Of a stretch of 64,000 nt of DNA, positions 1 through 64,000 are shown piece after piece; positions within the stretch are counted from its first letter, which is position 1, and every line of letters begins with the position of its first letter. This DNA comes from Desulfofustis limnaeus (GTDB lineage Bacteria > Desulfobacterota > Desulfobulbia > Desulfobulbales > Desulfocapsaceae), in NCBI RefSeq assembly GCF_023169885.1, contig NZ_AP025516.1:372001-436000 (forward strand), read 5' to 3'. The notes beneath the pieces are model-generated. The model saw only the letters and a program-made list of their open reading frames with translations. It was not told where the DNA came from and ran no database searches. A program made the position numbers and the translations under genes.

Positions 1-2
1 AG

Positions 3-836
3 ACGACGGTGCAGGTGTTGGATGAACCGGGGCGCGCCGCGACGACGAAATCATATATGTGGGTCTGTCGTGGCGGTCCAACCGGAACACCGGGCATCCG
101 CTACCATTACGCACCGAGCCGTTCTTCCACAGTGGCCCGGGAGTTGCTCGATGGTTATGCCGGGATCGTGCAGACCGACGGTTATAGTGGCTATGATTAT
201 CTCGACCACGATCCGGCGATCCTCCATGCCGGTTGCCTGGCCCATGTGCGGCGGAAGTTCGACGAGGCAAGACGAGGCAGCGGCAAACCATCCGGGAAAA
301 CGGGGAGCGCCGACGTGGCCCTGAGTTATATCGGCAAGCTCTATCGGATCGAATCCGAGGCCAAGCGAAAAGGGCTGACTTCCGAAGAGCTGCGGACGCT
401 GCGCCAGGAGCGGGCTAAACCGATCTTCGATGACTTCCGTACCTGGCTGCACAAGAAAGCCACCCAGGTGGTGCCGAAGAGCCTGCTCGGTGTGGCGGTT
501 CATTATGCACTGAGCCAGTGGGACCGGTTGGTGGTGTATCTGGAGCATGGTGAGATGACACCGGATAACAATCAGGCTGAAAATGCCATCCGGCCGTTCG
601 TGGTGGGGAGGAAAAACTGGTTGTTTGCTGGGACCCCGAAAGGCGCCCGGGCCAGTGCCGATCTTTACAGTCTGATCGAGACGGCCAAGGCGAACGGGTT
701 GGAACCGTACCGGTATCTTCGCTATCTGTTCGAGAAACTGCCGTTTGCTCGGAGCACGGAAGATTATCAGGCGCTACTGCCGATGCGGCTTCGTCCGGAA
801 GATGTGGAACTGAAGAATATTGCCAGAGGGGTTTAA
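3..836 (+). CDS. IS66-family transposase (TnpC), 5'-truncated by window edge
   Basis: DDE transposase of the IS66 family. The reading frame is open to the window edge (from base 3) and the usual family text around VQVLDEPGRAAT shows that the protein continues upstream, so the GTG at 9 is not the start. Visible family blocks are VQTDGYSGYD, the HAGCLAHVRRKFDEA block with the conserved Cys/His/Arg, and the C-terminal DNNQAENAIRPFVVGRKNW block carrying the catalytic Glu, followed by SLIETAKANGLEPYRYL. The TAA stop at 834-836 lies directly before the terminal repeat. No frameshift is seen in the visible part, so this copy may be active. Confidence 0.93.
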   Translation, partial: TTVQVLDEPGRAATTKSYMWVCRGGPTGTPGIRYHYAPSRSSTVARELLDGYAGIVQTDGYSGYDYLDHDPAILHAGCLAHVRRKFDEARRGSGKPSGKTGSADVALSYIGKLYRIESEAKRKGLTSEELRTLRQERAKPIFDDFRTWLHKKATQVVPKSLLGVAVHYALSQWDRLVVYLEHGEMTPDNNQAENAIRPFVVGRKNWLFAGTPKGARASADLYSLIETAKANGLEPYRYLRYLFEKLPFARSTEDYQALLPMRLRPEDVELKNIARGV

Positions 837-1852
837 TTGACGGTTACGGAATAAACATAGACCGCACCAGAGAGGCATCGTGCCTTCTCGAGGTCAAATC
901 GATGCAATGGGCGAAAGAGCAGCGTTGATCTCTCGACCATCTCAGGAAGATTTTCAATGAAGATACGATTGGTTGAGTGGCGTTTCAATAATTCGAACCA
1001 CGCGTTCTCCTTGACCTGTACCCGCTGGGCTTGCGGCACGTACAAAGCAATCTCAGGCCAGGATGATTGCGGGAGATTGGGGTTTTCAGTCGCTTCCAGA
1101 ATGGCAGCTGTGTAGAGATCGATAATGAGCCGTCTTCTCGTACGTTTGGAAGCTTTGAAAATGGAGACAACCCGGTCAATATTCTGTCCAGACGCGTGAA
1201 TCAGGGCCATGCCTTCTGTTGCTTTCAGGATCTGCACCAGTTGATTTTCGACATCATGTTCGGTTAGAGACTCCGTCGAATCCGAAATACGGCCGAGGGA
1301 GGACCCTTCCAACAGGAGCGTGTCAATGTTGATCGGCGGATGTGACAGTATCCGCTCAAACAACTTCGACTTTCGTCCATGGCTGCGTAAGTCCCCACTG
1401 TAAAAAATGCTTTTTCCGTCGCTTTCAATCATGAGCGCATAGGCGTCGTAAGCAGAGTGGTCGACAAGAAAAGGGGTTACCGAAAAAGGGCCGATGTCGA
1501 TTCGATGTCCCGACCGATAAGACCAGCCTGCAGCCGGGATAGGCCAATTGACTGGCAGAAAGGGTCCGGCAGCTTTGAGTATCCGGCGGGCGGCAGCCCC
1601 CATTCCGACAGGGATCGTTTGAGCAATATGGGCAAGCAATCCGAAATGATCAAGGTGAGGGTGGGATATCAGGACTCCCAGCAGCGATGAATCATTGCCG
1701 TCGAGTCCTGGTATTGTCGGAAGGTATTGTTCGGTATTGCTCTCTGCGTCCAATGGCAGACCAAATTCAACCAGCAGACGCTTTCCAAGGCTTTCGATCG
1801 CAACACAGCTCCCGCCAATCTGGCTGCTGCCACGAAGTATGCAAGCTCGCAT
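833..1852 (-). pseudogene. MBL-fold metallo-hydrolase, 3' end cut off by IS66
   Basis: Zinc-dependent metallo-beta-lactamase-fold hydrolase of the RNase J/exonuclease-like side of the superfamily. The start at 1852 gives MRACILRGSSQIGGSCV, a typical first strand of the fold; the frame is open back to an ATG at 1963, so a 37-residue extension is possible, and neither start has a good Shine-Dalgarno. The metal motif SHPHLDH is present, followed by FLVDHSAYDAYAL and the YSGDLRSHGR block (metal-binding Asp). The last residues, SVTVN-stop, are encoded by the IS66 terminal repeat and stop at 833-835. The native C-terminus is therefore lost; the missing part should lie on the far side of the IS. Substrate unknown. 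Confidence 0.75.
837..847 (+). repeat. IS66 right terminal inverted repeat (inner part)
   Basis: TTGACGGTTAC; its complement starts GTAACC, as expected for an IS66-type end. The minus-strand MBL gene reads through it as Val-Thr-Val-Asn-stop, so the repeat supplies the last codons and stop of that interrupted gene. Confidence 0.65.
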
Positions 1853-2098
1853 AATTTTCTTTATAATTTCATTCAACGTGGGGATGCCGCTATAAACCCA
1901 GGGACTATCCCAACGGATTTTAGGAACGGTTCTTCTGATCGAACAAAGCGGCATACAGGGCATACAGGAGCAGTTCCCTTGGCTTTGACTTTTTTATTAA
2001 ACGGTTGCCGGTCAGTCGTCCGTATCTTTATGTTATGATGACTCCTGCTGTCTCTGGTGATTCATCAAGTACTCAAAATCCTATTCAGGAGCCAGGAT

Positions 2099-2389
2099 AT
2101 GGAAACTTTTCCCAGCCATGTTGTTGAATTGCAAACACTATGCGCATTGCGCTTCAATGGGTACGATTATGCTGATGATACAATGAGTAAAAGAAACGAA
2201 CATTCCAAGGATATGCTCTCTGATTTAGCGAGAAAAATTGTTGAAACATTGACACTGCATGAAAAAGATCAAAATAATCATGCAGCATTTTTTTGGCTCC
2301 AGCGTCTTTTACATAAATGGGGCGGCGAGTATTTGACCAAGGCATCGAGAGAACATATCGCTTACGACTTCCTTTTCTTACATCTTTAG
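2099..2389 (+). CDS. hypothetical protein, C-terminus truncated by IS5-family element
   Basis: 96 codons starting at the ATG at 2099, chosen because AGGAG lies at 2087-2091, seven bases upstream; a longer frame from 2057 has no such site. The product is a small, mostly helical soluble protein of unknown family (METFPSHVVELQTLCALRFN at the start; a central Lys/Glu-rich helix). The stop TAG at 2387-2389 uses the first G of the IS5 left terminal repeat, so the natural reading frame was cut by the insertion and the true C-terminus is unknown. No function is assigned. Confidence 0.55.
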   Translation: METFPSHVVELQTLCALRFNGYDYADDTMSKRNEHSKDMLSDLARKIVETLTLHEKDQNNHAAFFWLQRLLHKWGGEYLTKASREHIAYDFLFLHL

Positions 2390-2404
2390 GGCACCTTGAA
2401 TAAT
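2389..2404 (+). repeat. IS5-family left terminal inverted repeat
   Basis: GGGCACCTTGAATAAT; matches the inward reading of the right end at 13 of 16 positions. Confidence 0.7.
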
Positions 2405-2572
2405 GCCATTTTCAATAAACGCGTTGTTGCGCCGTAAAAATCTGCACTCATGAACACCGTTTTTCGTCAAACTATGACGGCCATGAGACGATTTTCTGCT
2501 CTCTTGATCTCACGTATCGCTCTTTCAGGAGCCGGTGAGCGCCTTCTACGTTCTGAAGGCGCACGTCTGCTG

Positions 2573-3586
2573 TTAAGCGGTGGCCAGCAGTGCAAAACGG
2601 CTCACATTGTAAGCCAAATTGCGCAAGCCGATCTTGGCCCTGATTCTGACCATGCCAATCCCGCGCATCAGTGTACTGCCGGTACGCATGGCCATCACCC
2701 CGAAGACATGTTCGACACGGCTACGGATCTTCGATCTGGTCCGATTCGCCTGGCGCTCTTCGTCGGTCAGCTTTCGGTGCCGGTTGCCCTTGAGCTGCAG
2801 GTGTTCTTGAAACCCTTGTTGTGCCAACTCCTGCAACGATTCTTCGGAACGGTACGCAGAATCGGCCCAGACGTCATTACTGGTATTTTCCGGGTCAAGC
2901 AGCTCGGTAAACACTTGACTGTCATGGACACTGGCGTCGGTGACCTCATAGCTGCGAATGAACTTGTGACCGACGTCGATACTGACATGGTTCTTGTAGC
3001 CAAAGAACGCTTTGCCGTTCTTCTTGGTCCAGCGGGCATCGGTATCTTTTTGCCGGCGTTTCGGTTCGTCCCATGAGGTGATGGGTGTGCCGGCTTTGAT
3101 ATCTTCGTTTTCTTCCCGGCTGTTGCGCTGAGTGGGAACGCGGATAATGGAGGCATCGACAATCTGGCCCTTTTGCGCACGAAAGCCATGCTCACGGAGG
3201 AACTGATCGAACTGGGTAAACAGCAGCTCCACCACGCCGGCTTTGGCCAGTTCATCCCGGAAGCGGAAGATGGTGGTGGCATCGGGCACCTTGGAACCTT
3301 CACGAATACCAAGGAACCGGGAAAACGAATAGCGATCAAGGATCTGATACTCCATGGCCTCGTCGGAGAGATTGTACAAAGACTGGAGAATCAGGATCTT
3401 GAACAGCAGGATTGGGTCGTAGCCCTTGGCACCGGCTGGAGATTTACGCGGTTTCTCAAGTGCACGGTTGATGAGGACACGGAACTGTTCCCAATCAACC
3501 ACCTTATTGAGTTCGATCAGGGGATCACCGGCTTTATCGATCCGGGAGAGTCGCTTGTGATAATCGAAGAGGCCGAATTGTGTCAT
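2573..3586 (-). CDS. IS5-family DDE transposase
   Basis: 337-residue transposase starting MTQFGLFDYHKRLSRIDKAG, an N-terminus seen in many IS5-family copies (IS5 group). The DUF772-type N-terminal domain has the ILILQSLYNLSDEAMEYQ block. The catalytic DDE domain follows, with the first Asp in QIVDASIIRV, the second in the NDVWADSAYRS region, and the Glu in RSRVEHVFGVM. It fills the element between the two terminal repeats and has no internal stop or frameshift, so it looks intact. Confidence 0.93.
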   Translation of the reverse strand: MTQFGLFDYHKRLSRIDKAGDPLIELNKVVDWEQFRVLINRALEKPRKSPAGAKGYDPILLFKILILQSLYNLSDEAMEYQILDRYSFSRFLGIREGSKVPDATTIFRFRDELAKAGVVELLFTQFDQFLREHGFRAQKGQIVDASIIRVPTQRNSREENEDIKAGTPITSWDEPKRRQKDTDARWTKKNGKAFFGYKNHVSIDVGHKFIRSYEVTDASVHDSQVFTELLDPENTSNDVWADSAYRSEESLQELAQQGFQEHLQLKGNRHRKLTDEERQANRTRSKIRSRVEHVFGVMAMRTGSTLMRGIGMVRIRAKIGLRNLAYNVSRFALLATA

Positions 3587-3706
3587 GGCGCTATCTCTGA
3601 AAAGGGGGAATGAAATGGTGATATCATAACCAACGTGTTGATATTAATATATTTTCAGAGATTTTTCGCTGATTTTTTTGAATAATTTGCCAGATTTTTA
3701 GCCCCT

Positions 3707-3722
3707 ATTTTTCAAGGAACCC
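3707..3722 (-). repeat. IS5-family right terminal inverted repeat
   Basis: Reads GGGTTCCTTGAAAAAT from the element end inward. It directly abuts the first codon of the cytochrome remnant. Confidence 0.7.
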
Positions 3723-4744
3723 ATGTGTACGAGCAGGGGGTGATGGCCATCCATGGCTCAGATCCGGTCACTGATGCCGATTCGTGCCTCTCCTGTCATG
3801 GCACCGAGGTCAAAATCACTGGTACTGAAACCCGTGATACGGAGATGGGTGAAATGGTGTTTCCCACCCTCTCCCATTGGCCCAACGCCGGCGTCGGCAG
3901 GGTGAACCCGGACGGCAGCAAGGGGGCCTGCTCCGCTTGTCATACCCGACACCAGTTTTCCATCGAAATGGCCCGTAAGCCCTACACCTGCGCCCAGTGT
4001 CACAAGGGGCCGGATGTGCCGGCCTACAAGGTCTACGAGGTCAGCGTCCATGGCAACATCCAGAAAGCGATGGATACCTACTGGGATTACCAGGCGGTTC
4101 CGTGGACGGTCGGCAAAGATTTTACTGCACCTACCTGCGCCACGTGTCATGCCAGCGAAGTGGTCGATGAAGAAGGTGAAGTTCTTGCCACCCGGAGCCA
4201 CCGGATGAACGATCGGCTGCCGTGGCGGATTTTCGGCCTGCCGTACGCCCATCCCCACCCGATTGCCGCCGACACCACCCCCATCGTCAATGCCGCCGGG
4301 CTCAATCTGCCCACCGAACTGGACGGTACGCCGGTAAGTGTGTTTCTCATTGACGCCGAGGAGATGGCTGTGCGCCAGGCAAGAATGGAAGCGGTCTGTC
4401 TCGGTTGTCATAGCCAGCAGTGGGTGGATGGCCATTTTCAGCGCCTCGACAGATCCATTGAGACCACCAATCATATGACCTTGCAGGCAACGAAAATACT
4501 CAGCCAGGCTTGGGAAGAAGGATTAGCCGCAGGCATCCCGCAGGGCGCCAATCCCTTTGACGAGGCGATCGAACTCAAATGGGTCGAGCAATGGCTCTTC
4601 TATGGCAATTCGATTCGCTTTGCTACCGCCATGGGTGGTGCGGATTATGGGGTATTTGCCAACGGACGCTGGACCCAGAACAAGAACCTGCAAGAGATGC
4701 TCGACTATCTCACGCTCCTGCGGGCGGTCAACAAGCGGGAGTGA
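3723..4744 (+). pseudogene. octaheme hydroxylamine-oxidoreductase-like cytochrome c, N-terminus missing
   Basis: Remnant of a periplasmic multiheme cytochrome of the HAO/octaheme nitrite-hydroxylamine family. Five CXXCH heme sites remain: CLSCH (from 3785), CSACH (3929), CAQCH (3989), CATCH (4136) and CLGCH (4397). The blocks WPNAGVGRVNPDGS, ACHTRHQFS and the C-terminal MGGADYGVF are characteristic of the family. Full members have eight hemes and a signal peptide; here the first three hemes and the signal are absent because the IS5 element ends at 3722. The GTG at 3725 is only the first possible start in what is left. Without export and the N-terminal hemes the product should be non-functional. 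Confidence 0.82.
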
Positions 4745-4777
4745 TGAAGCGAGGAAGAGGGCGGCCTGCGGCACGGA

Positions 4778-5375
4778 TCAGCGATTCTCAACCGCTCTGC
4801 TACCCTTGTTCGGGAGCGGGAGACCGCGGTGCATGGCATAGAACATGAGTGCATTGAGGACCAGGCCGTGGCGGATTTCTCCGCCGGCAGCCATGGCCAG
4901 GGCAGTGGTTGGCGAGACGGTGAATACTTCGATGTCCTCCATGTCCTCAAAGCGTGGCTTACCCAATTTCTTGACCGGTTCCACCAGAACGGTGGAACAG
5001 ATGTTGTCCTGGATGGCGGGGTTGGGTCGTACCCAGCCGATCAGGTGCGCTTCACCACCGCCGTAGCCGGTCTCCTCTCGCAGTTCCCGGAGGGCCGCCT
5101 GCACCGGGCCTTCGCCCGGGTCGACGGCACCCCCCCGGGATCTCTATTTCCACCAGGCCGCTGCCGAAACGGTACTGACGGATGAGAAGCAGTTCATGCT
5201 GCACCGTCACGGCAATGATATTGACCCACGGGCTGGCGGAGAGTTTGTAGAACTCCTTGTGCTGTCCGGTCCGGGGACAGTGTACGGGCGCCGTGAGCAG
5301 GTCGAAAACACGGGTCGAGACAAGCGTCGTTTCTTGGCCCGTTTCCCATGGTGAGAGGTTGGCTGGATCTTTCAT
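4778..5375 (-). pseudogene. Nudix hydrolase (ADP-ribose-pyrophosphatase-like), frameshifted in a G7 run
   Basis: Two overlapping minus-strand frames form one Nudix hydrolase of about 198 residues. The first half runs from the ATG at 5375 to EIEIPGG; the second half holds the rest of the Nudix box (AALRELREETGYGG) and the C-terminal part (ending at 4778). They join at a run of seven C on the plus strand (5130-5136). With six, the reading becomes IPGGAVDPGEGPVQAAL and restores GX5EX7REUXEEXGU exactly. The break is therefore a one-base indel in a homopolymer: sequencing error, phase variation or a real mutation. ATG 5375 overlaps the stop of the upstream DUF72 gene (ATGA), so the two are co-transcribed. 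Such enzymes hydrolyse ADP-ribose or related nucleoside diphosphate derivatives. Confidence 0.8.
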
Positions 5376-6280
5376 GGTGGTGTGTTTTGAGGATTACCGG
5401 GGACTCGTCGGGTGGTGCGTAACGCCTGCTCGATCCTGGTGATGGTCCGCGGGGCGGAACCTTCAAAATGGTTGTTGACATAGAGAAAGGTTTCGATTCC
5501 CCGGGCGCCAAGCTCGGAGAGCAGTGATGCCAACCGGGAGATGTCTTCGTCCTTGGGGGCAACGATGCGGCTCCACTCCTCTCCGGTCTGTTTTTCGATT
5601 TCCTGCCGGCCTGAGCCGAGCAACCTGATCACCGTCAGCTTGTCGATACTGTCCCGAAACTGTTCATAGACGTCGAAAAGTGGCGGCATGTAGTAACCGT
5701 GCAGGAAGACGTGGTACAGATCATGCGTGGCCAGGAAATCGAAATAGCGGGGCTGGAGATAATTCCTGTTCCGCGTCTCGAGACAGTAGGTGTAGCCGCC
5801 CGGCAAGTGATCGGCAAATTCACCGAATAAGCTCAGAAATTGGGTCAGCCCCGACATCTTCGTCTTGTTGAGATATTCGAACTGAAAGATGAGGGGACCG
5901 ATGTGTCTGCCCAGCGGCTCAATGGCTTTCAAGAATTGATGCATCAGGCTGATGGACAGAAAATGCGGATTGGGCCGGAGCGGTTGATGCCGGTCCGTGC
6001 TGTAATGGTGGGTGAGGGTGATACTGTTGGGTACCTTGATGCCGAAAAGAAAATGATCCGGGATCGAGGAGGCATATTCGGCGATTACCGAGCGTTTGGG
6101 CAAGACTGCCTTGTTGCCGGCAAACAGTGACCAGAACCACTGGTCCACTTCGACCGTTGAGAATCGTTTGCCGTATTCGTGGAGATAGTTGATGGGGCTG
6201 CCTTCCGGATAGACGATACCCCGCCAGGATTCGTATTTCCAACTGCAGGTGCCGATATGGAGAAGGTTCGTGCTGTCCAT
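5372..6280 (-). CDS. DUF72 family protein (YecE-like)
   Basis: 302-residue soluble TIM-barrel protein of the DUF72/YecE family, whose biochemical role is not established. Family landmarks are the N-terminal GTCSWKYESWRGIVYP block, STVEVDQWFWS, the FLFGIKVPNSITLTHHY segment and the C-terminal YVNNHFEGSAPRTI block. Its last bases overlap the start of the Nudix gene, suggesting translational coupling. Divergent from the 69-codon gene at 6482. Confidence 0.9.
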   Translation of the reverse strand: MDSTNLLHIGTCSWKYESWRGIVYPEGSPINYLHEYGKRFSTVEVDQWFWSLFAGNKAVLPKRSVIAEYASSIPDHFLFGIKVPNSITLTHHYSTDRHQPLRPNPHFLSISLMHQFLKAIEPLGRHIGPLIFQFEYLNKTKMSGLTQFLSLFGEFADHLPGGYTYCLETRNRNYLQPRYFDFLATHDLYHVFLHGYYMPPLFDVYEQFRDSIDKLTVIRLLGSGRQEIEKQTGEEWSRIVAPKDEDISRLASLLSELGARGIETFLYVNNHFEGSAPRTITRIEQALRTTRRVPGNPQNTPP

Positions 6281-6481
6281 GTTGCAATAATCATATACCT
6301 GTTAAGCGGCCAACACAAATGATGTTGGATGGCGGTGACGACAATTCCATTTCTCCTGTTTTGTGGATTGCAAAAGCACGGGGAACACGCTAGGGTGCGA
6401 CAATCGTCAGCGGCGGCAGGCGGTGCCTGGAATTGAGTGGGGCCTGGGCTGTCCGCCGCAACTTTTTGACCGCAAGGAGCG

Positions 6482-6691
6482 ATGGTGGACTCCCAATCGA
6501 TTACTCTGAAGGCCAACCAAGCGGCGCTGATTCTTGAAGTGGACGAAGACGGCGCCATTGACATCAACGTTGCTGCACTGGAAGAGGAAGGGCTGGCTTC
6601 TGCCCTGTGCCAGGCGATTGCCTACAAGATCGTCCATGACGAGCAGTTCCAGGCGGAGCTTATGGACATGCTCGACTTTGAGGACGATTGA
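6482..6691 (+). CDS. small acidic protein, unknown
   Basis: 69 residues, strongly acidic (ends MLDFEDD), no Cys, no membrane segment. The ATG at 6482 is preceded by AAGGAG at 6474-6479. It sits 16 bp upstream of trmO on the same strand and is probably translated from the same message. I do not recognise a characterised family; the strand-rich first half (ITLKANQAALILEVDEDG) followed by a helical half suggests a compact folded domain. Confidence 0.75.
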   Translation: MVDSQSITLKANQAALILEVDEDGAIDINVAALEEEGLASALCQAIAYKIVHDEQFQAELMDMLDFEDD

Positions 6692-6707
6692 GCGGCGGCA
6701 CCCGGCC

Positions 6708-7103
6708 ATGGACCAGCCCGTCATCACCCCCATCGGCATCCTGCATGGCGATATCCACAGTCGTGAGGATGCTCCGAAGTTCTACAGCGAATCCGATCGT
6801 CGCGGGATTTTGGAGATCTATCCGCAGTACCTCGAAGGTCTTGACGGTATCATGCCCGGCCAGACTATTGTTGTTCTCTTCTGGCTGCATCAGGCCCAAC
6901 GGGATGTGCTCAAGGTGTACCCGCGCGGCGACAAATCACGGGGTTTGCGTGGAGTCTTCGCCACACGGAGCCCCATGCGGCCGAATCCGATTGCGATTTC
7001 AGAACTCTCCGTTGAGGCTGTTGACGGCAACCGGGTCGCGGTCAAGGGCCTGGACATCCTCGACGGCAGTCCGATTGTCGACATCAAGAAGAAGCACTCG
7101 TAG
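6708..7103 (+). CDS. trmO: tRNA (N6-threonylcarbamoyladenosine37-N6)-methyltransferase TrmO-like
   Basis: 131-residue protein of the TrmO/YaeB/TsaA family, SAM-dependent enzymes that N6-methylate t6A37 of tRNA-Thr in E. coli. Seen here: PIGILHGD at the N-terminus, the IMPGQTIVVLFWLHQAQRD block, the family signature GVFATRSPMRPNPIAIS, and LDILDGSPIVDIK at the C-terminus. The ATG at 6708 begins the conserved domain; the frame is open further upstream only as overlap with the preceding small gene. It is shorter than E. coli TrmO (about 235 residues) because it lacks the C-terminal extension, which is common in single-domain members; some of these may act on other substrates. Confidence 0.85.
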   Translation: MDQPVITPIGILHGDIHSREDAPKFYSESDRRGILEIYPQYLEGLDGIMPGQTIVVLFWLHQAQRDVLKVYPRGDKSRGLRGVFATRSPMRPNPIAISELSVEAVDGNRVAVKGLDILDGSPIVDIKKKHS

Positions 7104-7227
7104 GCTGTTCCCGGCAACCGTGCTGTGCTGCCGCTTTTGTTGAAAAAAATCAGCGAATCCTGTAACAAAGAGCGGTAACGATGATAACCACTTGACGGCA
7201 AAAAAGATTAACCACACAGTTTTGGCA

Positions 7228-7782
7228 ATGCCTTCCCCACCTAAACCCCACCCAGCAACGAAACAGCAGCCCGCAGCAGAGCCCACCCACACGGTGCCGG
7301 AGGAAGCTGAAGACCATACGAAAACCGCCGTACCACTTGCTATCGAAGACTGGTTGACGGTTGCCGTCATGGCCCTGCTGGCCCTGATCACCTTTACCAA
7401 CGTCATCGTTCGTTATTTCACCGACCGTTCCTTCGCCTGGACCGAAGAGATATCGATCTTTTTGATGATCGTGTTGGCGCTGGTGGCCGGCTCTGCTGCC
7501 GTCGCCCGCAACCGCCATATCCGCATCGACTATTTTATCGGCAAAGGGTCTCGCACCCGTCAACGGACCCTCGGTCAGCTGGCGGCGGCGATGGTCTTCC
7601 TCCTCTTCTCATTGATCGCCGTCTTGAGCTCCCGCATGGTCTGGGACCACATTCGTTTCAACGAGACCTCGCCCGGTATCGGTGTACCGCAATGGTGGTA
7701 TTCGCTGTGGCTGCCGCTGCTTTCCATCGCCATCGCCCTACGGGCGCTCGGGCTGTTGATCCGTCAGAGGCGCGGCCAATGA
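7228..7782 (+). CDS. TRAP transporter small permease (DctQ)
   Basis: Small membrane subunit of a TRAP transporter, which takes up organic acids using an ion gradient and a periplasmic binding protein. The protein has a Pro/Thr-rich cytoplasmic N-terminal stretch of about 40 residues, then four predicted membrane helices and the family block RSFAWTEEISIFLMIVLALVAGSAAVARNRHIRIDYF region. The ATG at 7228 is preferred over a TTG at 7192; neither has a clear Shine-Dalgarno. Its stop overlaps the start of the large permease (ATGA at 7779-7782). Confidence 0.88.
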   Translation: MPSPPKPHPATKQQPAAEPTHTVPEEAEDHTKTAVPLAIEDWLTVAVMALLALITFTNVIVRYFTDRSFAWTEEISIFLMIVLALVAGSAAVARNRHIRIDYFIGKGSRTRQRTLGQLAAAMVFLLFSLIAVLSSRMVWDHIRFNETSPGIGVPQWWYSLWLPLLSIAIALRALGLLIRQRRGQ

Positions 7783-9077
7783 TCGGCGTCTCCCTATTTC
7801 TCGTTTTTCTGGTCTTGATGGTGGCCGGTGTGCCGATCGGCGTGTCGATGGGTTTATCCGCCGCAGTGGCCATCGCGCTGGCCAATCTCGACACCCAGTG
7901 GTTCGGTCTGCTGGCCGTGCCGCAGAATTTTTACGCCGGTCTTGGTAAATACCCATTGCTGGCCATCCCGATGTTCGTGCTGGTCGGGATTATCTTCAAC
8001 CGCTCCGGCGTGGCCCTGCGCCTCGTTCGCTTCGCCGTCTCCATTTTCGGCCAGGGACCGGGGATGTTACCGCTGGTGGCCATTGCTGTTGCCATGCTGC
8101 TCGGCGGCATATCCGGTTCCGGCCCGGCAACCGCCGCCGCCGTCGGCAGCGTCATGATCGCAGCCATGACTCGCGCCGGTTACCCGCCGGCCTTTTCGGC
8201 CAGTGTTATCGGTGCGGCTGCCGCCATCGACATCATCATCCCTCCGTCGGTTGCCTTGATCATCTATTCCGTCCTTGTCCCGGGCGCTTCGGTGCCGGCC
8301 ATGTTCGCTGCCGGCATGATCCCGGGAATCATGGTTGGTCTGGCCATGATGATACCGTCGGTCTGGCTGGCCAAAAAACACCAGATGGGGCTGCAGGAGG
8401 ACTCGATGAGTAGGCCGCCTTTCTGGGAGAGTCTGCGAGAGGCCTCCTGGGGCCTGGCCGCACCGGTGCTGATCCTCGGCGGTATGCGGCTCGGCTGGTT
8501 TACCCCGACTGAGGCCGCCGTGGTTGCCGTCTTTTACGGGCTTTTTGTCGGCATGGTCATCCATCGCAGCATTACCGTCCGTGATCTCTTCGGTATCCTG
8601 CGTGACGCCGGCGAGTTGTCGGCGGTCATTCTACTGGTGGTGGCGCTGGCCGGAATCTTTGCCTATTCCTTGTCGACCCTTGGTATCATCGATCCGATTA
8701 CCGAAGGTATCGTCCGTTCCGGTCTCGGCGAATACGGCGTTTTGATCTTGCTTGTTTTTCTGTTGATCTTTGTCGGTATGTTTCTCGACGGCATCTCGAT
8801 CTTTCTCATTTTGGTGCCGATCCTGTTACCCATCGCCGCCTTCTATCAGTGGGATCTCGTCTGGTTCGGCATCCTGCTGACGCTGATGGTGGCCATCGGC
8901 CAGTTCACCCCGCCGCTGGCCGTGAACCTGATGGTTTCGTGCCGGATAGCCCAAGTCAGTATGGAGCGGACGGTACGCTGGGTGTGCTGGCTGCTGTTGT
9001 CCGTGTTCTGCGTGCTGCTACTGGTTATCGTCTTCCCGCCGTTGGCCTTGTGGCTGCCCCGTACTCTTGGCTATTGA
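7779..9077 (+). CDS. TRAP transporter large permease (DctM)
   Basis: 432-residue large permease with about 12 hydrophobic segments and typical DctM text: VPIGVSMGLSAAVAIAL near the start, GGISGSGPATAAAVGSVM, the IIPPSVALIIYS loop and FTPTEAAVVAVFYGL. The start at 7779 overlaps the small permease stop by four bases, indicating translational coupling. The binding protein follows 41 bp downstream, giving the order Q-M-P. The substrate cannot be deduced from the permease. Confidence 0.93.
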   Translation: MIGVSLFLVFLVLMVAGVPIGVSMGLSAAVAIALANLDTQWFGLLAVPQNFYAGLGKYPLLAIPMFVLVGIIFNRSGVALRLVRFAVSIFGQGPGMLPLVAIAVAMLLGGISGSGPATAAAVGSVMIAAMTRAGYPPAFSASVIGAAAAIDIIIPPSVALIIYSVLVPGASVPAMFAAGMIPGIMVGLAMMIPSVWLAKKHQMGLQEDSMSRPPFWESLREASWGLAAPVLILGGMRLGWFTPTEAAVVAVFYGLFVGMVIHRSITVRDLFGILRDAGELSAVILLVVALAGIFAYSLSTLGIIDPITEGIVRSGLGEYGVLILLVFLLIFVGMFLDGISIFLILVPILLPIAAFYQWDLVWFGILLTLMVAIGQFTPPLAVNLMVSCRIAQVSMERTVRWVCWLLLSVFCVLLLVIVFPPLALWLPRTLGY

Positions 9078-9118
9078 AAAAACGCTTACATCAACATCAA
9101 CCTGAAGGAGAGTCGAAC

Positions 9119-10147
9119 ATGAAACAAAGGATCTCGCTGGCCGTGCTGTTGGTTACGGCCCTGCTGCTTGGTGCGGTTGCCGCTTCGGCGCAGAACTACA
9201 AATCAGAATACAAGATGTCGCTGGTACTGGGCACCGCCTTTCCCTGGGGCAAAGGCGGGGAGATCTGGGCTGATCTGGTGCGGGAACGTACCGACGGGCG
9301 GATCAATATCAAGCTTTATCCCGGTGTTTCGTTGGTTCAAGGCGATCAGACCCGGGAATTGTCGGCGATTCGCCAGGGCGTCATCGATATGGCCATTGGC
9401 TCGACCATCAACTGGTCGCCACAGGTCAAAGAACTCAACCTCTTCTCAATGCCGTTTCTGATGCCTGATTTCGCCGCCATCGACGCTCTGACCCAGGGTG
9501 CCGTCGGCGAACGTTTGTTCTCCGTCCTCGAAGAGGCCGGGGTCGTGCCGTTGGCCTGGGGGGAGAACGGTTTCCGTGAAATCTCCAACTCCAAACAGGC
9601 CATCCGCACCCCGGCTGATCTCAAGGGTATGAAGATCAGGGTCGTCGGATCGCCGCTCTTCCTCGATACCTTCACGGCGCTCGGCGCCAATCCGACGCAG
9701 ATGAGCTGGGCCGACGCCCAGCCGGCTCTGGCCAGTGGTGCCGTCGACGGCCAGGAAAACCCGCTGGCTATCTTCACCGCTGCCAAGCTGCACACGGTCG
9801 GCCAGAAGCATATTACCATGTGGGGTTACGTGGCCGATCCGCTGATCTTCGTTGTTAACCAGGAGGTCTGGAACTCTTGGACCGAAGAGGATCGGGCCAT
9901 TGTCAGGCAGGCTGCCATCGACGCTGGCCAGCAGGAGATCGGCATCGCCCGGGCCGGCCTGGTTGAAGGCGATAGCGCGGTGCTTGACGAGATCAAGGGC
10001 AACGATGTGACCATCACGGTGCTGAGCGAGGAGGAACGAGCAGCGTTCGTCGCGGCAACTCGCCCGGTCTTTGACAAGTGGAAAGAGCAGGTTGGTCCGG
10101 ATCTGGTGGATATGGCCGAACAGGCTATCGCCGCCCGCGCTAACTGA
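9119..10147 (+). CDS. TRAP transporter substrate-binding protein (DctP)
   Basis: 342-residue periplasmic solute receptor. Residues 1-22 form a Sec signal peptide ending near ASAQ. The mature part has the DctP-family blocks GAxxYPGVSLVQGDQTRELSAI (ligand lobe), GMKIRVVGSPLFLDTFTALG with the Arg that usually binds the substrate carboxylate, and AVDGQENPLAIF. The ATG at 9119 is preceded by GAAGGAGAG at 9104-9112. A strong terminator follows at 10172-10212. Ligand is probably an organic acid; which one is unknown. Confidence 0.92.
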   Translation: MKQRISLAVLLVTALLLGAVAASAQNYKSEYKMSLVLGTAFPWGKGGEIWADLVRERTDGRINIKLYPGVSLVQGDQTRELSAIRQGVIDMAIGSTINWSPQVKELNLFSMPFLMPDFAAIDALTQGAVGERLFSVLEEAGVVPLAWGENGFREISNSKQAIRTPADLKGMKIRVVGSPLFLDTFTALGANPTQMSWADAQPALASGAVDGQENPLAIFTAAKLHTVGQKHITMWGYVADPLIFVVNQEVWNSWTEEDRAIVRQAAIDAGQQEIGIARAGLVEGDSAVLDEIKGNDVTITVLSEEERAAFVAATRPVFDKWKEQVGPDLVDMAEQAIAARAN

Positions 10148-10171
10148 TCAACGCGGCACGATTCCCCGTGT

Positions 10172-10212
10172 GGGCCGAACTCCGAGCGCATCGGGGTCCG
10201 GCCCTTTTTTTT
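10172..10212 (+). terminator. rho-independent terminator of the TRAP operon
   Basis: Stem GGGCCG...CGGCCC (10172-10204) followed by a run of T at 10205-10212, 25 bp after the DctP stop. Confidence 0.85.
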
Positions 10213-10419
10213 GCTAGTTCCTGCGACTCCACTCGGTTCGTTTAACCGCTGAACCTGGCGGCAGCCGGCCAGTGTTCCCCGGTCGGTTCCGGCGCGAGGG
10301 GCCTCAGTAGTTTCCCTTTCTGTCATCGTCCCGGCTCCGTTGTAGATCTTAGGTCGGATAGGTTACGGTAGGACTCGGCAGTTGCCACATACGGATTTTC
10401 TGAAAATGGTGGGGAGCTC

Positions 10420-10460
10420 TTGACTGTCGTTTCACAATCTGCTAAATTGCAAATAGTAAT
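10420..10460 (+). promoter_or_regulatory. sigma-70 promoter of the perR-like gene with possible autoregulatory Fur/PerR box
   Basis: TTGACT at 10420-10425, a 17-bp spacer and TAAATT at 10443-10448. Overlapping the -10, ATTGCAA-A-TAGTAAT at 10446-10460 is a degenerate 7-1-7 inverted repeat (5 of 7 pairs), the layout of Fur/PerR operators. Autorepression is inference. Confidence 0.5.
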
Positions 10461-10482
10461 CGTTCTTAATTCGTAATAGACT

Positions 10483-10938
10483 ATGACTATCCCCAGCCAC
10501 AAAGTCGAACAGAGGATGCGACACTTCGAGACCGTGTGCCGTGAAGAAGGAATCAAGGTGACGCAGCAGCGCATCGAGATTTTTCGCGAAGTGGCGCAAA
10601 CAGAAGAGCATCCGGAGGCCGACAAAATTTATCACCGCGTCCGGGACCGTTTGCCGACGGTTTCCCTGGATACCGTCTACCGGACGCTGTGGTTACTTAA
10701 CGACCTCGGGCTGGTGGCTACGCTTGGATCAAGTCGGGAACCAACCCGCTTTGATGCCAACTTGGAGCGCCACCATCACTTTGTCTGTCGGCAGTGTGGT
10801 TTCACCCGGGACTTTGTCAGTAACGACCTGGATAGCCTCGTCCTGCCAGAATCATTATGCTCATTCGGTAACGTTGAGCAGGCTCAAGTTCAGGTACGCG
10901 GCCTGTGCAGGGATTGTCTCGAAAAAGAACGAACATGA
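10483..10938 (+). CDS. Fur-family transcriptional regulator, PerR-like
   Basis: 151-residue Fur-superfamily repressor. The N-terminal winged helix spans about residues 10-85 (IKVTQQRIEIFREV, then VSLDTVYRTLWLLNDLGLV as recognition helix and wing). The dimerisation domain has HHHFVCRQCGF and the second pair CRDCLEKE, together forming the CXXC...CXXC structural zinc site, plus the His/Asp regulatory site (FDANLERHHHF). It lies just upstream of katG on the same strand, which favours a peroxide-sensing PerR role over iron uptake control. ATG 10483 follows the promoter described at 10420-10460. PerR proteins sense peroxide by metal-catalysed His oxidation; whether this one uses Fe or Mn cannot be read from sequence. 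Confidence 0.88.
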   Translation: MTIPSHKVEQRMRHFETVCREEGIKVTQQRIEIFREVAQTEEHPEADKIYHRVRDRLPTVSLDTVYRTLWLLNDLGLVATLGSSREPTRFDANLERHHHFVCRQCGFTRDFVSNDLDSLVLPESLCSFGNVEQAQVQVRGLCRDCLEKERT

Positions 10939-11051
10939 AGGTTGTTGCGCTGACAAGAGTCTGATGCCCGGTATGTGGCCGTAAGGAAAGATGGAGACCG
11001 AGACCGGGCACCATTGCACTGTATCGCCTGACGAACAGTGGAAACACCTAG

Positions 11052-13283
<2,232 letters not shown>

Positions 13284-13405
13284 TGGTTAGGACCGGTGCT
13301 GGGCGTCGGCAATGAAATCGGGGAGAAAAGCCGTCGGCTGATGAAAAGAACCAACGCAGTCCGGCCGATCTCCTGAGCGTCTTCGCAAAACCCAGGCATC
13401 ATTTG

Positions 13406-13447
13406 AACGCGACGCTTCAGTATTCTCTGAAGCGTCGCGTTTTTTTT
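13406..13447 (+). terminator. rho-independent terminator after katG
   Basis: Perfect 15-bp stem AACGCGACGCTTCAG / CTGAAGCGTCGCGTT with loop TATTCT (13406-13441) and T-run to 13447. It lies in the 313-bp gap 13284-13596; the rest of that gap shows no convincing gene. Confidence 0.9.
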
Positions 13448-13596
13448 GTTTCGATCGACTCGTCAGCGAGTATTCTTGTCGAAGATCGATGGGGCGGCAG
13501 TGAGCCGGCGAGCGATGACCATGCACCAGAGAGGTGCCACTGTCCGTCGAGTGCCAGACGGGTTGAACGGAAGAAGAGGACGGACGTGATGATCGT

Positions 13597-14319
13597 ATGA
13601 CCTGGGTACGAATAATTTTGATCATGGCAGCCGTGGTCATGATCGGCTGCCGTTCGGGTAGGGCCGGACTCGAACCGCACCGGGTGGTTGTCATGGATGC
13701 GGCGATCGCCGGCCCATCCGATATCTGTCTTCATCCCGATGGTGGGACGTTGCTGATCGTCAGCGACAAAGGGGCCCTCTTCCAGGCGGATCTCGATGGT
13801 GAGATAAAAAGGCGGGCGCCGTTTCACGGTGGTGATTTCGAAGGCGTCTACGTCCACGAAAAAAAGATCTATGTGGCCGAAGAGCGCGACCGGCTTGTCT
13901 ATCGCTTCGATTCCGACAGCTTGGAGCGAGAGAAGACCTATTCGGTTCCCTATGAGGGCAAGCGCAATAGCGGCTATGAAAGCGTTGTTTTTAACCGGGC
14001 TCGCGACGTGTTTCTGCTGATAACCGAGAAAGATCCGGTGATTGTCTTCGAGTTGAACGGCGATTTTGAGGTGTTAAAGAGATTCCCGCTTGATGTGGCC
14101 GAGGATATTTCGGCAGCCACCTGGCATGAGGGGTTTCTCTGGCTGGTGAGTGATGAGGAGCGGGCGGTGCTGAAGCTCGATCCGCACAGTTATGAGGTGC
14201 TGCAACGGTGGGAAGTCCCGTCGGTGCGCAAACCGGAGGGTATCGCCTTTGTCGGTGAGACGATGATGCTGGTTTGCGATGCAGAGCGGCGGCTCTATTA
14301 TTTTGCCGCCCCGAGGTGA
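13597..14319 (+). CDS. SdiA-regulated/YjiK-like beta-propeller lipoprotein
   Basis: 240 residues. A short hydrophobic leader ends in VVMIGC, a plausible lipobox with the lipidated Cys near residue 18. The rest is made of repeated strand units typical of SMP-30/YjiK-like propellers: GPSDICLHPDGGTLLIVSD, DFEGVYVHEKKIYVAEE, SAATWHEGFLWLVSDE and KPEGIAFVGETMMLV. This matches the SdiA-regulated (YjiK) family, envelope proteins of unknown activity. Converges on cydC with a 35-bp gap. Confidence 0.75.
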   Translation: MTWVRIILIMAAVVMIGCRSGRAGLEPHRVVVMDAAIAGPSDICLHPDGGTLLIVSDKGALFQADLDGEIKRRAPFHGGDFEGVYVHEKKIYVAEERDRLVYRFDSDSLEREKTYSVPYEGKRNSGYESVVFNRARDVFLLITEKDPVIVFELNGDFEVLKRFPLDVAEDISAATWHEGFLWLVSDEERAVLKLDPHSYEVLQRWEVPSVRKPEGIAFVGETMMLVCDAERRLYYFAAPR

Positions 14320-14354
14320 GGAGCTCCTTTTTTTCGCTCGTTCTGTGGTGAAAA

Positions 14355-16097
14355 TCAGCTCTGCTGGGTGCCGATGAAATGGTGGTAACGCCGGTTTTCG
14401 GCGAACAAGCGTTCATGGCTACCGCAGGCGACGATGTGGCCGTTTTCCAGGAAACAGACCTGGTTAACCCGGGTCAGGGCTTCTCTCGTGTGGGTGATGA
14501 ACAGACCGCTTCTGCCGGACAGGTTGGCGAAGATGGTCTCGGTGAAACGTCGCCGGTTGTCGTTGTCGAGTCCTTCGGTGGGTTCGTCGAGGATCCAGAT
14601 CGGGGCATTCTTGAGCAGGGCCCGGGCCAGGATCAGCCGCCTGGCCTCGCCGCCGGAGAGTTGCGAGCCGCCCTCCCCCGTCCAGGTGTCGAGACCGTCC
14701 GGCAGGCCGTCGACGAATTCGGCCAACTGGGCCCGCTCCAGGGCTTTCCGCAGTTGCGCCTCGTCCGCGTGCGGTGCGGCAATGAGCAGGTTGTCGCGCA
14801 GGGTGGCGTTGAAGACATGGGCTCGTTGCGACACCAGCGTGATCTTCCGGCGTAGTTGCTCCTCGCTGAAACGGCGTAGATCGGTGCCGCCGATCATGAT
14901 GGACCCGTGATCGGGGTCCCAGAAGCGGCTAAGCAGGTGTGCCAGGGTTGTCTTGCCGCTGCCGCTGGGGCCGACCAGCGCGACGGTGGACTGGGCCGGG
15001 ATGCTGAGGTCGATGGACTCGATGACCCGCGCAGTGCCGGAACCCGGATAGCCAAAGCAGACCTTTTGAAAATCGATGGAAAGATCAACCGATTCCGGTG
15101 CCCGAACGTCAGGAAAAACGACTGTTACCGGAGCTTCACCAACCTCGATCAGCCTACCTGCCGCAGCCCGGATCTTGCCGAGCATCTGGTAGGCCAGCGG
15201 CAAGGGTTGGACCGATTCAAAGGTGGCAAGCACCCCGAAGGTGATCAAGGCGAGCACCGGTTCGGAGAAATGGCCGTCCTGAGCCAGCGGCAGCGCCAGA
15301 TAGAGCGCCGCCAGAGCCGCCAATCCGCTGAACAGGGTGATATGCGCGGTGGAGCCGCCGCTGATCACCGCCATCTTTTCCTGAAGGCCAAGGAGCCGGT
15401 CGCATTCGGCTAGCCGTTCTTGGCAACGACGGTGCTGGGCACCATACACACTCAAATCGGCCATACCTTGCAGATCCTCCACCAGGTTGCTGCGTAACTC
15501 TCCCTGGTGTTGTTGTATCTGAGCACCGATCGGGCGTCCCAGCCGTTCGGCGAGCAGCGGGATCAGGAGTCCGGCCAGCAGGAAGATGAGGGAAAAGACC
15601 ACCGCCAGTGACGGAGCCAGCCACCAGAGCAGTCCTCCCACCGCCATCGCCACCGCAGCAGCAACGACGGTCGGAGCAAGAACGCGGACGAACAGCAAGT
15701 CCAGCGTATCGATATCGGTGACGATCCTGTTCAGCAGATCACCGCTGCGATGACGGTACAGGCTGGCCGGTGCCTGTGGCTCAATGGTTTGATAGAACCA
15801 GACGCGTAATGACGCCAGGAGACGAAGGGTAGCCTCATGGGAGATGACCCGCTCCGCATATCGTCCCACGGTGCGTAGAACGGCGAACCCGCGGACGCCG
15901 GCACTCGGCGTGTGGATGTCAAAACGCTGAGCGGCGACCAAGCTCAATCCGGCAACTGCGGAAGCGCTGAGGAACCAGCCGGATACCGCCAGCAGGCCAA
16001 TGCTGGCCAGCAGGGTGAGTATCCCGGCGGCGATACCCCAGAACACCCATATCCGGTGGGGATGAAGCAGTCGGATGAAGGGCAGCAGTTCGTTCAT
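14355..16097 (-). CDS. cydC: thiol reductant ABC exporter subunit CydC
   Basis: 580-residue half-transporter: six membrane helices (about residues 15-310) and an ATPase domain. N-terminal MNELLPFIRLLHPHRIWV and SGWFLSASAVAG are typical CydC. Nucleotide-binding motifs are GPSGSGKTT (Walker A), LSGGEARRLILARA (signature) and IWILDEPTEGLD (Walker B). CydDC exports glutathione/cysteine to the periplasm and is needed to assemble cytochrome bd. Its ATG overlaps the cydD stop by four bases (16094-16097). No cydAB genes occur in this window, so the oxidase it serves must be encoded elsewhere. Confidence 0.93.
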   Translation of the reverse strand: MNELLPFIRLLHPHRIWVFWGIAAGILTLLASIGLLAVSGWFLSASAVAGLSLVAAQRFDIHTPSAGVRGFAVLRTVGRYAERVISHEATLRLLASLRVWFYQTIEPQAPASLYRHRSGDLLNRIVTDIDTLDLLFVRVLAPTVVAAAVAMAVGGLLWWLAPSLAVVFSLIFLLAGLLIPLLAERLGRPIGAQIQQHQGELRSNLVEDLQGMADLSVYGAQHRRCQERLAECDRLLGLQEKMAVISGGSTAHITLFSGLAALAALYLALPLAQDGHFSEPVLALITFGVLATFESVQPLPLAYQMLGKIRAAAGRLIEVGEAPVTVVFPDVRAPESVDLSIDFQKVCFGYPGSGTARVIESIDLSIPAQSTVALVGPSGSGKTTLAHLLSRFWDPDHGSIMIGGTDLRRFSEEQLRRKITLVSQRAHVFNATLRDNLLIAAPHADEAQLRKALERAQLAEFVDGLPDGLDTWTGEGGSQLSGGEARRLILARALLKNAPIWILDEPTEGLDNDNRRRFTETIFANLSGRSGLFITHTREALTRVNQVCFLENGHIVACGSHERLFAENRRYHHFIGTQQS

Positions 16098-17860
16098 GAC
16101 ACCTCCGTCGCCCGTTCTGTTACCAGTACCAGGCCGGCATAGACGCCGTTCCCTGCCAGGAGTTGATCGTGGGTGCCCTGCTCGACCACCGCTCCCGCTG
16201 CCATCACTGCTATCCGGTCAGCATGCCTGGCGGTATCCAGCCGGTGGGTGAGCATGATCACCGTTTTTCCTTGTCGCAGCCGCTCCAGACTAGTCATGAT
16301 CAACCGCTCGTTTTCCAGGTCGAGACCGGCGGTCGGTTCGTCCAGGAGCAGTAGCGGAGCAGCCTTGGCAAAGGCCCGGGCCAGGGCTACTCGGCGTATC
16401 TGGCCACCGGAGAGGCGATTGCCCTGTTCGCCGGCACCGGTGTTCAGCCCGGAGAGCAGGCCGGCGCTCTGCTGGAGGCCGGCCTGCTGGGCTGCTGCTG
16501 CGATCTGCGCGCCGGTCAGCTCGGGGTTGCCCAGCCCAATGTTGTCCGCCAGGCTGCCGAAGAACAGGTGCGGTTGTTGCGGCACCCAGGCAAGGTGACT
16601 ACGCCATAGATCGGGATTGAGGTCCGCCAGAGATCGTCCGTTGACGAGTATCTCGCCCTGCTGCAGTGGGAGGAAGCCGAGGAGCAGGTTGAGAAGCGTG
16701 GTCTTTCCGGCACCGCTGGCGCCGACGATGGCCAGCCACTCACCGGCCCTGACCGTCAGACAGAGATCGTCAAGCGCCGGCTTGGTGCGACCGGCATAGT
16801 GTTGACTGACGTGGCGGAACTCCACTGCGACACTAGGTTGTCCGGCCATCCGAGGGGAGGCGGCAGGCAGGGGCTGGACCGGTAGGTCAGCCAGCAATGC
16901 GCTCAATTCATCAGCGGCGCCGAGCGCGTCGGCGCGGGCGTGGAAATGGGTGCCGAGTTCGCGCAACGGCAGATACACATCAGGAGCGAGCAAGAGCAGG
17001 AACAGCCCGGTGCATAAAGTGAGCTGATTGCCATAGAGGCCGAAATCGAGAAAGTGGAGGTAGGACAGGCCGAGGAAGACGGCGGTCATGGCGATGGCCA
17101 CCGACGTGAAAAATTCAAGGACTGCCGAAGAAAGAAAAGCCACCCGCAATACAGCCATGGTCCCTTTGCGATATTCGTCCGAGGACACGGCGATACGCTC
17201 CGCTTCGTCTCGAGAGCGCAAGAACAGCTTGAGGGTGGCCAGTCCCTGCAGGGTGTCGAGGAAATGCGCGCTCATCCGCGACAGGAGCTGGAAATTCTTT
17301 TGGCTCAGGTTTTCGGCGCCCCGGCCGATCATGACCATCAGCGCCGGAATGAGCGGTGCGGTCAGTAAAAAGATCAGCCCCACCGCCCAGCTGACACTGA
17401 ACGCGACCAGTATGATCATGGTTGGGACAATCAGTGCCACCACCCTCTGCGGCAGGTACTGGGCAAAATAGCCATGCAGTGCCTCGACGCGTTCGATCAC
17501 CGAACTGGCCAGTGGTGCCGTCTGTCTTTCCAGGAGCGGCAACGGACCGGCTGCATTGAAGCGTTGCAGCAGCTGGGCACGGACAAATCGTCGAACCAGG
17601 GTTGACGCGCGCTGTCCGGAGAGTTCCCTGCCCCAGCCGAGCAGCGAACGCAGCAGCACCACCCCGGCGAGCGCGGCAAAAAAGTGCAGCAGCTCCTCGC
17701 GCCCGGCGCCTTCGATCACGGCAGCGTGGAGGATATGAGCGAGCAGCGCGGCCTGGGCGACGGCACAGACCCCGCCGCTCGCCGCCAGGATAATGGTCAA
17801 CGCTACCGTACGACGGCAGTGGGGGTGCAGGGACTGAAGCCAGGCGCGCGGTGGTGACAC
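16094..17860 (-). CDS. cydD: thiol reductant ABC exporter subunit CydD
   Basis: 588 residues, the first gene of the cydDC pair. GTG start at 17860 with AAGGAA about nine bases upstream. Six membrane helices precede an ATPase domain with GASGAGKTT, LSGGQIRRVALARAF and LLLLDEPTAGLD. The heterodimer with CydC forms the cysteine/glutathione exporter of the inner membrane. The genes are divergent from the cyclophilin-like gene at 18050, with a 189-bp shared upstream region. Confidence 0.93.
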   Translation of the reverse strand: MSPPRAWLQSLHPHCRRTVALTIILAASGGVCAVAQAALLAHILHAAVIEGAGREELLHFFAALAGVVLLRSLLGWGRELSGQRASTLVRRFVRAQLLQRFNAAGPLPLLERQTAPLASSVIERVEALHGYFAQYLPQRVVALIVPTMIILVAFSVSWAVGLIFLLTAPLIPALMVMIGRGAENLSQKNFQLLSRMSAHFLDTLQGLATLKLFLRSRDEAERIAVSSDEYRKGTMAVLRVAFLSSAVLEFFTSVAIAMTAVFLGLSYLHFLDFGLYGNQLTLCTGLFLLLLAPDVYLPLRELGTHFHARADALGAADELSALLADLPVQPLPAASPRMAGQPSVAVEFRHVSQHYAGRTKPALDDLCLTVRAGEWLAIVGASGAGKTTLLNLLLGFLPLQQGEILVNGRSLADLNPDLWRSHLAWVPQQPHLFFGSLADNIGLGNPELTGAQIAAAAQQAGLQQSAGLLSGLNTGAGEQGNRLSGGQIRRVALARAFAKAAPLLLLDEPTAGLDLENERLIMTSLERLRQGKTVIMLTHRLDTARHADRIAVMAAGAVVEQGTHDQLLAGNGVYAGLVLVTERATEVS

Positions 17861-18049
17861 TGCTGAAATTCCTTATCAGAAAAGCAGGATGCGATGCATG
17901 CTTCCCTACGCTACTGTTCCTGCCTGCTTCTGGCAAGGTTTTTACTTTGCACGTCGGATTAGACTTTCCTGCAGCTCTGTGATACTCCCAGAGAGAAACT
18001 GCCGGCGGCTGTGCCGGCTCGCCCGATTCTCATCTTTTGGAGGAGGCAT

Positions 18050-18421
18050 ATGCCACGAATTACTATTTCCTGGCCCGCCGGCACGATAACCGCAGTCCTG
18101 CGCGAAACGCCCACGGCCAGCAGGCTACTCGATGCATTACCGATCTCGGCACGAGCCAACGTTTGGGGCGACGAGGTCTATTTTCCCGTGCCGTTTACCG
18201 CCGATACCGAATCTGATGCGGCGACAGTCGTCGACAAAGGGGCGGTTTGTTTCTGGCTGGCAGGGGATTCTCTCGCCCTACTGTTCGGACCGACCCCGGT
18301 TTCCGAAGGCGATGAGTGCCGCTTGATCAGCGCCGCCAATATTGTCGGCATGATGGAGGGAGATCTGCGCCACCTTCGGTCGGTGCGCAACGGTGACCTG
18401 ATGACCGTCGACAAGGTGTAA
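18050..18421 (+). CDS. cyclophilin-like fold protein (TM1367/DUF369-like)
   Basis: 123 residues. GGAGGAGG at 18039-18046 fixes the ATG at 18050. The beta-rich sequence with a WGDEVYFPVPF block, KGAVCFWLAGDSLALLFGPTP and the C-terminal GDLMTVDKV matches the small bacterial cyclophilin-like beta-barrel family known from TM1367, which has no proven isomerase activity. The gene is convergent with the rhodanese gene at 18463. Confidence 0.75.
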   Translation: MPRITISWPAGTITAVLRETPTASRLLDALPISARANVWGDEVYFPVPFTADTESDAATVVDKGAVCFWLAGDSLALLFGPTPVSEGDECRLISAANIVGMMEGDLRHLRSVRNGDLMTVDKV

Positions 18422-18462
18422 TCCCTGCCGATCAGTCAGGCTCGGCTGACCCCGGCAGGTTG

Positions 18463-18783
18463 TCAGGAAAGAATCGGCAACCCGGCCTTCTTCCAGGCGC
18501 CGACGCCGCCGTCGATGGCTTTGGCGTTGACGAATCCTCGTTCTGTATACTGCGCTGCTCGACCAGCAGCGGAGCCTCCGCCTTTTCAGTTGCAGTAGAA
18601 GATGAGTTCCCGGTCCCGGTCGATGGCGTCTAGCCGCGACGCGAATTCGCTAAGCGAAATAGCCCCCTCCAACCGGTAGGTGTTGAATTTTTCGTCACTG
18701 TCGTAGGCACAGACCAGCAGGGCCTGGCCATGTTTTTGTCGTTCATGCGCTTCGGCGGCGCTGACGAGCGTCACATCGGGCAT
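18463..18783 (-). CDS. rhodanese-like sulfurtransferase, probable selenoprotein (UGA at residue 66)
   Basis: A single rhodanese domain read through an in-frame TGA (18588-18586). The first 65 residues start at ATG 18783 behind AAGGAGGAAC and end ...ELIFYCN. After the TGA the same frame continues KGGGSAAGRAAQYTERGF, then VNAKAIDGGVGAWKKAGLP, and stops at 18463-18465. This C-terminal text is the conserved second half of the rhodanese fold, giving 106 residues in all, the normal size of the domain. The TGA falls in the active-site loop that normally carries the catalytic Cys. A hairpin with a GGUC loop lies at the right distance downstream (18553-18571). Read-through as selenocysteine is therefore favoured over a nonsense mutation. 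A standard annotation would show a 65-residue fragment. No sel genes are in the window. Confidence 0.85.
18553..18571 (-). promoter_or_regulatory. SECIS-like hairpin inside the rhodanese reading frame
   Basis: On the mRNA sense: CGCUGCU stem, GGUCG loop, AGCAGCG stem; 7 perfect pairs. The loop begins 21 nt after the UGA. Bacterial SECIS elements recognised by SelB have a short upper stem and a GGU-containing apical loop about 16-37 nt after the UGA; E. coli fdhF also has GGUC in its loop. Confidence 0.75.
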
Positions 18784-19025
18784 GATGTTCCTCCTTGATT
18801 ACGATGTCTTGCTTGGCGTGCGGTTGCCGGAATGCCGTACAACCATCGGATACCTTCACCATAAGCACGGATGGCGAAATCGCCCACGCAAAACGGTTTG
18901 GTTGCCGTCTTCAGAGAAGGCGGCTATAAAGGCTGAAGCGTCTGCAGCGTGACGGTTTCCCGCTGCCTGGCCAATTGATCGCCCGGCGTGACGCGCCGTT
19001 CGTACAGGTAGTGCCTGGAGGTGAG

Positions 19026-21374
19026 ATGTCATACGAGATTATTGTTCTGCTGGTTATTGTTTCTGGTGCGATGGTGCTTTTTGTCGGCGGATGGCTGCGG
19101 GTCGACCTGGTCGGACTGCTGGTGCTGTCATCGCTGTCTTTGACGGGATTGATCACGCCGCAAGAGGCGCTTGCCGGCTTCAGCAGCCCGGCGGTGGTTA
19201 CCGTCTGGGCCCTGTTCATCCTGTCGGCCGGCCTGACCCGAACCGGTATTGCCCATCAGCTGGGTCAGCCGTTGCAGCGGTTTGCCAAGGGCAGTGAGGT
19301 CGTCTTGATAATGGTGTTGATGGCCGCCGCCAGTCTCCTTTCGGCGCTGATCAATACCACCACCGTGGCCGCCATCTTGCTGCCGTCCACCATGGAACTG
19401 GCCCGGCGAAGCGGCCGGCCGCCTTCGCGTCTGTTGTTGCCGCTGGCGCTGGGGTGCCTGCTTGGCGGGCCGTTTACCGGGATCTCCACGCCGCCCAATA
19501 TCCTGGTTACCGACGCGATCCGTGCTGCCGGTTTCACGCCTTTTGGTATCTTCGACTTCACGCCGATAACCGCCGTCATCGTGGTGGTCGGGATTGTCTT
19601 CATGGTGGTGTTCGGGCGATATTTGTTGCCCAGCCGCCGGCTTGAAGATGCATCCGGAACCGGTGCCGCGGTTGGTGCGTCCTATCAGCTCAGCACTCAC
19701 CTGTTCACCACCCGAATTCCCGGTGGTTCGCCCCTGGAAGGGAGGACCATTGCCGAGAGTCGCATCGGATCGGCGCTTTATCTGACTGTTTTGGCGCTGC
19801 AGCGAAACGGCATGCTGCAACTGGCGCCCCGGCCCGACCAGGTGCTGCAGGGTGGTGATGTGCTGATCGTTCACGGTAATCCGAGCCACCTGCAGCGTTT
19901 TCATGCCAGTCAGCATCTGCAGGTGGAGCCGATCGAACCGCTGCACGACCTGCTTCGTGATTCTCTGGCGACGGCGGTTGCCGAGATCGGCGACGGTTCT
20001 CCGTTGATCGGTAAACAGTTGAGCGAAAGTGGCCTGCGGCGGGATTATCGTGTCCATGTCCTGCAGGTGCATGGGGCAGGCGAACAAGTGGCTGCCGATC
20101 TGCGTTATCACCGGCTGGCCAACGGGGATCGGCTGGTGCTCCAAGGTGAGCGAGCGGTACTCGAGAGCCTGCCGGAACACCAGCTCTTTGCACGAGTGAG
20201 CTTGGCGGCCGAGTCGGAGATCGAGACGCTGCTTGACCGGCATGGGGAGTTGCTGCCCATCCGGGTTCCCCAGGGCTCGGTTCTGGCCGGGCATGATCTG
20301 GTGGAAAGCCGTCTGAGCAACGCCTTCGGGCTGACGGTTGTCGCTCTTCGACGCGACGATACGTTTCTTTTCATGCCGTCACCCCAGGAGCGTGTGCAGC
20401 CCGATGATGTCCTGATCGTGCAGGGGGGCCGCCGTGATCTCGAGATCCTTGAGGGGTTGCAGGAGTTGACCATTGTCAAACAGTCGTCAAGCCAGATTGC
20501 CGAGCTTGAATCGCAGGAAATCGGAGTTACCGAGGTCTTGTTGTCGCCGCGAACGACGCTGGCCGGCAAGACCCTGGCCGAGTTGCTCTTTCGTGAACGC
20601 TACGGTATCAGTGTGCTGGCCGTTTGGCGCAAGGGTCAGGCCCGGCGTTCCCAGTTGCAGGACATGCCGCTGCAGTTCGGCGATGCTCTGCTCGTCTACG
20701 GTCATCGCAGCAAACTCGAGGCCTTGTCCCGCGATCCCGATTTCCTGGTGCTGGACAAAGCGGCAGCGCGCGCGCCGAGGCTGGAGAAGGCTCGTCTCTC
20801 GGTGGTGATCATGGCCGCGGTGATTATTAGCGCCATGACCGGGTTGTTGCCGATCTCCATTGCCGCGCTGGTGGGAGCCACCATCATGGTGCTGGTCGGC
20901 TGCCTGAGCATGGAGGAGGCCTATCGAGCCATCGAGTGGAAGGTGATCTTCCTCATCGCTTCCATGCTGCCGCTCGGCGCCGCCATCGAAAATAGCGGGG
21001 CGGCTCAACTCGGGGCGGCGGCGCTGGTCTCATCGGTCGGAGAACTGGGTCCGCGCTGGGTGGTTGCGGCGCTGTTCGGGGTGACGGTGTTGGGGACCCA
21101 GATTATCCCGACGGCCGCGCTGGTGGTTTTGATGTCTCCGGTGGCGCTCAGCGCCGCGGCGACGCTGAGCATCTCGCCGCACCTACTGATGATGACGGTG
21201 GCCATTTCCGCCTCGTCGAGTTTCGCCAGCCCGCTATCCCATCCCGCTCACCTGCTGGTTATGGGACCCGGTGGTTATCGTTTTGTCGATTATTTGAAAG
21301 TCGGCGTCCCGATCACGATCCTGACCATGGCTGTTTCGGTGGTGGTGCTGCCGATCTTGTGGCCGCCCTATTGA
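19026..21374 (+). CDS. SLC13/DASS-type permease with four TrkA_C domains
   Basis: 782-residue inner-membrane transporter. GGAGGT at 19017-19022 sets the ATG at 19026. About six N-terminal helices (residues 1-215) and six C-terminal ones (about 600-782) form the anion-permease fold, with the family loops INTTTVAAILLPS and ISTPPNILV. Between them lie four tandem TrkA_C (RCK_C) regulatory units of about 80 residues, recognisable by repeated patterns such as GSPLEGRTIAESRIG, GSPLIGKQLSES, GSVLAGHDLVESRLS and TLAGKTLAELLFRERYG, each ending with a GDxLIVxG-like strand. Most relatives carry two. Members transport sulfate, dicarboxylates or similar anions; the substrate here is unknown. Confidence 0.88.
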   Translation: MSYEIIVLLVIVSGAMVLFVGGWLRVDLVGLLVLSSLSLTGLITPQEALAGFSSPAVVTVWALFILSAGLTRTGIAHQLGQPLQRFAKGSEVVLIMVLMAAASLLSALINTTTVAAILLPSTMELARRSGRPPSRLLLPLALGCLLGGPFTGISTPPNILVTDAIRAAGFTPFGIFDFTPITAVIVVVGIVFMVVFGRYLLPSRRLEDASGTGAAVGASYQLSTHLFTTRIPGGSPLEGRTIAESRIGSALYLTVLALQRNGMLQLAPRPDQVLQGGDVLIVHGNPSHLQRFHASQHLQVEPIEPLHDLLRDSLATAVAEIGDGSPLIGKQLSESGLRRDYRVHVLQVHGAGEQVAADLRYHRLANGDRLVLQGERAVLESLPEHQLFARVSLAAESEIETLLDRHGELLPIRVPQGSVLAGHDLVESRLSNAFGLTVVALRRDDTFLFMPSPQERVQPDDVLIVQGGRRDLEILEGLQELTIVKQSSSQIAELESQEIGVTEVLLSPRTTLAGKTLAELLFRERYGISVLAVWRKGQARRSQLQDMPLQFGDALLVYGHRSKLEALSRDPDFLVLDKAAARAPRLEKARLSVVIMAAVIISAMTGLLPISIAALVGATIMVLVGCLSMEEAYRAIEWKVIFLIASMLPLGAAIENSGAAQLGAAALVSSVGELGPRWVVAALFGVTVLGTQIIPTAALVVLMSPVALSAAATLSISPHLLMMTVAISASSSFASPLSHPAHLLVMGPGGYRFVDYLKVGVPITILTMAVSVVVLPILWPPY

Positions 21375-21387
21375 GGCGGTGGAGCCT

Positions 21388-22686
21388 TCAGAGGCGGGCG
21401 ACCCCGAGGAATAGTGCGTGCAGGCTGATGACGACAGTCAGAAATACAGCCCGTGCCGTACCGCTGGAAAGTCTGGGGAAATGGTACTGGAGGCGGCCGT
21501 GAGGGCAGGAACCGATACAATCCCCGCATAACGAGCAGGTGAAACCCGCGCGCTGCTTTTGCAAATCAACCGGCCGCAAGGCATCGTAGCGGCAGATACT
21601 GGTACATTTGCCACAGCCGGTGCATCCCGGTCCGACGGTTATCCGCCATGGGTTGACTCTACCGAACAGATTGGCCAACAAGCCCATGGGACAATAGGTG
21701 AGGCAGTGCGTCATAGTCCCGCTCCGCCGTGACCAGCTCAGCATCAGACCGACGCCGACCAGCCCGAAGGCCGCGGCCAACAATACCGCCTGGGATGCGG
21801 GGAAACCGCTGCGGCCGAGGATGAGTGCCAGGCCAAGGACGGCCAGGCAGAGCAGCCAGCGCATCACCTTGGTCCAGCCGGGCAAGGGGGTCGACTGTTT
21901 GTGGACGGTGGCGGCCAGGTTATCCCAGGCACCGACATAACAGAGGTGGCTGCACCAGGCCGGCCCGGCCAGGGCGACGGCGGTGGCGAACAGAACGACC
22001 ATGAACAGTCCGTCGCCGCGAAACAATGGGCCGGCGGCGATCAAGGCGGGAACCGGGAGATGCAGCGAGCCGGTCATTAATAATTTTTCCAGTCCGGCCA
22101 GGCCGAGCACCAACTGACTGAAGAAGACCACCGAGAAGAGCGACCAGATAAGGCGTCGCCACCGTGCCGTAGCTCGAGCGTCGAGCATCTTGCCGGTGAT
22201 CCAGGCGGCATAGAGCCCCAGTCCGAAGATAACCACCCAGCCGCTGCCGGGCAGAAAACGGTCGGCCAGCAGGACATCGACCGGACTTATGGTCTTGGCC
22301 AGCGCCAGCCCGGCCACGGTCAGCAAATAGGCTATTCCCGGGGCCGTCGTCTCCAGCGTCCGCTGATGCCATGCCTGCCACAGGGTGCTGCTCGCCGCAA
22401 TCAGACAGAGCAACGTTACTGTCCCGAGGATGGCGGCGAGACGCAGCCACGGCTGGTGCAACATCATCCGCTGCTGCACCAGATCAAGCGTAACACTTGC
22501 CCACAAGGCTGCGCCAAAACCGAATAGTCCGGCGAGCGCCCACCATTTCCAGGAACAGCGAGACATCATGAGCCCAGCGCCAAGCAACCAGAAGAGCATG
22601 GCGCCGGTATCGCCATGCCGCAGGTTATGCGCCGCAATGGTCAACAGGGCCAGAGACATAACGAGAAAACGTGCCAGCTTCGACAT
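21388..22686 (-). CDS. NapH/CcoG-like membrane protein with two 4Fe-4S clusters
   Basis: 432 residues from ATG 22686 (GAGGAAGC upstream; an in-frame TTG at 22701 is also possible). The N-terminal two thirds is hydrophobic with about ten helices and the Cys motif CSHLCYVG plus CLTYCPMG found in NapH/NosR/YccM-type quinol oxidising membrane proteins. The C-terminal part has two ferredoxin clusters: CTGCGKCTSICRYD and CSLCGDCIGSCPHG, then a final helix. It probably passes electrons between the quinone pool and a periplasmic or membrane partner, but no partner gene is adjacent. Convergent with the SLC13 gene (13-bp gap). Confidence 0.83.
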   Translation of the reverse strand: MSKLARFLVMSLALLTIAAHNLRHGDTGAMLFWLLGAGLMMSRCSWKWWALAGLFGFGAALWASVTLDLVQQRMMLHQPWLRLAAILGTVTLLCLIAASSTLWQAWHQRTLETTAPGIAYLLTVAGLALAKTISPVDVLLADRFLPGSGWVVIFGLGLYAAWITGKMLDARATARWRRLIWSLFSVVFFSQLVLGLAGLEKLLMTGSLHLPVPALIAAGPLFRGDGLFMVVLFATAVALAGPAWCSHLCYVGAWDNLAATVHKQSTPLPGWTKVMRWLLCLAVLGLALILGRSGFPASQAVLLAAAFGLVGVGLMLSWSRRSGTMTHCLTYCPMGLLANLFGRVNPWRITVGPGCTGCGKCTSICRYDALRPVDLQKQRAGFTCSLCGDCIGSCPHGRLQYHFPRLSSGTARAVFLTVVISLHALFLGVARL

Positions 22687-22867
22687 TGCATGCTTCCTCA
22701 AGGGTTGTTCGACAAGAGGTTGGGGGTTGTGCGAGTCATAGACATCATTTTAGCCTGACGGCAGCACCATATCCTTGACTTTGGTCAAGGGTGGCGACTC
22801 TTTTCTGCCGTCCCGGTCAAAAAGGATGCGGTGCTGAGTGGCTGGGCCCGCTTGGTTCGTTTCCTGT

Positions 22868-23209
22868 TCAAACCAGGTTTGCGATGGTGCCGGGGATGCG
22901 GTGTTGTTGGAGCCGATTGCGCCAGTAATCGATGGCCGGGGCGGGAATGGAAAAGGCGACACTGGCGACCATGCCGGCGCCGACCCTGCCCCGCGGCAGG
23001 TCCTGCCAGGGAAAAAAGGTGAGGATGGTGCCCGGAGTACCTCGTTCATCTCCGTAGTAGAGATGATAGGTGAACGGGTCGTCGAAATTGACGGTCTGTT
23101 TAACCAAACGGAGGCCGAGGACTTGTTCGTAGAAGGCGAGGTTGGCTGCCGCGGAACCGGCGATCGCCGTAATATGATGGATGCCGCCGATGGCGAGAGA
23201 GTGGCTCAT
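22868..23209 (-). CDS. VOC-family (glyoxalase/ring-cleaving dioxygenase-like) protein, short
   Basis: 113 residues beginning MSHSLAIGGIHHITAIAG, the usual N-terminus of two-domain VOC ring-cleaving dioxygenase-like proteins of about 300 residues. The first beta-alpha-beta-beta-beta unit (metal His in IHHITA; FYEQVLGLRLVKQTVNFDDP) is intact, but the frame ends with TGA in ...IPGTIANLV before the second domain. Another minus frame stays open to 22750 after the break, but I cannot match it convincingly to the missing part. The gene is thus either a degenerate 3'-truncated copy or a stand-alone half-size protein. Confidence 0.6.
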   Translation of the reverse strand: MSHSLAIGGIHHITAIAGSAAANLAFYEQVLGLRLVKQTVNFDDPFTYHLYYGDERGTPGTILTFFPWQDLPRGRVGAGMVASVAFSIPAPAIDYWRNRLQQHRIPGTIANLV

Positions 23210-23489
23210 GGGGAGTCTCGTGTGGTGTCTTGGTTGCTGGAAAACACCGGGCTCGTCTGTCTGAAAGTCAGCCCTTGGTGAGCATGGTAACCGAGTCGGT
23301 TGATCACTCTGATCGCAACTCGTTGCTACAAGGTAGGAATTGTGGGCGTGGCGTCAAGACCCGATCCGAATCGGCTAATGGCGTGGGCTGCACGGTTGGC
23401 AGCGCCGTGGGGGCGACCTTCAAGGCAAGGCCGTCGGAATACTTCGGTAAAGGCTGCGAGAAGGGCTTGACCGGCTAGCGAGCGGAGAG

Positions 23490-23529
23490 TTGTTCCGGGG
23501 CACGGGCAACCCCCTGCGCCCCGGAACAA
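23490..23529 (-). terminator. hairpin downstream of the FKBP gene
   Basis: 12-bp inverted repeat TTGTTCCGGGGC / GCCCCGGAACAA with a 16-base loop, 8 bp after the FKBP stop on the minus strand. There is no T-run, so termination is likely but not certain. The rest of the 327-bp gap 23210-23536 shows no convincing gene. Confidence 0.5.
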
Positions 23530-23536
23530 TGAAACC

Positions 23537-23965
23537 TCAAGCGACGGCCACCAATTCTATGTCAAAAATGAGGTCTTGGCCGGCAAGCGGGGGATTGGCA
23601 TCGAGCAGGATGTGGGTATCGGTAATGTCGGTCACCGTCACCATCAGAACCTCCCCGTTGGCTCCACCCACCTGCAGCTTCTGGCCCACCTCGGGGTTCA
23701 GATCGGCCGGGACATGCTCGATGGGGGCGGCGATGACCAGGTCCTCATTACGTGGACCGTACGCCTTGTGGACCGGGATCTTGACCTGTTTCTTCTCGCC
23801 GACGGCCATGCCCGAGACCGCTTCGTCGAACCCGGCGATGACCTGGCCGCTGCCGATGGTGAATTCGAGTGGTTCCCGGCCCTCGGAAGTGTCGAATATG
23901 GAGCCGTTATCAAGGGTGCCGGTATAGTGGATTTTTACCGTGTTACCTTTTGCTGCTACCGTCAT
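23537..23965 (-). CDS. FKBP-type peptidyl-prolyl isomerase (SlpA/SlyD-like)
   Basis: 142 residues starting MTVAAKGNTVKIHYTG; AGGAG lies 7 bases before the ATG at 23965. The order is half of the FKBP domain (VKIHYTGTLDNGSIFDTSEGR region, GSGQVIAGFDEAVSGMAVGEKK), the insert-in-flap chaperone domain (AYGPRNEDLVIAAPIEHVP), then the closing strand (LIFDIELVAVA). There is no His-rich metal-binding tail, so it is closer to SlpA-type or plain SlyD-like enzymes than to E. coli SlyD. Cytoplasmic prolyl isomerase and chaperone by family. Monocistronic, followed by the hairpin at 23490-23529. Confidence 0.92.
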   Translation of the reverse strand: MTVAAKGNTVKIHYTGTLDNGSIFDTSEGREPLEFTIGSGQVIAGFDEAVSGMAVGEKKQVKIPVHKAYGPRNEDLVIAAPIEHVPADLNPEVGQKLQVGGANGEVLMVTVTDITDTHILLDANPPLAGQDLIFDIELVAVA

Positions 23966-24200
23966 GAGATACTCCTCTCGCCCTTTCGGCGATATTTGGG
24001 ATGATGGTGATCGGGCGTGTCGTTGTGTTCCAGGTGAGCCGGAAGCCGGCCGGCGACAATTGTACCAGACGCGGCTTATCGCACGCGATAGTGGTGTGAG
24101 CACCGTTCAGTGACCCGACCTGAACGGGCCGTCTTGATAATCCCGCTGGGATGTACCCGACACACTAGCACACAATGCTGACAATGCAAGGGGAAGGGGG

Positions 24201-25172
24201 CTACTGAACGAGATAGAAGAGCCATGGCAGAACAATCACCAGAAGGCTGGTGGAGACCAGCCAGCAGGTGTTGGCCAGGTCCAGATCCAGGTCATAGATG
24301 GATGAGACAACGATACCGTTGAAGCCGACCGGCATCGAGGATGCTATAAGAACCACGTGCAGCGGTAACTCGTCGGCAATGGCTCCGAGACCGAGCAGCC
24401 AGGCACAGAAAAAGGCGACCAACGGCAGGCAGAGGAACTTGACGGCAGCGATTTTCAAACCCGCTGTGAAATGGCGGCGAAGACTACCGACTTCCAGGCC
24501 AAGGCCGATTGAGATGAGCAGCAACGAGGTTCCGACCGGGACACAGACCGCGCTGACTACACCGAGAAACTCAGGGCGTGGAATATCTCCCAGATTGAGC
24601 ACAGCTCCGCTACCGAGGGCAAGCAGGGACACGACAATCAGCGGATCGGTGACAATGCCCTTGAGGCTTCCGCCGATATCGATCGTGGCGGAGGTATCCT
24701 GACTGAAATACTTGGCGAGAGGAAACATGATGCCGTAATAGATTGCATCTTCGAACAGCTTGTAAAGCATGAGCAGACCGAACCCGATCTCGCCGAGGAA
24801 TACATAGACGATCAGGCCACCCAGTGCCCCGGTGTTGGTCATTGCCCCGCAACAGAGCAGTGTTCCCCGTTGGCGACGATTGCTGCCGCCGGTCACGGCA
24901 ATCAGATAACCGAGCAGTCCGCCTATCAAATAGATACTGGTTCCGATAATCGGTAGTACGATGAGAGCCGTTTCCTTGAAAGACAGATTCCAGACGGCGA
25001 GAAAAAAGGCCAACGAGAAAAAACCAAGCAGACTGATCTTCTGCAAACGCTTTCTGATGCGGGGAATGGCTGCACTCAATCGTTCATGACGGTGTCGGGC
25101 CCAGTGACGAATAGCGACGCCACTGGAAATGCCAGCAATGATGATGAAAAAGGTGATGGCTAGTTGGTGCAT
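24201..25172 (-). CDS. AEC-family transporter (auxin efflux carrier/malate permease-like)
   Basis: 323-residue integral membrane protein with about ten helices in two inverted halves, each with a broken helix, as in AEC carriers of the bile/arsenite/riboflavin-type superfamily. Visible landmarks are CCGAMTNTGALGGLIVYVFLG in the first half and IASSMPVGFNGIVVSSIYDLD in the second. Members move malonate, malate or other organic anions; the substrate here is unknown. The small gene at 25256-25432 ends 83 bp upstream on the same strand and could share its message. Confidence 0.85.
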   Translation of the reverse strand: MHQLAITFFIIIAGISSGVAIRHWARHRHERLSAAIPRIRKRLQKISLLGFFSLAFFLAVWNLSFKETALIVLPIIGTSIYLIGGLLGYLIAVTGGSNRRQRGTLLCCGAMTNTGALGGLIVYVFLGEIGFGLLMLYKLFEDAIYYGIMFPLAKYFSQDTSATIDIGGSLKGIVTDPLIVVSLLALGSGAVLNLGDIPRPEFLGVVSAVCVPVGTSLLLISIGLGLEVGSLRRHFTAGLKIAAVKFLCLPLVAFFCAWLLGLGAIADELPLHVVLIASSMPVGFNGIVVSSIYDLDLDLANTCWLVSTSLLVIVLPWLFYLVQ

Positions 25173-25255
25173 GGCGAGATGACATGAAACTGATGTGTAG
25201 GGAAAAAGCCTACCACATAATAGGTCTTTTCCAGGGGATTTTCTTTGTGTTTATT

Positions 25256-25432
25256 TTAGTTGTCTTTGGTAATTTTAGGAGAAGCGAAGGGATTCTTCGG
25301 GTCTCTTCGCCCGGTGTCGTGGCCGGCATGAATGTACTCTTCCTGGGTTCGAAACGCATCGTAAAAGAGCAGGCCGGACATCGGTGTGGTCGTATCGGCA
25401 TCGATTCGCTGGCAATCAGGGAAAGACGTCAT
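25256..25432 (-). CDS. small 58-residue protein, unknown, with strong ribosome-binding site
   Basis: Too short for ordinary gene callers. ATG at 25432 preceded by GGAGGTTGAT, stop TAA at 25256-25258. The product is MTSFPDCQRIDADTTTPM..., with a central block GLLFYDAFRTQEEYIHAGHD and a basic, Pro-rich tail ending in PKITKDN. No membrane segment. Codon third positions are G/C-rich in the frame, as in neighbouring genes, and the opposite-strand frame over the same bases has no such start signal. It lies 83 bp upstream of the AEC transporter. Family unknown to me. Confidence 0.6.
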   Translation of the reverse strand: MTSFPDCQRIDADTTTPMSGLLFYDAFRTQEEYIHAGHDTGRRDPKNPFASPKITKDN

Positions 25433-25455
25433 ATCAACCTCCGATTCTGGCGCCT

Positions 25456-25493
25456 GGGCGAGGCTGACTCCCTTCAGCCTCGCCCTTTTTTTT
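25456..25493 (+). terminator. strong rho-independent terminator, plus orientation, with no clear gene in front
   Basis: Perfect 12-bp stem GGGCGAGGCTGA / TCAGCCTCGCCC, loop CTCCCT, then eight T (25486-25493). Read on the plus strand it would end a transcript coming from 25173-25455, where the only convincing gene is on the minus strand. Confidence 0.8.
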
Positions 25494-25844
25494 CATTTTT
25501 CCGCAGGGTCGTATCCTGTCGTTTCTTGTATGACAGCCCCTTGTGTAGCTAGTCGACCACGTAGGCCGGCAGGGTTTCCTGGTATGCCAGGCTATTCACC
25601 TTACGAAAGCCAGTGCTGGCATGGTGAAGGTTCCGGATCGTTGAGGAACCGGGGCAACACCAAGGAAGCTCGGTCCGGGTGATGATGCCGAGCGGCAGTT
25701 GGGCGGTGGACTGATGCTCATGCCATATCCGATTGCCAGGTTATGAGCTGTTGGAGGATGATTAGACTGATGATAGCATCGATCGTTTTCGTAGATATGT
25801 TCTTATTATCATAAGCTCTCTGGTGGCTGGATGGCGCTCTTTCG
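25494..25844. other. intergenic region with several short inverted repeats
   Basis: No convincing gene on either strand. It holds several short inverted repeats, for example CCTGG-TATG-CCAGG near 25580, GCCAG-TG-CTGGC near 25610 and GGTTCC...GGAACC at 25629-25650, so it could be a structured leader or a remnant of a mobile element. Nothing firmer can be said. Confidence 0.4.
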
Positions 25845-26786
25845 TTATCTACCCTTCACCTGGTAAAAGAGCCCCCGCTCTTGCCGAACGGTCTCGACCT
25901 TGCCCTCGTTTTCCAGGACGGAAAGGTATTTGTTGATCTCGTTGGCGTGAAGGCCGGTGATGGTGCTTAAATCGGCAATGGTGCACGGTCGGCGAGCAAT
26001 GGTTTCCAGGATGGCGTTCTCCTTGTCGCTCCGGTAGCCGGACGAGTGGGTGCGCTTTTGTGCTGGGGCGATGATCTCGATGGCGTCTGTTGCCAGTAAG
26101 GAGATGACCCGCTGCATCTCCTCTGCACTCAGGGTCCGCAGCCCTGGCACAGTTCCCGGTCGATCCAGGGTGTTGAGCTGGACGGCATCGGGGGTGATAC
26201 GGCCGATGATCCGCTTCATTTCCGCCAGTTCTTCGGCTGAGTCGTTGTAGCCCGGCAGGATGAACACCTCGAGCCACAGTTTCCCCTTGAACTCTCGACG
26301 AAAGGCGACCAGGCCGTCGATATAGCGGCTCAGGTTGATATCCCGATGCGGGCGATTGATGCGGTGGAAGGCGGCGTCTGTAGCCGCATCCAGCGAAGGC
26401 AGCACCACGTCGGCGCCCAGCAGCTCTGCCCGGACCTCCGGGTCATGCAGCAGAGTGCCGTTAGTCAACACGGCAATCGGGATGTGTGGCTTGATCTGTT
26501 TGATATGGGCGATGATGTCACCGATCCTGCTGTTGAGTGTCGGTTCTCCGTATCCGGAAAAGGTGATGTGGTCGGGATCCTGACTGCTTTCGGCGAAGTA
26601 GCGGTCCAGTTCGGCGATGAGTTCGGCGAACGGGATATACTCCTTTCTGATGGTTGTGAGCTCGGTGGTCTTGCCGACTTCGCAATAGACGCAGTCGAGG
26701 CTGCACACTTTTTTCGGGACCAGATCCACGCCGAGAGACATGCCCAGACGTCGTGAGGGGACCGGGCCGAACAGATAGTTGTACAT
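25845..26786 (-). CDS. radical SAM protein (COG0731-like) with C-terminal winged helix
   Basis: 313 residues. The motif CSLDCVYC (CX3CX2C) near residue 28 binds the radical SAM 4Fe-4S cluster, followed by ITFSGYGEPTLN and LPSLDAATD, as in the Wyosine/COG0731-type group common in anaerobes. The first block FGPVPSRRLGMSLGVDLVP is highly typical of that group. The last 65 residues (about 245-313) form a winged-helix-like domain (CTIADLSTITGLHANEINKYLSVLENEGKV region) that may bind nucleic acid. It follows the D-aminopeptidase gene on the same strand with a 44-bp gap. Substrate unknown. Confidence 0.85.
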   Translation of the reverse strand: MYNYLFGPVPSRRLGMSLGVDLVPKKVCSLDCVYCEVGKTTELTTIRKEYIPFAELIAELDRYFAESSQDPDHITFSGYGEPTLNSRIGDIIAHIKQIKPHIPIAVLTNGTLLHDPEVRAELLGADVVLPSLDAATDAAFHRINRPHRDINLSRYIDGLVAFRREFKGKLWLEVFILPGYNDSAEELAEMKRIIGRITPDAVQLNTLDRPGTVPGLRTLSAEEMQRVISLLATDAIEIIAPAQKRTHSSGYRSDKENAILETIARRPCTIADLSTITGLHANEINKYLSVLENEGKVETVRQERGLFYQVKGR

Positions 26787-26830
26787 GAGTGATCCTCGTG
26801 GTTACCGTGGTGCCGAGAGGGTTTTTCCGC

Positions 26831-27664
26831 TCAGATAAAGGTTGTCAACTCGATCAGGTCGGCCATGGTGTTGAAGGCGGCGAAGGCCTCGTGCACATCG
26901 GCGGCCTGATAACGGATGCGATTGCCGTCGAGTCGCTCGACTCGCGGCATCCGCAGCACCCGATCGACCCCTGAGGCGGTGGTGAAGCGCATCTCCACCG
27001 TGATTGGGCCGGAGAGGGTGAGCGGGGCAGGAAAGCCGGATTGGCTGCAGGCGCGCAAGGCGGCTTCGGCCGTTTTCTGGATCCGTTGCCGGCAGATCCG
27101 TGGATGGCTGCACAGGGCGGCATAGGCGCCGATACCCTGTTTGACGGCGACGGTGGCCAGCCCCGGTAACAGGGCTTCCGCTTCTCGGCAACCGGCGTCA
27201 TCACCGGACATGAAGACCACCGGCACCCGGTGAGCACCGGCCAACAGGGCGCTGATCCCGATTTCACCGATCACCAGGTCGTTGAAGCGCACCTCGGCCA
27301 TCCGTCCGGTAAAGGTGTGAGCGATGACCGCATCGGCGGTGCCGGCGCAGCCGTGGTAGCCGACCAGAAAGACGGCATCGAAGCCGCTGTCGATCCCCTC
27401 CATCATGGCCAAGGGGCGGGGAGAACCCATGATCAGCCGCACCCGCTCGTCGAGCTCTTCCGGGATCAAGTTGAGCCCGACGTTATGGGAATCGGCGACC
27501 ACCACATCGGTGGCCCCGGCCGCGAAGGCGCCGAGCGCGGCGCTGTTGACCTCGGCGGTCATGAAACGGCGGGCCCGTTCGTACTCTCGGCCGCCGGGAG
27601 AGGAATGCTCACTGCGGACGACGCAGCCGATCCCTTCGATGTCCGCTGAAATATAGACCTTCAT
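26831..27664 (-). CDS. M55-family D-aminopeptidase (DppA-like)
   Basis: 277-residue zinc peptidase of family M55. Seen: MKVYISADIEGIG with the metal-binding Asp/Glu, DSHNVGLNLIPEELD, MGSPRPLAMMEGID, the GYHGCAG metal His and EIGISALLAGAHRVPVVFMSGDD. M55 enzymes (B. subtilis DppA) cleave D-Ala-D-Ala and related D-peptides. The gene is last in the dipeptide transporter operon (binding protein, B, C, D, F), 96 bp after the F subunit, which supports a role in using D-amino-acid dipeptides such as those released from peptidoglycan. Confidence 0.9.
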   Translation of the reverse strand: MKVYISADIEGIGCVVRSEHSSPGGREYERARRFMTAEVNSAALGAFAAGATDVVVADSHNVGLNLIPEELDERVRLIMGSPRPLAMMEGIDSGFDAVFLVGYHGCAGTADAVIAHTFTGRMAEVRFNDLVIGEIGISALLAGAHRVPVVFMSGDDAGCREAEALLPGLATVAVKQGIGAYAALCSHPRICRQRIQKTAEAALRACSQSGFPAPLTLSGPITVEMRFTTASGVDRVLRMPRVERLDGNRIRYQAADVHEAFAAFNTMADLIELTTFI

Positions 27665-27760
27665 GAAGATTTCTCCTGGTGCTGGTAGAGGCCTGCCGGA
27701 TCTGGCGGTACCGGCGTCTGCCTGTGAAAGGGAAAAATGAAAAGCATGGTGGTCGGATCC

Positions 27761-28741
27761 TTAATAGAGGTGGCAGCAGACGCGGTGTAGCTTGTCGGCC
27801 CGGTCGCCGCCGATGTTTTTGGTCTTCGGGGCCTTCTGCCTGCAGATGGGCATCGCCTCGGGGCAACGCGGATGGAACCGGCAGCCGGAAGGCAGGTGGA
27901 CCGGGCTGGGTGGATCACCCGCAATGACTGCCAGCTCCTGTCGTATGTCCGGATTGGGTTTGGGCGCGGAAGCGAGCAGGGCTCGGGTATAGGGGTGGGC
28001 CGGCTGCTCGAACAGATCCCCTTTGGCTGCACTTTCTACGAAGATGCCGAGGTACATCACGGCAACCCGATGACTGATATGGCGAACCACGGTCAGATCG
28101 TGTGAGATGAACAGGTACGCATACCCGTGGCGGTGTTGCAGGGTCTTGATCAAGTTAAGGATCTGGGCCTGGACGGAGACGTCGAGAGCCGAGGTGGGTT
28201 CGTCGAAAATGATGAAGGCCGGCTCGGTGATCAGCGCCCGGGCAATGCCGATCCGTTGACGCTGTCCGCCGGAAAACTCGTGGGGGTAGCGATCCAGGTG
28301 TTCGCGGCCGAGGCCCACTTCGGTAAGGATGTGTTCGACCCGCTCGGCCACCTCGGTCGATGAGGCGGCAAGGCGCTGCAGTTTGAGCGGATAGCCGACG
28401 ATGGTCTGCACCGTCATGCGCGGGTCAAGGGATGATTGCGGGTCCTGAAAGACCATCTGCATGCGCCGGCGGATCCGCCGGAGATCGTTACCTTTGAGGC
28501 TGTGTACCGCTTGTCCCTGACAATAGATCTCTCCACGGTCGGGTTCGACAAGTCGCAGTATACAGTTGCCGACGGTGGACTTGCCGCTGCCCGATTCGCC
28601 CACGAGGCCGAGCGTCTCACCGGGCCTGATCGCCAGCGAGACATCGTCCACGGCCCGCAGGACAGCCCGCTGTCGTCCCCAGAAGTTGCCGGCCAGGGGA
28701 AAGTGTTTGATCAGGTGGCGGACCTCGATGACCGGGTTCAT
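27761..28741 (-). CDS. dipeptide ABC transporter ATP-binding protein (DppF-like)
   Basis: 326-residue ATPase of an oligopeptide/dipeptide importer. ATG 28741 overlaps the stop of the D subunit by four bases. Motifs: GESGSGKST (Walker A), FSGGQRQRIGIARAL (signature), FIIFDEPTSALD (Walker B) and the C-terminal oligo_HPY block with CRFHPRCPEAMPIC, whose cysteines hold a 4Fe-4S cluster in related transporters. Pairs with the D subunit to energise the permease. Confidence 0.93.
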   Translation of the reverse strand: MNPVIEVRHLIKHFPLAGNFWGRQRAVLRAVDDVSLAIRPGETLGLVGESGSGKSTVGNCILRLVEPDRGEIYCQGQAVHSLKGNDLRRIRRRMQMVFQDPQSSLDPRMTVQTIVGYPLKLQRLAASSTEVAERVEHILTEVGLGREHLDRYPHEFSGGQRQRIGIARALITEPAFIIFDEPTSALDVSVQAQILNLIKTLQHRHGYAYLFISHDLTVVRHISHRVAVMYLGIFVESAAKGDLFEQPAHPYTRALLASAPKPNPDIRQELAVIAGDPPSPVHLPSGCRFHPRCPEAMPICRQKAPKTKNIGGDRADKLHRVCCHLY

Positions 28742-29733
28742 GATCGCCTCCTCTCTGTGGCGGATGCCGAGAAGCCGTGGCAGGCGACAAGGTGGTCGGC
28801 TGCCACCTCGACCAGCGGCGGTAAGGTATCGGTGCACCGGCTCTGCGCCTGACGGCAGCGCTCGTGGAAGCGGCACCCCGGCGGCGGTTTGACGAGATCG
28901 GGGACGGTGCCGGGAATCGAGGCCAGTACGTCCCGGTCGGCGTCGACGGCCGGGATGCAGGCGAGCAGCCCTTTGCTGTAAGGATGGCGGGGATGGGCAA
29001 AGAGGCTTTTGACCGGGGCGATCTCAACGATTCGGCCGGCATACATGACCGCCACTCGGTCGCAGGTTTGGGCGACGACGCCCATGTCGTGAGTGATGAA
29101 CAGGACGGTGACTCCCTGCTCCCGGGTCAGCCGGGTCAGAATGGCCAGGACCTGACCCTGCACGGTGACGTCCAGAGCGGTGGTCGGCTCGTCGGCAATA
29201 AGCAGCTGCGGATCGCAGGAGAGGGCCATGGCGATCATCACCCGCTGGCGCATCCCGCCCGACAATTCATGCGGGTAGCAGGTCAGGATCGATTCGGGAT
29301 CAGGCAGCTGCACCCGATGCAGCATTTCGATGCACATGGCACGGGCCCGGCGCCGGTCGACCGGGCGATGCCGCCGCAGGACCTCGATCATCTGGTTGCC
29401 GATGGTGAAGACCGGATCGAGGCTGGACATCGGTTCCTGGAAGATCATCGAGATCTCGTTGCCGCGGATCCGACGCAGCCGAACCGGTTTGGCGCGCAGG
29501 ATGTCTTCGCCCTTGAGCATGATGGAGCCGGAGGTGATGCGGCCGGGCGGATCCGGGATGAGTCGGAGGATGGAACGGGCTATCACCGACTTGCCGCACC
29601 CGGTTTCTCCCACCACGCCGAGGATCTCGCCGTTGCGCAGGCTCAGACCGATCCGGTCGAGCACCTTGGCGGTACCGCGGTAGCCGCTGAATTCCACCGA
29701 GAGATCGCGTATGTCCAGGAGGGTTTCGGCCAT
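28738..29733 (-). CDS. dipeptide ABC transporter ATP-binding protein (DppD-like)
   Basis: 331-residue ATPase. Motifs are GETGCGKS (Walker A), [15 protein letters not shown] (signature), [12 protein letters not shown] (Walker B) and the C-terminal oligo_HPY block [14 protein letters not shown]. It starts three bases after the permease C gene and overlaps the F gene, consistent with one polycistronic message. Confidence 0.93.
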
Positions 29734-29736
29734 CGT

Positions 29737-30606
29737 CTACCTGCGGATGCGCGGGTCCAGGACGTCGCGCAGGGCGTCGCCGAGGATGTTGAAGCCGATT
29801 ACCGTGACCAGGATGAACAAGCCGGGGAAGGTGGCATACCACCACTGATCCATGAGAAATTTGCGGCCGACACTGATCATGGCTCCCCACTCGGGCGTGG
29901 GGGGCTGCGCACCGAGCCCGATGAAGCTGAGCGAGGCGGCCACCAGGATGGTGTCGCCCAGGGTCAGGGTTGCCAGGACGATGACCGTATTGACGCAGTT
30001 GGGGATCACGTGGTGCAGCACGATCCAGCGGTCCCTGGCACCGGAGACCCTGGCGGCGGCGATGAAGGGCAGTTCGCGGACGGCCAGGGCCTCACCGCGC
30101 ACCAACCGGGCGAACTTGGGGATCATCACCACCGTTACGGCGAAGATGGCGCTGGTGAGGCTCGGTCCCATGGCGGCGGCCAGGGCCATGGCCAGTACCA
30201 GGGAGGGAAAGGAGAGCATGACGTCCATTACCCGCATGATCAGGTTGTCGATTCGGCCGCCCAGATAACCGGCGGTGGCGCCGATGAGCGTACCCAGACC
30301 GCCGGCGATCGTCACCACCAGCAGGCCGATGACCATGGATATGCGAGCCCCGTAGATGACCCGGGAGAAGATGTCGCGGCCCATCTCATCGGTGCCGAAC
30401 AGATGCCCGGTAGACGGCGGTCGGAGACGCTCGGCGAGGTTGATGGAGATCGGGTCGTACGGGGCCAGCAGGTCGGCGCACAGCGCTACGGCAATCATGG
30501 CGCCGATGATGACGCCACCGGCCACAGCCGAGGGGTTGCGACTGAGAATCCGCACCGTCAAACCCAGTTCCCGCAATGGTGCGTGCATCGTGCCGGTGGT
30601 GTCCAT
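29737..30606 (-). CDS. dipeptide ABC transporter permease (DppC-like)
   Basis: 289 residues from ATG 30606, which follows the stop of the B permease by one base; an upstream in-frame start would overlap that gene by 45 bases. An N-terminal OppC-type anchor (RILSRNPSAVAGGVII) is followed by HLFGTDEMGRDIFSRVIYGAR and the EAA loop EALAVRELPFIAAARVSGA contacting the ATPases. Five to six helices. Confidence 0.93.
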   Translation of the reverse strand: MDTTGTMHAPLRELGLTVRILSRNPSAVAGGVIIGAMIAVALCADLLAPYDPISINLAERLRPPSTGHLFGTDEMGRDIFSRVIYGARISMVIGLLVVTIAGGLGTLIGATAGYLGGRIDNLIMRVMDVMLSFPSLVLAMALAAAMGPSLTSAIFAVTVVMIPKFARLVRGEALAVRELPFIAAARVSGARDRWIVLHHVIPNCVNTVIVLATLTLGDTILVAASLSFIGLGAQPPTPEWGAMISVGRKFLMDQWWYATFPGLFILVTVIGFNILGDALRDVLDPRIRR

Positions 30607-30607
30607 G

Positions 30608-31618
30608 TCAGTAGCGAATCCTCGGGTTGAGCAGGGCGTAGAGGACATCAACCACCAGGTTCATGGCCACATAAACGGTGGCGACCACCAGCGTGAACCC
30701 CATAATTGCCGGAAAATCGAGCGCATTGACCGAATCGACGACGTATTTTCCCATGCCCGGCCAGGCAAAGATGGTCTCGGTGAGGATGGCGCCGCCCATC
30801 AACTCCCCCAACGACAGGCCGGTGATGGTCACCGTCGGGATAAGCGAATTCTTGAAGGCGTGCTTGAGGACGATCACCGCTTCGGAGATGCCGTACGCAC
30901 GTGCCGTGGTGATGAATTCCTGACCGAGGACGGCGATCATCGACGAGCGGACGACCCGGGTGATGATCGCCAGGTAGACGTAGGAGAGACAGAAGGCCGG
31001 CAGGATGATATGCCACAGGGCGTTGGCAAAAAGGGGAAGATTACCTTCCAGGAGCGAGTCGATCAGATAGAGTCCGGTGACCTGGGCCGGCGGCGTCAGG
31101 ACCGCGTCGATCCGGCCCGAACCGGGGAGCCAGCCGAGGTTGCGGTAAAAAACAAAGAGCAGCATCAGGCCAAGCCAGAAGACTGGCATGGACACGCCGA
31201 ACACGGAGAAGACCCGGATCAGGTGGTCGGTGATGCGATTTCTGCGGAGTGCGGCAATGATCCCAAGCGGAATGCCGACCAGCAGACAAAGCGTCATGCT
31301 GGCCAGCGTCAATTCCAGGGTGGCTGGGAAGAAATCGGCCAGGTCCGCGGTGACCGGGCGATGGTTGCGGATCGATACGCCCAGATCGCCGCGGAGCAGG
31401 CCGCCGGCAAAACTCAGGTACTGGACCACCAGCGGACGGTCCAGGCCGTGACTGATGCGGATCTGTTCAATGGCCTCGCGGCTGGCCTTGGGCCCAGCGA
31501 TCATGGCTGCCGGGTCACCGGGAATGGCGTGCGAGATGATGAACGCCAGCACGGTAACCCCGAACAGCACCGGTACCAGGTAGGCCAGCCGTTTCAGAAC
31601 GTAACGAAAAACCCGCAT
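30608..31618 (-). CDS. dipeptide ABC transporter permease (DppB-like)
   Basis: 336-residue inner-membrane permease with six helices. N-terminal MRVFRYVLKRLAYLVPVL and VTVLAFIISHAIPGDPA are typical of DppB/OppB, as is the EAA-loop text QEFITTARAYGISEAVI and the C-terminal LLNPRIRY. It starts 15 bp after the binding-protein gene. Confidence 0.93.
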   Translation of the reverse strand: MRVFRYVLKRLAYLVPVLFGVTVLAFIISHAIPGDPAAMIAGPKASREAIEQIRISHGLDRPLVVQYLSFAGGLLRGDLGVSIRNHRPVTADLADFFPATLELTLASMTLCLLVGIPLGIIAALRRNRITDHLIRVFSVFGVSMPVFWLGLMLLFVFYRNLGWLPGSGRIDAVLTPPAQVTGLYLIDSLLEGNLPLFANALWHIILPAFCLSYVYLAIITRVVRSSMIAVLGQEFITTARAYGISEAVIVLKHAFKNSLIPTVTITGLSLGELMGGAILTETIFAWPGMGKYVVDSVNALDFPAIMGFTLVVATVYVAMNLVVDVLYALLNPRIRY

Positions 31619-31633
31619 TTCCCGCGCCGGTCC

Positions 31634-33172
31634 TTACTTGGAGATGGCCTCGAAGTTGTACATGGATTCCAGCATCGGGTTATAGACATAGCCCTGCACA
31701 TTCTTACGCATGGGGACGATCGTTTGCACCTGGTAGAGGAAGATGTACGGGGCGTCCTCCATGATGATGTCTTGCGCCTGGTGATACAGGGTTACCCGCT
31801 CGGCCTGATCGCTGGACACGGCGGCCTTCTTGACCAGGGTGTCGACCTGCTCGTTCTTGTAGAAGCTGCGGTTGCCCGGCAGCCCCCATTTGTCGGATTC
31901 GAACCAGAAGTTCATGAACATATAGGGGTCGGCGAAGTCCGGGCTCCAGGCGCCGAGACAGAGTTCGAAGTCGCCCTTGTCGACCCGGTCGCGTAGCGTC
32001 GGGTTGGCCATCAGTTCGAGTTTCAGGTCGACGCCGATGTCGCGGAAATTGCTCTGCATGACGGTGGCGATCTGTTCCCAGGCGGCCCGCCGGTCGGAAT
32101 AGATCAGGGTGAGGCTCAGCCCTTCGGCCCCGGCTTGTTTGAGCAGCGCTTTGGCCTTGTCGACGTCGCGCCGGTATTGATAAACGTCTTCCTTGTGTCC
32201 CCACATGCCTTTCGGCACCGGTCCGCGCATCTGGACACCGTTGCCCTGTAGCACATGGTCGATGATGCCCTGGTAATCCACCGCATAGTTCAGGGCCTGG
32301 CGGACCCGTTTGTCGGAGAGCGCCGGTTTTTGGCAGTTGATGTAGACATACTCGACGAGTTGCGACGGGTAGCGCTTGACGGCAATGTCCGGATTCTGTT
32401 CCAGGGCTGGAATCTGGTCCACCAGGATGTTCTCGGCGATATCGATGTCGCCGCGTTCCAGGGCCATGCGCCGGTCGGCCGATTCACTCATGAAGCGGAC
32501 GATCGTTTTCTTGATCTTCGGTGCCCCGCCCCAGTAATCGGCTTTCGCCTCGAGGACGGCCCGTTGGCCGCGGGTCCACTCGGTCAGCACGAACGGCCCG
32601 CTGCCGTCGGTGTTCTCGGCCAGCCAGGCTTGGGCCAGATCACCGTCCTTCTCGTGTTGCAGCACCTTCGGGTTGATGATTGACGCTCCGTCGGTGGCCA
32701 GCGTCTGCAGAAACGGTCCGTAGGCGTTTTTCAGTGTGATCTTTAAGGTGTACGGCTCGAGCACCTGCATCGATGCGATGGCGCCGATGTTGTCGGCCGG
32801 GCCCTTGCCGATCTTCAAGGTTCGATCGAAGGAGAATTTCACCGCAGCAGCATCGAGCGGCGTGCCGTCGGCGAAACTGATCCCCTGGCGGATGGTGAAG
32901 GTCCAGATCGTTCCGTCCGCGGAGACGCTCCACGACTCAGCGGCCTGAGGTTCCACTTCGGTGGAGCCCTCACCATTGATCACCTTGTACTTCACCAGAC
33001 GATCGTAACAGGGGTAGATCTGACGCCAGTCGTAGTTGTCGCTGGAGACGCCCGGATCAAGGGTATGGATGTCCGAAGACACGCCAACCACCAGCGTCTC
33101 CTGGTTCTCGGCCAGCGCCGGGCCGACGAACAGAAGCATACAGGTTAGCAACGAAAACAATGTTTTCCTCAT
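31634..33172 (-). CDS. dipeptide/oligopeptide-binding protein (SBP family 5)
   Basis: 512 residues. ATG 33172 follows GGAGGGAAGAGAC. The signal peptide covers residues 1-21 (cleavage near ALA-EN). The mature SBP_bac_5 domain has LDPGVSSDNYDW, the AESWSVSADGTIWTFTIR block, FSFDRTLKIG and the C-terminal QAQDIIMEDAPYIFLYQ. It is the first gene of the operon, behind the promoter at 33370-33398. Ligand is probably a di- or oligopeptide; the M55 D-aminopeptidase downstream suggests D-Ala-D-Ala-type peptides. Confidence 0.92.
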   Translation of the reverse strand: MRKTLFSLLTCMLLFVGPALAENQETLVVGVSSDIHTLDPGVSSDNYDWRQIYPCYDRLVKYKVINGEGSTEVEPQAAESWSVSADGTIWTFTIRQGISFADGTPLDAAAVKFSFDRTLKIGKGPADNIGAIASMQVLEPYTLKITLKNAYGPFLQTLATDGASIINPKVLQHEKDGDLAQAWLAENTDGSGPFVLTEWTRGQRAVLEAKADYWGGAPKIKKTIVRFMSESADRRMALERGDIDIAENILVDQIPALEQNPDIAVKRYPSQLVEYVYINCQKPALSDKRVRQALNYAVDYQGIIDHVLQGNGVQMRGPVPKGMWGHKEDVYQYRRDVDKAKALLKQAGAEGLSLTLIYSDRRAAWEQIATVMQSNFRDIGVDLKLELMANPTLRDRVDKGDFELCLGAWSPDFADPYMFMNFWFESDKWGLPGNRSFYKNEQVDTLVKKAAVSSDQAERVTLYHQAQDIIMEDAPYIFLYQVQTIVPMRKNVQGYVYNPMLESMYNFEAISK

Positions 33173-33369
33173 GTCTCTTCCCTCCGTGAAAAGATGGTGT
33201 CGAATAAGCGCGGCATGGGGCGGCAGGTGTCCATGGGCGCGGTAACCTGGCGTATATCGTGCCGGTTCACCCCGGAGGTTCTTCTCGTTTGCTCTCTGGG
33301 TCGGGGGCGTCCGGGCGGCAGGTGTCGTGCTCGGCACGGCGGATACCAGCGGGGCCGGTCTTTTCTGTG

Positions 33370-33398
33370 GGTATATAGGGAACCATTTTGGCTGTCAA
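33370..33398 (-). promoter_or_regulatory. sigma-70 promoter of the dipeptide operon
   Basis: On the minus strand TTGACA (33398-33393), a 17-bp spacer and TATACC (33375-33370), about 190 bp before the binding-protein start. The rest of the divergent 432-bp gap 33173-33604 shows no gene. Confidence 0.6.
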
Positions 33399-33604
33399 CA
33401 AGAGTTTTGCGCCGAGACGGAAGGCCTGCCGGAGCGAGCGAGAACCTCGTGTCATCCTGGTTGCGGGTAGAAAGAAGATCGAGTGACGGGCAAGAAGAAA
33501 ATTGCACATCCGCTGATGTGGATTATTGAAGATGAGGTATTATAGCTGGAACGAGAGCAAAAGTATGTGACGCGAGGTAACCGACAAGGAGTAAGCTGCG
33601 AGTG

Positions 33605-36600
33605 ATGGCTGGTTCGATGAAAAACGGAAAGCGGTTGTTCAATAAACGTTGGTTTCAGGTGTTGCTGGCCCTAGTGGGGACCATGACGCTCCTGCTGGTG
33701 CTGACGCCGATCGGAGCGAAATATTATCTGGCCAAATGGCTGCGGGATAACGGTGCCGATACGGCAGTTATCGAGACACTCAAGATCAATCCTCTTACCG
33801 GCCGGGTCACCGTGGGCGGCGTCGACGTGGCGGCGGGAGGGCGATCGCTGTTCCATAACGATGCCACGGTGGTCGATTTCAGCCTGCTGTCGCTGCTGGA
33901 TCGGACCGTTCACCTGAAACAGGCGGAGTATCGCAATCTCTTTGTCGATCTGGAGCAATTGGCCGATGGCAGCTGGCGTATCGGTTCCTATACCTTGCTG
34001 TCGGACGGACAGATTGTAAGTGATACGGAGGCGGCCGAAGAGGTGGTCGTCCCTTGGGCGGTGCAGGCCGATCGGGTGATCCTTGACGGCTGTCGGATCA
34101 GTCTGAAGACCCCGGAGCTGGAATTGATCCTGGTTGTTGACCGGGCGGAACTGCTGCGCTTCGCCACCCGTGAGGGGCAGCCCGCCGCCAGTTTTCGACT
34201 GGAGGGCCGGCTTGCCGACCGGCCACTGCGGTTGGACCTGGAGCACATTCAGGTAGTGCCCGAATTGCAGGTGGCCGGGAGCGTTTTTTTATCCGATTTC
34301 GAATTGGCGACGGTCGCCGGGATGGTGGAACAGGTCCTGCCCACCTGGGCCGGTCTTTTCGGGGTTGACGGTGAGGTTTCGGTGATGCGGTCAAGCGATG
34401 CGGCGCTGGCGGTCAGCTATGCCGGCCAACTCTCGCTGTCCGATCTGGCGGCCGGCTCCACATCCTTTGCCACAGCACTTCAGTCACTGCACTGGGAGGG
34501 TACAATCGGCTTCGACAGGGGTCGCGATAAACCGCAGAGCCTGGTTGCGGACGGAATGCTCACCGTTGCCGCAACCGAACTGGAGATCGGCGCTCAGGAG
34601 CCGGTGATCTCGATCGCCGGCATTGAGGTGCAGGGGCATTCGGCTCTGACCTTGCACGACAACGGCCGGATCACAGTGGCCCACAACGGGGGGGTGCAGG
34701 TCGAAGAACTCGGCCTGCGTCACGGGTCGAACCTGATCCATGAGGCACTGCTGGCCTGGACCGGCCGAGTGGATTATGACTCCCATCATGACCATGGTGG
34801 GCTGCAGGTCGAGAGTGACGGCCTTCTGGAACTGGGCCCGTTGCGTGTGAGCTTTGCCGAAGAGGCCGAGGCGGCGATCGGTCTTGCCGGCGAGGCGCTG
34901 CGCTGGCAGGGGTTGGCAGGCTATGGCGGGCCATCTGCGGCAGACATGGTGGTCGAACTGGATGGCTCTTGCCAGGCGCACGAGCTGCAAGCAAAGCTGC
35001 CTGGGGCGCTGTCGCTGCAGCAGCAGGAGGCTGACCTGGAGCTGCGAGGTCGGCTGCGCCTCCAAGAGATGATCGGCGTCGACGGCGAGGCGCGTCTTGC
35101 TTTACACGGGTTGCAGGTGAATGGAGAGGAACAGCCGTTGGTTGCGGTGGAGGAACTGCAGCTGGCCGAAGCGGTTGCCGATGGCCGGTCAGTGGCGATT
35201 GCCGCGGCGCAGGCGAAAGGACTCCAGATCTGGGCCGACGGGGCATTGCCGGTAGTGGTCCAGATCGAGCGGATTGACGGAGTCGATTTTACCAGTGACG
35301 ATCTGGCCGAATTCCGGGTCGGCGAGCTGCGAGCCGGGCCGTCGATCGTGACCGCCCGCCGCACCGGTGAAGAGCTGGTCCGGGTGGCGCGGATGATCAT
35401 CCGCGACGGGACAGCGGGAGAGAGGCAAGTCGCCGCCGCCGCTGCCGTTCTCGAGGATCTGGTGTTCATGCCGGAGGACTCCGCCGCCGGGGATGCCACT
35501 GTGACGATCGGTGCGACCGAGCTGCGCGATGTCGGTTGGCAGCCCGAGGTGGGAGTGACCGGCGAGTCCCTGCATCTCTCCCGGCTGTCGGTGCATCTGC
35601 GCCGCGAGGCGGATGGCACGCTGACGATGACGCGACGGCTAGCGGCAATGCTGGAGCCGGCGGCTCCTCAAACGGTGGCACCGGTCGAAGCGGAGCCGGG
35701 TGCAACCGAACCTGGAAGCGGTGCTCTGCCACTGCGGTTGAAGTCGATCCTCATCGACGGCGACAGCACTATCGTCTTCGCCGATCAGTCGATGCGCCGG
35801 CCCTTTTCTTCCTCTCTGAAAATGAACCGCTTTACCGCTGGACCGATTGCCACCACCGATCCGGACACGCCAACCGAGGTCTTGTTGCACGGGGAACTGG
35901 AGGGACGGGCACCGGTCCAGGTGACAGGCACGGTGTTGCCGTTTCTGCCGGCAACGGCGCTTGATCTGCGGCTGAGCTTGAAGAACTATCCGTTGAACAA
36001 CCTGTCGGCTTACACGGTCCAGGCGGTGGGAACCGGTCTGGCCTCGGGGCAGATGCAGCTGACCAGCGCCGTACAACTGGCCGACGGCCGGTTGCAGATG
36101 GACAATACGGTGGAGCTTCTGCAATTGGAGACCGAGACTATCGCCCCCGAGTTGGCGGCAGAATTGGACAACCAGCTGCCGCTCCCCCTGGATGGTGCAC
36201 TGGCCATGCTGCGCGACAGCAAGGGTAACATAACCCTCGACGTCCCCTTGAACGGTTCTCTCGACGATCTGCAGGTGGGCCTCTCGGATGTGCTGATAAC
36301 CGCTCTCGGCAAGGCTATTGTGCCGGCCGCCTCCGGCTATCTGATGTACGCCCTCGGGCCCTACGGGGCTCTGGCCTATGTCGGCGTAAAGCTCGGGGAA
36401 AAGATGCTCGAGGTGACCCTGCCGCCGGTATCCTTCGCCCCCGGTGAGTTCGCTGTCTCCGCCGAGCATGATGATTATCTGCAGCGACTTGCCATGATCC
36501 TCAAGGATCGGCCGGAAGCCGATATCCAGCTTTGCCCGGTGGCCGGTTCCTGGGAATTGCTGACTGAGGAACAACGCCAAGCGATCGGGGAGGGTGCGGT

Positions 36601-36778
36601 CCCCGTGGATGACGAGATGCGGTTACGGCTGCTCGATCTGGGCCAACAACGGGGCGAGGCGGTGAGAGAGGCCCTGACGATCGGACATGAGATTGACCGG
36701 GCCCGACTGTTGATCTGCGACACCCGGATCGACCCTGAAAAAAAGATGCAGCCGGCGGTCCTGGTGCAGATGTACTGA
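33605..36778 (+). CDS. DUF748 (AsmA-like) inner-membrane-anchored protein
   Basis: 1057 residues. GGAG at 33588-33591 suits a GTG at 33602 or the ATG at 33605. One N-terminal membrane helix (about residues 15-40) is followed by a very long periplasmic beta-rich region with repeated strand pairs, and the DUF748 signature region near the C-terminus (PLNNLSAYTVQAVGTGLASG and GNITLDVPLNGSLDDL, then the APGEFAVSAEHDDYLQRLAMIL OmpA-like stretch). DUF748/AsmA-like proteins are thought to be envelope-spanning lipid-transfer or assembly bridges; the role here is unproven. Confidence 0.85.
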   Translation: MAGSMKNGKRLFNKRWFQVLLALVGTMTLLLVLTPIGAKYYLAKWLRDNGADTAVIETLKINPLTGRVTVGGVDVAAGGRSLFHNDATVVDFSLLSLLDRTVHLKQAEYRNLFVDLEQLADGSWRIGSYTLLSDGQIVSDTEAAEEVVVPWAVQADRVILDGCRISLKTPELELILVVDRAELLRFATREGQPAASFRLEGRLADRPLRLDLEHIQVVPELQVAGSVFLSDFELATVAGMVEQVLPTWAGLFGVDGEVSVMRSSDAALAVSYAGQLSLSDLAAGSTSFATALQSLHWEGTIGFDRGRDKPQSLVADGMLTVAATELEIGAQEPVISIAGIEVQGHSALTLHDNGRITVAHNGGVQVEELGLRHGSNLIHEALLAWTGRVDYDSHHDHGGLQVESDGLLELGPLRVSFAEEAEAAIGLAGEALRWQGLAGYGGPSAADMVVELDGSCQAHELQAKLPGALSLQQQEADLELRGRLRLQEMIGVDGEARLALHGLQVNGEEQPLVAVEELQLAEAVADGRSVAIAAAQAKGLQIWADGALPVVVQIERIDGVDFTSDDLAEFRVGELRAGPSIVTARRTGEELVRVARMIIRDGTAGERQVAAAAAVLEDLVFMPEDSAAGDATVTIGATELRDVGWQPEVGVTGESLHLSRLSVHLRREADGTLTMTRRLAAMLEPAAPQTVAPVEAEPGATEPGSGALPLRLKSILIDGDSTIVFADQSMRRPFSSSLKMNRFTAGPIATTDPDTPTEVLLHGELEGRAPVQVTGTVLPFLPATALDLRLSLKNYPLNNLSAYTVQAVGTGLASGQMQLTSAVQLADGRLQMDNTVELLQLETETIAPELAAELDNQLPLPLDGALAMLRDSKGNITLDVPLNGSLDDLQVGLSDVLITALGKAIVPAASGYLMYALGPYGALAYVGVKLGEKMLEVTLPPVSFAPGEFAVSAEHDDYLQRLAMILKDRPEADIQLCPVAGSWELLTEEQRQAIGEGAVPVDDEMRLRLLDLGQQRGEAVREALTIGHEIDRARLLICDTRIDPEKKMQPAVLVQMY

Positions 36779-36848
36779 AGGGAAGGGACAGAATAATGAT
36801 ACCTGCCTGTATCCGGGGGTACGGGAAAACTATCTGAGGCGAGGCGTC

Positions 36849-37187
36849 ATGAAGAAAGCGGTAGTGGGGATTTTGGCGATGGTTCTGCTCGGAGTCGGCG
36901 GCTGGTATTATCTGGCCGAGGTCCAGGCCACACCGATTGCCAAGATTGTGGCCAATCCCCGCGATTATGCGGGTAAGGAGATCGCGATTGCCGGTAAGGT
37001 GAGCGACCGGTTTTCGTTTTTCGTCATCAAGTATTTTGCCCTGCAGGATCAGACCGGTGAGATGATCGTTGTCACCGACCGGCCGTTGCCGGCAGTCGGC
37101 ACCACCGTGCGGGTCAAGGGGCACATCGAGGAGGGTTTTTCGCTGGCCGACCAGCAGGCCCTGGTTTTTGTCGAGAGTCGCCAGTAG
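36849..37187 (+). CDS. membrane-anchored OB-fold protein
   Basis: 112 residues: an N-terminal signal anchor (about residues 1-23) then a single OB-type beta barrel with the pattern PRDYAGKEIAIAGKV, FALQDQTGEMIVVTD and VRVKGHIEEGF. This resembles tRNA_anti/BOF-like OB domains found in small envelope proteins of deltaproteobacteria. Located 70 bp after DUF748 and 45 bp before the YitT gene, all on the plus strand. Function unknown. Confidence 0.7.
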   Translation: MKKAVVGILAMVLLGVGGWYYLAEVQATPIAKIVANPRDYAGKEIAIAGKVSDRFSFFVIKYFALQDQTGEMIVVTDRPLPAVGTTVRVKGHIEEGFSLADQQALVFVESRQ

Positions 37188-37232
37188 TCGGCGAGCGGCC
37201 GGCGGCTTATTCACTCATCCTGGGGGGAAGAC

Positions 37233-38108
37233 ATGACACAGCCCGTTGCGCCAACCTTGTACCAGTCACCTCGGCAGCTGTTCGGTGATATTCTGCAGAT
37301 GGTAGTTGGCTGCCTGGTCTCCGCCGTCGCCATCAACGGTATCCTGGTGCCGCAGCACTTTGTCGCCGGCGGGGTCACCGGCATCGCTCTGATCCTCAAT
37401 GACATGGCGCCGCAACTGGGGCTGGCGGGGATGTATCTGGCGCTCAACATTCCACTGTTCTTCCTGGCCTGGATGGCGGTGGGCCGCCGCTTCTTCGTCT
37501 ATAGTGTCTTCGGCATGGCGAGCCTGTCGTTGGCCATCGCCCTGGTCCGAATCGAGATCCAGGTGCAGGAGCCGATCCTCAGCGCCTTGCTGGCCGGGCT
37601 GCTGATCGGCGCCGGCACCGGCCTGAGCTTGCGCACCTACGGCTCCCAGGGCGGTCTCGATATCCTGGCGGTGATGCTGATGAAACGGTTCTCCATCAGT
37701 ATCGGCAATACCGTCCTGGTCGTCAATGGGCTCGTCCTGTTGCTGGTATCGCTCTATTATTCTCTCGAGGCGGTGCTGTATACCCTCATCGTGCTTTATG
37801 TCAGCGCTAAAATGGTAACGCTGGTGGTTACCGGTCTGAGCCAGAGGAAGGCGGTCATTATCATATCTTCCCAGTGGCAGAAGATAGCCGAAGAGATCCT
37901 CAAGGATATCCGGCATGGCGTGACGATCATCCAGGGCGAGGGCGGCTTCAGCGGCAAACAGGAGCACATTCTCTACTCGGTGATCCATTTTTCCCAGATA
38001 GGTCAGTTAAAGCGGCTGGTGACCGCCATTGACCGTGACGCCTTCGTGGTGATCAGCGACACCATGGAGGTGGTCAATTACCGGATCGGCAATCAGCCCC
38101 ATTGGTGA
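37233..38108 (+). CDS. YitT-family membrane protein (DUF161/DUF2179)
   Basis: 291 residues. The first 200 form five to six helices with the family blocks HFVAGGVTGIALIL and TGLSLRTYGSQGGLDILAV; the last 80 are a soluble DUF2179 domain (VTIIQGEGGFSGKQEHILYSVI, ending DTMEVVNYRIG). YitT proteins are of unknown function, proposed transporters. GGGGGGAAG precedes the ATG at 37233. Confidence 0.9.
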   Translation: MTQPVAPTLYQSPRQLFGDILQMVVGCLVSAVAINGILVPQHFVAGGVTGIALILNDMAPQLGLAGMYLALNIPLFFLAWMAVGRRFFVYSVFGMASLSLAIALVRIEIQVQEPILSALLAGLLIGAGTGLSLRTYGSQGGLDILAVMLMKRFSISIGNTVLVVNGLVLLLVSLYYSLEAVLYTLIVLYVSAKMVTLVVTGLSQRKAVIIISSQWQKIAEEILKDIRHGVTIIQGEGGFSGKQEHILYSVIHFSQIGQLKRLVTAIDRDAFVVISDTMEVVNYRIGNQPHW

Positions 38109-38134
38109 GCAGCTGCTCCGGGTGAGCCGGAGTC

Positions 38135-39991
38135 GTGAACCAGCGGGTATCGACAACGGGGGCAGCCATGCAGCAGGAATCAGAAACCGGTTCGACCAGC
38201 CGGCAACGACCAGATCAGCGGTTCCGGCTGCTGCTTGTTGCCGCACCGTGGGCCCTGTTCAACCGTCCGTCGCTGCAACTCGCCGCCTTGCGCAGCTACC
38301 TGGTGGAGCAGGGGGGATTCCACGTCGATAATCGTCATCTGTACCTTGCTGTCGCCAAACGAATCGGCACCGATCTGTATGCCCGGATCGCCCGATCCGG
38401 GTGGGCCGGCGAGGCCTTGTTCGCACCACTGCTGTTTCCCGAGCAGGCCGAAGGGGCGGCCCGCCTGTTCCGACGTGAGCTGGGGGTTGACGGCGATGGC
38501 GCGGTGCCCGCCTATGACCCGCTCGTCGAGGCCGTTCGCGACAGTTGTGACGAGTTTATTAGCGGGGTCGATTGGGCGACCGTTTCCCTGGTCGGTTTTT
38601 CCGTCTGCTTCAATCAGTTGCTCGGCTCGCTCTATCTGGCCGAACGGCTCAAAAGAGAGGGGTCGATTCCCGTGGTCTTCGGAGGCACCTCGTGCGCCGG
38701 GACGGTGGGGCAGAGGCTGGTGGAACAGTTTGCCCAGATCGATTACCTGATCGGTGGCGAGGGGGAACGACCGCTGCAGGCGCTCTGCCAGCACCTGGCC
38801 GAAGGCGGCGGCGATCTCCCGGCTCAGGTACGTAGCCGAAACTCCCTTCGGCGAGGACCGCCATTGGTCGATATCGCCCGGCTCGACGACCTGCCGATCC
38901 CGGATTTTCGCCCATACCTGGTGGAGGTCCGGCACCATTTTGCCGGCATCCCCTTTCAACCGGTTCTGCCTGTCGAGTTTTCCCGCGGCTGCACCTGGCG
39001 CCGTTGTACGTTCTGCAACCTCAACCTGCAGTGGCAGGGGTACCGCAGCAAGTCGGCAACCCGGATGATCGAGGAGGTCATCCAGGTGTGCGGACAAAAC
39101 GAGACGCTGCACTGCGCTTTTACCGACAACGTCTTGCCGGTGCGGCAAAGTGACGCATTCTTCCAGGCGATGGCCGCAACCGACGAAGACTACGGGTTCT
39201 TCGGGGAACTGCGGGCCAAGACCTCACGACAACGATTACGCCGCTTCCGCAACGGGGGGCTGAGTTGCGTCCAGGTCGGTATCGAGGCGCTGTCGACGTC
39301 GTTGTTGGCGCGCATGGGCAAGGGTACCTCGGCCATGGACAATCTGGCGATGATGAAAAACTGCCTGGCCGCCGGGGTTGAACTCAAGGGGAACCTGATC
39401 ATCGAGTTTCCCGGGACCACGGCAGCGGAGATCGACGAGACCCTCGTCCATCTCGATTATGCCTTGCCCTTTGCACCGCTGGATCCGGCTGCGTTTTTCC
39501 TCGGCCATGATTCCCCCATCCACCGTCATTATCGGCAATACGGGATACGCGCCGTCGGTGTCCACCCCAAGAACCGGCTGCTCTTTCCAGCGCGACACCG
39601 CATGGTTTCTCTGGTGTGCGGCTATAGCGGCGATCGGCAGCTTCAGCGGGGCCAGTGGCGGCCGGTACGGCGGAAACTACAGCGTTGGCAGGCCTTTCAC
39701 CGACAGCGTCGCGGACGGACCGAGCCGCCGCTGTACTACCGTGATGGCGGTTCGTTTCTGATCATCAGCCAAGAGCTGCCCTCGCAACCGCCGCTGCTGC
39801 ATCGACTGCGAGGGCTGTCCCGGGAGCTCTATCTGTTCTGTGCTGAGCCGCAATCGCGGTCGGACATTTATCGGGCCTTTGCCGGACTGAAACCGGCGGC
39901 TATTGACCGTTTTTTTGCCCAACTGAGTGAAAAACGGCTGGTCTTCTGCGAGGCGGATCAGGTCCTGGCTTTGGCTGTCCGTTATGGGTGA
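38135..39991 (+). CDS. B12-binding-domain radical SAM protein (RiPP-maturase-like)
   Basis: 618 residues from a GTG at 38135 (CCGGAG upstream); an ATG at 38168 is possible. The N-terminal part (about 30-230) is a cobalamin-binding-like Rossmann domain (LLLVAAPWALFNRPSLQLAAL, VVFGGTSCAGTVGQ, YLIGGEGERPLQAL). The radical SAM domain follows with FSRGCTWRRCTFCNLN, an unusual CX4CX2C spacing, then VQVGIEALSTSLL and GNLIIEFPG. The overall plan resembles RiPP maturation radical SAM protein 1 (TIGR03975-type). No precursor peptide gene is evident next to it. Substrate unknown. Confidence 0.8.
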   Translation: MNQRVSTTGAAMQQESETGSTSRQRPDQRFRLLLVAAPWALFNRPSLQLAALRSYLVEQGGFHVDNRHLYLAVAKRIGTDLYARIARSGWAGEALFAPLLFPEQAEGAARLFRRELGVDGDGAVPAYDPLVEAVRDSCDEFISGVDWATVSLVGFSVCFNQLLGSLYLAERLKREGSIPVVFGGTSCAGTVGQRLVEQFAQIDYLIGGEGERPLQALCQHLAEGGGDLPAQVRSRNSLRRGPPLVDIARLDDLPIPDFRPYLVEVRHHFAGIPFQPVLPVEFSRGCTWRRCTFCNLNLQWQGYRSKSATRMIEEVIQVCGQNETLHCAFTDNVLPVRQSDAFFQAMAATDEDYGFFGELRAKTSRQRLRRFRNGGLSCVQVGIEALSTSLLARMGKGTSAMDNLAMMKNCLAAGVELKGNLIIEFPGTTAAEIDETLVHLDYALPFAPLDPAAFFLGHDSPIHRHYRQYGIRAVGVHPKNRLLFPARHRMVSLVCGYSGDRQLQRGQWRPVRRKLQRWQAFHRQRRGRTEPPLYYRDGGSFLIISQELPSQPPLLHRLRGLSRELYLFCAEPQSRSDIYRAFAGLKPAAIDRFFAQLSEKRLVFCEADQVLALAVRYG

Positions 39992-40000
39992 GAGTGCAGC

Positions 40001-40174
40001 CTATTCCGATAGTTTCTGCGGACGGCAGACATGTTCCGCCTTGGCGGCGCTGCGGCCGCATCCCTGGCAATAGTGACTTGCCGGATGTATGAGGGCGATA
40101 TAGGCCTGCGGGTCCTTGGTATGCAGTTTTTCTTCGACATGGGCGCATAAGGTTTTTGTATCACTATCGCTCAT
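40001..40174 (-). CDS. small Cys-rich protein (putative zinc-binding), 57 residues
   Basis: Not long enough for ordinary ORF lists. ATG at 40174 with AGGGAGGT nine bases upstream, TAG at 40001-40003. The product MSDSDTKTLCAHVEEKLHTK... has a C-terminal YCQGCGRSAAKAEHVCRPQKL block, so CXXC plus further Cys and His residues that could bind zinc or a cluster. It is antisense-adjacent to the end of the radical SAM gene. A palindrome and a promoter-like sequence lie upstream. Confidence 0.7.
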   Translation of the reverse strand: MSDSDTKTLCAHVEEKLHTKDPQAYIALIHPASHYCQGCGRSAAKAEHVCRPQKLSE

Positions 40175-40193
40175 AACCTACCTCCCTTCGATT

Positions 40194-40213
40194 GACCTGC
40201 CGACCGGCAGGTC
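40194..40213. promoter_or_regulatory. 20-bp palindrome upstream of the small Cys-rich gene
   Basis: GACCTGCCG-AC-CGGCAGGTC, two perfect 9-bp half-sites, 20 bp in front of the ATG at 40174 and downstream of a promoter-like TTGACT-16-TATGGT on the minus strand (around 40260-40290). Could be an operator or a leader hairpin. Confidence 0.45.
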
Positions 40214-40427
40214 AGAAAATCTGTTCATGTTTTCAGCATCCCCGGTACCGGGCTGTGTGAACAACCATAGCCATGCTGCCGACCAAGTCAACAGATAAAT
40301 GCCACATTGTGGTATAAACGAAAGATGGTTATAGGTGTTGACTGAGGGAGGAGTGAAGCGCGAGGTAAGGATGGTTCGGTGTGGGTCTCCGGAGTGAAGG
40401 AAGAGAGGGCGAATCGGAGGTGTAACC

Positions 40428-40733
40428 ATGAGGATGCAAAAGGACATGATCGAGTCATTTCAAATGGCTCACCGCGATTATATGAAAAACCTCAGTCAGG
40501 CCTTGACGCAGATAGAGAGGGATTTTGAGGAATCCCGGCAGATTGATGACGTCTGTTCCGGCGAATGGTGCCGGGCTATCGAATTGTCTCTCGATGAATT
40601 GGCCAAGGATCTCTATTCCATCAGTGAGCCACGGTGGGTCGCCGACGACTATTCCCGGACTTTACGTAACATGCGTCGTCGTCTGCATGATCTCTACGCC
40701 CGGTATCGGGCGCATTCGCTGGTTGAGCATTAA
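40428..40733 (+). CDS. hypothetical helical protein, 101 residues
   Basis: GGAGGTGT seven bases before the ATG at 40428. The sequence is almost entirely charged and helical (MRMQKDMIESFQMAHRDYMK..., then IERDFEESRQIDDVCSGEW and LRNMRRRLHDLYARYRAHS), suggesting a coiled-coil or helical bundle. Two Cys, no membrane segment. A GC-rich hairpin follows at 40750-40775. I do not recognise the family. Confidence 0.7.
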   Translation: MRMQKDMIESFQMAHRDYMKNLSQALTQIERDFEESRQIDDVCSGEWCRAIELSLDELAKDLYSISEPRWVADDYSRTLRNMRRRLHDLYARYRAHSLVEH

Positions 40734-40749
40734 TCTTTCTCCCTTCTCC

Positions 40750-40775
40750 GCGGGGGCCGTTGACCCGGCCCCCGC
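40750..40775 (+). terminator. GC-rich hairpin after the 101-residue gene
   Basis: Stem GCGGGGGCCG / CGGCCCCCGC with loop TTGACC. There is no T-run, so rho-independent termination is only possible. The 289-bp remainder up to carB has no clear gene. Confidence 0.45.
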
Positions 40776-41064
40776 TCCCGGTATGCCTGTTGTTCGTGCC
40801 GTTGTCATTTTTCGTTGAAAGTTCATGCCCATTTGTTCAATCGTTGTTAAGATGGCGTCCTGTGTCTATTCACCGGGTTATGGGAACCTTGAAAAATTGC
40901 CATTTCGCCCAATCCCATCGTTGCGCAAACACATTTTATCATCGTCATATCATGTATTTGAATGCGGTTAAAGGTGATTGCCCGCCTCGATCTTGAACGA
41001 AATTTCGAATTTTTCAAGCGCCCCTTATGCTGCCGATTTCCTTGACTGCAACGATGGAGCCCCT

Positions 41065-44268
<3,204 letters not shown>

Positions 44269-44377
44269 TCGGCCACCGCCTGAGGCGAAAAAAATGAGCA
44301 GAGAACTCCCCGGCCGCGGGTGGCGACCACAGAAAAGGCTGCGTGCAGCAGCACAGAAGCAAGGGTAAGAAAGCATC

Positions 44378-45781
44378 ATGGGCGGACTTTTCGGCATTGT
44401 CTCGCAGACCGACTGCGTTACCGATCTCTACTACGGAACCGACTACCATTCCCATCTCGGCACCAAACGTGGCGGGTTGGCGGTACGCGATGAGCAGGTA
44501 TTCCATCGGGCCATTCACAATATAGAAAACAGCTATTTCCGGACCAAGTTCGAGGCCGAGCTCACCCGCTTTCACGGTCGTCAAGGCATCGGGGTGATCA
44601 GTGACACCGACCCGCAGCCGTTGATCATCGATTCCCATCTCGGCACCTTCGGCATCGTCACCGTCGGCCGGATCAACAACCTCGAGCAGCTTGCCCGACG
44701 AGCGCTGGCCAGAAAGCACTATTTTTCCGGCTCGTCCGATGGGGTCATCAATCCCACTGAGGTGACGGCGATGCTGATCTGCCAGGAGGAGAGCTTCGAG
44801 GCCGGTATCCGGGCAGCGCAGGAGGCCATCAAAGGATCCTGCTCGCTGCTCCTGCTCACCGAAAAGGGCGTGTATGCGGCCCGTGACCGGCTCGGCCGGA
44901 CACCGCTGGTGATCGGTCGGCGGCCTGGGGCTCTTGCCATTAGTTCGGAGAGTTGCGCCTTTGCCAACCTCGGCTTTGCCGTAGACCATTTCCTCGGCCC
45001 CGGCGAGACGCTCCTGCTGACGGCCGATGGTTGGGAGCAGCGTCTCGCTCCAGGCGAAGAGATGCAGGTCTGCGCCTTTCTCTGGGTCTATTACGGTTAT
45101 CCGGCCTCCGAGTACGAAGGCATCAACGTCGAACAGGTCCGTTATCAGTGTGGCGCTGTGCTGGCCCGGGGCGATGACGTGGCTGCGGATTGCGTTGCCG
45201 GCATCCCTGATTCGGGGGTCGGTCATGCGCTCGGTTATGCCAACGAGAAACGGATCCCCTACCGGCGGCCGTTCGTCAAATATACGCCCACCTGGCCGCG
45301 TAGCTTCATGCCGCAGAATCAGGCCATGCGTGACTTGGTGGCACGGATGAAGTTGATTCCAGTGCGGCGTCTGATCGACGGGCAACGGTTGCTTTTCTGC
45401 GATGATTCCATCGTTCGCGGCACCCAACTCAAGGAAAACGTACAGGTGTTGTTCGAGTGCGGCGCCTGCCAGGTGCATATGCGCCTGGCCTGCCCGACGC
45501 TCATCTTCCCCTGCGAATTTCTTAACTTTTCCTCGTCGCGTTCGACCCTCGATCTGGCCGGCCGCAAAATCATCCAGCGGTTGGAGGGTACGGAAGACAA
45601 GGATCTGGATCTCTATGCCCAGGCCGGTTCGGCCAAGAACTTGGAAATGATCGAGGAAATCCGCCGCCTGCTGCACCTCAGCTCGCTGAAGTACCAGCGG
45701 CTGGAGGATCTGGTGGCTGCCATCGGTTTACCCAAGGATCGCCTCTGCACCCATTGCTGGGATAACAGTTCGTACGGGTGA
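44378..45781 (+). CDS. amidophosphoribosyltransferase-like protein lacking the catalytic cysteine
   Basis: 467 residues, PurF architecture: N-terminal Ntn-type glutaminase fold (about 1-230), then a type I PRTase domain (230-440) with the PRPP loop LLFCDDSIVRGTQ and DSGVGHALGY. Normal PurF begins MCGI/MCGV and uses Cys1 as the glutaminase nucleophile; here it begins MGGLFGIV, so that Cys is Gly. Similar MGGFFG-type paralogues are known in other anaerobes, so this is a family trait, not an error. It may use free ammonia or have a different amide donor or role. Next to carB. Confidence 0.85.
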   Translation: MGGLFGIVSQTDCVTDLYYGTDYHSHLGTKRGGLAVRDEQVFHRAIHNIENSYFRTKFEAELTRFHGRQGIGVISDTDPQPLIIDSHLGTFGIVTVGRINNLEQLARRALARKHYFSGSSDGVINPTEVTAMLICQEESFEAGIRAAQEAIKGSCSLLLLTEKGVYAARDRLGRTPLVIGRRPGALAISSESCAFANLGFAVDHFLGPGETLLLTADGWEQRLAPGEEMQVCAFLWVYYGYPASEYEGINVEQVRYQCGAVLARGDDVAADCVAGIPDSGVGHALGYANEKRIPYRRPFVKYTPTWPRSFMPQNQAMRDLVARMKLIPVRRLIDGQRLLFCDDSIVRGTQLKENVQVLFECGACQVHMRLACPTLIFPCEFLNFSSSRSTLDLAGRKIIQRLEGTEDKDLDLYAQAGSAKNLEMIEEIRRLLHLSSLKYQRLEDLVAAIGLPKDRLCTHCWDNSSYG

Positions 45782-45950
45782 GACACGTCGGAGCGATTGA
45801 CGCGATTGATTGGGCGGGGAGCCAGCGGTGTCCTCCTGATGGCGCCGGTTTGTGCGTTACTCCGTTTCTTTCCTCGGGCTCGATGTGGTATGATCGTCTG
45901 AATTGACCTGTCATTTGAGGATCGGTCAGAAATTCTGACACGGAGTGGCC

Positions 45951-48900
45951 ATGACGACCGCCAGCGGCTCATCTGCTCGTTCTCCATCTGGGGGGGTACT
46001 CGAGCGGATGTGGGGATTGAAGCGTATCGACGCGGTCTTTCTCTGTGCCGGCCTCCTCTGGGTCTGTCTTCTGTCCCTGTCGCTTACTGTTTCCTGGCAG
46101 CAACTGCGCAAAACTTCTCTGGCTCTGGCGGTGGAGCAGGCCCAGGCCGGATTCGAAAAAGACATCCTGTACCGGCGCTGGGCCACCATGCATGGGGGCG
46201 TCTATGTTCCGGTCAGCGAGCGTACGCCGCCCAATCCCTACCTGACGGCCCCTTTACGGGACGTGGAGACCGTCCAGGGCCAGCGACTGACATTGGTCAA
46301 CCCCGCCTATATGACCCGACAAGTGCATGAACTGGGCCGGGAGACATCGGGAATCGTCGGTCACATCACCAGTCTCAATCCCATCCGGCCGGGAAATGCG
46401 GCCGATGACTGGGAGACTCGAGCCTTGCAGGCCTTTGGTGCGGGGGCCACGGAGGTCAGTTCGCTGGAACAGGTGAACGGCGAGCCAATGGTTCGCTTCA
46501 TGCGGCCAATGATCACGGAAGAGGGCTGCCTGAAGTGTCATGCCCAGCAGGGGTACCGAGAAGGGGATGTCCGCGGCGGGATCAGTGTCTCGGTCCCTTT
46601 CGCTCCGTATCTGGCCATCGAACAGCAAAGCAAAAGGACCACGGCGGTGTCGCATGCCTTGATCGGTCTGTCGGGGCTGCTGGCCCTCTTCCTGTTCCGT
46701 TCGGTATTGCTTCGTTCCCAGAAGTCCTTGCGTGACAGCGAGCAGCGCTTGGAGCAGCTGATCCACGGGCTTGGCGAAGGCGTCATCCTCCAAGACGCAG
46801 CGGAGCGTATCACGCTGTGGAATCGGACCGCAGCCGAGGTTTTCCATCTTCAGTCAGACGAGATCGTCGGCATGTCCTCAACCGAGCGTAACTGGAATAC
46901 TATCCGTGAGGATGGCTCTGATTTTCCGGCGACCGACCATCCGTCTTTGCACACGCTACGCACCGGTGTTTCATTGAGTGGCGTCGTGATGGGAGTCCGG
47001 CGAGACAGGGACGAAACGGTCTGGATCAGGGTCAACACCCGGCCGCTCTACGATCGACCGGTTGATAAGCCGTCGGCGGTCATTATCTCGTTTGCCGACA
47101 TTACCGAGATCCGGCAGGCCGAAGGCCGGTTGCAGCAATCGGAGGCGAAGTTCCGAACGTTGTTCGAGAATATGACCGCCGGGTTCGCGCTGCACGAAAT
47201 GATCTATGACGAAGAGGGACGGCCTTGGGATTATCGCTATCTCGAGGTGAACCCGGCGTTCGAGCGGTTGACCGGATTGCGGGCTGCCGATCTGGTCGGC
47301 CGTACGGTAAGGGAGGTGCTGCCCGCCACCGAGTCCTACTGGATCGAGACCTATGGTCAGGTGGCCCGTAGCGGCGAGCCGCAGGCATATCAGAACTATT
47401 CACAGGAGATCGACGGGTATTTCGATGTATGGGTCTTCTCCCCCGCCAAAGACCGATTTGCCGTGGTCTTCACCGACATGACCGAACGGGTTGTTGCCCT
47501 TCGCGCGCTTCGCGAGAGTGAAGAAAACCTGCGCTCGCTGTTCAATGCCATCCACGAATCGGTCTTCCTCTTCGACCGCACCGGGGTCATTATCGCTGCC
47601 AATGAGACCTTTGCCAAACGCGTCGGCAAGCGTGTGCCGGAGTGTCTTGGCTCCTCTATCTACTCCCTGGTCGACGATGCAGTGGCGTCTCACAGAAAAG
47701 TTGTGGTGGAAGAATTGATCCGGACCGGTCGTCCGGCACGTTTCGAGGATGTTCGAAACGGCCGTCATCTCCACCATAGTCTCTATCCGGTCCTTGATGT
47801 CGATGGTTCGGTGCTCCGGGTGGCGGTCTATGCCATGGATATCACCGAACGCCGCCGATCCGAAGAAGAATTGCGGTTGAGCGAGAAACGATATCGCTAC
47901 TTGTTCGACAACGTCCAAGATGTGGTTTACACGACGACTTTCGACGGCACCATCATCGATATCACGCCGTCCATCAAAGAACTGTCCAAGGGACAGTATG
48001 TGCGGGAGGATTTGATCGGCGGGACCTGGGCTGATTTTTATGAGCATCCCGAGGAGCGCCAGGATGTCCTGGATGCCCTGCAAAAAGATGGTGTTATCAA
48101 TGACTACCGGATTGTTCTGAAAAACCGGGATGGCTCAACAGCGGTCTGTTCGATCTCGGCGAAGCTGCAGTACGACGATGCCGGCAACCCGGATCGGATT
48201 ATCGGCAATATCCGCGATGTCACCGATCGGGTTGATCTGGAAAAACAGCTGTTGCAGGCGCAGAAGATGGAATCGGTTGGCCGGTTGGCCGGCGGTGTCG
48301 CCCATGACTTCAACAACATGCTTGGTGTGATTATCGGCTATACCGACCTCATCCTCGAGCAGGTGGATGAACACCAGCCTATCTATCCGGCATTGAAGGA
48401 GATTGAGCAGGCGGCCCAGCGCTCGGCCGATTTGACCGGTCAATTGCTGACTTTCGCCCGCAAGCAGACGGTGACGCCGAAGGTTCTCGACCTGCACGAG
48501 ACGGTGGTGGGCATGTTGACCATGCTTCGTCGGTTGATCGGTGAGCAGATCAAGCTGGTCTGGATGCCGTGTCCCGAATCCCTGTTGGTAAAAATGGATC
48601 CCATTCAGATCGATCAAATCCTTGCCAATCTCTGCGTCAATGCCCGCGACGCCATTCGTGGCAATGGGACGGTCACCATCGAGACCCGTAGTGAGGAACT
48701 GGATAAAACCGATACGGCCGGAAGGCCTGACGCGATTCCTGGACCGTTTGCCTGCCTTGCCGTCACCGATGATGGGTGCGGAATTGATCCGGCCGATCTC
48801 CCTCACCTCTTCGAACCGTTTTATACGACCAAGGGGATTGGGTCCGGCACCGGGCTGGGGCTGGCCACCGTTTACGGCATTGTCACCCAGAACGGCGGTT

Positions 48901-49400
48901 TCCTGGAGGTTGACAGCCACCTGGGCAGGGGGACGACGATAGAGGTGTATCTCCCCAGGATTACCGAAATGGTAGCGGAGCAGTCCCGGTCGCCACGGGA
49001 ATCGACGGCGGTGCAAAAAGGGGAGGAGACAATCCTGCTCGTGGAGGATGAGCCGATGATCCTGGAGATGGCCACCCAGATGTTGCGCCATGAGGGGTAT
49101 CGGGTCATTGCGGCGGCATCGCCGGAGCAGGCCGTCCGCATGGCCGCCGAACATCCTCAACTCATTCACCTGCTGATCACCGATGTGATCATGCCGTCCA
49201 TGAACGGTAAGGAACTCGCTCATCGCCTGCACACCGTCTACCCCGATCTCCGATGCCTGTTCATGTCCGGCTACACCGCTGATATCATCGCCCATCACGG
49301 CGTGCTTGATACCGGTATCTCTTTCATCCAGAAGCCGTTTAGCCGAACCGAGCTCCTGGTCAAGGTCCGTGAGGTCTTGGACCGAACCGAGCTTGGCTGA
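45951..49400 (+). CDS. hybrid sensor histidine kinase with heme-type DUF3365 sensor, four PAS domains and receiver
   Basis: 1149 residues from ATG 45951 (CGGAG five bases upstream; GTG 45945 possible). TM helix about 30-52, a periplasmic DUF3365/Tll0287-like sensor about 65-220 containing CLKCH near residue 193 (c-type heme site), TM helix about 225-245, then four PAS domains (about 255-800). Next come HisKA with GGVAHDFNNML (phospho-His), a HATPase_c domain (DDGCGIDPADL, GTGLGLATVYG) and a C-terminal receiver (LLVEDEPMILE, phospho-Asp in LLITDVIMPS). It probably senses redox or a gas ligand in the periplasm. No separate response regulator is adjacent. Confidence 0.9.
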   Translation: MTTASGSSARSPSGGVLERMWGLKRIDAVFLCAGLLWVCLLSLSLTVSWQQLRKTSLALAVEQAQAGFEKDILYRRWATMHGGVYVPVSERTPPNPYLTAPLRDVETVQGQRLTLVNPAYMTRQVHELGRETSGIVGHITSLNPIRPGNAADDWETRALQAFGAGATEVSSLEQVNGEPMVRFMRPMITEEGCLKCHAQQGYREGDVRGGISVSVPFAPYLAIEQQSKRTTAVSHALIGLSGLLALFLFRSVLLRSQKSLRDSEQRLEQLIHGLGEGVILQDAAERITLWNRTAAEVFHLQSDEIVGMSSTERNWNTIREDGSDFPATDHPSLHTLRTGVSLSGVVMGVRRDRDETVWIRVNTRPLYDRPVDKPSAVIISFADITEIRQAEGRLQQSEAKFRTLFENMTAGFALHEMIYDEEGRPWDYRYLEVNPAFERLTGLRAADLVGRTVREVLPATESYWIETYGQVARSGEPQAYQNYSQEIDGYFDVWVFSPAKDRFAVVFTDMTERVVALRALRESEENLRSLFNAIHESVFLFDRTGVIIAANETFAKRVGKRVPECLGSSIYSLVDDAVASHRKVVVEELIRTGRPARFEDVRNGRHLHHSLYPVLDVDGSVLRVAVYAMDITERRRSEEELRLSEKRYRYLFDNVQDVVYTTTFDGTIIDITPSIKELSKGQYVREDLIGGTWADFYEHPEERQDVLDALQKDGVINDYRIVLKNRDGSTAVCSISAKLQYDDAGNPDRIIGNIRDVTDRVDLEKQLLQAQKMESVGRLAGGVAHDFNNMLGVIIGYTDLILEQVDEHQPIYPALKEIEQAAQRSADLTGQLLTFARKQTVTPKVLDLHETVVGMLTMLRRLIGEQIKLVWMPCPESLLVKMDPIQIDQILANLCVNARDAIRGNGTVTIETRSEELDKTDTAGRPDAIPGPFACLAVTDDGCGIDPADLPHLFEPFYTTKGIGSGTGLGLATVYGIVTQNGGFLEVDSHLGRGTTIEVYLPRITEMVAEQSRSPRESTAVQKGEETILLVEDEPMILEMATQMLRHEGYRVIAAASPEQAVRMAAEHPQLIHLLITDVIMPSMNGKELAHRLHTVYPDLRCLFMSGYTADIIAHHGVLDTGISFIQKPFSRTELLVKVREVLDRTELG

Positions 49401-49503
49401 CGGTGGGCGTGCCAGCGTTTGCAATGGAGCCGGATCGTGGTACCTTAAGGGGGCCTTGGGCTCATCTGCAACAGGCTTGTGACTCCGGAGAACCACAACG
49501 ACC

Positions 49504-50346
49504 ATGAACAATAGCAAACGCAATTCCCTGCTCTGCCCCAACTGCCGCCGGCTGGTGAGCCGCTCGGCACCGGCCTGCCCTCATTGTGGGTTGAAAACCC
49601 CGGGCTCGTTATGGAACGACAACATCTTCACCCGCGGCGATGGTGACGGTGCCGGTATTCTGCGTCTCGTCCTGGCCGTCAATATCGCCCTGTTCGTCGT
49701 CTCGTTGCTGGTTGACCTGCGCCATACTGCCTACTCCTCCAACCCGCTCGGCTTTCTGTCGCCGAGCAGCAACAGTCTATTGGTTCTCGGTTCGACCGGG
49801 GCGGTGCCGCTCTTTCATTTCCAGCGCTGGTGGACGCTGATTTCGGCAGGATATCTGCACGGAAGCCTGCTTCACTTGGTTTTTAACATGATCGCCCTGC
49901 ACCAGATCGGACCGCTGCTCATCAGAGAATTCGGGGCAAGCAGAACGGTTGTCATCTATACGCTGAGCAGCATCGGCGGTTATCTCCTCTCGGCCCTATT
50001 CGGCGTTCGCTTCACCATCGGCGCTTCAGCCGCCATCTGTGGTTTGCTCGGAGCGGCGCTCTATTACGGTAAGAGTCGGGGCGGCGTGTACGGCCAGGCA
50101 ATCTACCGTCAGTTGGGCGGCTGGGCCATCGGTATCTTCATTTTCGGCTTTATCGTGCCGGGTATCAACAACTGGGGACATGCCGGAGGGATGCTGGTTG
50201 GCGCCCTGGTAGCTTACTGGCTCGGCTATCGGGAACGGGCCCGGGATACCATCAGCCATAAATTTTTCGCCATGGCCTGCGTAGCCGGTACCGCCGTCGC
50301 TCTGCTCTGGTCGTTGATCAACGGGCTGTTCTTCCTGCTGCGCTGA
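49504..50346 (+). CDS. rhomboid-family intramembrane serine protease with N-terminal zinc ribbon
   Basis: 280 residues. The first 35 hold a zinc ribbon (LLCPNCRRLV...ACPHCGLKT, two CXXC). Six or seven helices follow with the rhomboid catalytic pair: Ser in TIGASAAICGLLGA and His in NNWGHAGGMLVG, and the first-helix HGSLLHLVFNMIAL block. Cleaves within membrane helices of other proteins by family. No partner is evident. Confidence 0.88.
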   Translation: MNNSKRNSLLCPNCRRLVSRSAPACPHCGLKTPGSLWNDNIFTRGDGDGAGILRLVLAVNIALFVVSLLVDLRHTAYSSNPLGFLSPSSNSLLVLGSTGAVPLFHFQRWWTLISAGYLHGSLLHLVFNMIALHQIGPLLIREFGASRTVVIYTLSSIGGYLLSALFGVRFTIGASAAICGLLGAALYYGKSRGGVYGQAIYRQLGGWAIGIFIFGFIVPGINNWGHAGGMLVGALVAYWLGYRERARDTISHKFFAMACVAGTAVALLWSLINGLFFLLR

Positions 50347-50386
50347 AGGGCATGGCAGGGTTCAACCGACCGAAATAGGTCCGGCA

Positions 50387-51601
50387 CTACGCCTTCGAGG
50401 GGCGGAATCTGAGCAGTGATACGGTGCCGACGGCGGGGAACAGCGCCATTATTCCATACGTGGCGGTATACGACGTGAGCTGTGAGTAGGTGAGGGCGAA
50501 CACGGTCGGGCCGACCACAACTCCCAGAAAAGTGAAGCACAGTACCATGCCGGTCATGGAACTGACTGCTTCGTCCTTGCTGATCCGTGCCACTTCTGCC
50601 AGAAATACCCCATTCCAGCCGATCGAGCAGGCGCCGTAAAGGCACAGCAACGCGATGACGGCGGCAAACGGCCACCTTTCGTTCACCACGGCCACGCCCA
50701 GTGATGAGAGAGTCGAGAGGATGCCGATACCCACCAGGATCGGTATCCCCGCACCGAAACGATCGGCGATGATACCCCACAAGATCCTGCCGCCGGCCCC
50801 GCACCCCTGGACCAGGGAGACAACGGTCCCGGCGATGATCAGGCTTTTTCCCAAATCCTGAACGAGCAATGAGACGGCGAACGACATCAGAGACAGCTGG
50901 GTGGCGGAATAGCAGAAGGCCATCACCGACAGGCGAAGTAGCTCCTTGCGACGAAACAGTACGCGCAGACCGTATTGAATGCTTTGCATCAGCGGTCGAG
51001 AAGGGCTGCGGTCCCGGTCGAATCGGCGCCGGTACCGGTTGAGGACGAAGAAGAGGGCAACAACCAGGCCGGCGCAGGCCAGCAGGGCCGAACGCCAACC
51101 GATGGCGGCGGTCAAGGCCGGCAGGAGGAGACCGGCAATGACCCCACCGATGGGTACGGCGGTCTGCTTGAGGGAAAACAGGAGGTTGCGGTGCTTGGCC
51201 GGGGCCAGGCGGAACAGCAGATGGGAGGCGGCCGGATTGGTCATACCGTAGCCGGCACCGATCAGCAGGGAGCTGAGGACGAGTACCAAAAGATTGCCGG
51301 CGGTCAGGCCGAGGACCCCAACCAGGCACAAGGCCATGGCGCATTGGCTGGTGGTGATGGCGCCCCAGCGGCTAACCAGAGAGCCGGCAAGCAATGAAAT
51401 GATGGCGGCGCTGATATAGATGACACTCACTTGGTAGCCGACAAAATGTGCGCCGATCCCGAAACTCGGAGCCACGGCCGGGGCCAGGGTGGCCAGGGAG
51501 AGTACCGACAGGGTGGCCAGGACTTGTACCCCGGCCACCAGCAGCAGTACCAGCAGCAGATTGTGCCCGGGCCGGCGGTCCTGTTCGTCGGGGGTGGTCA
51601 T
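50387..51601 (-). CDS. MFS transporter
   Basis: 404 residues, 12 predicted helices in two halves, with the MFS loop-2/3 motif region (SLVSRWGAITTSQ) and the central Arg-rich loop (NRYRRRFDRDRSPSRP). Ligand not predictable; it looks like the CynX/NarK-like organic-anion side of the family. Convergent with the rhomboid gene. Confidence 0.85.
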   Translation of the reverse strand: MTTPDEQDRRPGHNLLLVLLLVAGVQVLATLSVLSLATLAPAVAPSFGIGAHFVGYQVSVIYISAAIISLLAGSLVSRWGAITTSQCAMALCLVGVLGLTAGNLLVLVLSSLLIGAGYGMTNPAASHLLFRLAPAKHRNLLFSLKQTAVPIGGVIAGLLLPALTAAIGWRSALLACAGLVVALFFVLNRYRRRFDRDRSPSRPLMQSIQYGLRVLFRRKELLRLSVMAFCYSATQLSLMSFAVSLLVQDLGKSLIIAGTVVSLVQGCGAGGRILWGIIADRFGAGIPILVGIGILSTLSSLGVAVVNERWPFAAVIALLCLYGACSIGWNGVFLAEVARISKDEAVSSMTGMVLCFTFLGVVVGPTVFALTYSQLTSYTATYGIMALFPAVGTVSLLRFRPSKA

Positions 51602-51638
51602 AGGGTGTTCTCCCGGTTGTTAACGGCGCGCTTTTCTT

Positions 51639-52664
51639 TCAGTGTTGCGCCCGAGGAAAGCCGTTGGCATCGAACTCCCAATCGGAAAAGCCGAAGCGGT
51701 ATTCATGGTCCAACGATGGAAAGTGGTACTGGTTTTTATGGTTCATGTGCAGGATTCGATTCATGGCCGCCAAATCTATCTCCCAACCGGAACTGCTTCG
51801 GGAGAAAAAGTAGGGAGGATGGGTTCGTTCTTCGGGAGGAAAACGGATGACGGCTCGGTCGCCCGCTTCGATTATCCGGTCTATCGTAGACTCTTCGAGG
51901 TGGCGCCGTTCGTTGTCCTGCTGGGCGTAGGTTACCACCCAGTCGGCCAGAAATCGTCTGGTTTCCTGAGTGTAGAGCGGCAGCTGCGGATCTTTGATTT
52001 TTTCGGTCAGGACGCGCCGATAGACGGCCAGACTCTGTTCCGGAGTGGCTCCGGGGAGGTAGCGGCTGCGGGCTGCCGCCGCGGCAACGGGTGGTTCAGG
52101 GGACGAACCGATCGTCACCTCCAGGCGGGCGCCGGCTCCGCCCGAGTAGTGATTGCCGATGCCCAGCTCGACACCAGGATCGAAGGAAAAACCTGCAGAG
52201 TCTCGTTGAGCCCGGGCGATGAATAGTTCGGTGGTGGCTTCGATGCCGGTGCCGACCCTGTTTTGCTGGAAAAACGGTGCCAGCTGATCTCGTTCCAGGT
52301 AACCGACAAAAGCATCCGGAAACATCCCTTCGAGATCGTAACCGACTTCGACGCGAATCTGGTGGCCGATCGGATCGATGAGGAACAGCAGGCCTCGGGC
52401 TCCGTTGGTTTCCCTGCCCAGATTCGCGAAGAGTTCGGTTGCCGTGTGATTGATATCTTCGTGTGCCTCGGCGAGAATGATTACCCGGCAGGAGACGGCA
52501 AAATCGGTCTGCAGGGCGCGATAATAGGCATCGATGCGCTGCCGCTCGCCATCTAAGAGCAGTCCGGCGCGATCCTCAATAAACTGATGATCATGGCTGT
52601 CGCTGCAGGAGCAGACAACAAGCCCCAGAACAATTAGCCAGGTGCCGAGCCCTCTCCGTCTCAT
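51639..52664 (-). CDS. TPM-domain lipoprotein
   Basis: 341 residues from ATG 52664 (GAAGAAGG upstream). The signal ends at VVCSC, a lipobox with the lipidated Cys near residue 20. The TPM domain (about 25-150) has IEDRAGLLLDGERQRIDAYYRAL and GLLFLIDPIGHQIRVEVGYDLEGMFPD, as in TPM/psb32-like envelope phosphatase-like proteins. The C-terminal half is unique. The upstream DACNV gene ends 72 bp before its start on the same strand. Confidence 0.8.
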   Translation of the reverse strand: MRRRGLGTWLIVLGLVVCSCSDSHDHQFIEDRAGLLLDGERQRIDAYYRALQTDFAVSCRVIILAEAHEDINHTATELFANLGRETNGARGLLFLIDPIGHQIRVEVGYDLEGMFPDAFVGYLERDQLAPFFQQNRVGTGIEATTELFIARAQRDSAGFSFDPGVELGIGNHYSGGAGARLEVTIGSSPEPPVAAAAARSRYLPGATPEQSLAVYRRVLTEKIKDPQLPLYTQETRRFLADWVVTYAQQDNERRHLEESTIDRIIEAGDRAVIRFPPEERTHPPYFFSRSSSGWEIDLAAMNRILHMNHKNQYHFPSLDHEYRFGFSDWEFDANGFPRAQH

Positions 52665-52736
52665 GCCTTCTTCTTGCACCCTCTGTGTCCGTAAGACCGT
52701 TCGGCAGTTGACATCGCATCGTGCCGGCTGTCCGGC

Positions 52737-54083
52737 TCACCCCTCTTTGCGAAACGTGTTGCGCATCCAGGTGATGATGCCCTTGAGGTAGCCACGTTCG
52801 CTCTCGCTGGTCCCTTTGTCCAGCCATCCTGTTTCGGAGAAGAAGGATAGGTTCCAGACCAGGCTGCCGAGCCCTTCGTGAAGCAAGGTCGTTTCCGCCT
52901 GGCGTACGGCGATGATGGTTCCCTTCCGTTCATTCTTGCTGAAGAAAGTGACGTTTCCATCCTGGGAGGCGACCATGGCTATCGCCCCGGGTTGATCGAA
53001 GGCGAACTGGGCGGCGGAGGCGTGCCGGGTACCGCTGAGGCTGGAAAACGGTTGCGTGAAGGGTTCGTGGCCTTCGAAAGGTTCGATAATCTCCAGATCG
53101 GCCTTCAAGGCACGGGTATCGATGGCGCCGATCTTGGCACCAAAACAATAGACGAATCGATCGTAGGTCATGACCAGGGCGCCGTCCACCGCGGTCAATT
53201 GCGCGATCCTGCCACACTGCTGCTGGACCTGCTGCCAATTGCGCAGGGAGTCTTTGCCGAGATTCAACTTCATCTCCTTGATGAGTCGCTGCAGCTTTTC
53301 CGCATCTTCGAGTTCGGTTCTGGACGGTGTCGGCACCATGGACTCGGCATCGAGAAAATTGGTGCCGCCGGTGTACCGCACCGGCATCGTAATTGACTTC
53401 TTCCAGCCGGCGTCTTCGGGCACGATCAGTACCGTGCCGCCGCGCTGGTGCTGGCGCATCTGCTGGGCGATCTGCAGAAGAGCGTTGTACCGGGACAGGT
53501 TTTGCAGGGTGATGTCGGTGGCTTTGGCCTGGGCCGCGATCTTCGGCATGATCGCATGGAGAAACGGCCGGGGATCGATAAACAGCGCTCGATTGGCGCT
53601 CAGGGCGGCAACGGCACGACCCGAATGCATGACCAGGAGCCGTCCCGGACCCAGGCTTTTTACGCGCAGGTCGGGCTTGATGCTCGTTTCGTTGACGGAG
53701 GCGGTAAATCCCCAGATCTTCAGGTGGCCCGAAGCGTCGGGCCAGACGCCGAGATCGGCATGCTGAGCCCGCAGGGCCGGGCTGAGTTTGATGATGGTCG
53801 CTGAGGAAAAGTCGAGCGGGGTGTCAAAATGAAAGGTATCAGCGGTCTGGTCCAGCTGCCGGTAGATGAGCGATACCCGTACCGTTTGCCCCTCTTCGGT
53901 GGCGAAGCTGGCCCAGTAGGCGACCGAGACAATCTCCGTCAATTGTTCGCTTTCCGGATAAACCCCGCGAGGAAAGACATCGTTGAGGGCCGGAGCGGGG
54001 GCGATGATCTCCTTCGAGCCGCTGATCCGTTCGAACAATTCCCGGATGAACGGTTGACTGAGTTGATAGGCCTGGTGTTGCAT
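52737..54083 (-). CDS. diadenylate-cyclase-like (DACNV-type) protein
   Basis: 448 residues. The C-terminal half resembles the diadenylate cyclase fold: QLTAVDGALVMTYDRFVYCFG carries the DGA motif and GTRHASAAQFAFDQPG the GTRH motif (DisA/CdaA proteins have GTRHRAA). These match the DACNV 'putative sensor' families described with DAC-like nucleotide-binding domains. The N-terminal half is a longer unknown domain with a helical middle. It is the first gene of a two-gene unit with the TPM lipoprotein and divergent from the nitrilase. Whether it makes c-di-AMP or only senses a nucleotide is open, since the third Arg of the RHR motif is Ala here. Confidence 0.65.
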   Translation of the reverse strand: MQHQAYQLSQPFIRELFERISGSKEIIAPAPALNDVFPRGVYPESEQLTEIVSVAYWASFATEEGQTVRVSLIYRQLDQTADTFHFDTPLDFSSATIIKLSPALRAQHADLGVWPDASGHLKIWGFTASVNETSIKPDLRVKSLGPGRLLVMHSGRAVAALSANRALFIDPRPFLHAIMPKIAAQAKATDITLQNLSRYNALLQIAQQMRQHQRGGTVLIVPEDAGWKKSITMPVRYTGGTNFLDAESMVPTPSRTELEDAEKLQRLIKEMKLNLGKDSLRNWQQVQQQCGRIAQLTAVDGALVMTYDRFVYCFGAKIGAIDTRALKADLEIIEPFEGHEPFTQPFSSLSGTRHASAAQFAFDQPGAIAMVASQDGNVTFFSKNERKGTIIAVRQAETTLLHEGLGSLVWNLSFFSETGWLDKGTSESERGYLKGIITWMRNTFRKEG

Positions 54084-54351
54084 CGGTCTTTGCCTGGTTA
54101 CTCCCGTGAAAAATTTCAGCTAGCATACCCCAACGGCACGGATCTGTCGACAGCCGGTACGGTCGGCAGAAGCGGATGGTTGCGATTGCTTTACAGTGGA
54201 AATTCATGCCGCTATAGTTTCTGATGTACCTGTGAAGGTAGCGTAGCGAGGGTGCCGGCGCAACCGCCGACACAAAGAACAGGGAAAAAGTGAGCCGGCG
54301 GCGGGTGGTGGGATCTCGTGCCAACGTTGCCGGGATTAGGGAGGAAGGACC

Positions 54352-55272
54352 ATGAATCCGACACAGCAGGCGTTACGGGTTGCCGTGTGGCAGGCGGCCC
54401 CCGTCATCATGGATGCGGCGGCGACGGTGGATAAAACGGTTCATTTGATTGCCAGGGCGGCGGCAAGCGACGCCCAACTGGTTGTTTTTCCGGAAGTGTT
54501 TATTCCGGCCTATCCGCGCGGCCTCAGCTTCGGCTTCGTGGTCGGCAGTCGGACCGAGGCGGGGCGACGGGACTGGCAGCGCTATTATGACAACTCGATA
54601 CTGGTGCCCGGACCGGAGACCGAACAGATCGGTGAGGCAGCCCGGGAAGCCTGTGCCTATGTAGTTATCGGGGTGACCGAGCGGGACCGGATGAACCGCA
54701 CCTTGTATTGCACACTACTCTATTTCGGTCCGGATGGCTCGCTGCTCGGCACGCATCGGAAACTCAAACCGACCGGATCAGAACGGCTAATCTGGGGCGA
54801 GGGTGACGGTTCAACCCTGACTGTGATCGATACCCCGTTCGGGCGGATGGGCGGTTTGATCTGCTGGGAAAATTATATGGTATTGGCCCGTGCCGCCATG
54901 TATCAGCAGGGGGTGCGCATCTATCTGGCACCTACCGCCGATTTCCGCGAGGTGTGGCAGAGCACCATGCGCCATATAGCCGTGGAGGGACGCTGCTTCG
55001 TCATCGGCTGCAACCAGTACGTGGAGAAATCCATGTACCCCCATGATCTTCACTACCGAAAGGATCTCGATTCGCAGCCGGAGGTGATGTGCCCCGGCGG
55101 CAGCTGCATTGTCGATCCGTACGGGGAATATCTTGATGGGCCGTTGTTCGGTGAGGAAGGGATGTTGATCGCCGATCTGGACCTGGGCGCCCTGACCAGG
55201 ACGGCCATGGACTTCGATCCGATCGGACATTACGAGCGTCCCGATGTCTTTCGCCTGGAGGTGACGAAGTAG
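54352..55272 (+). CDS. nitrilase
   Basis: 306 residues, GGAGGAAGG before ATG 54352. Carbon-nitrogen hydrolase with the Glu-Lys-Cys triad: Glu in VVFPEVFIPAYPRG, Lys in THRKLKPTGSERLIWGEGD, Cys in GGLICWENYM. The CWENYM and WGEGDG blocks point to a true nitrilase (nitrile to acid plus ammonia) rather than an amidase. Cytoplasmic. The physiological nitrile is unknown. Confidence 0.92.
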   Translation: MNPTQQALRVAVWQAAPVIMDAAATVDKTVHLIARAAASDAQLVVFPEVFIPAYPRGLSFGFVVGSRTEAGRRDWQRYYDNSILVPGPETEQIGEAAREACAYVVIGVTERDRMNRTLYCTLLYFGPDGSLLGTHRKLKPTGSERLIWGEGDGSTLTVIDTPFGRMGGLICWENYMVLARAAMYQQGVRIYLAPTADFREVWQSTMRHIAVEGRCFVIGCNQYVEKSMYPHDLHYRKDLDSQPEVMCPGGSCIVDPYGEYLDGPLFGEEGMLIADLDLGALTRTAMDFDPIGHYERPDVFRLEVTK

Positions 55273-55278
55273 CCGGTC

Positions 55279-56271
55279 CTACAGCTTCCATCCCCAGTAG
55301 GCCAGGAAACGAGGAAAATCTTTCAGGTCAGATTCCTGTCGTGCCCAAAATTTGAGGCTGGTATAGAGCGGCACCGTACTGGTGTCGCCACCGAGATAGG
55401 CCTTGTCCTCGCCAACCCGGAAATCAAGGGCCAGCCAACCGAGGAGGATCCGTTCCAGCGGTTTGCAGTTGCTTTTCACATAGCCGGCACGCGGGCCATC
55501 GGTTTCGAAAAATGATACGGTTTGTGAGTGGTACGGCAGCTGGTAGAGGCTGTTGAGCGGTGCCAGGGCAGTGGCAATCCTTTCGGCAACCGGCAACGAT
55601 CCATCAAGCTGATGCGGTTCGACTCCGCTAACCCGGTGGGTCTGGTCGGCCAGGGTAAAAAGATAGCGTTCATCCTCTCCGAGTTCCGGTAACCGGCTCG
55701 GCAGTGTGTAGCCGTAGATCCATTGGTTCTGTTCGGGCCAGTCTGCGGGGTAGGCTTCTTGCGGCAGTGCCGTGGTCGGTAGGAAGGCCAGATAACAGCC
55801 GCAGGTGTGGACCGTGGTGATGAGGACCGGTTCAGCTTCTTGATTGAGCGTATAGATAACCAGTAGCCCCGGGTTTTTACCGCCGGTGAGGTTGATCGTA
55901 TCCCAGCCCAGTGGCACTTCCCGGAAATGAATGCGGAATACCTCGTTGGTGTAGGAGCCCCGCGCGGTGGAAAAGGCGGTGCGTTGGTGATAGGTGGTGG
56001 CACTGGCTGGGTCAACGATGATTTCAGGATCTCCGCCGGTGTGGCCGTCAACGGCTCGGGGGGTGCCGATGCGATTGTATGGCTGTTTGCCGTTTTCCAC
56101 GAGAAAGGCCGGAACGTTGGCCGAGGGTGATCCGGTTGGGAGCGGTGGGATGAAAAGAGCTGCATCGTCTCGCGATTGGTGATGGACCGGGGCGCAAGCG
56201 CCGGTCAACATGACAATACCGGTGAGGAGGCAGCCGATGAGGGATCGTAAGGGCAGTGGCAGGTGATGCAT
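55279..56271 (-). CDS. unknown lipoprotein, 330 residues
   Basis: N-terminal signal with lipobox LTGAC (lipidated Cys about residue 26). The mature part has CGCYLAFLP and a SNCKPLERILLGW block with four Cys, mostly strand-rich, no recognised domain. It may be an anchored outer-membrane lipoprotein. It converges on the nitrilase gene (6-bp gap) and is 77 bp downstream of the pdxA2-like gene. Confidence 0.7.
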   Translation of the reverse strand: MHHLPLPLRSLIGCLLTGIVMLTGACAPVHHQSRDDAALFIPPLPTGSPSANVPAFLVENGKQPYNRIGTPRAVDGHTGGDPEIIVDPASATTYHQRTAFSTARGSYTNEVFRIHFREVPLGWDTINLTGGKNPGLLVIYTLNQEAEPVLITTVHTCGCYLAFLPTTALPQEAYPADWPEQNQWIYGYTLPSRLPELGEDERYLFTLADQTHRVSGVEPHQLDGSLPVAERIATALAPLNSLYQLPYHSQTVSFFETDGPRAGYVKSNCKPLERILLGWLALDFRVGEDKAYLGGDTSTVPLYTSLKFWARQESDLKDFPRFLAYWGWKL

Positions 56272-56348
56272 GCGGGCTCCTAGGGAAAATCGGGTGACGA
56301 CTGGTGCATGGTTTCGTTTATGGTCTTGGCAGTTGGCGTTCGGGCGGT

Positions 56349-57392
56349 TCAGATGTTCGCCGGGCGGGCCAGGCGGGCGGCGAGCCGGATCGACTCGATC
56401 AGCGATTGCGGGTTGGCCCTGCCTTCACCGGCACGGTCGTAAGCGGTCCCGTGATCGACCGAGGTGCGGATGATCGGCAGGCCGAGGGTGAGGTTGACCC
56501 CGGCCATCCGATCCCAGGAATCGGTCTTCTCGTCATAGTGAAACCCGACCAGCTTGGCCGGGATGTGGCCCTGGTCATGGTACATTACCACCACTGAATC
56601 GTAGAGCCCGCCGGCCATCTTGGAAAAGACGGTGTCGGCCGGCAGCGGTCCTTCGACCGTGAGGCCGGCAGCCTGCGCTTCGCTTACCGCCGGGGCGATT
56701 TCTCTCTCGTCTTCATCGCCGAACAAGCCTCCTTCCCCGCAGTGGGGATTCAGACCTGCCACGGCGATGCGGGGGTGCTCGATACCGAGTCGTTTCAGGG
56801 TCCGGTCGGTGAGGTTGATGACCGTCAGGACCCGTTTCTTTTTCACCCGGTTGCAGGCCTCGCGCAGCGATACGTGGGTGGAGACGTGGGTAACCCGGAA
56901 ATTCCCGTCAGCAAGCATCATGGCATAATTGGTGGCACCGGTCAGAGCCCCGTAGATTTCGGTGTGGCCGCTGTAGTGGTAGCCGGCGGCGTTGATTGCC
57001 GCCTTGCTGATCGGAGCGGTGACTGTTCCGTCGATGTCCCCGGCCAGGGCCAGCTCGACGGCCCGCTCGATATAAGTGAAGGAAGCGCGGCCTTGGGCGG
57101 CGGTGACCGTTTGATGACGCAGCTCGCTGATAGACAGACAGGAGAGATCAAGGACGTCGATGGTTCCCGGCCGGTACTGGCCTTGGTCCGGCCGGCGGCA
57201 CCGGCTGATGCTCTGGTTCAGACCGCAGAAGGAGACGGCATTGGCCATGATCTCGGCATCGCCGATGATCAGGGGCCGGCAGATGGTATAGACCTTCGGT
57301 TCGGCGAGGGCTTTGGCGCAAACCTCCGGTCCAACGCCGCCGGGGTCTCCCATGGTGATGCCGAGCAATGGTAAAGGGTCTGATTGGTTCAT
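56349..57392 (-). CDS. pdxA2: PdxA2-like 4-phospho-threonate/erythronate dehydrogenase
   Basis: 347 residues from ATG 57392 (GAGGAAAAC upstream). PdxA-family NAD-dependent metal enzyme: GITMGDPGGVGPEV, metal-binding His residues in YSGHTEIYGALTG, GLNPHCGEGG and VVMYHDQGHIPAKL. True PdxA acts on 4-phosphohydroxythreonine in B6 synthesis, but PdxA2 pairs with the DUF1537 kinases and oxidatively decarboxylates D-threonate/D-erythronate 4-phosphate to dihydroxyacetone phosphate. Lying 13 bp downstream of such a kinase, a catabolic PdxA2 role is favoured. Confidence 0.85.
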   Translation of the reverse strand: MNQSDPLPLLGITMGDPGGVGPEVCAKALAEPKVYTICRPLIIGDAEIMANAVSFCGLNQSISRCRRPDQGQYRPGTIDVLDLSCLSISELRHQTVTAAQGRASFTYIERAVELALAGDIDGTVTAPISKAAINAAGYHYSGHTEIYGALTGATNYAMMLADGNFRVTHVSTHVSLREACNRVKKKRVLTVINLTDRTLKRLGIEHPRIAVAGLNPHCGEGGLFGDEDEREIAPAVSEAQAAGLTVEGPLPADTVFSKMAGGLYDSVVVMYHDQGHIPAKLVGFHYDEKTDSWDRMAGVNLTLGLPIIRTSVDHGTAYDRAGEGRANPQSLIESIRLAARLARPANI

Positions 57393-57405
57393 GACGCTGT
57401 TTTCC

Positions 57406-58653
57406 TCATGGTGCACAACGGTTGACAAGACCGATCAGCGTTTCTTCGTCACCGAAGCCGCCCGCCTTGGTGACGACCGACCGGTCGGCGCAGGTACCGC
57501 CGATGAATTCGCCGCGCACCAGGCCAGCCGCCGGTTGTTCGCGCAACAACAGACCGGTGGCCTTGACCCGGCGCCGAAATGCCTCGGCGGTGTCGCCGCC
57601 GCAGAGAAACAGGCCATCCGGGTGCAGTCTGCCCGCCAACTCGGCACCAATCCCGGCCAGTCCGAGCACCACCTGTTGCGGATCAGCTGGTGGGCGGCAG
57701 CCATCTCCCGGCTCGATCGAGATGATCAGGCCTTTATGTCCAGTCTCTTCGAAGAGCTTCTGCCCCTGTTCCAAGACGTTCGTTGGCCAACCGGTTGCGA
57801 GTTCGGCCGCCCCGATGCGCAGCTGCGGCCAGTCAGTCGCCTGCACCAGGCGGGCCACTTGCGCGGCCAGGGTTTGTGAGGCCGACCCGCAGATAAAGAG
57901 CCAGCTGTCGATGGGCCGGAGCGCGGCGGGTGGGTGAAGCCGTTCGGGTGCCATCAACCGTGCCAGGCTGCCGGCCAGCCCGGCAGAGCCGACCGGGACG
58001 ACCGCGGGAAAGTTACCCACAGCCAGGATGGCAATACGATCGAGATGGCAACGCTGGTGAACGTCGAAGACGATGAGGCGCCGTTGCTTGTCGAGATGGC
58101 TGCGGATTGCGTCGATCAACGGTTCGTCGGCGCCTTCGAGCAGGTCTACGCCGACACTACCGATGCCAAGCCGGCATTGCCCGGACAGTAGGTGGGCCAG
58201 GTCGGAGGTGGTGAGCGGAGCCCGGGGGTCCCGACCGATCTCCGTCTCCGCGACCGGCCGGCCGTTGATCAGGTGGATCCCCGCCTCGGTGGTGCGTCCC
58301 TGTTCCGGATAGGCCGGGGCAACGAACGCGGCAGGGCTCCCGGTCGCCGCCAGCAGCGCTTCGATTTCATCACCCAGGTTGCCGCGGAGACAGGAATCGA
58401 TTTTCTTGTAGATCAGCCCGGGAGACCACGGGAGCGCCTGAATAACCGCCGTCCGCACTGCCCGGGCTGCCGAGTCGGGCGAGAGACGACGGCTGTTGGT
58501 GGAGATCGCCAGGCCGGTCGGCAGGCCGTCGCAGCCCTGCGGTATCGTGTCGAGCAAGGCCACCGGACCCACCGCCGGGCAGAACTGGACCCCGGTGTCG
58601 GCGGCGCCGGTCAGGTCGTCGGCGATAACCACCACGCTGAGCGAAGTCCCCAT
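57406..58653 (-). CDS. four-carbon acid sugar kinase (DUF1537; DtnK/OtnK-like)
   Basis: 415 residues from ATG 58653. Two-domain DUF1537 kinase: N-terminal sugar-acid-binding domain with VVIADDLTGAADTGVQF, KKIDSCLRGNLGDEIEALL and FVAPAYPEQGRTT; C-terminal ATP-binding domain with ISIEPGDG and LFLCGGDTAEAF. Such kinases phosphorylate threonate, erythronate or related C4 sugar acids at O4. The gene starts 2 bp after the larA-like stop and is followed 13 bp later by pdxA2, so the two steps are coupled. Confidence 0.9.
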   Translation of the reverse strand: MGTSLSVVVIADDLTGAADTGVQFCPAVGPVALLDTIPQGCDGLPTGLAISTNSRRLSPDSAARAVRTAVIQALPWSPGLIYKKIDSCLRGNLGDEIEALLAATGSPAAFVAPAYPEQGRTTEAGIHLINGRPVAETEIGRDPRAPLTTSDLAHLLSGQCRLGIGSVGVDLLEGADEPLIDAIRSHLDKQRRLIVFDVHQRCHLDRIAILAVGNFPAVVPVGSAGLAGSLARLMAPERLHPPAALRPIDSWLFICGSASQTLAAQVARLVQATDWPQLRIGAAELATGWPTNVLEQGQKLFEETGHKGLIISIEPGDGCRPPADPQQVVLGLAGIGAELAGRLHPDGLFLCGGDTAEAFRRRVKATGLLLREQPAAGLVRGEFIGGTCADRSVVTKAGGFGDEETLIGLVNRCAP

Positions 58654-58655
58654 GG

Positions 58656-59936
58656 TCAACTGCCGGAGGTGGCCGCGGCAATCGGTAGCATGTCCGGGGC
58701 GTGCGTCAGCACGGTGAGTCGGGCTGTCGCACCCTGGCGGCGCAGGGCCTCGACAACGGCTTCGTCCACCGATGCGGCATGGGTATGGCCGAGTCGTGCC
58801 TTGTCCTCGGCCGGGATGCCCGGGGAGTACATGATAATCGACGCCTTCTCCCGGGCCAGCGCCCAGGCCGTGGCCAGTGCGGCCGCCACGCCGTTGCTGA
58901 GGCGGCCGCTGCGGTAGGCATCCTTGATCTGCTGGGAAGACCAGGCGGTGTACTCGAGCAGGTCGGTGTGCACCGGGCTGATCCCTTCCGGTGCCGGGGT
59001 GCAGACGATGATCGTGCCGCCCGGTCGAATTATGCGTTGGGCCGGATAGAGGGACTTGTGCGATTGCCAGAAGTCGAGGTCGCACGGGTAGGAATTGGCG
59101 ACGACGATGTCGGGCGTCTCGTGGTAGGTGACCCCGTAGATCCGGCGGGCGCACTCGATGCCGGCGGCGAAGCAGGCGTGCATCGCCCCGAAGAAGAAAC
59201 CGACGACCCGGCCCTCGCTGTCCATCACCACGTTGCCGATGGTGCGCATGCCGACCCTGTCGGCCATGTCGTCCATGTCCCGGCGAACCGGGTTGTCGGC
59301 CAGGCCAAGAAAAGAGTCGCCGCCGCTGCAGGAGAGCATGTGGGTCGCAGCGGTGGTCCGCGGCCCGCAGACCCCCGGTTGAATGATCTTCGACGAGCCG
59401 GAGAAACCGGCGATGTGGTGCGGCACGATGGCACCGAGACCGATCACCACATCGGCCTCGACGACCGCCCGGTTGACCAGCAACGGTGTCCCCTGGGCGG
59501 AGCGGCCGAGATCGACCAGATTGGCCGGATCGCGCCATTCGTGGTTGAAGACGCGAATCCGTCGGCGGACCTGCCGTCCCACCCTGGCCTGTAATTCCTC
59601 TTCGTTCATGTAGCGATGGGTCCCCAGGGCCATGATGCAGGAGACCTGTGCGTCCGGAACGCCGGCCTGATTCAACCGGTCGAGCAGTTGCGGGATGATC
59701 CGGTCGACCGGGGTGTGCCGGGTGACATCGTCACTGACGATGATCACCCGGTCGGTCGCTTTAACCCACTGTTCCAGCGGCTCCTGGCCGAGGGGAGCGG
59801 CCAGGGCGACGGCAATGGCACCGTCCAGGTCGGCGAGTGGTTGCGAGGGGCGGGGGCTCAGCACTTCGGCGAGGTGGCGGTCGGGGACCAAAAAGTGGAG
59901 CGGCTTGCCGGCAAAGGGGATGGTGACGGTGGCCAT
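58656..59936 (-). CDS. LarA-family nickel-pincer racemase/epimerase, copy 1
   Basis: 426 residues from ATG 59936 (GGAGGAT upstream). All LarA active-site residues can be aligned: Arg73 (SDDVTRHTP), His107 (ALGTHRYM), His173/174 (PHHIAGFSG), Lys183 (GSSKIIQPG) that would carry the Ni-pincer cofactor, and His199 (AATHML), the Ni ligand. Family members racemise or epimerise 2-hydroxy acids by hydride transfer. Gene context (TRAP importer upstream, C4 acid sugar kinase downstream) suggests a four-carbon sugar acid epimerase. Cofactor genes larBCE are not in the window. Confidence 0.85.
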   Translation of the reverse strand: MATVTIPFAGKPLHFLVPDRHLAEVLSPRPSQPLADLDGAIAVALAAPLGQEPLEQWVKATDRVIIVSDDVTRHTPVDRIIPQLLDRLNQAGVPDAQVSCIMALGTHRYMNEEELQARVGRQVRRRIRVFNHEWRDPANLVDLGRSAQGTPLLVNRAVVEADVVIGLGAIVPHHIAGFSGSSKIIQPGVCGPRTTAATHMLSCSGGDSFLGLADNPVRRDMDDMADRVGMRTIGNVVMDSEGRVVGFFFGAMHACFAAGIECARRIYGVTYHETPDIVVANSYPCDLDFWQSHKSLYPAQRIIRPGGTIIVCTPAPEGISPVHTDLLEYTAWSSQQIKDAYRSGRLSNGVAAALATAWALAREKASIIMYSPGIPAEDKARLGHTHAASVDEAVVEALRRQGATARLTVLTHAPDMLPIAAATSGS

Positions 59937-59940
59937 CTGT

Positions 59941-61218
59941 TTATCCTCCAAACGTATCCGGAATGAACATGACGATTGCCGGTACGTAGGTCATTACGAC
60001 CAGTACGCCGATCATCACCAGCAGAAACGGGCTGATGAAACGGACAATGGCGGAGAGCTGGATCTGCGCGATGTTGCAGGCGATGAAAAGACAGATACCG
60101 AGCGGCGGGGTGAGCATGCCGATGGCCAGAGCGGTGACCATGATCACGCCGAAATGGACCGGATCGATGCCGAACTGGTGGATGACCGGCAAAAATACCG
60201 GGGTCAGGATAATCAACGAGGCTGAGGTCTCCATGAAGGTGCCGATGATCAGTAGGCAGACCAGGATCAGGGCGTATAGAAGCGCCGGCGACGAGGTCAG
60301 GTTGACCAGGTAGGCGGCGACGTTTTGCGGCACCCGCTCGGCAGTGAGAATCCAGCCGAAGATCGAGGCGGTGGCGATGAGCAGCATCACCGTGGAGGTG
60401 GAGACCGCCGCCTTGGCAAAGATTTTCGGCAGATCGCCTATTTTGAGTTCGCGATAGATGGCAAAACCGACGACCATGCCGTAGATAACGGCAACCACGG
60501 CCGCCTCGGTGGGGGTGAAGATGCCGCCGAGGATGCCGCCGAGGATGATGATCGGCATCAGCAGAGCCCAGAAGGCTCCGAAAAAGGTGCGTTTGATGGC
60601 GGCAAAGCCGAGAAATGCGTCACGTTCGTAGCCGGCTTTTTTAGCCATGATATAGCTGACGATCATCAGGCTGCCGCCGATCAGCAGGCCGGGGATGAAA
60701 CCGCCGAGAAACATCTTGCCGATGGAGACGCCGCCGACGACACCGAAAATGATCATCGGGATGGACGGCGGGATGATGACGCCGATGGAGCCGCCGGCCG
60801 CTTGAACGGCGGCGGCAAAACCGCGTTCATAGCCCTTGCGGATCATGGCCGGGATGGAGATGGCGCCGACGGCGGCGGTGTCGGCGGCAGCTGCCCCGGA
60901 GATGCCGGCGAAAAACATGGCCGCCACCACCGCCACCATGGCCAGTCCGCCGGCGATGAAGCCGACCAGGGCGTGGGCGAAATCAAACAGCCGGCGGGAG
61001 ATGCCTCCTGCTTCCATCAACTCGCCGGCCAGCATGAAAAACGGAATCGCCATCAGCGGAAAGGAATCGGTGCCGGTGAATAACCGCTGGGCCGCCAGGG
61101 TGAGCGGCAAGTCGGAGCCGAACTGCAGGGTGGCCACCGAGGCGACGCCCAGGGAAAAAGCGATGGGCATGCCGATAATGAAGCAGAAGAGCAGGGAGAC
61201 GAAGAGGATGAGCGTCAT
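59941..61218 (-). CDS. TRAP transporter large permease (DctM), sugar-acid operon
   Basis: 425 residues, about 12 helices, with ASVATLQFG near the start, AMFFAGISGAAAADTAAVGAISIPAM region, VIIPPSIPMIIFGVV and FTPTEAAVVAVIYG. ATG 61218 overlaps the small permease stop by four bases; its stop is 4 bp before the larA-like start. It belongs to the same operon as both LarA homologues. Confidence 0.93.
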   Translation of the reverse strand: MTLILFVSLLFCFIIGMPIAFSLGVASVATLQFGSDLPLTLAAQRLFTGTDSFPLMAIPFFMLAGELMEAGGISRRLFDFAHALVGFIAGGLAMVAVVAAMFFAGISGAAAADTAAVGAISIPAMIRKGYERGFAAAVQAAGGSIGVIIPPSIPMIIFGVVGGVSIGKMFLGGFIPGLLIGGSLMIVSYIMAKKAGYERDAFLGFAAIKRTFFGAFWALLMPIIILGGILGGIFTPTEAAVVAVIYGMVVGFAIYRELKIGDLPKIFAKAAVSTSTVMLLIATASIFGWILTAERVPQNVAAYLVNLTSSPALLYALILVCLLIIGTFMETSASLIILTPVFLPVIHQFGIDPVHFGVIMVTALAIGMLTPPLGICLFIACNIAQIQLSAIVRFISPFLLVMIGVLVVMTYVPAIVMFIPDTFGG

Positions 61219-61709
61219 ACCCGTACTTCCTTGTCAAGCGTTTCGTTGCGGATGGCGGCCACCGTGACCCGTAGCGAGTTGATCAACATCAGGATCGAGC
61301 CGACCGGCACCGCCATATAAGGATAACGCATCGAGAGGTGCATTGACGGCGACTCCTGAAATTGGACGATGCCGAGGATCTTGAAACCCCAGTAGATGAT
61401 CACCAGCAGGAAGATCTGGATGAGCAGGTTGACGACGATTACCACCACCCGATAGGCGTCGGGCGGCAACAGCTTGTCCATCAGGTCGATACCCAGGTGT
61501 ATCTGGTAGCGCACCCCGGCGGCCGCCCCGACGAACGAGATCCAGACGAACAGATAGCGTCCCGCTTCTTCGGACCAGGAAAGCGGGTCGTTGAGAACGA
61601 AGCGATACCAGACCTGGGCGGCGATGATGACCACCATGGCTGCCATGAGAATGGCGAGGAACCAGTTGACACAACGGTCCATGAGCTCGAAACACTTCCG
61701 CAAAAGCAC
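61215..61709 (-). CDS. TRAP transporter small permease (DctQ), sugar-acid operon
   Basis: 164 residues with four helices and the family block LSWSEEAGRYLFVWISFVGAA and YQIHLGIDLMDK. The gene lies 105 bp after the binding protein with a hairpin in the gap, and overlaps the large permease. Confidence 0.9.
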   Translation of the reverse strand: MLLRKCFELMDRCVNWFLAILMAAMVVIIAAQVWYRFVLNDPLSWSEEAGRYLFVWISFVGAAAGVRYQIHLGIDLMDKLLPPDAYRVVVIVVNLLIQIFLLVIIYWGFKILGIVQFQESPSMHLSMRYPYMAVPVGSILMLINSLRVTVAAIRNETLDKEVRV

Positions 61710-61750
61710 GACTGCCCCTTCTTGATCGTGGTTGTGGCCCGGGTCCGGCC

Positions 61751-61790
61751 AAAAAGGCGTCCGCCCGAGATGCCTTCTCGGGCGGACGCC
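61751..61790 (-). terminator. intra-operon terminator or mRNA-stabilising hairpin after dctP
   Basis: On the minus strand a perfect 15-bp stem GGCGTCCGCCCGAGA / TCTCGGGCGGACGCC with a 5-base loop is followed by TTTTT (61755-61751). Placed 24 bp after the binding-protein stop and before the permease genes. Confidence 0.75.
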
Positions 61791-61814
61791 GATGAAGCTG
61801 TGTGCGATGAGTTT

Positions 61815-62822
61815 CTACTGTGCAGCAGCAATCGCCGCATCGATCAGCTTCTGACCGGCTTCGGCGTCGCCGCCGCCGATGGCCTTGACCACCGACGGTT
61901 CGGTATAGACGGAAGCGACGGCCGCAGCGAACGGAGCCTTGTCCGGATTGGTGACCTCCATGCCTTCTCTGGCGCAGGCGGCTTCCAATTCCTGGTCGGC
62001 CTTGAGCGAGATTTGACGCTCGTAGTCGCGGGCCTCGGCGGCGGCCTCGGTGAGGATCTTCTGCTGCTCCGGGCTCAGGGTCTTCCAGGCGATGTCGCTG
62101 ATTAGCAGTACCGCCGGAGAATAGAAATGACCGGTCATGGCCAGGTGTTTCTGAACCTCGAAAAAACGCGAGGAGTGGATGACGGCCAACGGGTTTTCCT
62201 GGGCATCGACGGTTTTCTGTTCGAGCGCCGTATACAGTTCCCCGAAGGCCATCGGGAGCGGGCTGGCGCCCAGGGCCTTCATGGTCAGGATGAACACGTC
62301 GTCTTCCATGACCCGGATCTTCAGACCGGCCATGTCTTCCGGCGTATTGATCGGCCGTTTGGAATTGGTGATATTGCGGAAACCGTTCTCAAACCAGCCG
62401 AGTGATCGGATACCCACCGCGGGGAAGCGGTCGGCGATTTGGGTGCCGATCTCACCGTCCAGAACCCGGTAACACGACTCACGATCCTTGAACAGAAACG
62501 GGAGGTTGAAGAGCTTGACCTGGGGAACGAAGTTACCCATTGGACCGGTGGAGGTCAGGGTCATTTCCAGGGTGCCGAGCTGGAGTCCTTCCACCATGTC
62601 CCGCTCGGAGCCGAGCTGAGAAGCGGGAAAGACCTGCACTTCAATATCACCGCCGGTACGATCGGCCACCAGTTTGCCGAAGTATTCGGCCGCCTGGTTA
62701 TAGATGTGGGTCGGCTGGGTTGATGTCCCCAGTTTCAGAACCGTCTTGGCAAAAACCGGTGATGCTCCCATGACCATCATCAGTAACAATGCCGCTGCCA
62801 GTATGAACCATTTTCTCCTCAT
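61815..62822 (-). CDS. TRAP transporter substrate-binding protein (DctP), sugar-acid operon
   Basis: 335 residues from ATG 62822 (GGAGG upstream). Signal peptide 1-25 (cleavage near VFAKT). DctP domain with LKLGTSTQPTHIYNQAA, VFPASQLGSERDMVEGLQLG, the substrate-carboxylate Arg in GLKIRVMEDDVFILTMKALG, and TVDAQENPLAVI. Text of this type occurs in the sugar-acid/sialic-acid branch of DctP proteins. Ligand is inferred to be a four-carbon sugar acid from the operon. Confidence 0.9.
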   Translation of the reverse strand: MRRKWFILAAALLLMMVMGASPVFAKTVLKLGTSTQPTHIYNQAAEYFGKLVADRTGGDIEVQVFPASQLGSERDMVEGLQLGTLEMTLTSTGPMGNFVPQVKLFNLPFLFKDRESCYRVLDGEIGTQIADRFPAVGIRSLGWFENGFRNITNSKRPINTPEDMAGLKIRVMEDDVFILTMKALGASPLPMAFGELYTALEQKTVDAQENPLAVIHSSRFFEVQKHLAMTGHFYSPAVLLISDIAWKTLSPEQQKILTEAAAEARDYERQISLKADQELEAACAREGMEVTNPDKAPFAAAVASVYTEPSVVKAIGGGDAEAGQKLIDAAIAAAQ

Positions 62823-62881
62823 AGTTTCCTCCGCGTTGAAGATTACCTGCCTATCCGGTTGTAGCCCGTCCCGTGCACGTG

Positions 62882-64000
62882 TCAAGGAGTGAGGATCGGA
62901 AAGGTGTTGGCTCCTTGCGGCATGACCGTGAACAGTGGTCTGTCGGAGCCGCATTTTTCATAAGCCAGCTGCAGCGCCTCGTCCATGGTGGTGACGCCAT
63001 GGACGCCGGCCCGCTTGGCCAACTCGATGTTCTCCTGGCGGGTGACCATGATGATCGAGCCGCGCTGGGTGTATTCCAACTGGCGCACCGCCACCCAGCC
63101 GGAGATCATGAAATTGGCCCGTACCGCCTTTTCCAGTTCCAGCAGGTTCGGATGCTCAAACCAATCGAAAAACTCTTTTGGTTCCATGATATCCGGACAT
63201 TCGGCCAGCAGGATGACTGCTCCCCCCGGCTTCATGGCGTATACGGCGTTGTCGATGGTCTTTTGCGCCTGGTAGAGGTTGATGTCCTTGGGATGGCCGC
63301 CGGTGGAGGCGATGACGATATCGGCCTGCGCTGCGATCGGTACCCCGAAGATCTCGTCCACCAGCCGGGTGGCGGCCAGCCAAGCCGAGACCCAGTTGCC
63401 GGTAAAAATACCGGTCAGCTCGCCGTCCAGATTGGGCACCACGTTGACGATGAAGTCCGGCTTGACAAAAGCGGCGACTTCCATCATGTCTTCATGGCCC
63501 GGATTGCCCACGGTCTTCATATTGGCGGCCAGTGGGTTGGAGCCCTCGCCGACGGCGTCGGCCATGGCCCAGAGGTGGCTCTGCCGGATAGTCTGCAGGG
63601 AGGCGACGCCGGGCATGATCGATTTCCGGCCGCCGCCGTAACCCACCATGTAATGATAAATGACCCCGCCGGTGAGAAGGACCCGGTCGGCTTCGGCAAC
63701 CAGTCGATTGATGGAGACCTCGGTGCCGCGACTGGTCTTGCCGTAATAGACCATGTTGTCGCTATCCCAGGCGTTGTGGTTGACGATACGGATGCGGCGG
63801 CACACTTCGGGGCTGCAGAGTTGGACGAACTCGTCGGCGCTGTTGGGTCGATGGGCGCCGACGGCGATGATGACGGTGATGTCCTCGTCCCTGATCCCTG
63901 CTTCATTGAGGTAATCGATGAGCAGCGGCAGGGTTGTTTCATTGCGCTGCCAGCTTCTGGTGATGTCGCTGACGGTGATGACCACCGTCTCACCCGGTTT
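62882..64000 (-). CDS. LarA-family nickel-pincer racemase/epimerase, copy 2 (5' end outside window)
   Basis: Frame is open to the window edge (KPGETVVITVSDITRSW at the visible start), so the GTG at 63985 is not the start. LarA residues seen: Arg in SDITRSW, His in AVGAHRPN, the second His in IYHYMVGYGGG, the cofactor Lys in GGGRKSIMPG, and the Ni-ligand His in RQSHLWAM. It retains the full GGRKSI form that copy 1 has changed to GSSKII. It is 59 bp upstream of dctP on the same strand, so probably at or near the head of the operon. Confidence 0.87.
   Translation of the reverse strand, partial: KPGETVVITVSDITRSWQRNETTLPLLIDYLNEAGIRDEDITVIIAVGAHRPNSADEFVQLCSPEVCRRIRIVNHNAWDSDNMVYYGKTSRGTEVSINRLVAEADRVLLTGGVIYHYMVGYGGGRKSIMPGVASLQTIRQSHLWAMADAVGEGSNPLAANMKTVGNPGHEDMMEVAAFVKPDFIVNVVPNLDGELTGIFTGNWVSAWLAATRLVDEIFGVPIAAQADIVIASTGGHPKDINLYQAQKTIDNAVYAMKPGGAVILLAECPDIMEPKEFFDWFEHPNLLELEKAVRANFMISGWVAVRQLEYTQRGSIIMVTRQENIELAKRAGVHGVTTMDEALQLAYEKCGSDRPLFTVMPQGANTFPILTP

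Follow-up and report, generated by a model that had tools for sequence, protein, structure and literature searches.

A predicted selenocysteine-containing rhodanese read across a conserved in-frame TGA in Desulfofustis limnaeus and related bacteria

A small rhodanese gene of Desulfofustis limnaeus, interrupted by TGA at codon 66, is very probably a real selenoprotein gene in which this UGA is decoded as selenocysteine (Sec). The gene lies in the 64,000-nucleotide stretch of DNA that we analyzed (the window; contig NZ_AP025516.1, positions 372,001 to 436,000). Its identification as a selenoprotein is supported by a TGA conserved among homologues, a covarying hairpin downstream of that codon, and the presence of selB, tRNA-Sec and selD in the genome. 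An initial sequence-only reading of the window had proposed a functional selenoprotein at this locus, and the conservation across relatives points the same way.

The coordinates given in that reading were right, but the strand, which is the minus strand, was missing from it (Table 1). Our reading of the minus strand agrees with the layout it described: a 65-codon open reading frame (18586-18783) whose last residues are FYCN is closed by TGA, and readthrough of codon 66 adds 40 codons (67-106) with the C-terminal end ...GVGAWKKAGLPILS, followed by a TGA stop. Frame 1 of the plus strand over 18463-18783 is interrupted by a TAG and encodes no rhodanese. It had also been claimed that the added codons complete a rhodanese fold, and the Pfam model PF00581 does span the TGA, covering residues 9-100 (score 35 bits, cut-off 22.2, E 2e-8); the window protein carries the CxU motif in the form FYCNU. 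On the plus strand opposite the gene, at 18569-18581, there is a terminator-like hairpin with a T-run, one such element being found against 0.7 in shuffled sequences, which is about the level of chance.

Table 1. Positions in the window of the selenoprotein gene and its features.
Feature	Position	Strand	Basis or remark
CDS, 106-residue selenocysteine rhodanese (predicted)	18463..18783	-	ATG at 18783, UGA stop 18465-18463; frame read, Pfam, homologues
In-frame TGA, codon 66, predicted selenocysteine (FY-C64-N-U66)	18586..18588	-	Homologue comparison
Codon 64, Cys	18592..18594	-	Partner of Sec in CxU; itself Sec in UxU relatives
Codon 25, Cys of VCAY	18709..18711	-	Replaces D-x-R of other rhodaneses
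Strong ribosome-binding site AAGGAGG, 6 nt upstream of ATG	18790..18796	-	Seen directly
SECIS-type hairpin	18549..18575	-	Core conserved with covariation

Conservation of the TGA was assessed by searching 257 genomes of the window's order with the window protein, Cys being substituted for Sec. Matches at E <= 1e-6 occurred in 54 of these genomes, many of them to other rhodaneses. At E < 1e-20 there were 21 places, the window included, and 20 of them have TGA at the codon of U66; the sole exception (L041) has Cys in the same column, in the motif FYCSC. The homologues thus hold Sec or Cys at residue 66, as had been anticipated, and the recurrence of TGA at one codon supports the earlier assertion that the gene is not a fragment. 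Motif variants in the order are FYCNU, FYCAU, FYCKU and FYUAU/FYUNU. Among the weaker family matches, one (G014:C128) covers only residues 58-105 and has one TGA, and another (L045) has an apparent frameshift with TGA at the Sec site. An evenly sampled set of 395 genomes of the phylum, searched with the family profile, contained 34 matches (window included) at E <= 1e-15, distributed over 32 genomes; all but one of the matches (G302) have an in-frame TGA. The residue at the Sec site is U in all 29 phylum loci that were read besides the window's; the matches outside those 29 are second places in G517 and G405, together with G343 and G302. A search of named genomes with the protein returned only two distant matches, in Pseudothauera and Thauera records, at 35% identity.

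Flanking genes were compared in 18 stretches. The window shares its gene order with the sister species, and G154, G156 and G158 share theirs, while the largest neighborhood cluster comprises 4 of the 18 stretches and joins genes at differing distances. Neighbors in these 18 stretches are unconserved beyond close relatives and give no hint of function. The same order also contains a larger multi-rhodanese frame with an in-frame TGA of its own (L052 in G023, motif FYCGGPTUGMS), and matches in long frames with one TGA each occur in G160, G108, G110, G164, G236, G239 and G090. These are perhaps of the UxxS 'form 1' type, and possibly constitute a second Sec-rhodanese family in the order.

The hairpin is present in the window exactly as first described, with 14 nt separating the UGA from a perfect 7-bp stem (CGCUGCU/AGCAGCG, 18571-18565 paired with 18559-18553) that is capped by the loop GGUCG (18564-18560). 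Three outer pairs, past a 1-nt bulge on each side, extend it. A check for a SECIS element had been proposed, and our simple stem-loop scans found the hairpin in a fixed register with covariation. Counts were made over 48 Sec rows, 20 from the order and 28 from the phylum sample, with L041 left out for its Cys, L045 for its frameshift and L116 because its match stops just past the UGA. One register, in which the loop starts at base 22 after the UGA, was applied to all 48 rows, and a G occupies one of the first two loop bases in every one of them. All five core pairs are formed in 41 rows and four of the five in 7. When the window's 7-bp stem is laid over the 48-row alignment, 82.7% of cells are paired: going outward from the loop, the first three pairs are intact in all 48 rows and the two that follow in 46 and 43, whereas the two outer pairs, with only 27 and 18, are not general. 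In all 34 rows with Gly at the loop codon, that codon is GGT, compared with 68 of 385 Gly codons (18%) elsewhere in the same genes, a bias that is not demanded by the protein; in the remaining 14 rows the place is taken by Ser AGT (8) or by Arg codons (6).

Cells changed on both sides of the stem numbered 47, against 22.4 in shuffles, and the covariation score was 0.328, against a shuffled mean of 0.155; neither value was equaled in any of 500 shuffles, and every slid register fell below the true one on both measures. Two further statistics were not outstanding, namely pairs with a double change (5 versus 3.8 in shuffles, 82 of 500 as high) and pair types (11 versus 10.5, 256 of 500 as high). 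Because kinship among the sequences inflates such shuffles, the slid registers and the GGT count weigh more. The probability of so long a stem given the protein alone is 3-18% per Sec row among the 20 of the order, and 3.4% for the window, as estimated with codon usage pooled from the homologues themselves. Synonymous recoding is therefore weak evidence in any single gene, and the argument for the hairpin rests on the joint pattern over genes.

Folding energy was rejected as proof of a SECIS, since it is not significant alone and only 35 of the 48 rows have the hairpin in their minimum-energy fold when a 48-nt stretch is folded (32 of 48 with a 66-nt stretch; the sister species is among those without it). 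The energy of the window hairpin is ordinary, with 38 of 200 shuffles folding at least as well (z -0.83). When the UGA and the next 8 bases were omitted, as being covered by the ribosome, 46 of 48 rows had the hairpin in their minimum-energy fold. Rfam gave chance-level matches only on the locus (best E 3.2). An argument from absence of the hairpin in L041, the homologue with Cys, was rejected too: the innermost pair and the GGT codon (GGG here) are lost, but the other 6 of its 7 pairs remain possible, two of them as U-G. This retention indicates at most early decay, so that the contrast between Sec and Cys genes is weak evidence for the hairpin. The predicted element is above chance by comparison across relatives, not by folding energy.

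The genome to which the window belongs is a single contig of 4.2 Mb, 97.8% complete. A search for the Sec machinery, which the sequence-only reading had put forward as a check, was successful for selB (365 bits, cut-off 242), tRNA-Sec (selC; 72.5 bits, TCA anticodon by ARAGORN) and two selD genes (L009, L010), each with a TGA at its ..GU.. Sec site, and unsuccessful for selA. Neither of two models matched selA in the sequence searched, which did not include the stretch between the 23S gene and a group of neighbors that we take, from their sequences, to be TPR/GGDEF, LOG and PilT genes. The archaeal-type SepSecS was looked for in this genome and not found, and a weak SelA-like match (L022) coincides with another ORF, presumably encoding a PLP enzyme of the trans-sulfuration type.

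Comparison within the family suggests where selA is to be sought. A match to selA was obtained in 72 of 93 family genomes, the sister species included; it is present in all 10 other family genomes with a match to the rhodanese (in G153 the latter is frameshifted only), against 62 of the 82 remaining. In two one-contig relatives selA adjoins the rRNA operon, and in one of these it also has a TPR/GGDEF-type gene as neighbor; a gene of this kind flanks it in the sister species too, where it lies at a contig end. The window's genome retains the TPR/GGDEF, LOG and PilT neighbors, located on the far side of the unsearched stretch from the 23S gene, and selA very likely lies inside the stretch between the TPR/GGDEF neighbor and the 23S gene. 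A missing selA was considered as a refutation and rejected: as its syntenic place by the rRNA operon is outside the searched sequence, the non-detection is not evidence of absence. The location of selA near contig starts or rRNA operons (L065, L066, L067) means that draft or masked assemblies may easily seem to lack it. Among the listed selA matches of the family, 29 of 73 begin no more than 700 bases from a contig start. One genome listed as 100% complete in 2 contigs (G114) has no selA match, possibly through true loss of the trait or through the same masking.

Given this machinery, we can postulate how the gene would be expressed and what its product might do. By analogy with the biochemistry of the known bacterial system, SelB carrying Sec-tRNA(Sec) would bind the hairpin just past codon 66, and delivery of Sec at the UGA would allow the ribosome to read a further 40 codons before the true UGA stop. 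The predicted product is a single-domain rhodanese fold with C64-x-U66 in its loop and C25 as a third conserved thiol. The substrate attacked by U66 might be a peroxide, a persulfide or sulfane sulfur, and resolution of the adduct by C64 (or C25) might proceed via a selenenylsulfide, which would be reduced by a thioredoxin-type reductant.

The sequence-only reading had placed the TGA in the active-site loop, where rhodaneses have their catalytic Cys, and this is only roughly right. The predicted Sec does fall in the active-site loop, two residues past Cys64; its identity with the classical Cys is uncertain, and the alignments disagree on whether C64 or U66 would be the classical nucleophile. 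The best sequence match in the PDB is the double rhodanese 6mxv (E 8e-11), with GlpE among the weaker ones. C64 aligns with the loop Cys of BH2092 (3nhv/3o3w, with no gap) and with that of the first domain of 6mxv, and U66 aligns with the classical Cys of GlpE and with that of the second domain of 6mxv. A structure model from the single sequence was poor (mean pLDDT 55). Cys25 is found in 46 of the 46 clade rows that cover the position, in the form (V/I/A)CAY, VCGY or VCAH (VCAY in L028), and at the same place the four outgroup rows (L117-L120) read D-x-R. The presence of three chalcogens, with two in a CxU pair, inclines us modestly toward a role in thiol/selenol redox chemistry or (per)sulfide handling rather than in classical sulfur transfer.

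The main competing function, plausible although we consider it less probable, is that of a classical sulfurtransferase with Sec as nucleophile, in which U66 would hold sulfane sulfur or selenium (as a perselenide) and pass it on, for example in sulfur trafficking or selenium delivery. The rhodanese fold, and the alignment of the Sec column with the classical Cys of GlpE and of the second 6mxv domain, are what such an enzyme would display; however, C64 takes that place when the comparison is made with BH2092 or the first 6mxv domain, the usual D-x-R is replaced by C25, and the paired C-x-U and U-x-U arrangements look redox-active. A different kind of alternative, rather unlikely and compatible with the main reading, concerns expression. 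Decoding of UGA with a SECIS generally competes with termination, and when selenium is scarce the UGA could terminate translation, yielding a 65-residue product or nothing and acting as a selenium-dependent switch, but there is no sign in the sequence of a role for a short product.

Two explanations that dispense with Sec fare far worse. It is highly improbable that the gene is a nonsense-mutated gene or a 65-residue fragment with a plain stop and a decaying 3' part, as, although the 65-codon frame has its own start and is closed by TGA, TGA recurs at this codon across many families of the phylum, conservation extends to the hairpin core, and 3' of the TGA most base differences between the sister species and the window still fall at third codon positions (17 of 28), as they do on its 5' side (34 of 59). 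Equally remote is insertion of another amino acid through a reassigned code or near-cognate read-through, under any of which the frame would be open, but TGA is the ordinary stop of 22 of 34 long open frames in the window and of the selenoprotein gene itself, selB, tRNA-Sec and Sec-type selD are all in the genome, and the sole non-TGA homologue that was read has Cys at the site, not Trp or Gly.

Returning to the selenoprotein reading, the motif variants suggest a further elaboration of the site. In 9 of the 48 tree rows (L025, L027, L028, L036, L037, L039, L040, L107 and L111), from several families of the phylum, the motif is (F/L)YUxU, with two TGA codons six bases apart and the same hairpin, whose apical loop starts at base 22 after one UGA and at base 28 after the other. 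On the tree this character requires at least 7 changes, 4 of them forced by well-supported branches, without distinction between gains and losses, and the UxU rows show hardly any clustering (a value as low in 53 of 500 shuffles). In the literature searched we found no account of a UxU rhodanese, and an earlier one elsewhere is possible; the term 'UxU' does not occur in the main text of a 2026 review (PMC13188914). It is conceivable, and we propose only tentatively, that the window protein belongs, with these, to an unnamed, almost always Sec-using 'VCAY' subfamily in which C25, C/U64 and U66 form a redox relay that replaces the sulfurtransferase site; in several lineages C64 would have become Sec, the U-x-U pair might form a diselenide, and one SECIS would have to decode both UGAs. 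With the UxU relatives it can be asked, in a naturally occurring case, whether two UGAs lying close together are both served by a single bacterial SECIS, and what a Sec-x-Sec pair does in a protein that is small and easy to make.

The wider significance of the locus lies in annotation. A repeatedly conserved selenoprotein is left under the cut-off by NCBI's nearest selenoprotein model, and such a score implies that in many genomes the gene has probably been truncated at residue 65 or missed. The prediction that routine annotation would overlook the gene is supported by these scores: the best NCBIfam match of the window protein is to NF041203, at 41.5 bits against a cut-off of 115. Six clade members other than the window protein score 40-68 bits against the same model, and the value for the sister species is 40.4 bits, while four D-x-R relatives score 88-119 bits, one of them above the cut-off. 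The model matches all 20 members of A1 at E <= 0.001, and in the 48-row tree the four D-x-R rows lie beyond a 100/99 split (the bootstrap not being fully settled).

Selenium rhodaneses as such are known already, as the sequence-only reading had stated, and so are CxU forms, which are listed in PMC13188914 and PMC9312934. The former review, in its available text, distinguishes five forms of Sec-rhodanese, of which form 3 is CxU and falls under NF041203; in that of the 2022 review (PMC9312934) the example accession of form 3 is given as 'COG0607 form 2, CxU'. Rhodanese-related selenoproteins also appear in the accessible parts of the Sargasso Sea and GOS surveys (PMC1088965, PMC2398784), and a rhodanese-like Sec protein is listed in those of a deltaproteobacterial genome paper (PMC8318568); in the accessible text of a 2006 survey (PMC1794560), the word rhodanese occurs only in a reference title.

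Several known systems resemble the window protein to differing degrees. Forms 1, 2 and 4 (UxxS, UxxG), as described in the available text of PMC13188914, and the proteins of the surveys are likewise predicted from sequence to have Sec in a rhodanese-type protein, but they have other motifs, some belong to COG2897, and it is by these descriptions only that they are set apart; the window protein reads U-K-G-G, and its G is not conserved in its relatives. TsoB (NF045694), a double selenoprotein resembling a rhodanese/DsbD fusion, shares the rhodanese domain and, with the UxU relatives, the possession of more than one Sec, but its model is a fusion of 572 positions with UxxxxU, against which the window protein scores 14.5 bits (cut-off 805). 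E. coli GlpE (PDB 1gmx) is like the window protein in domain and length, the aligned residues being 6-99 and the profile positions 4-99, and differs in having Cys for Sec, D-I-R for V-C-A-Y, and no CxC/CxU pair. The closest likeness is to NF041203 (rhodanese_LYCAU, form 3 CxU), with its single rhodanese domain, YCxU motif and Sec two residues after Cys; in contrast to that group, the window protein falls under the model's cut-off and the VCAY clade is separate in the tree. The sub-cut-off scores and the 100/99 split suggest that the clade is a sister subfamily or a deep subgroup of the known CxU kind, the comparison having been made via NF041203 and not with the example accession of form 3, rather than a new kind. 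What our analysis would add to the known selenium rhodaneses is this sister group beyond the reach of the standard annotation model.
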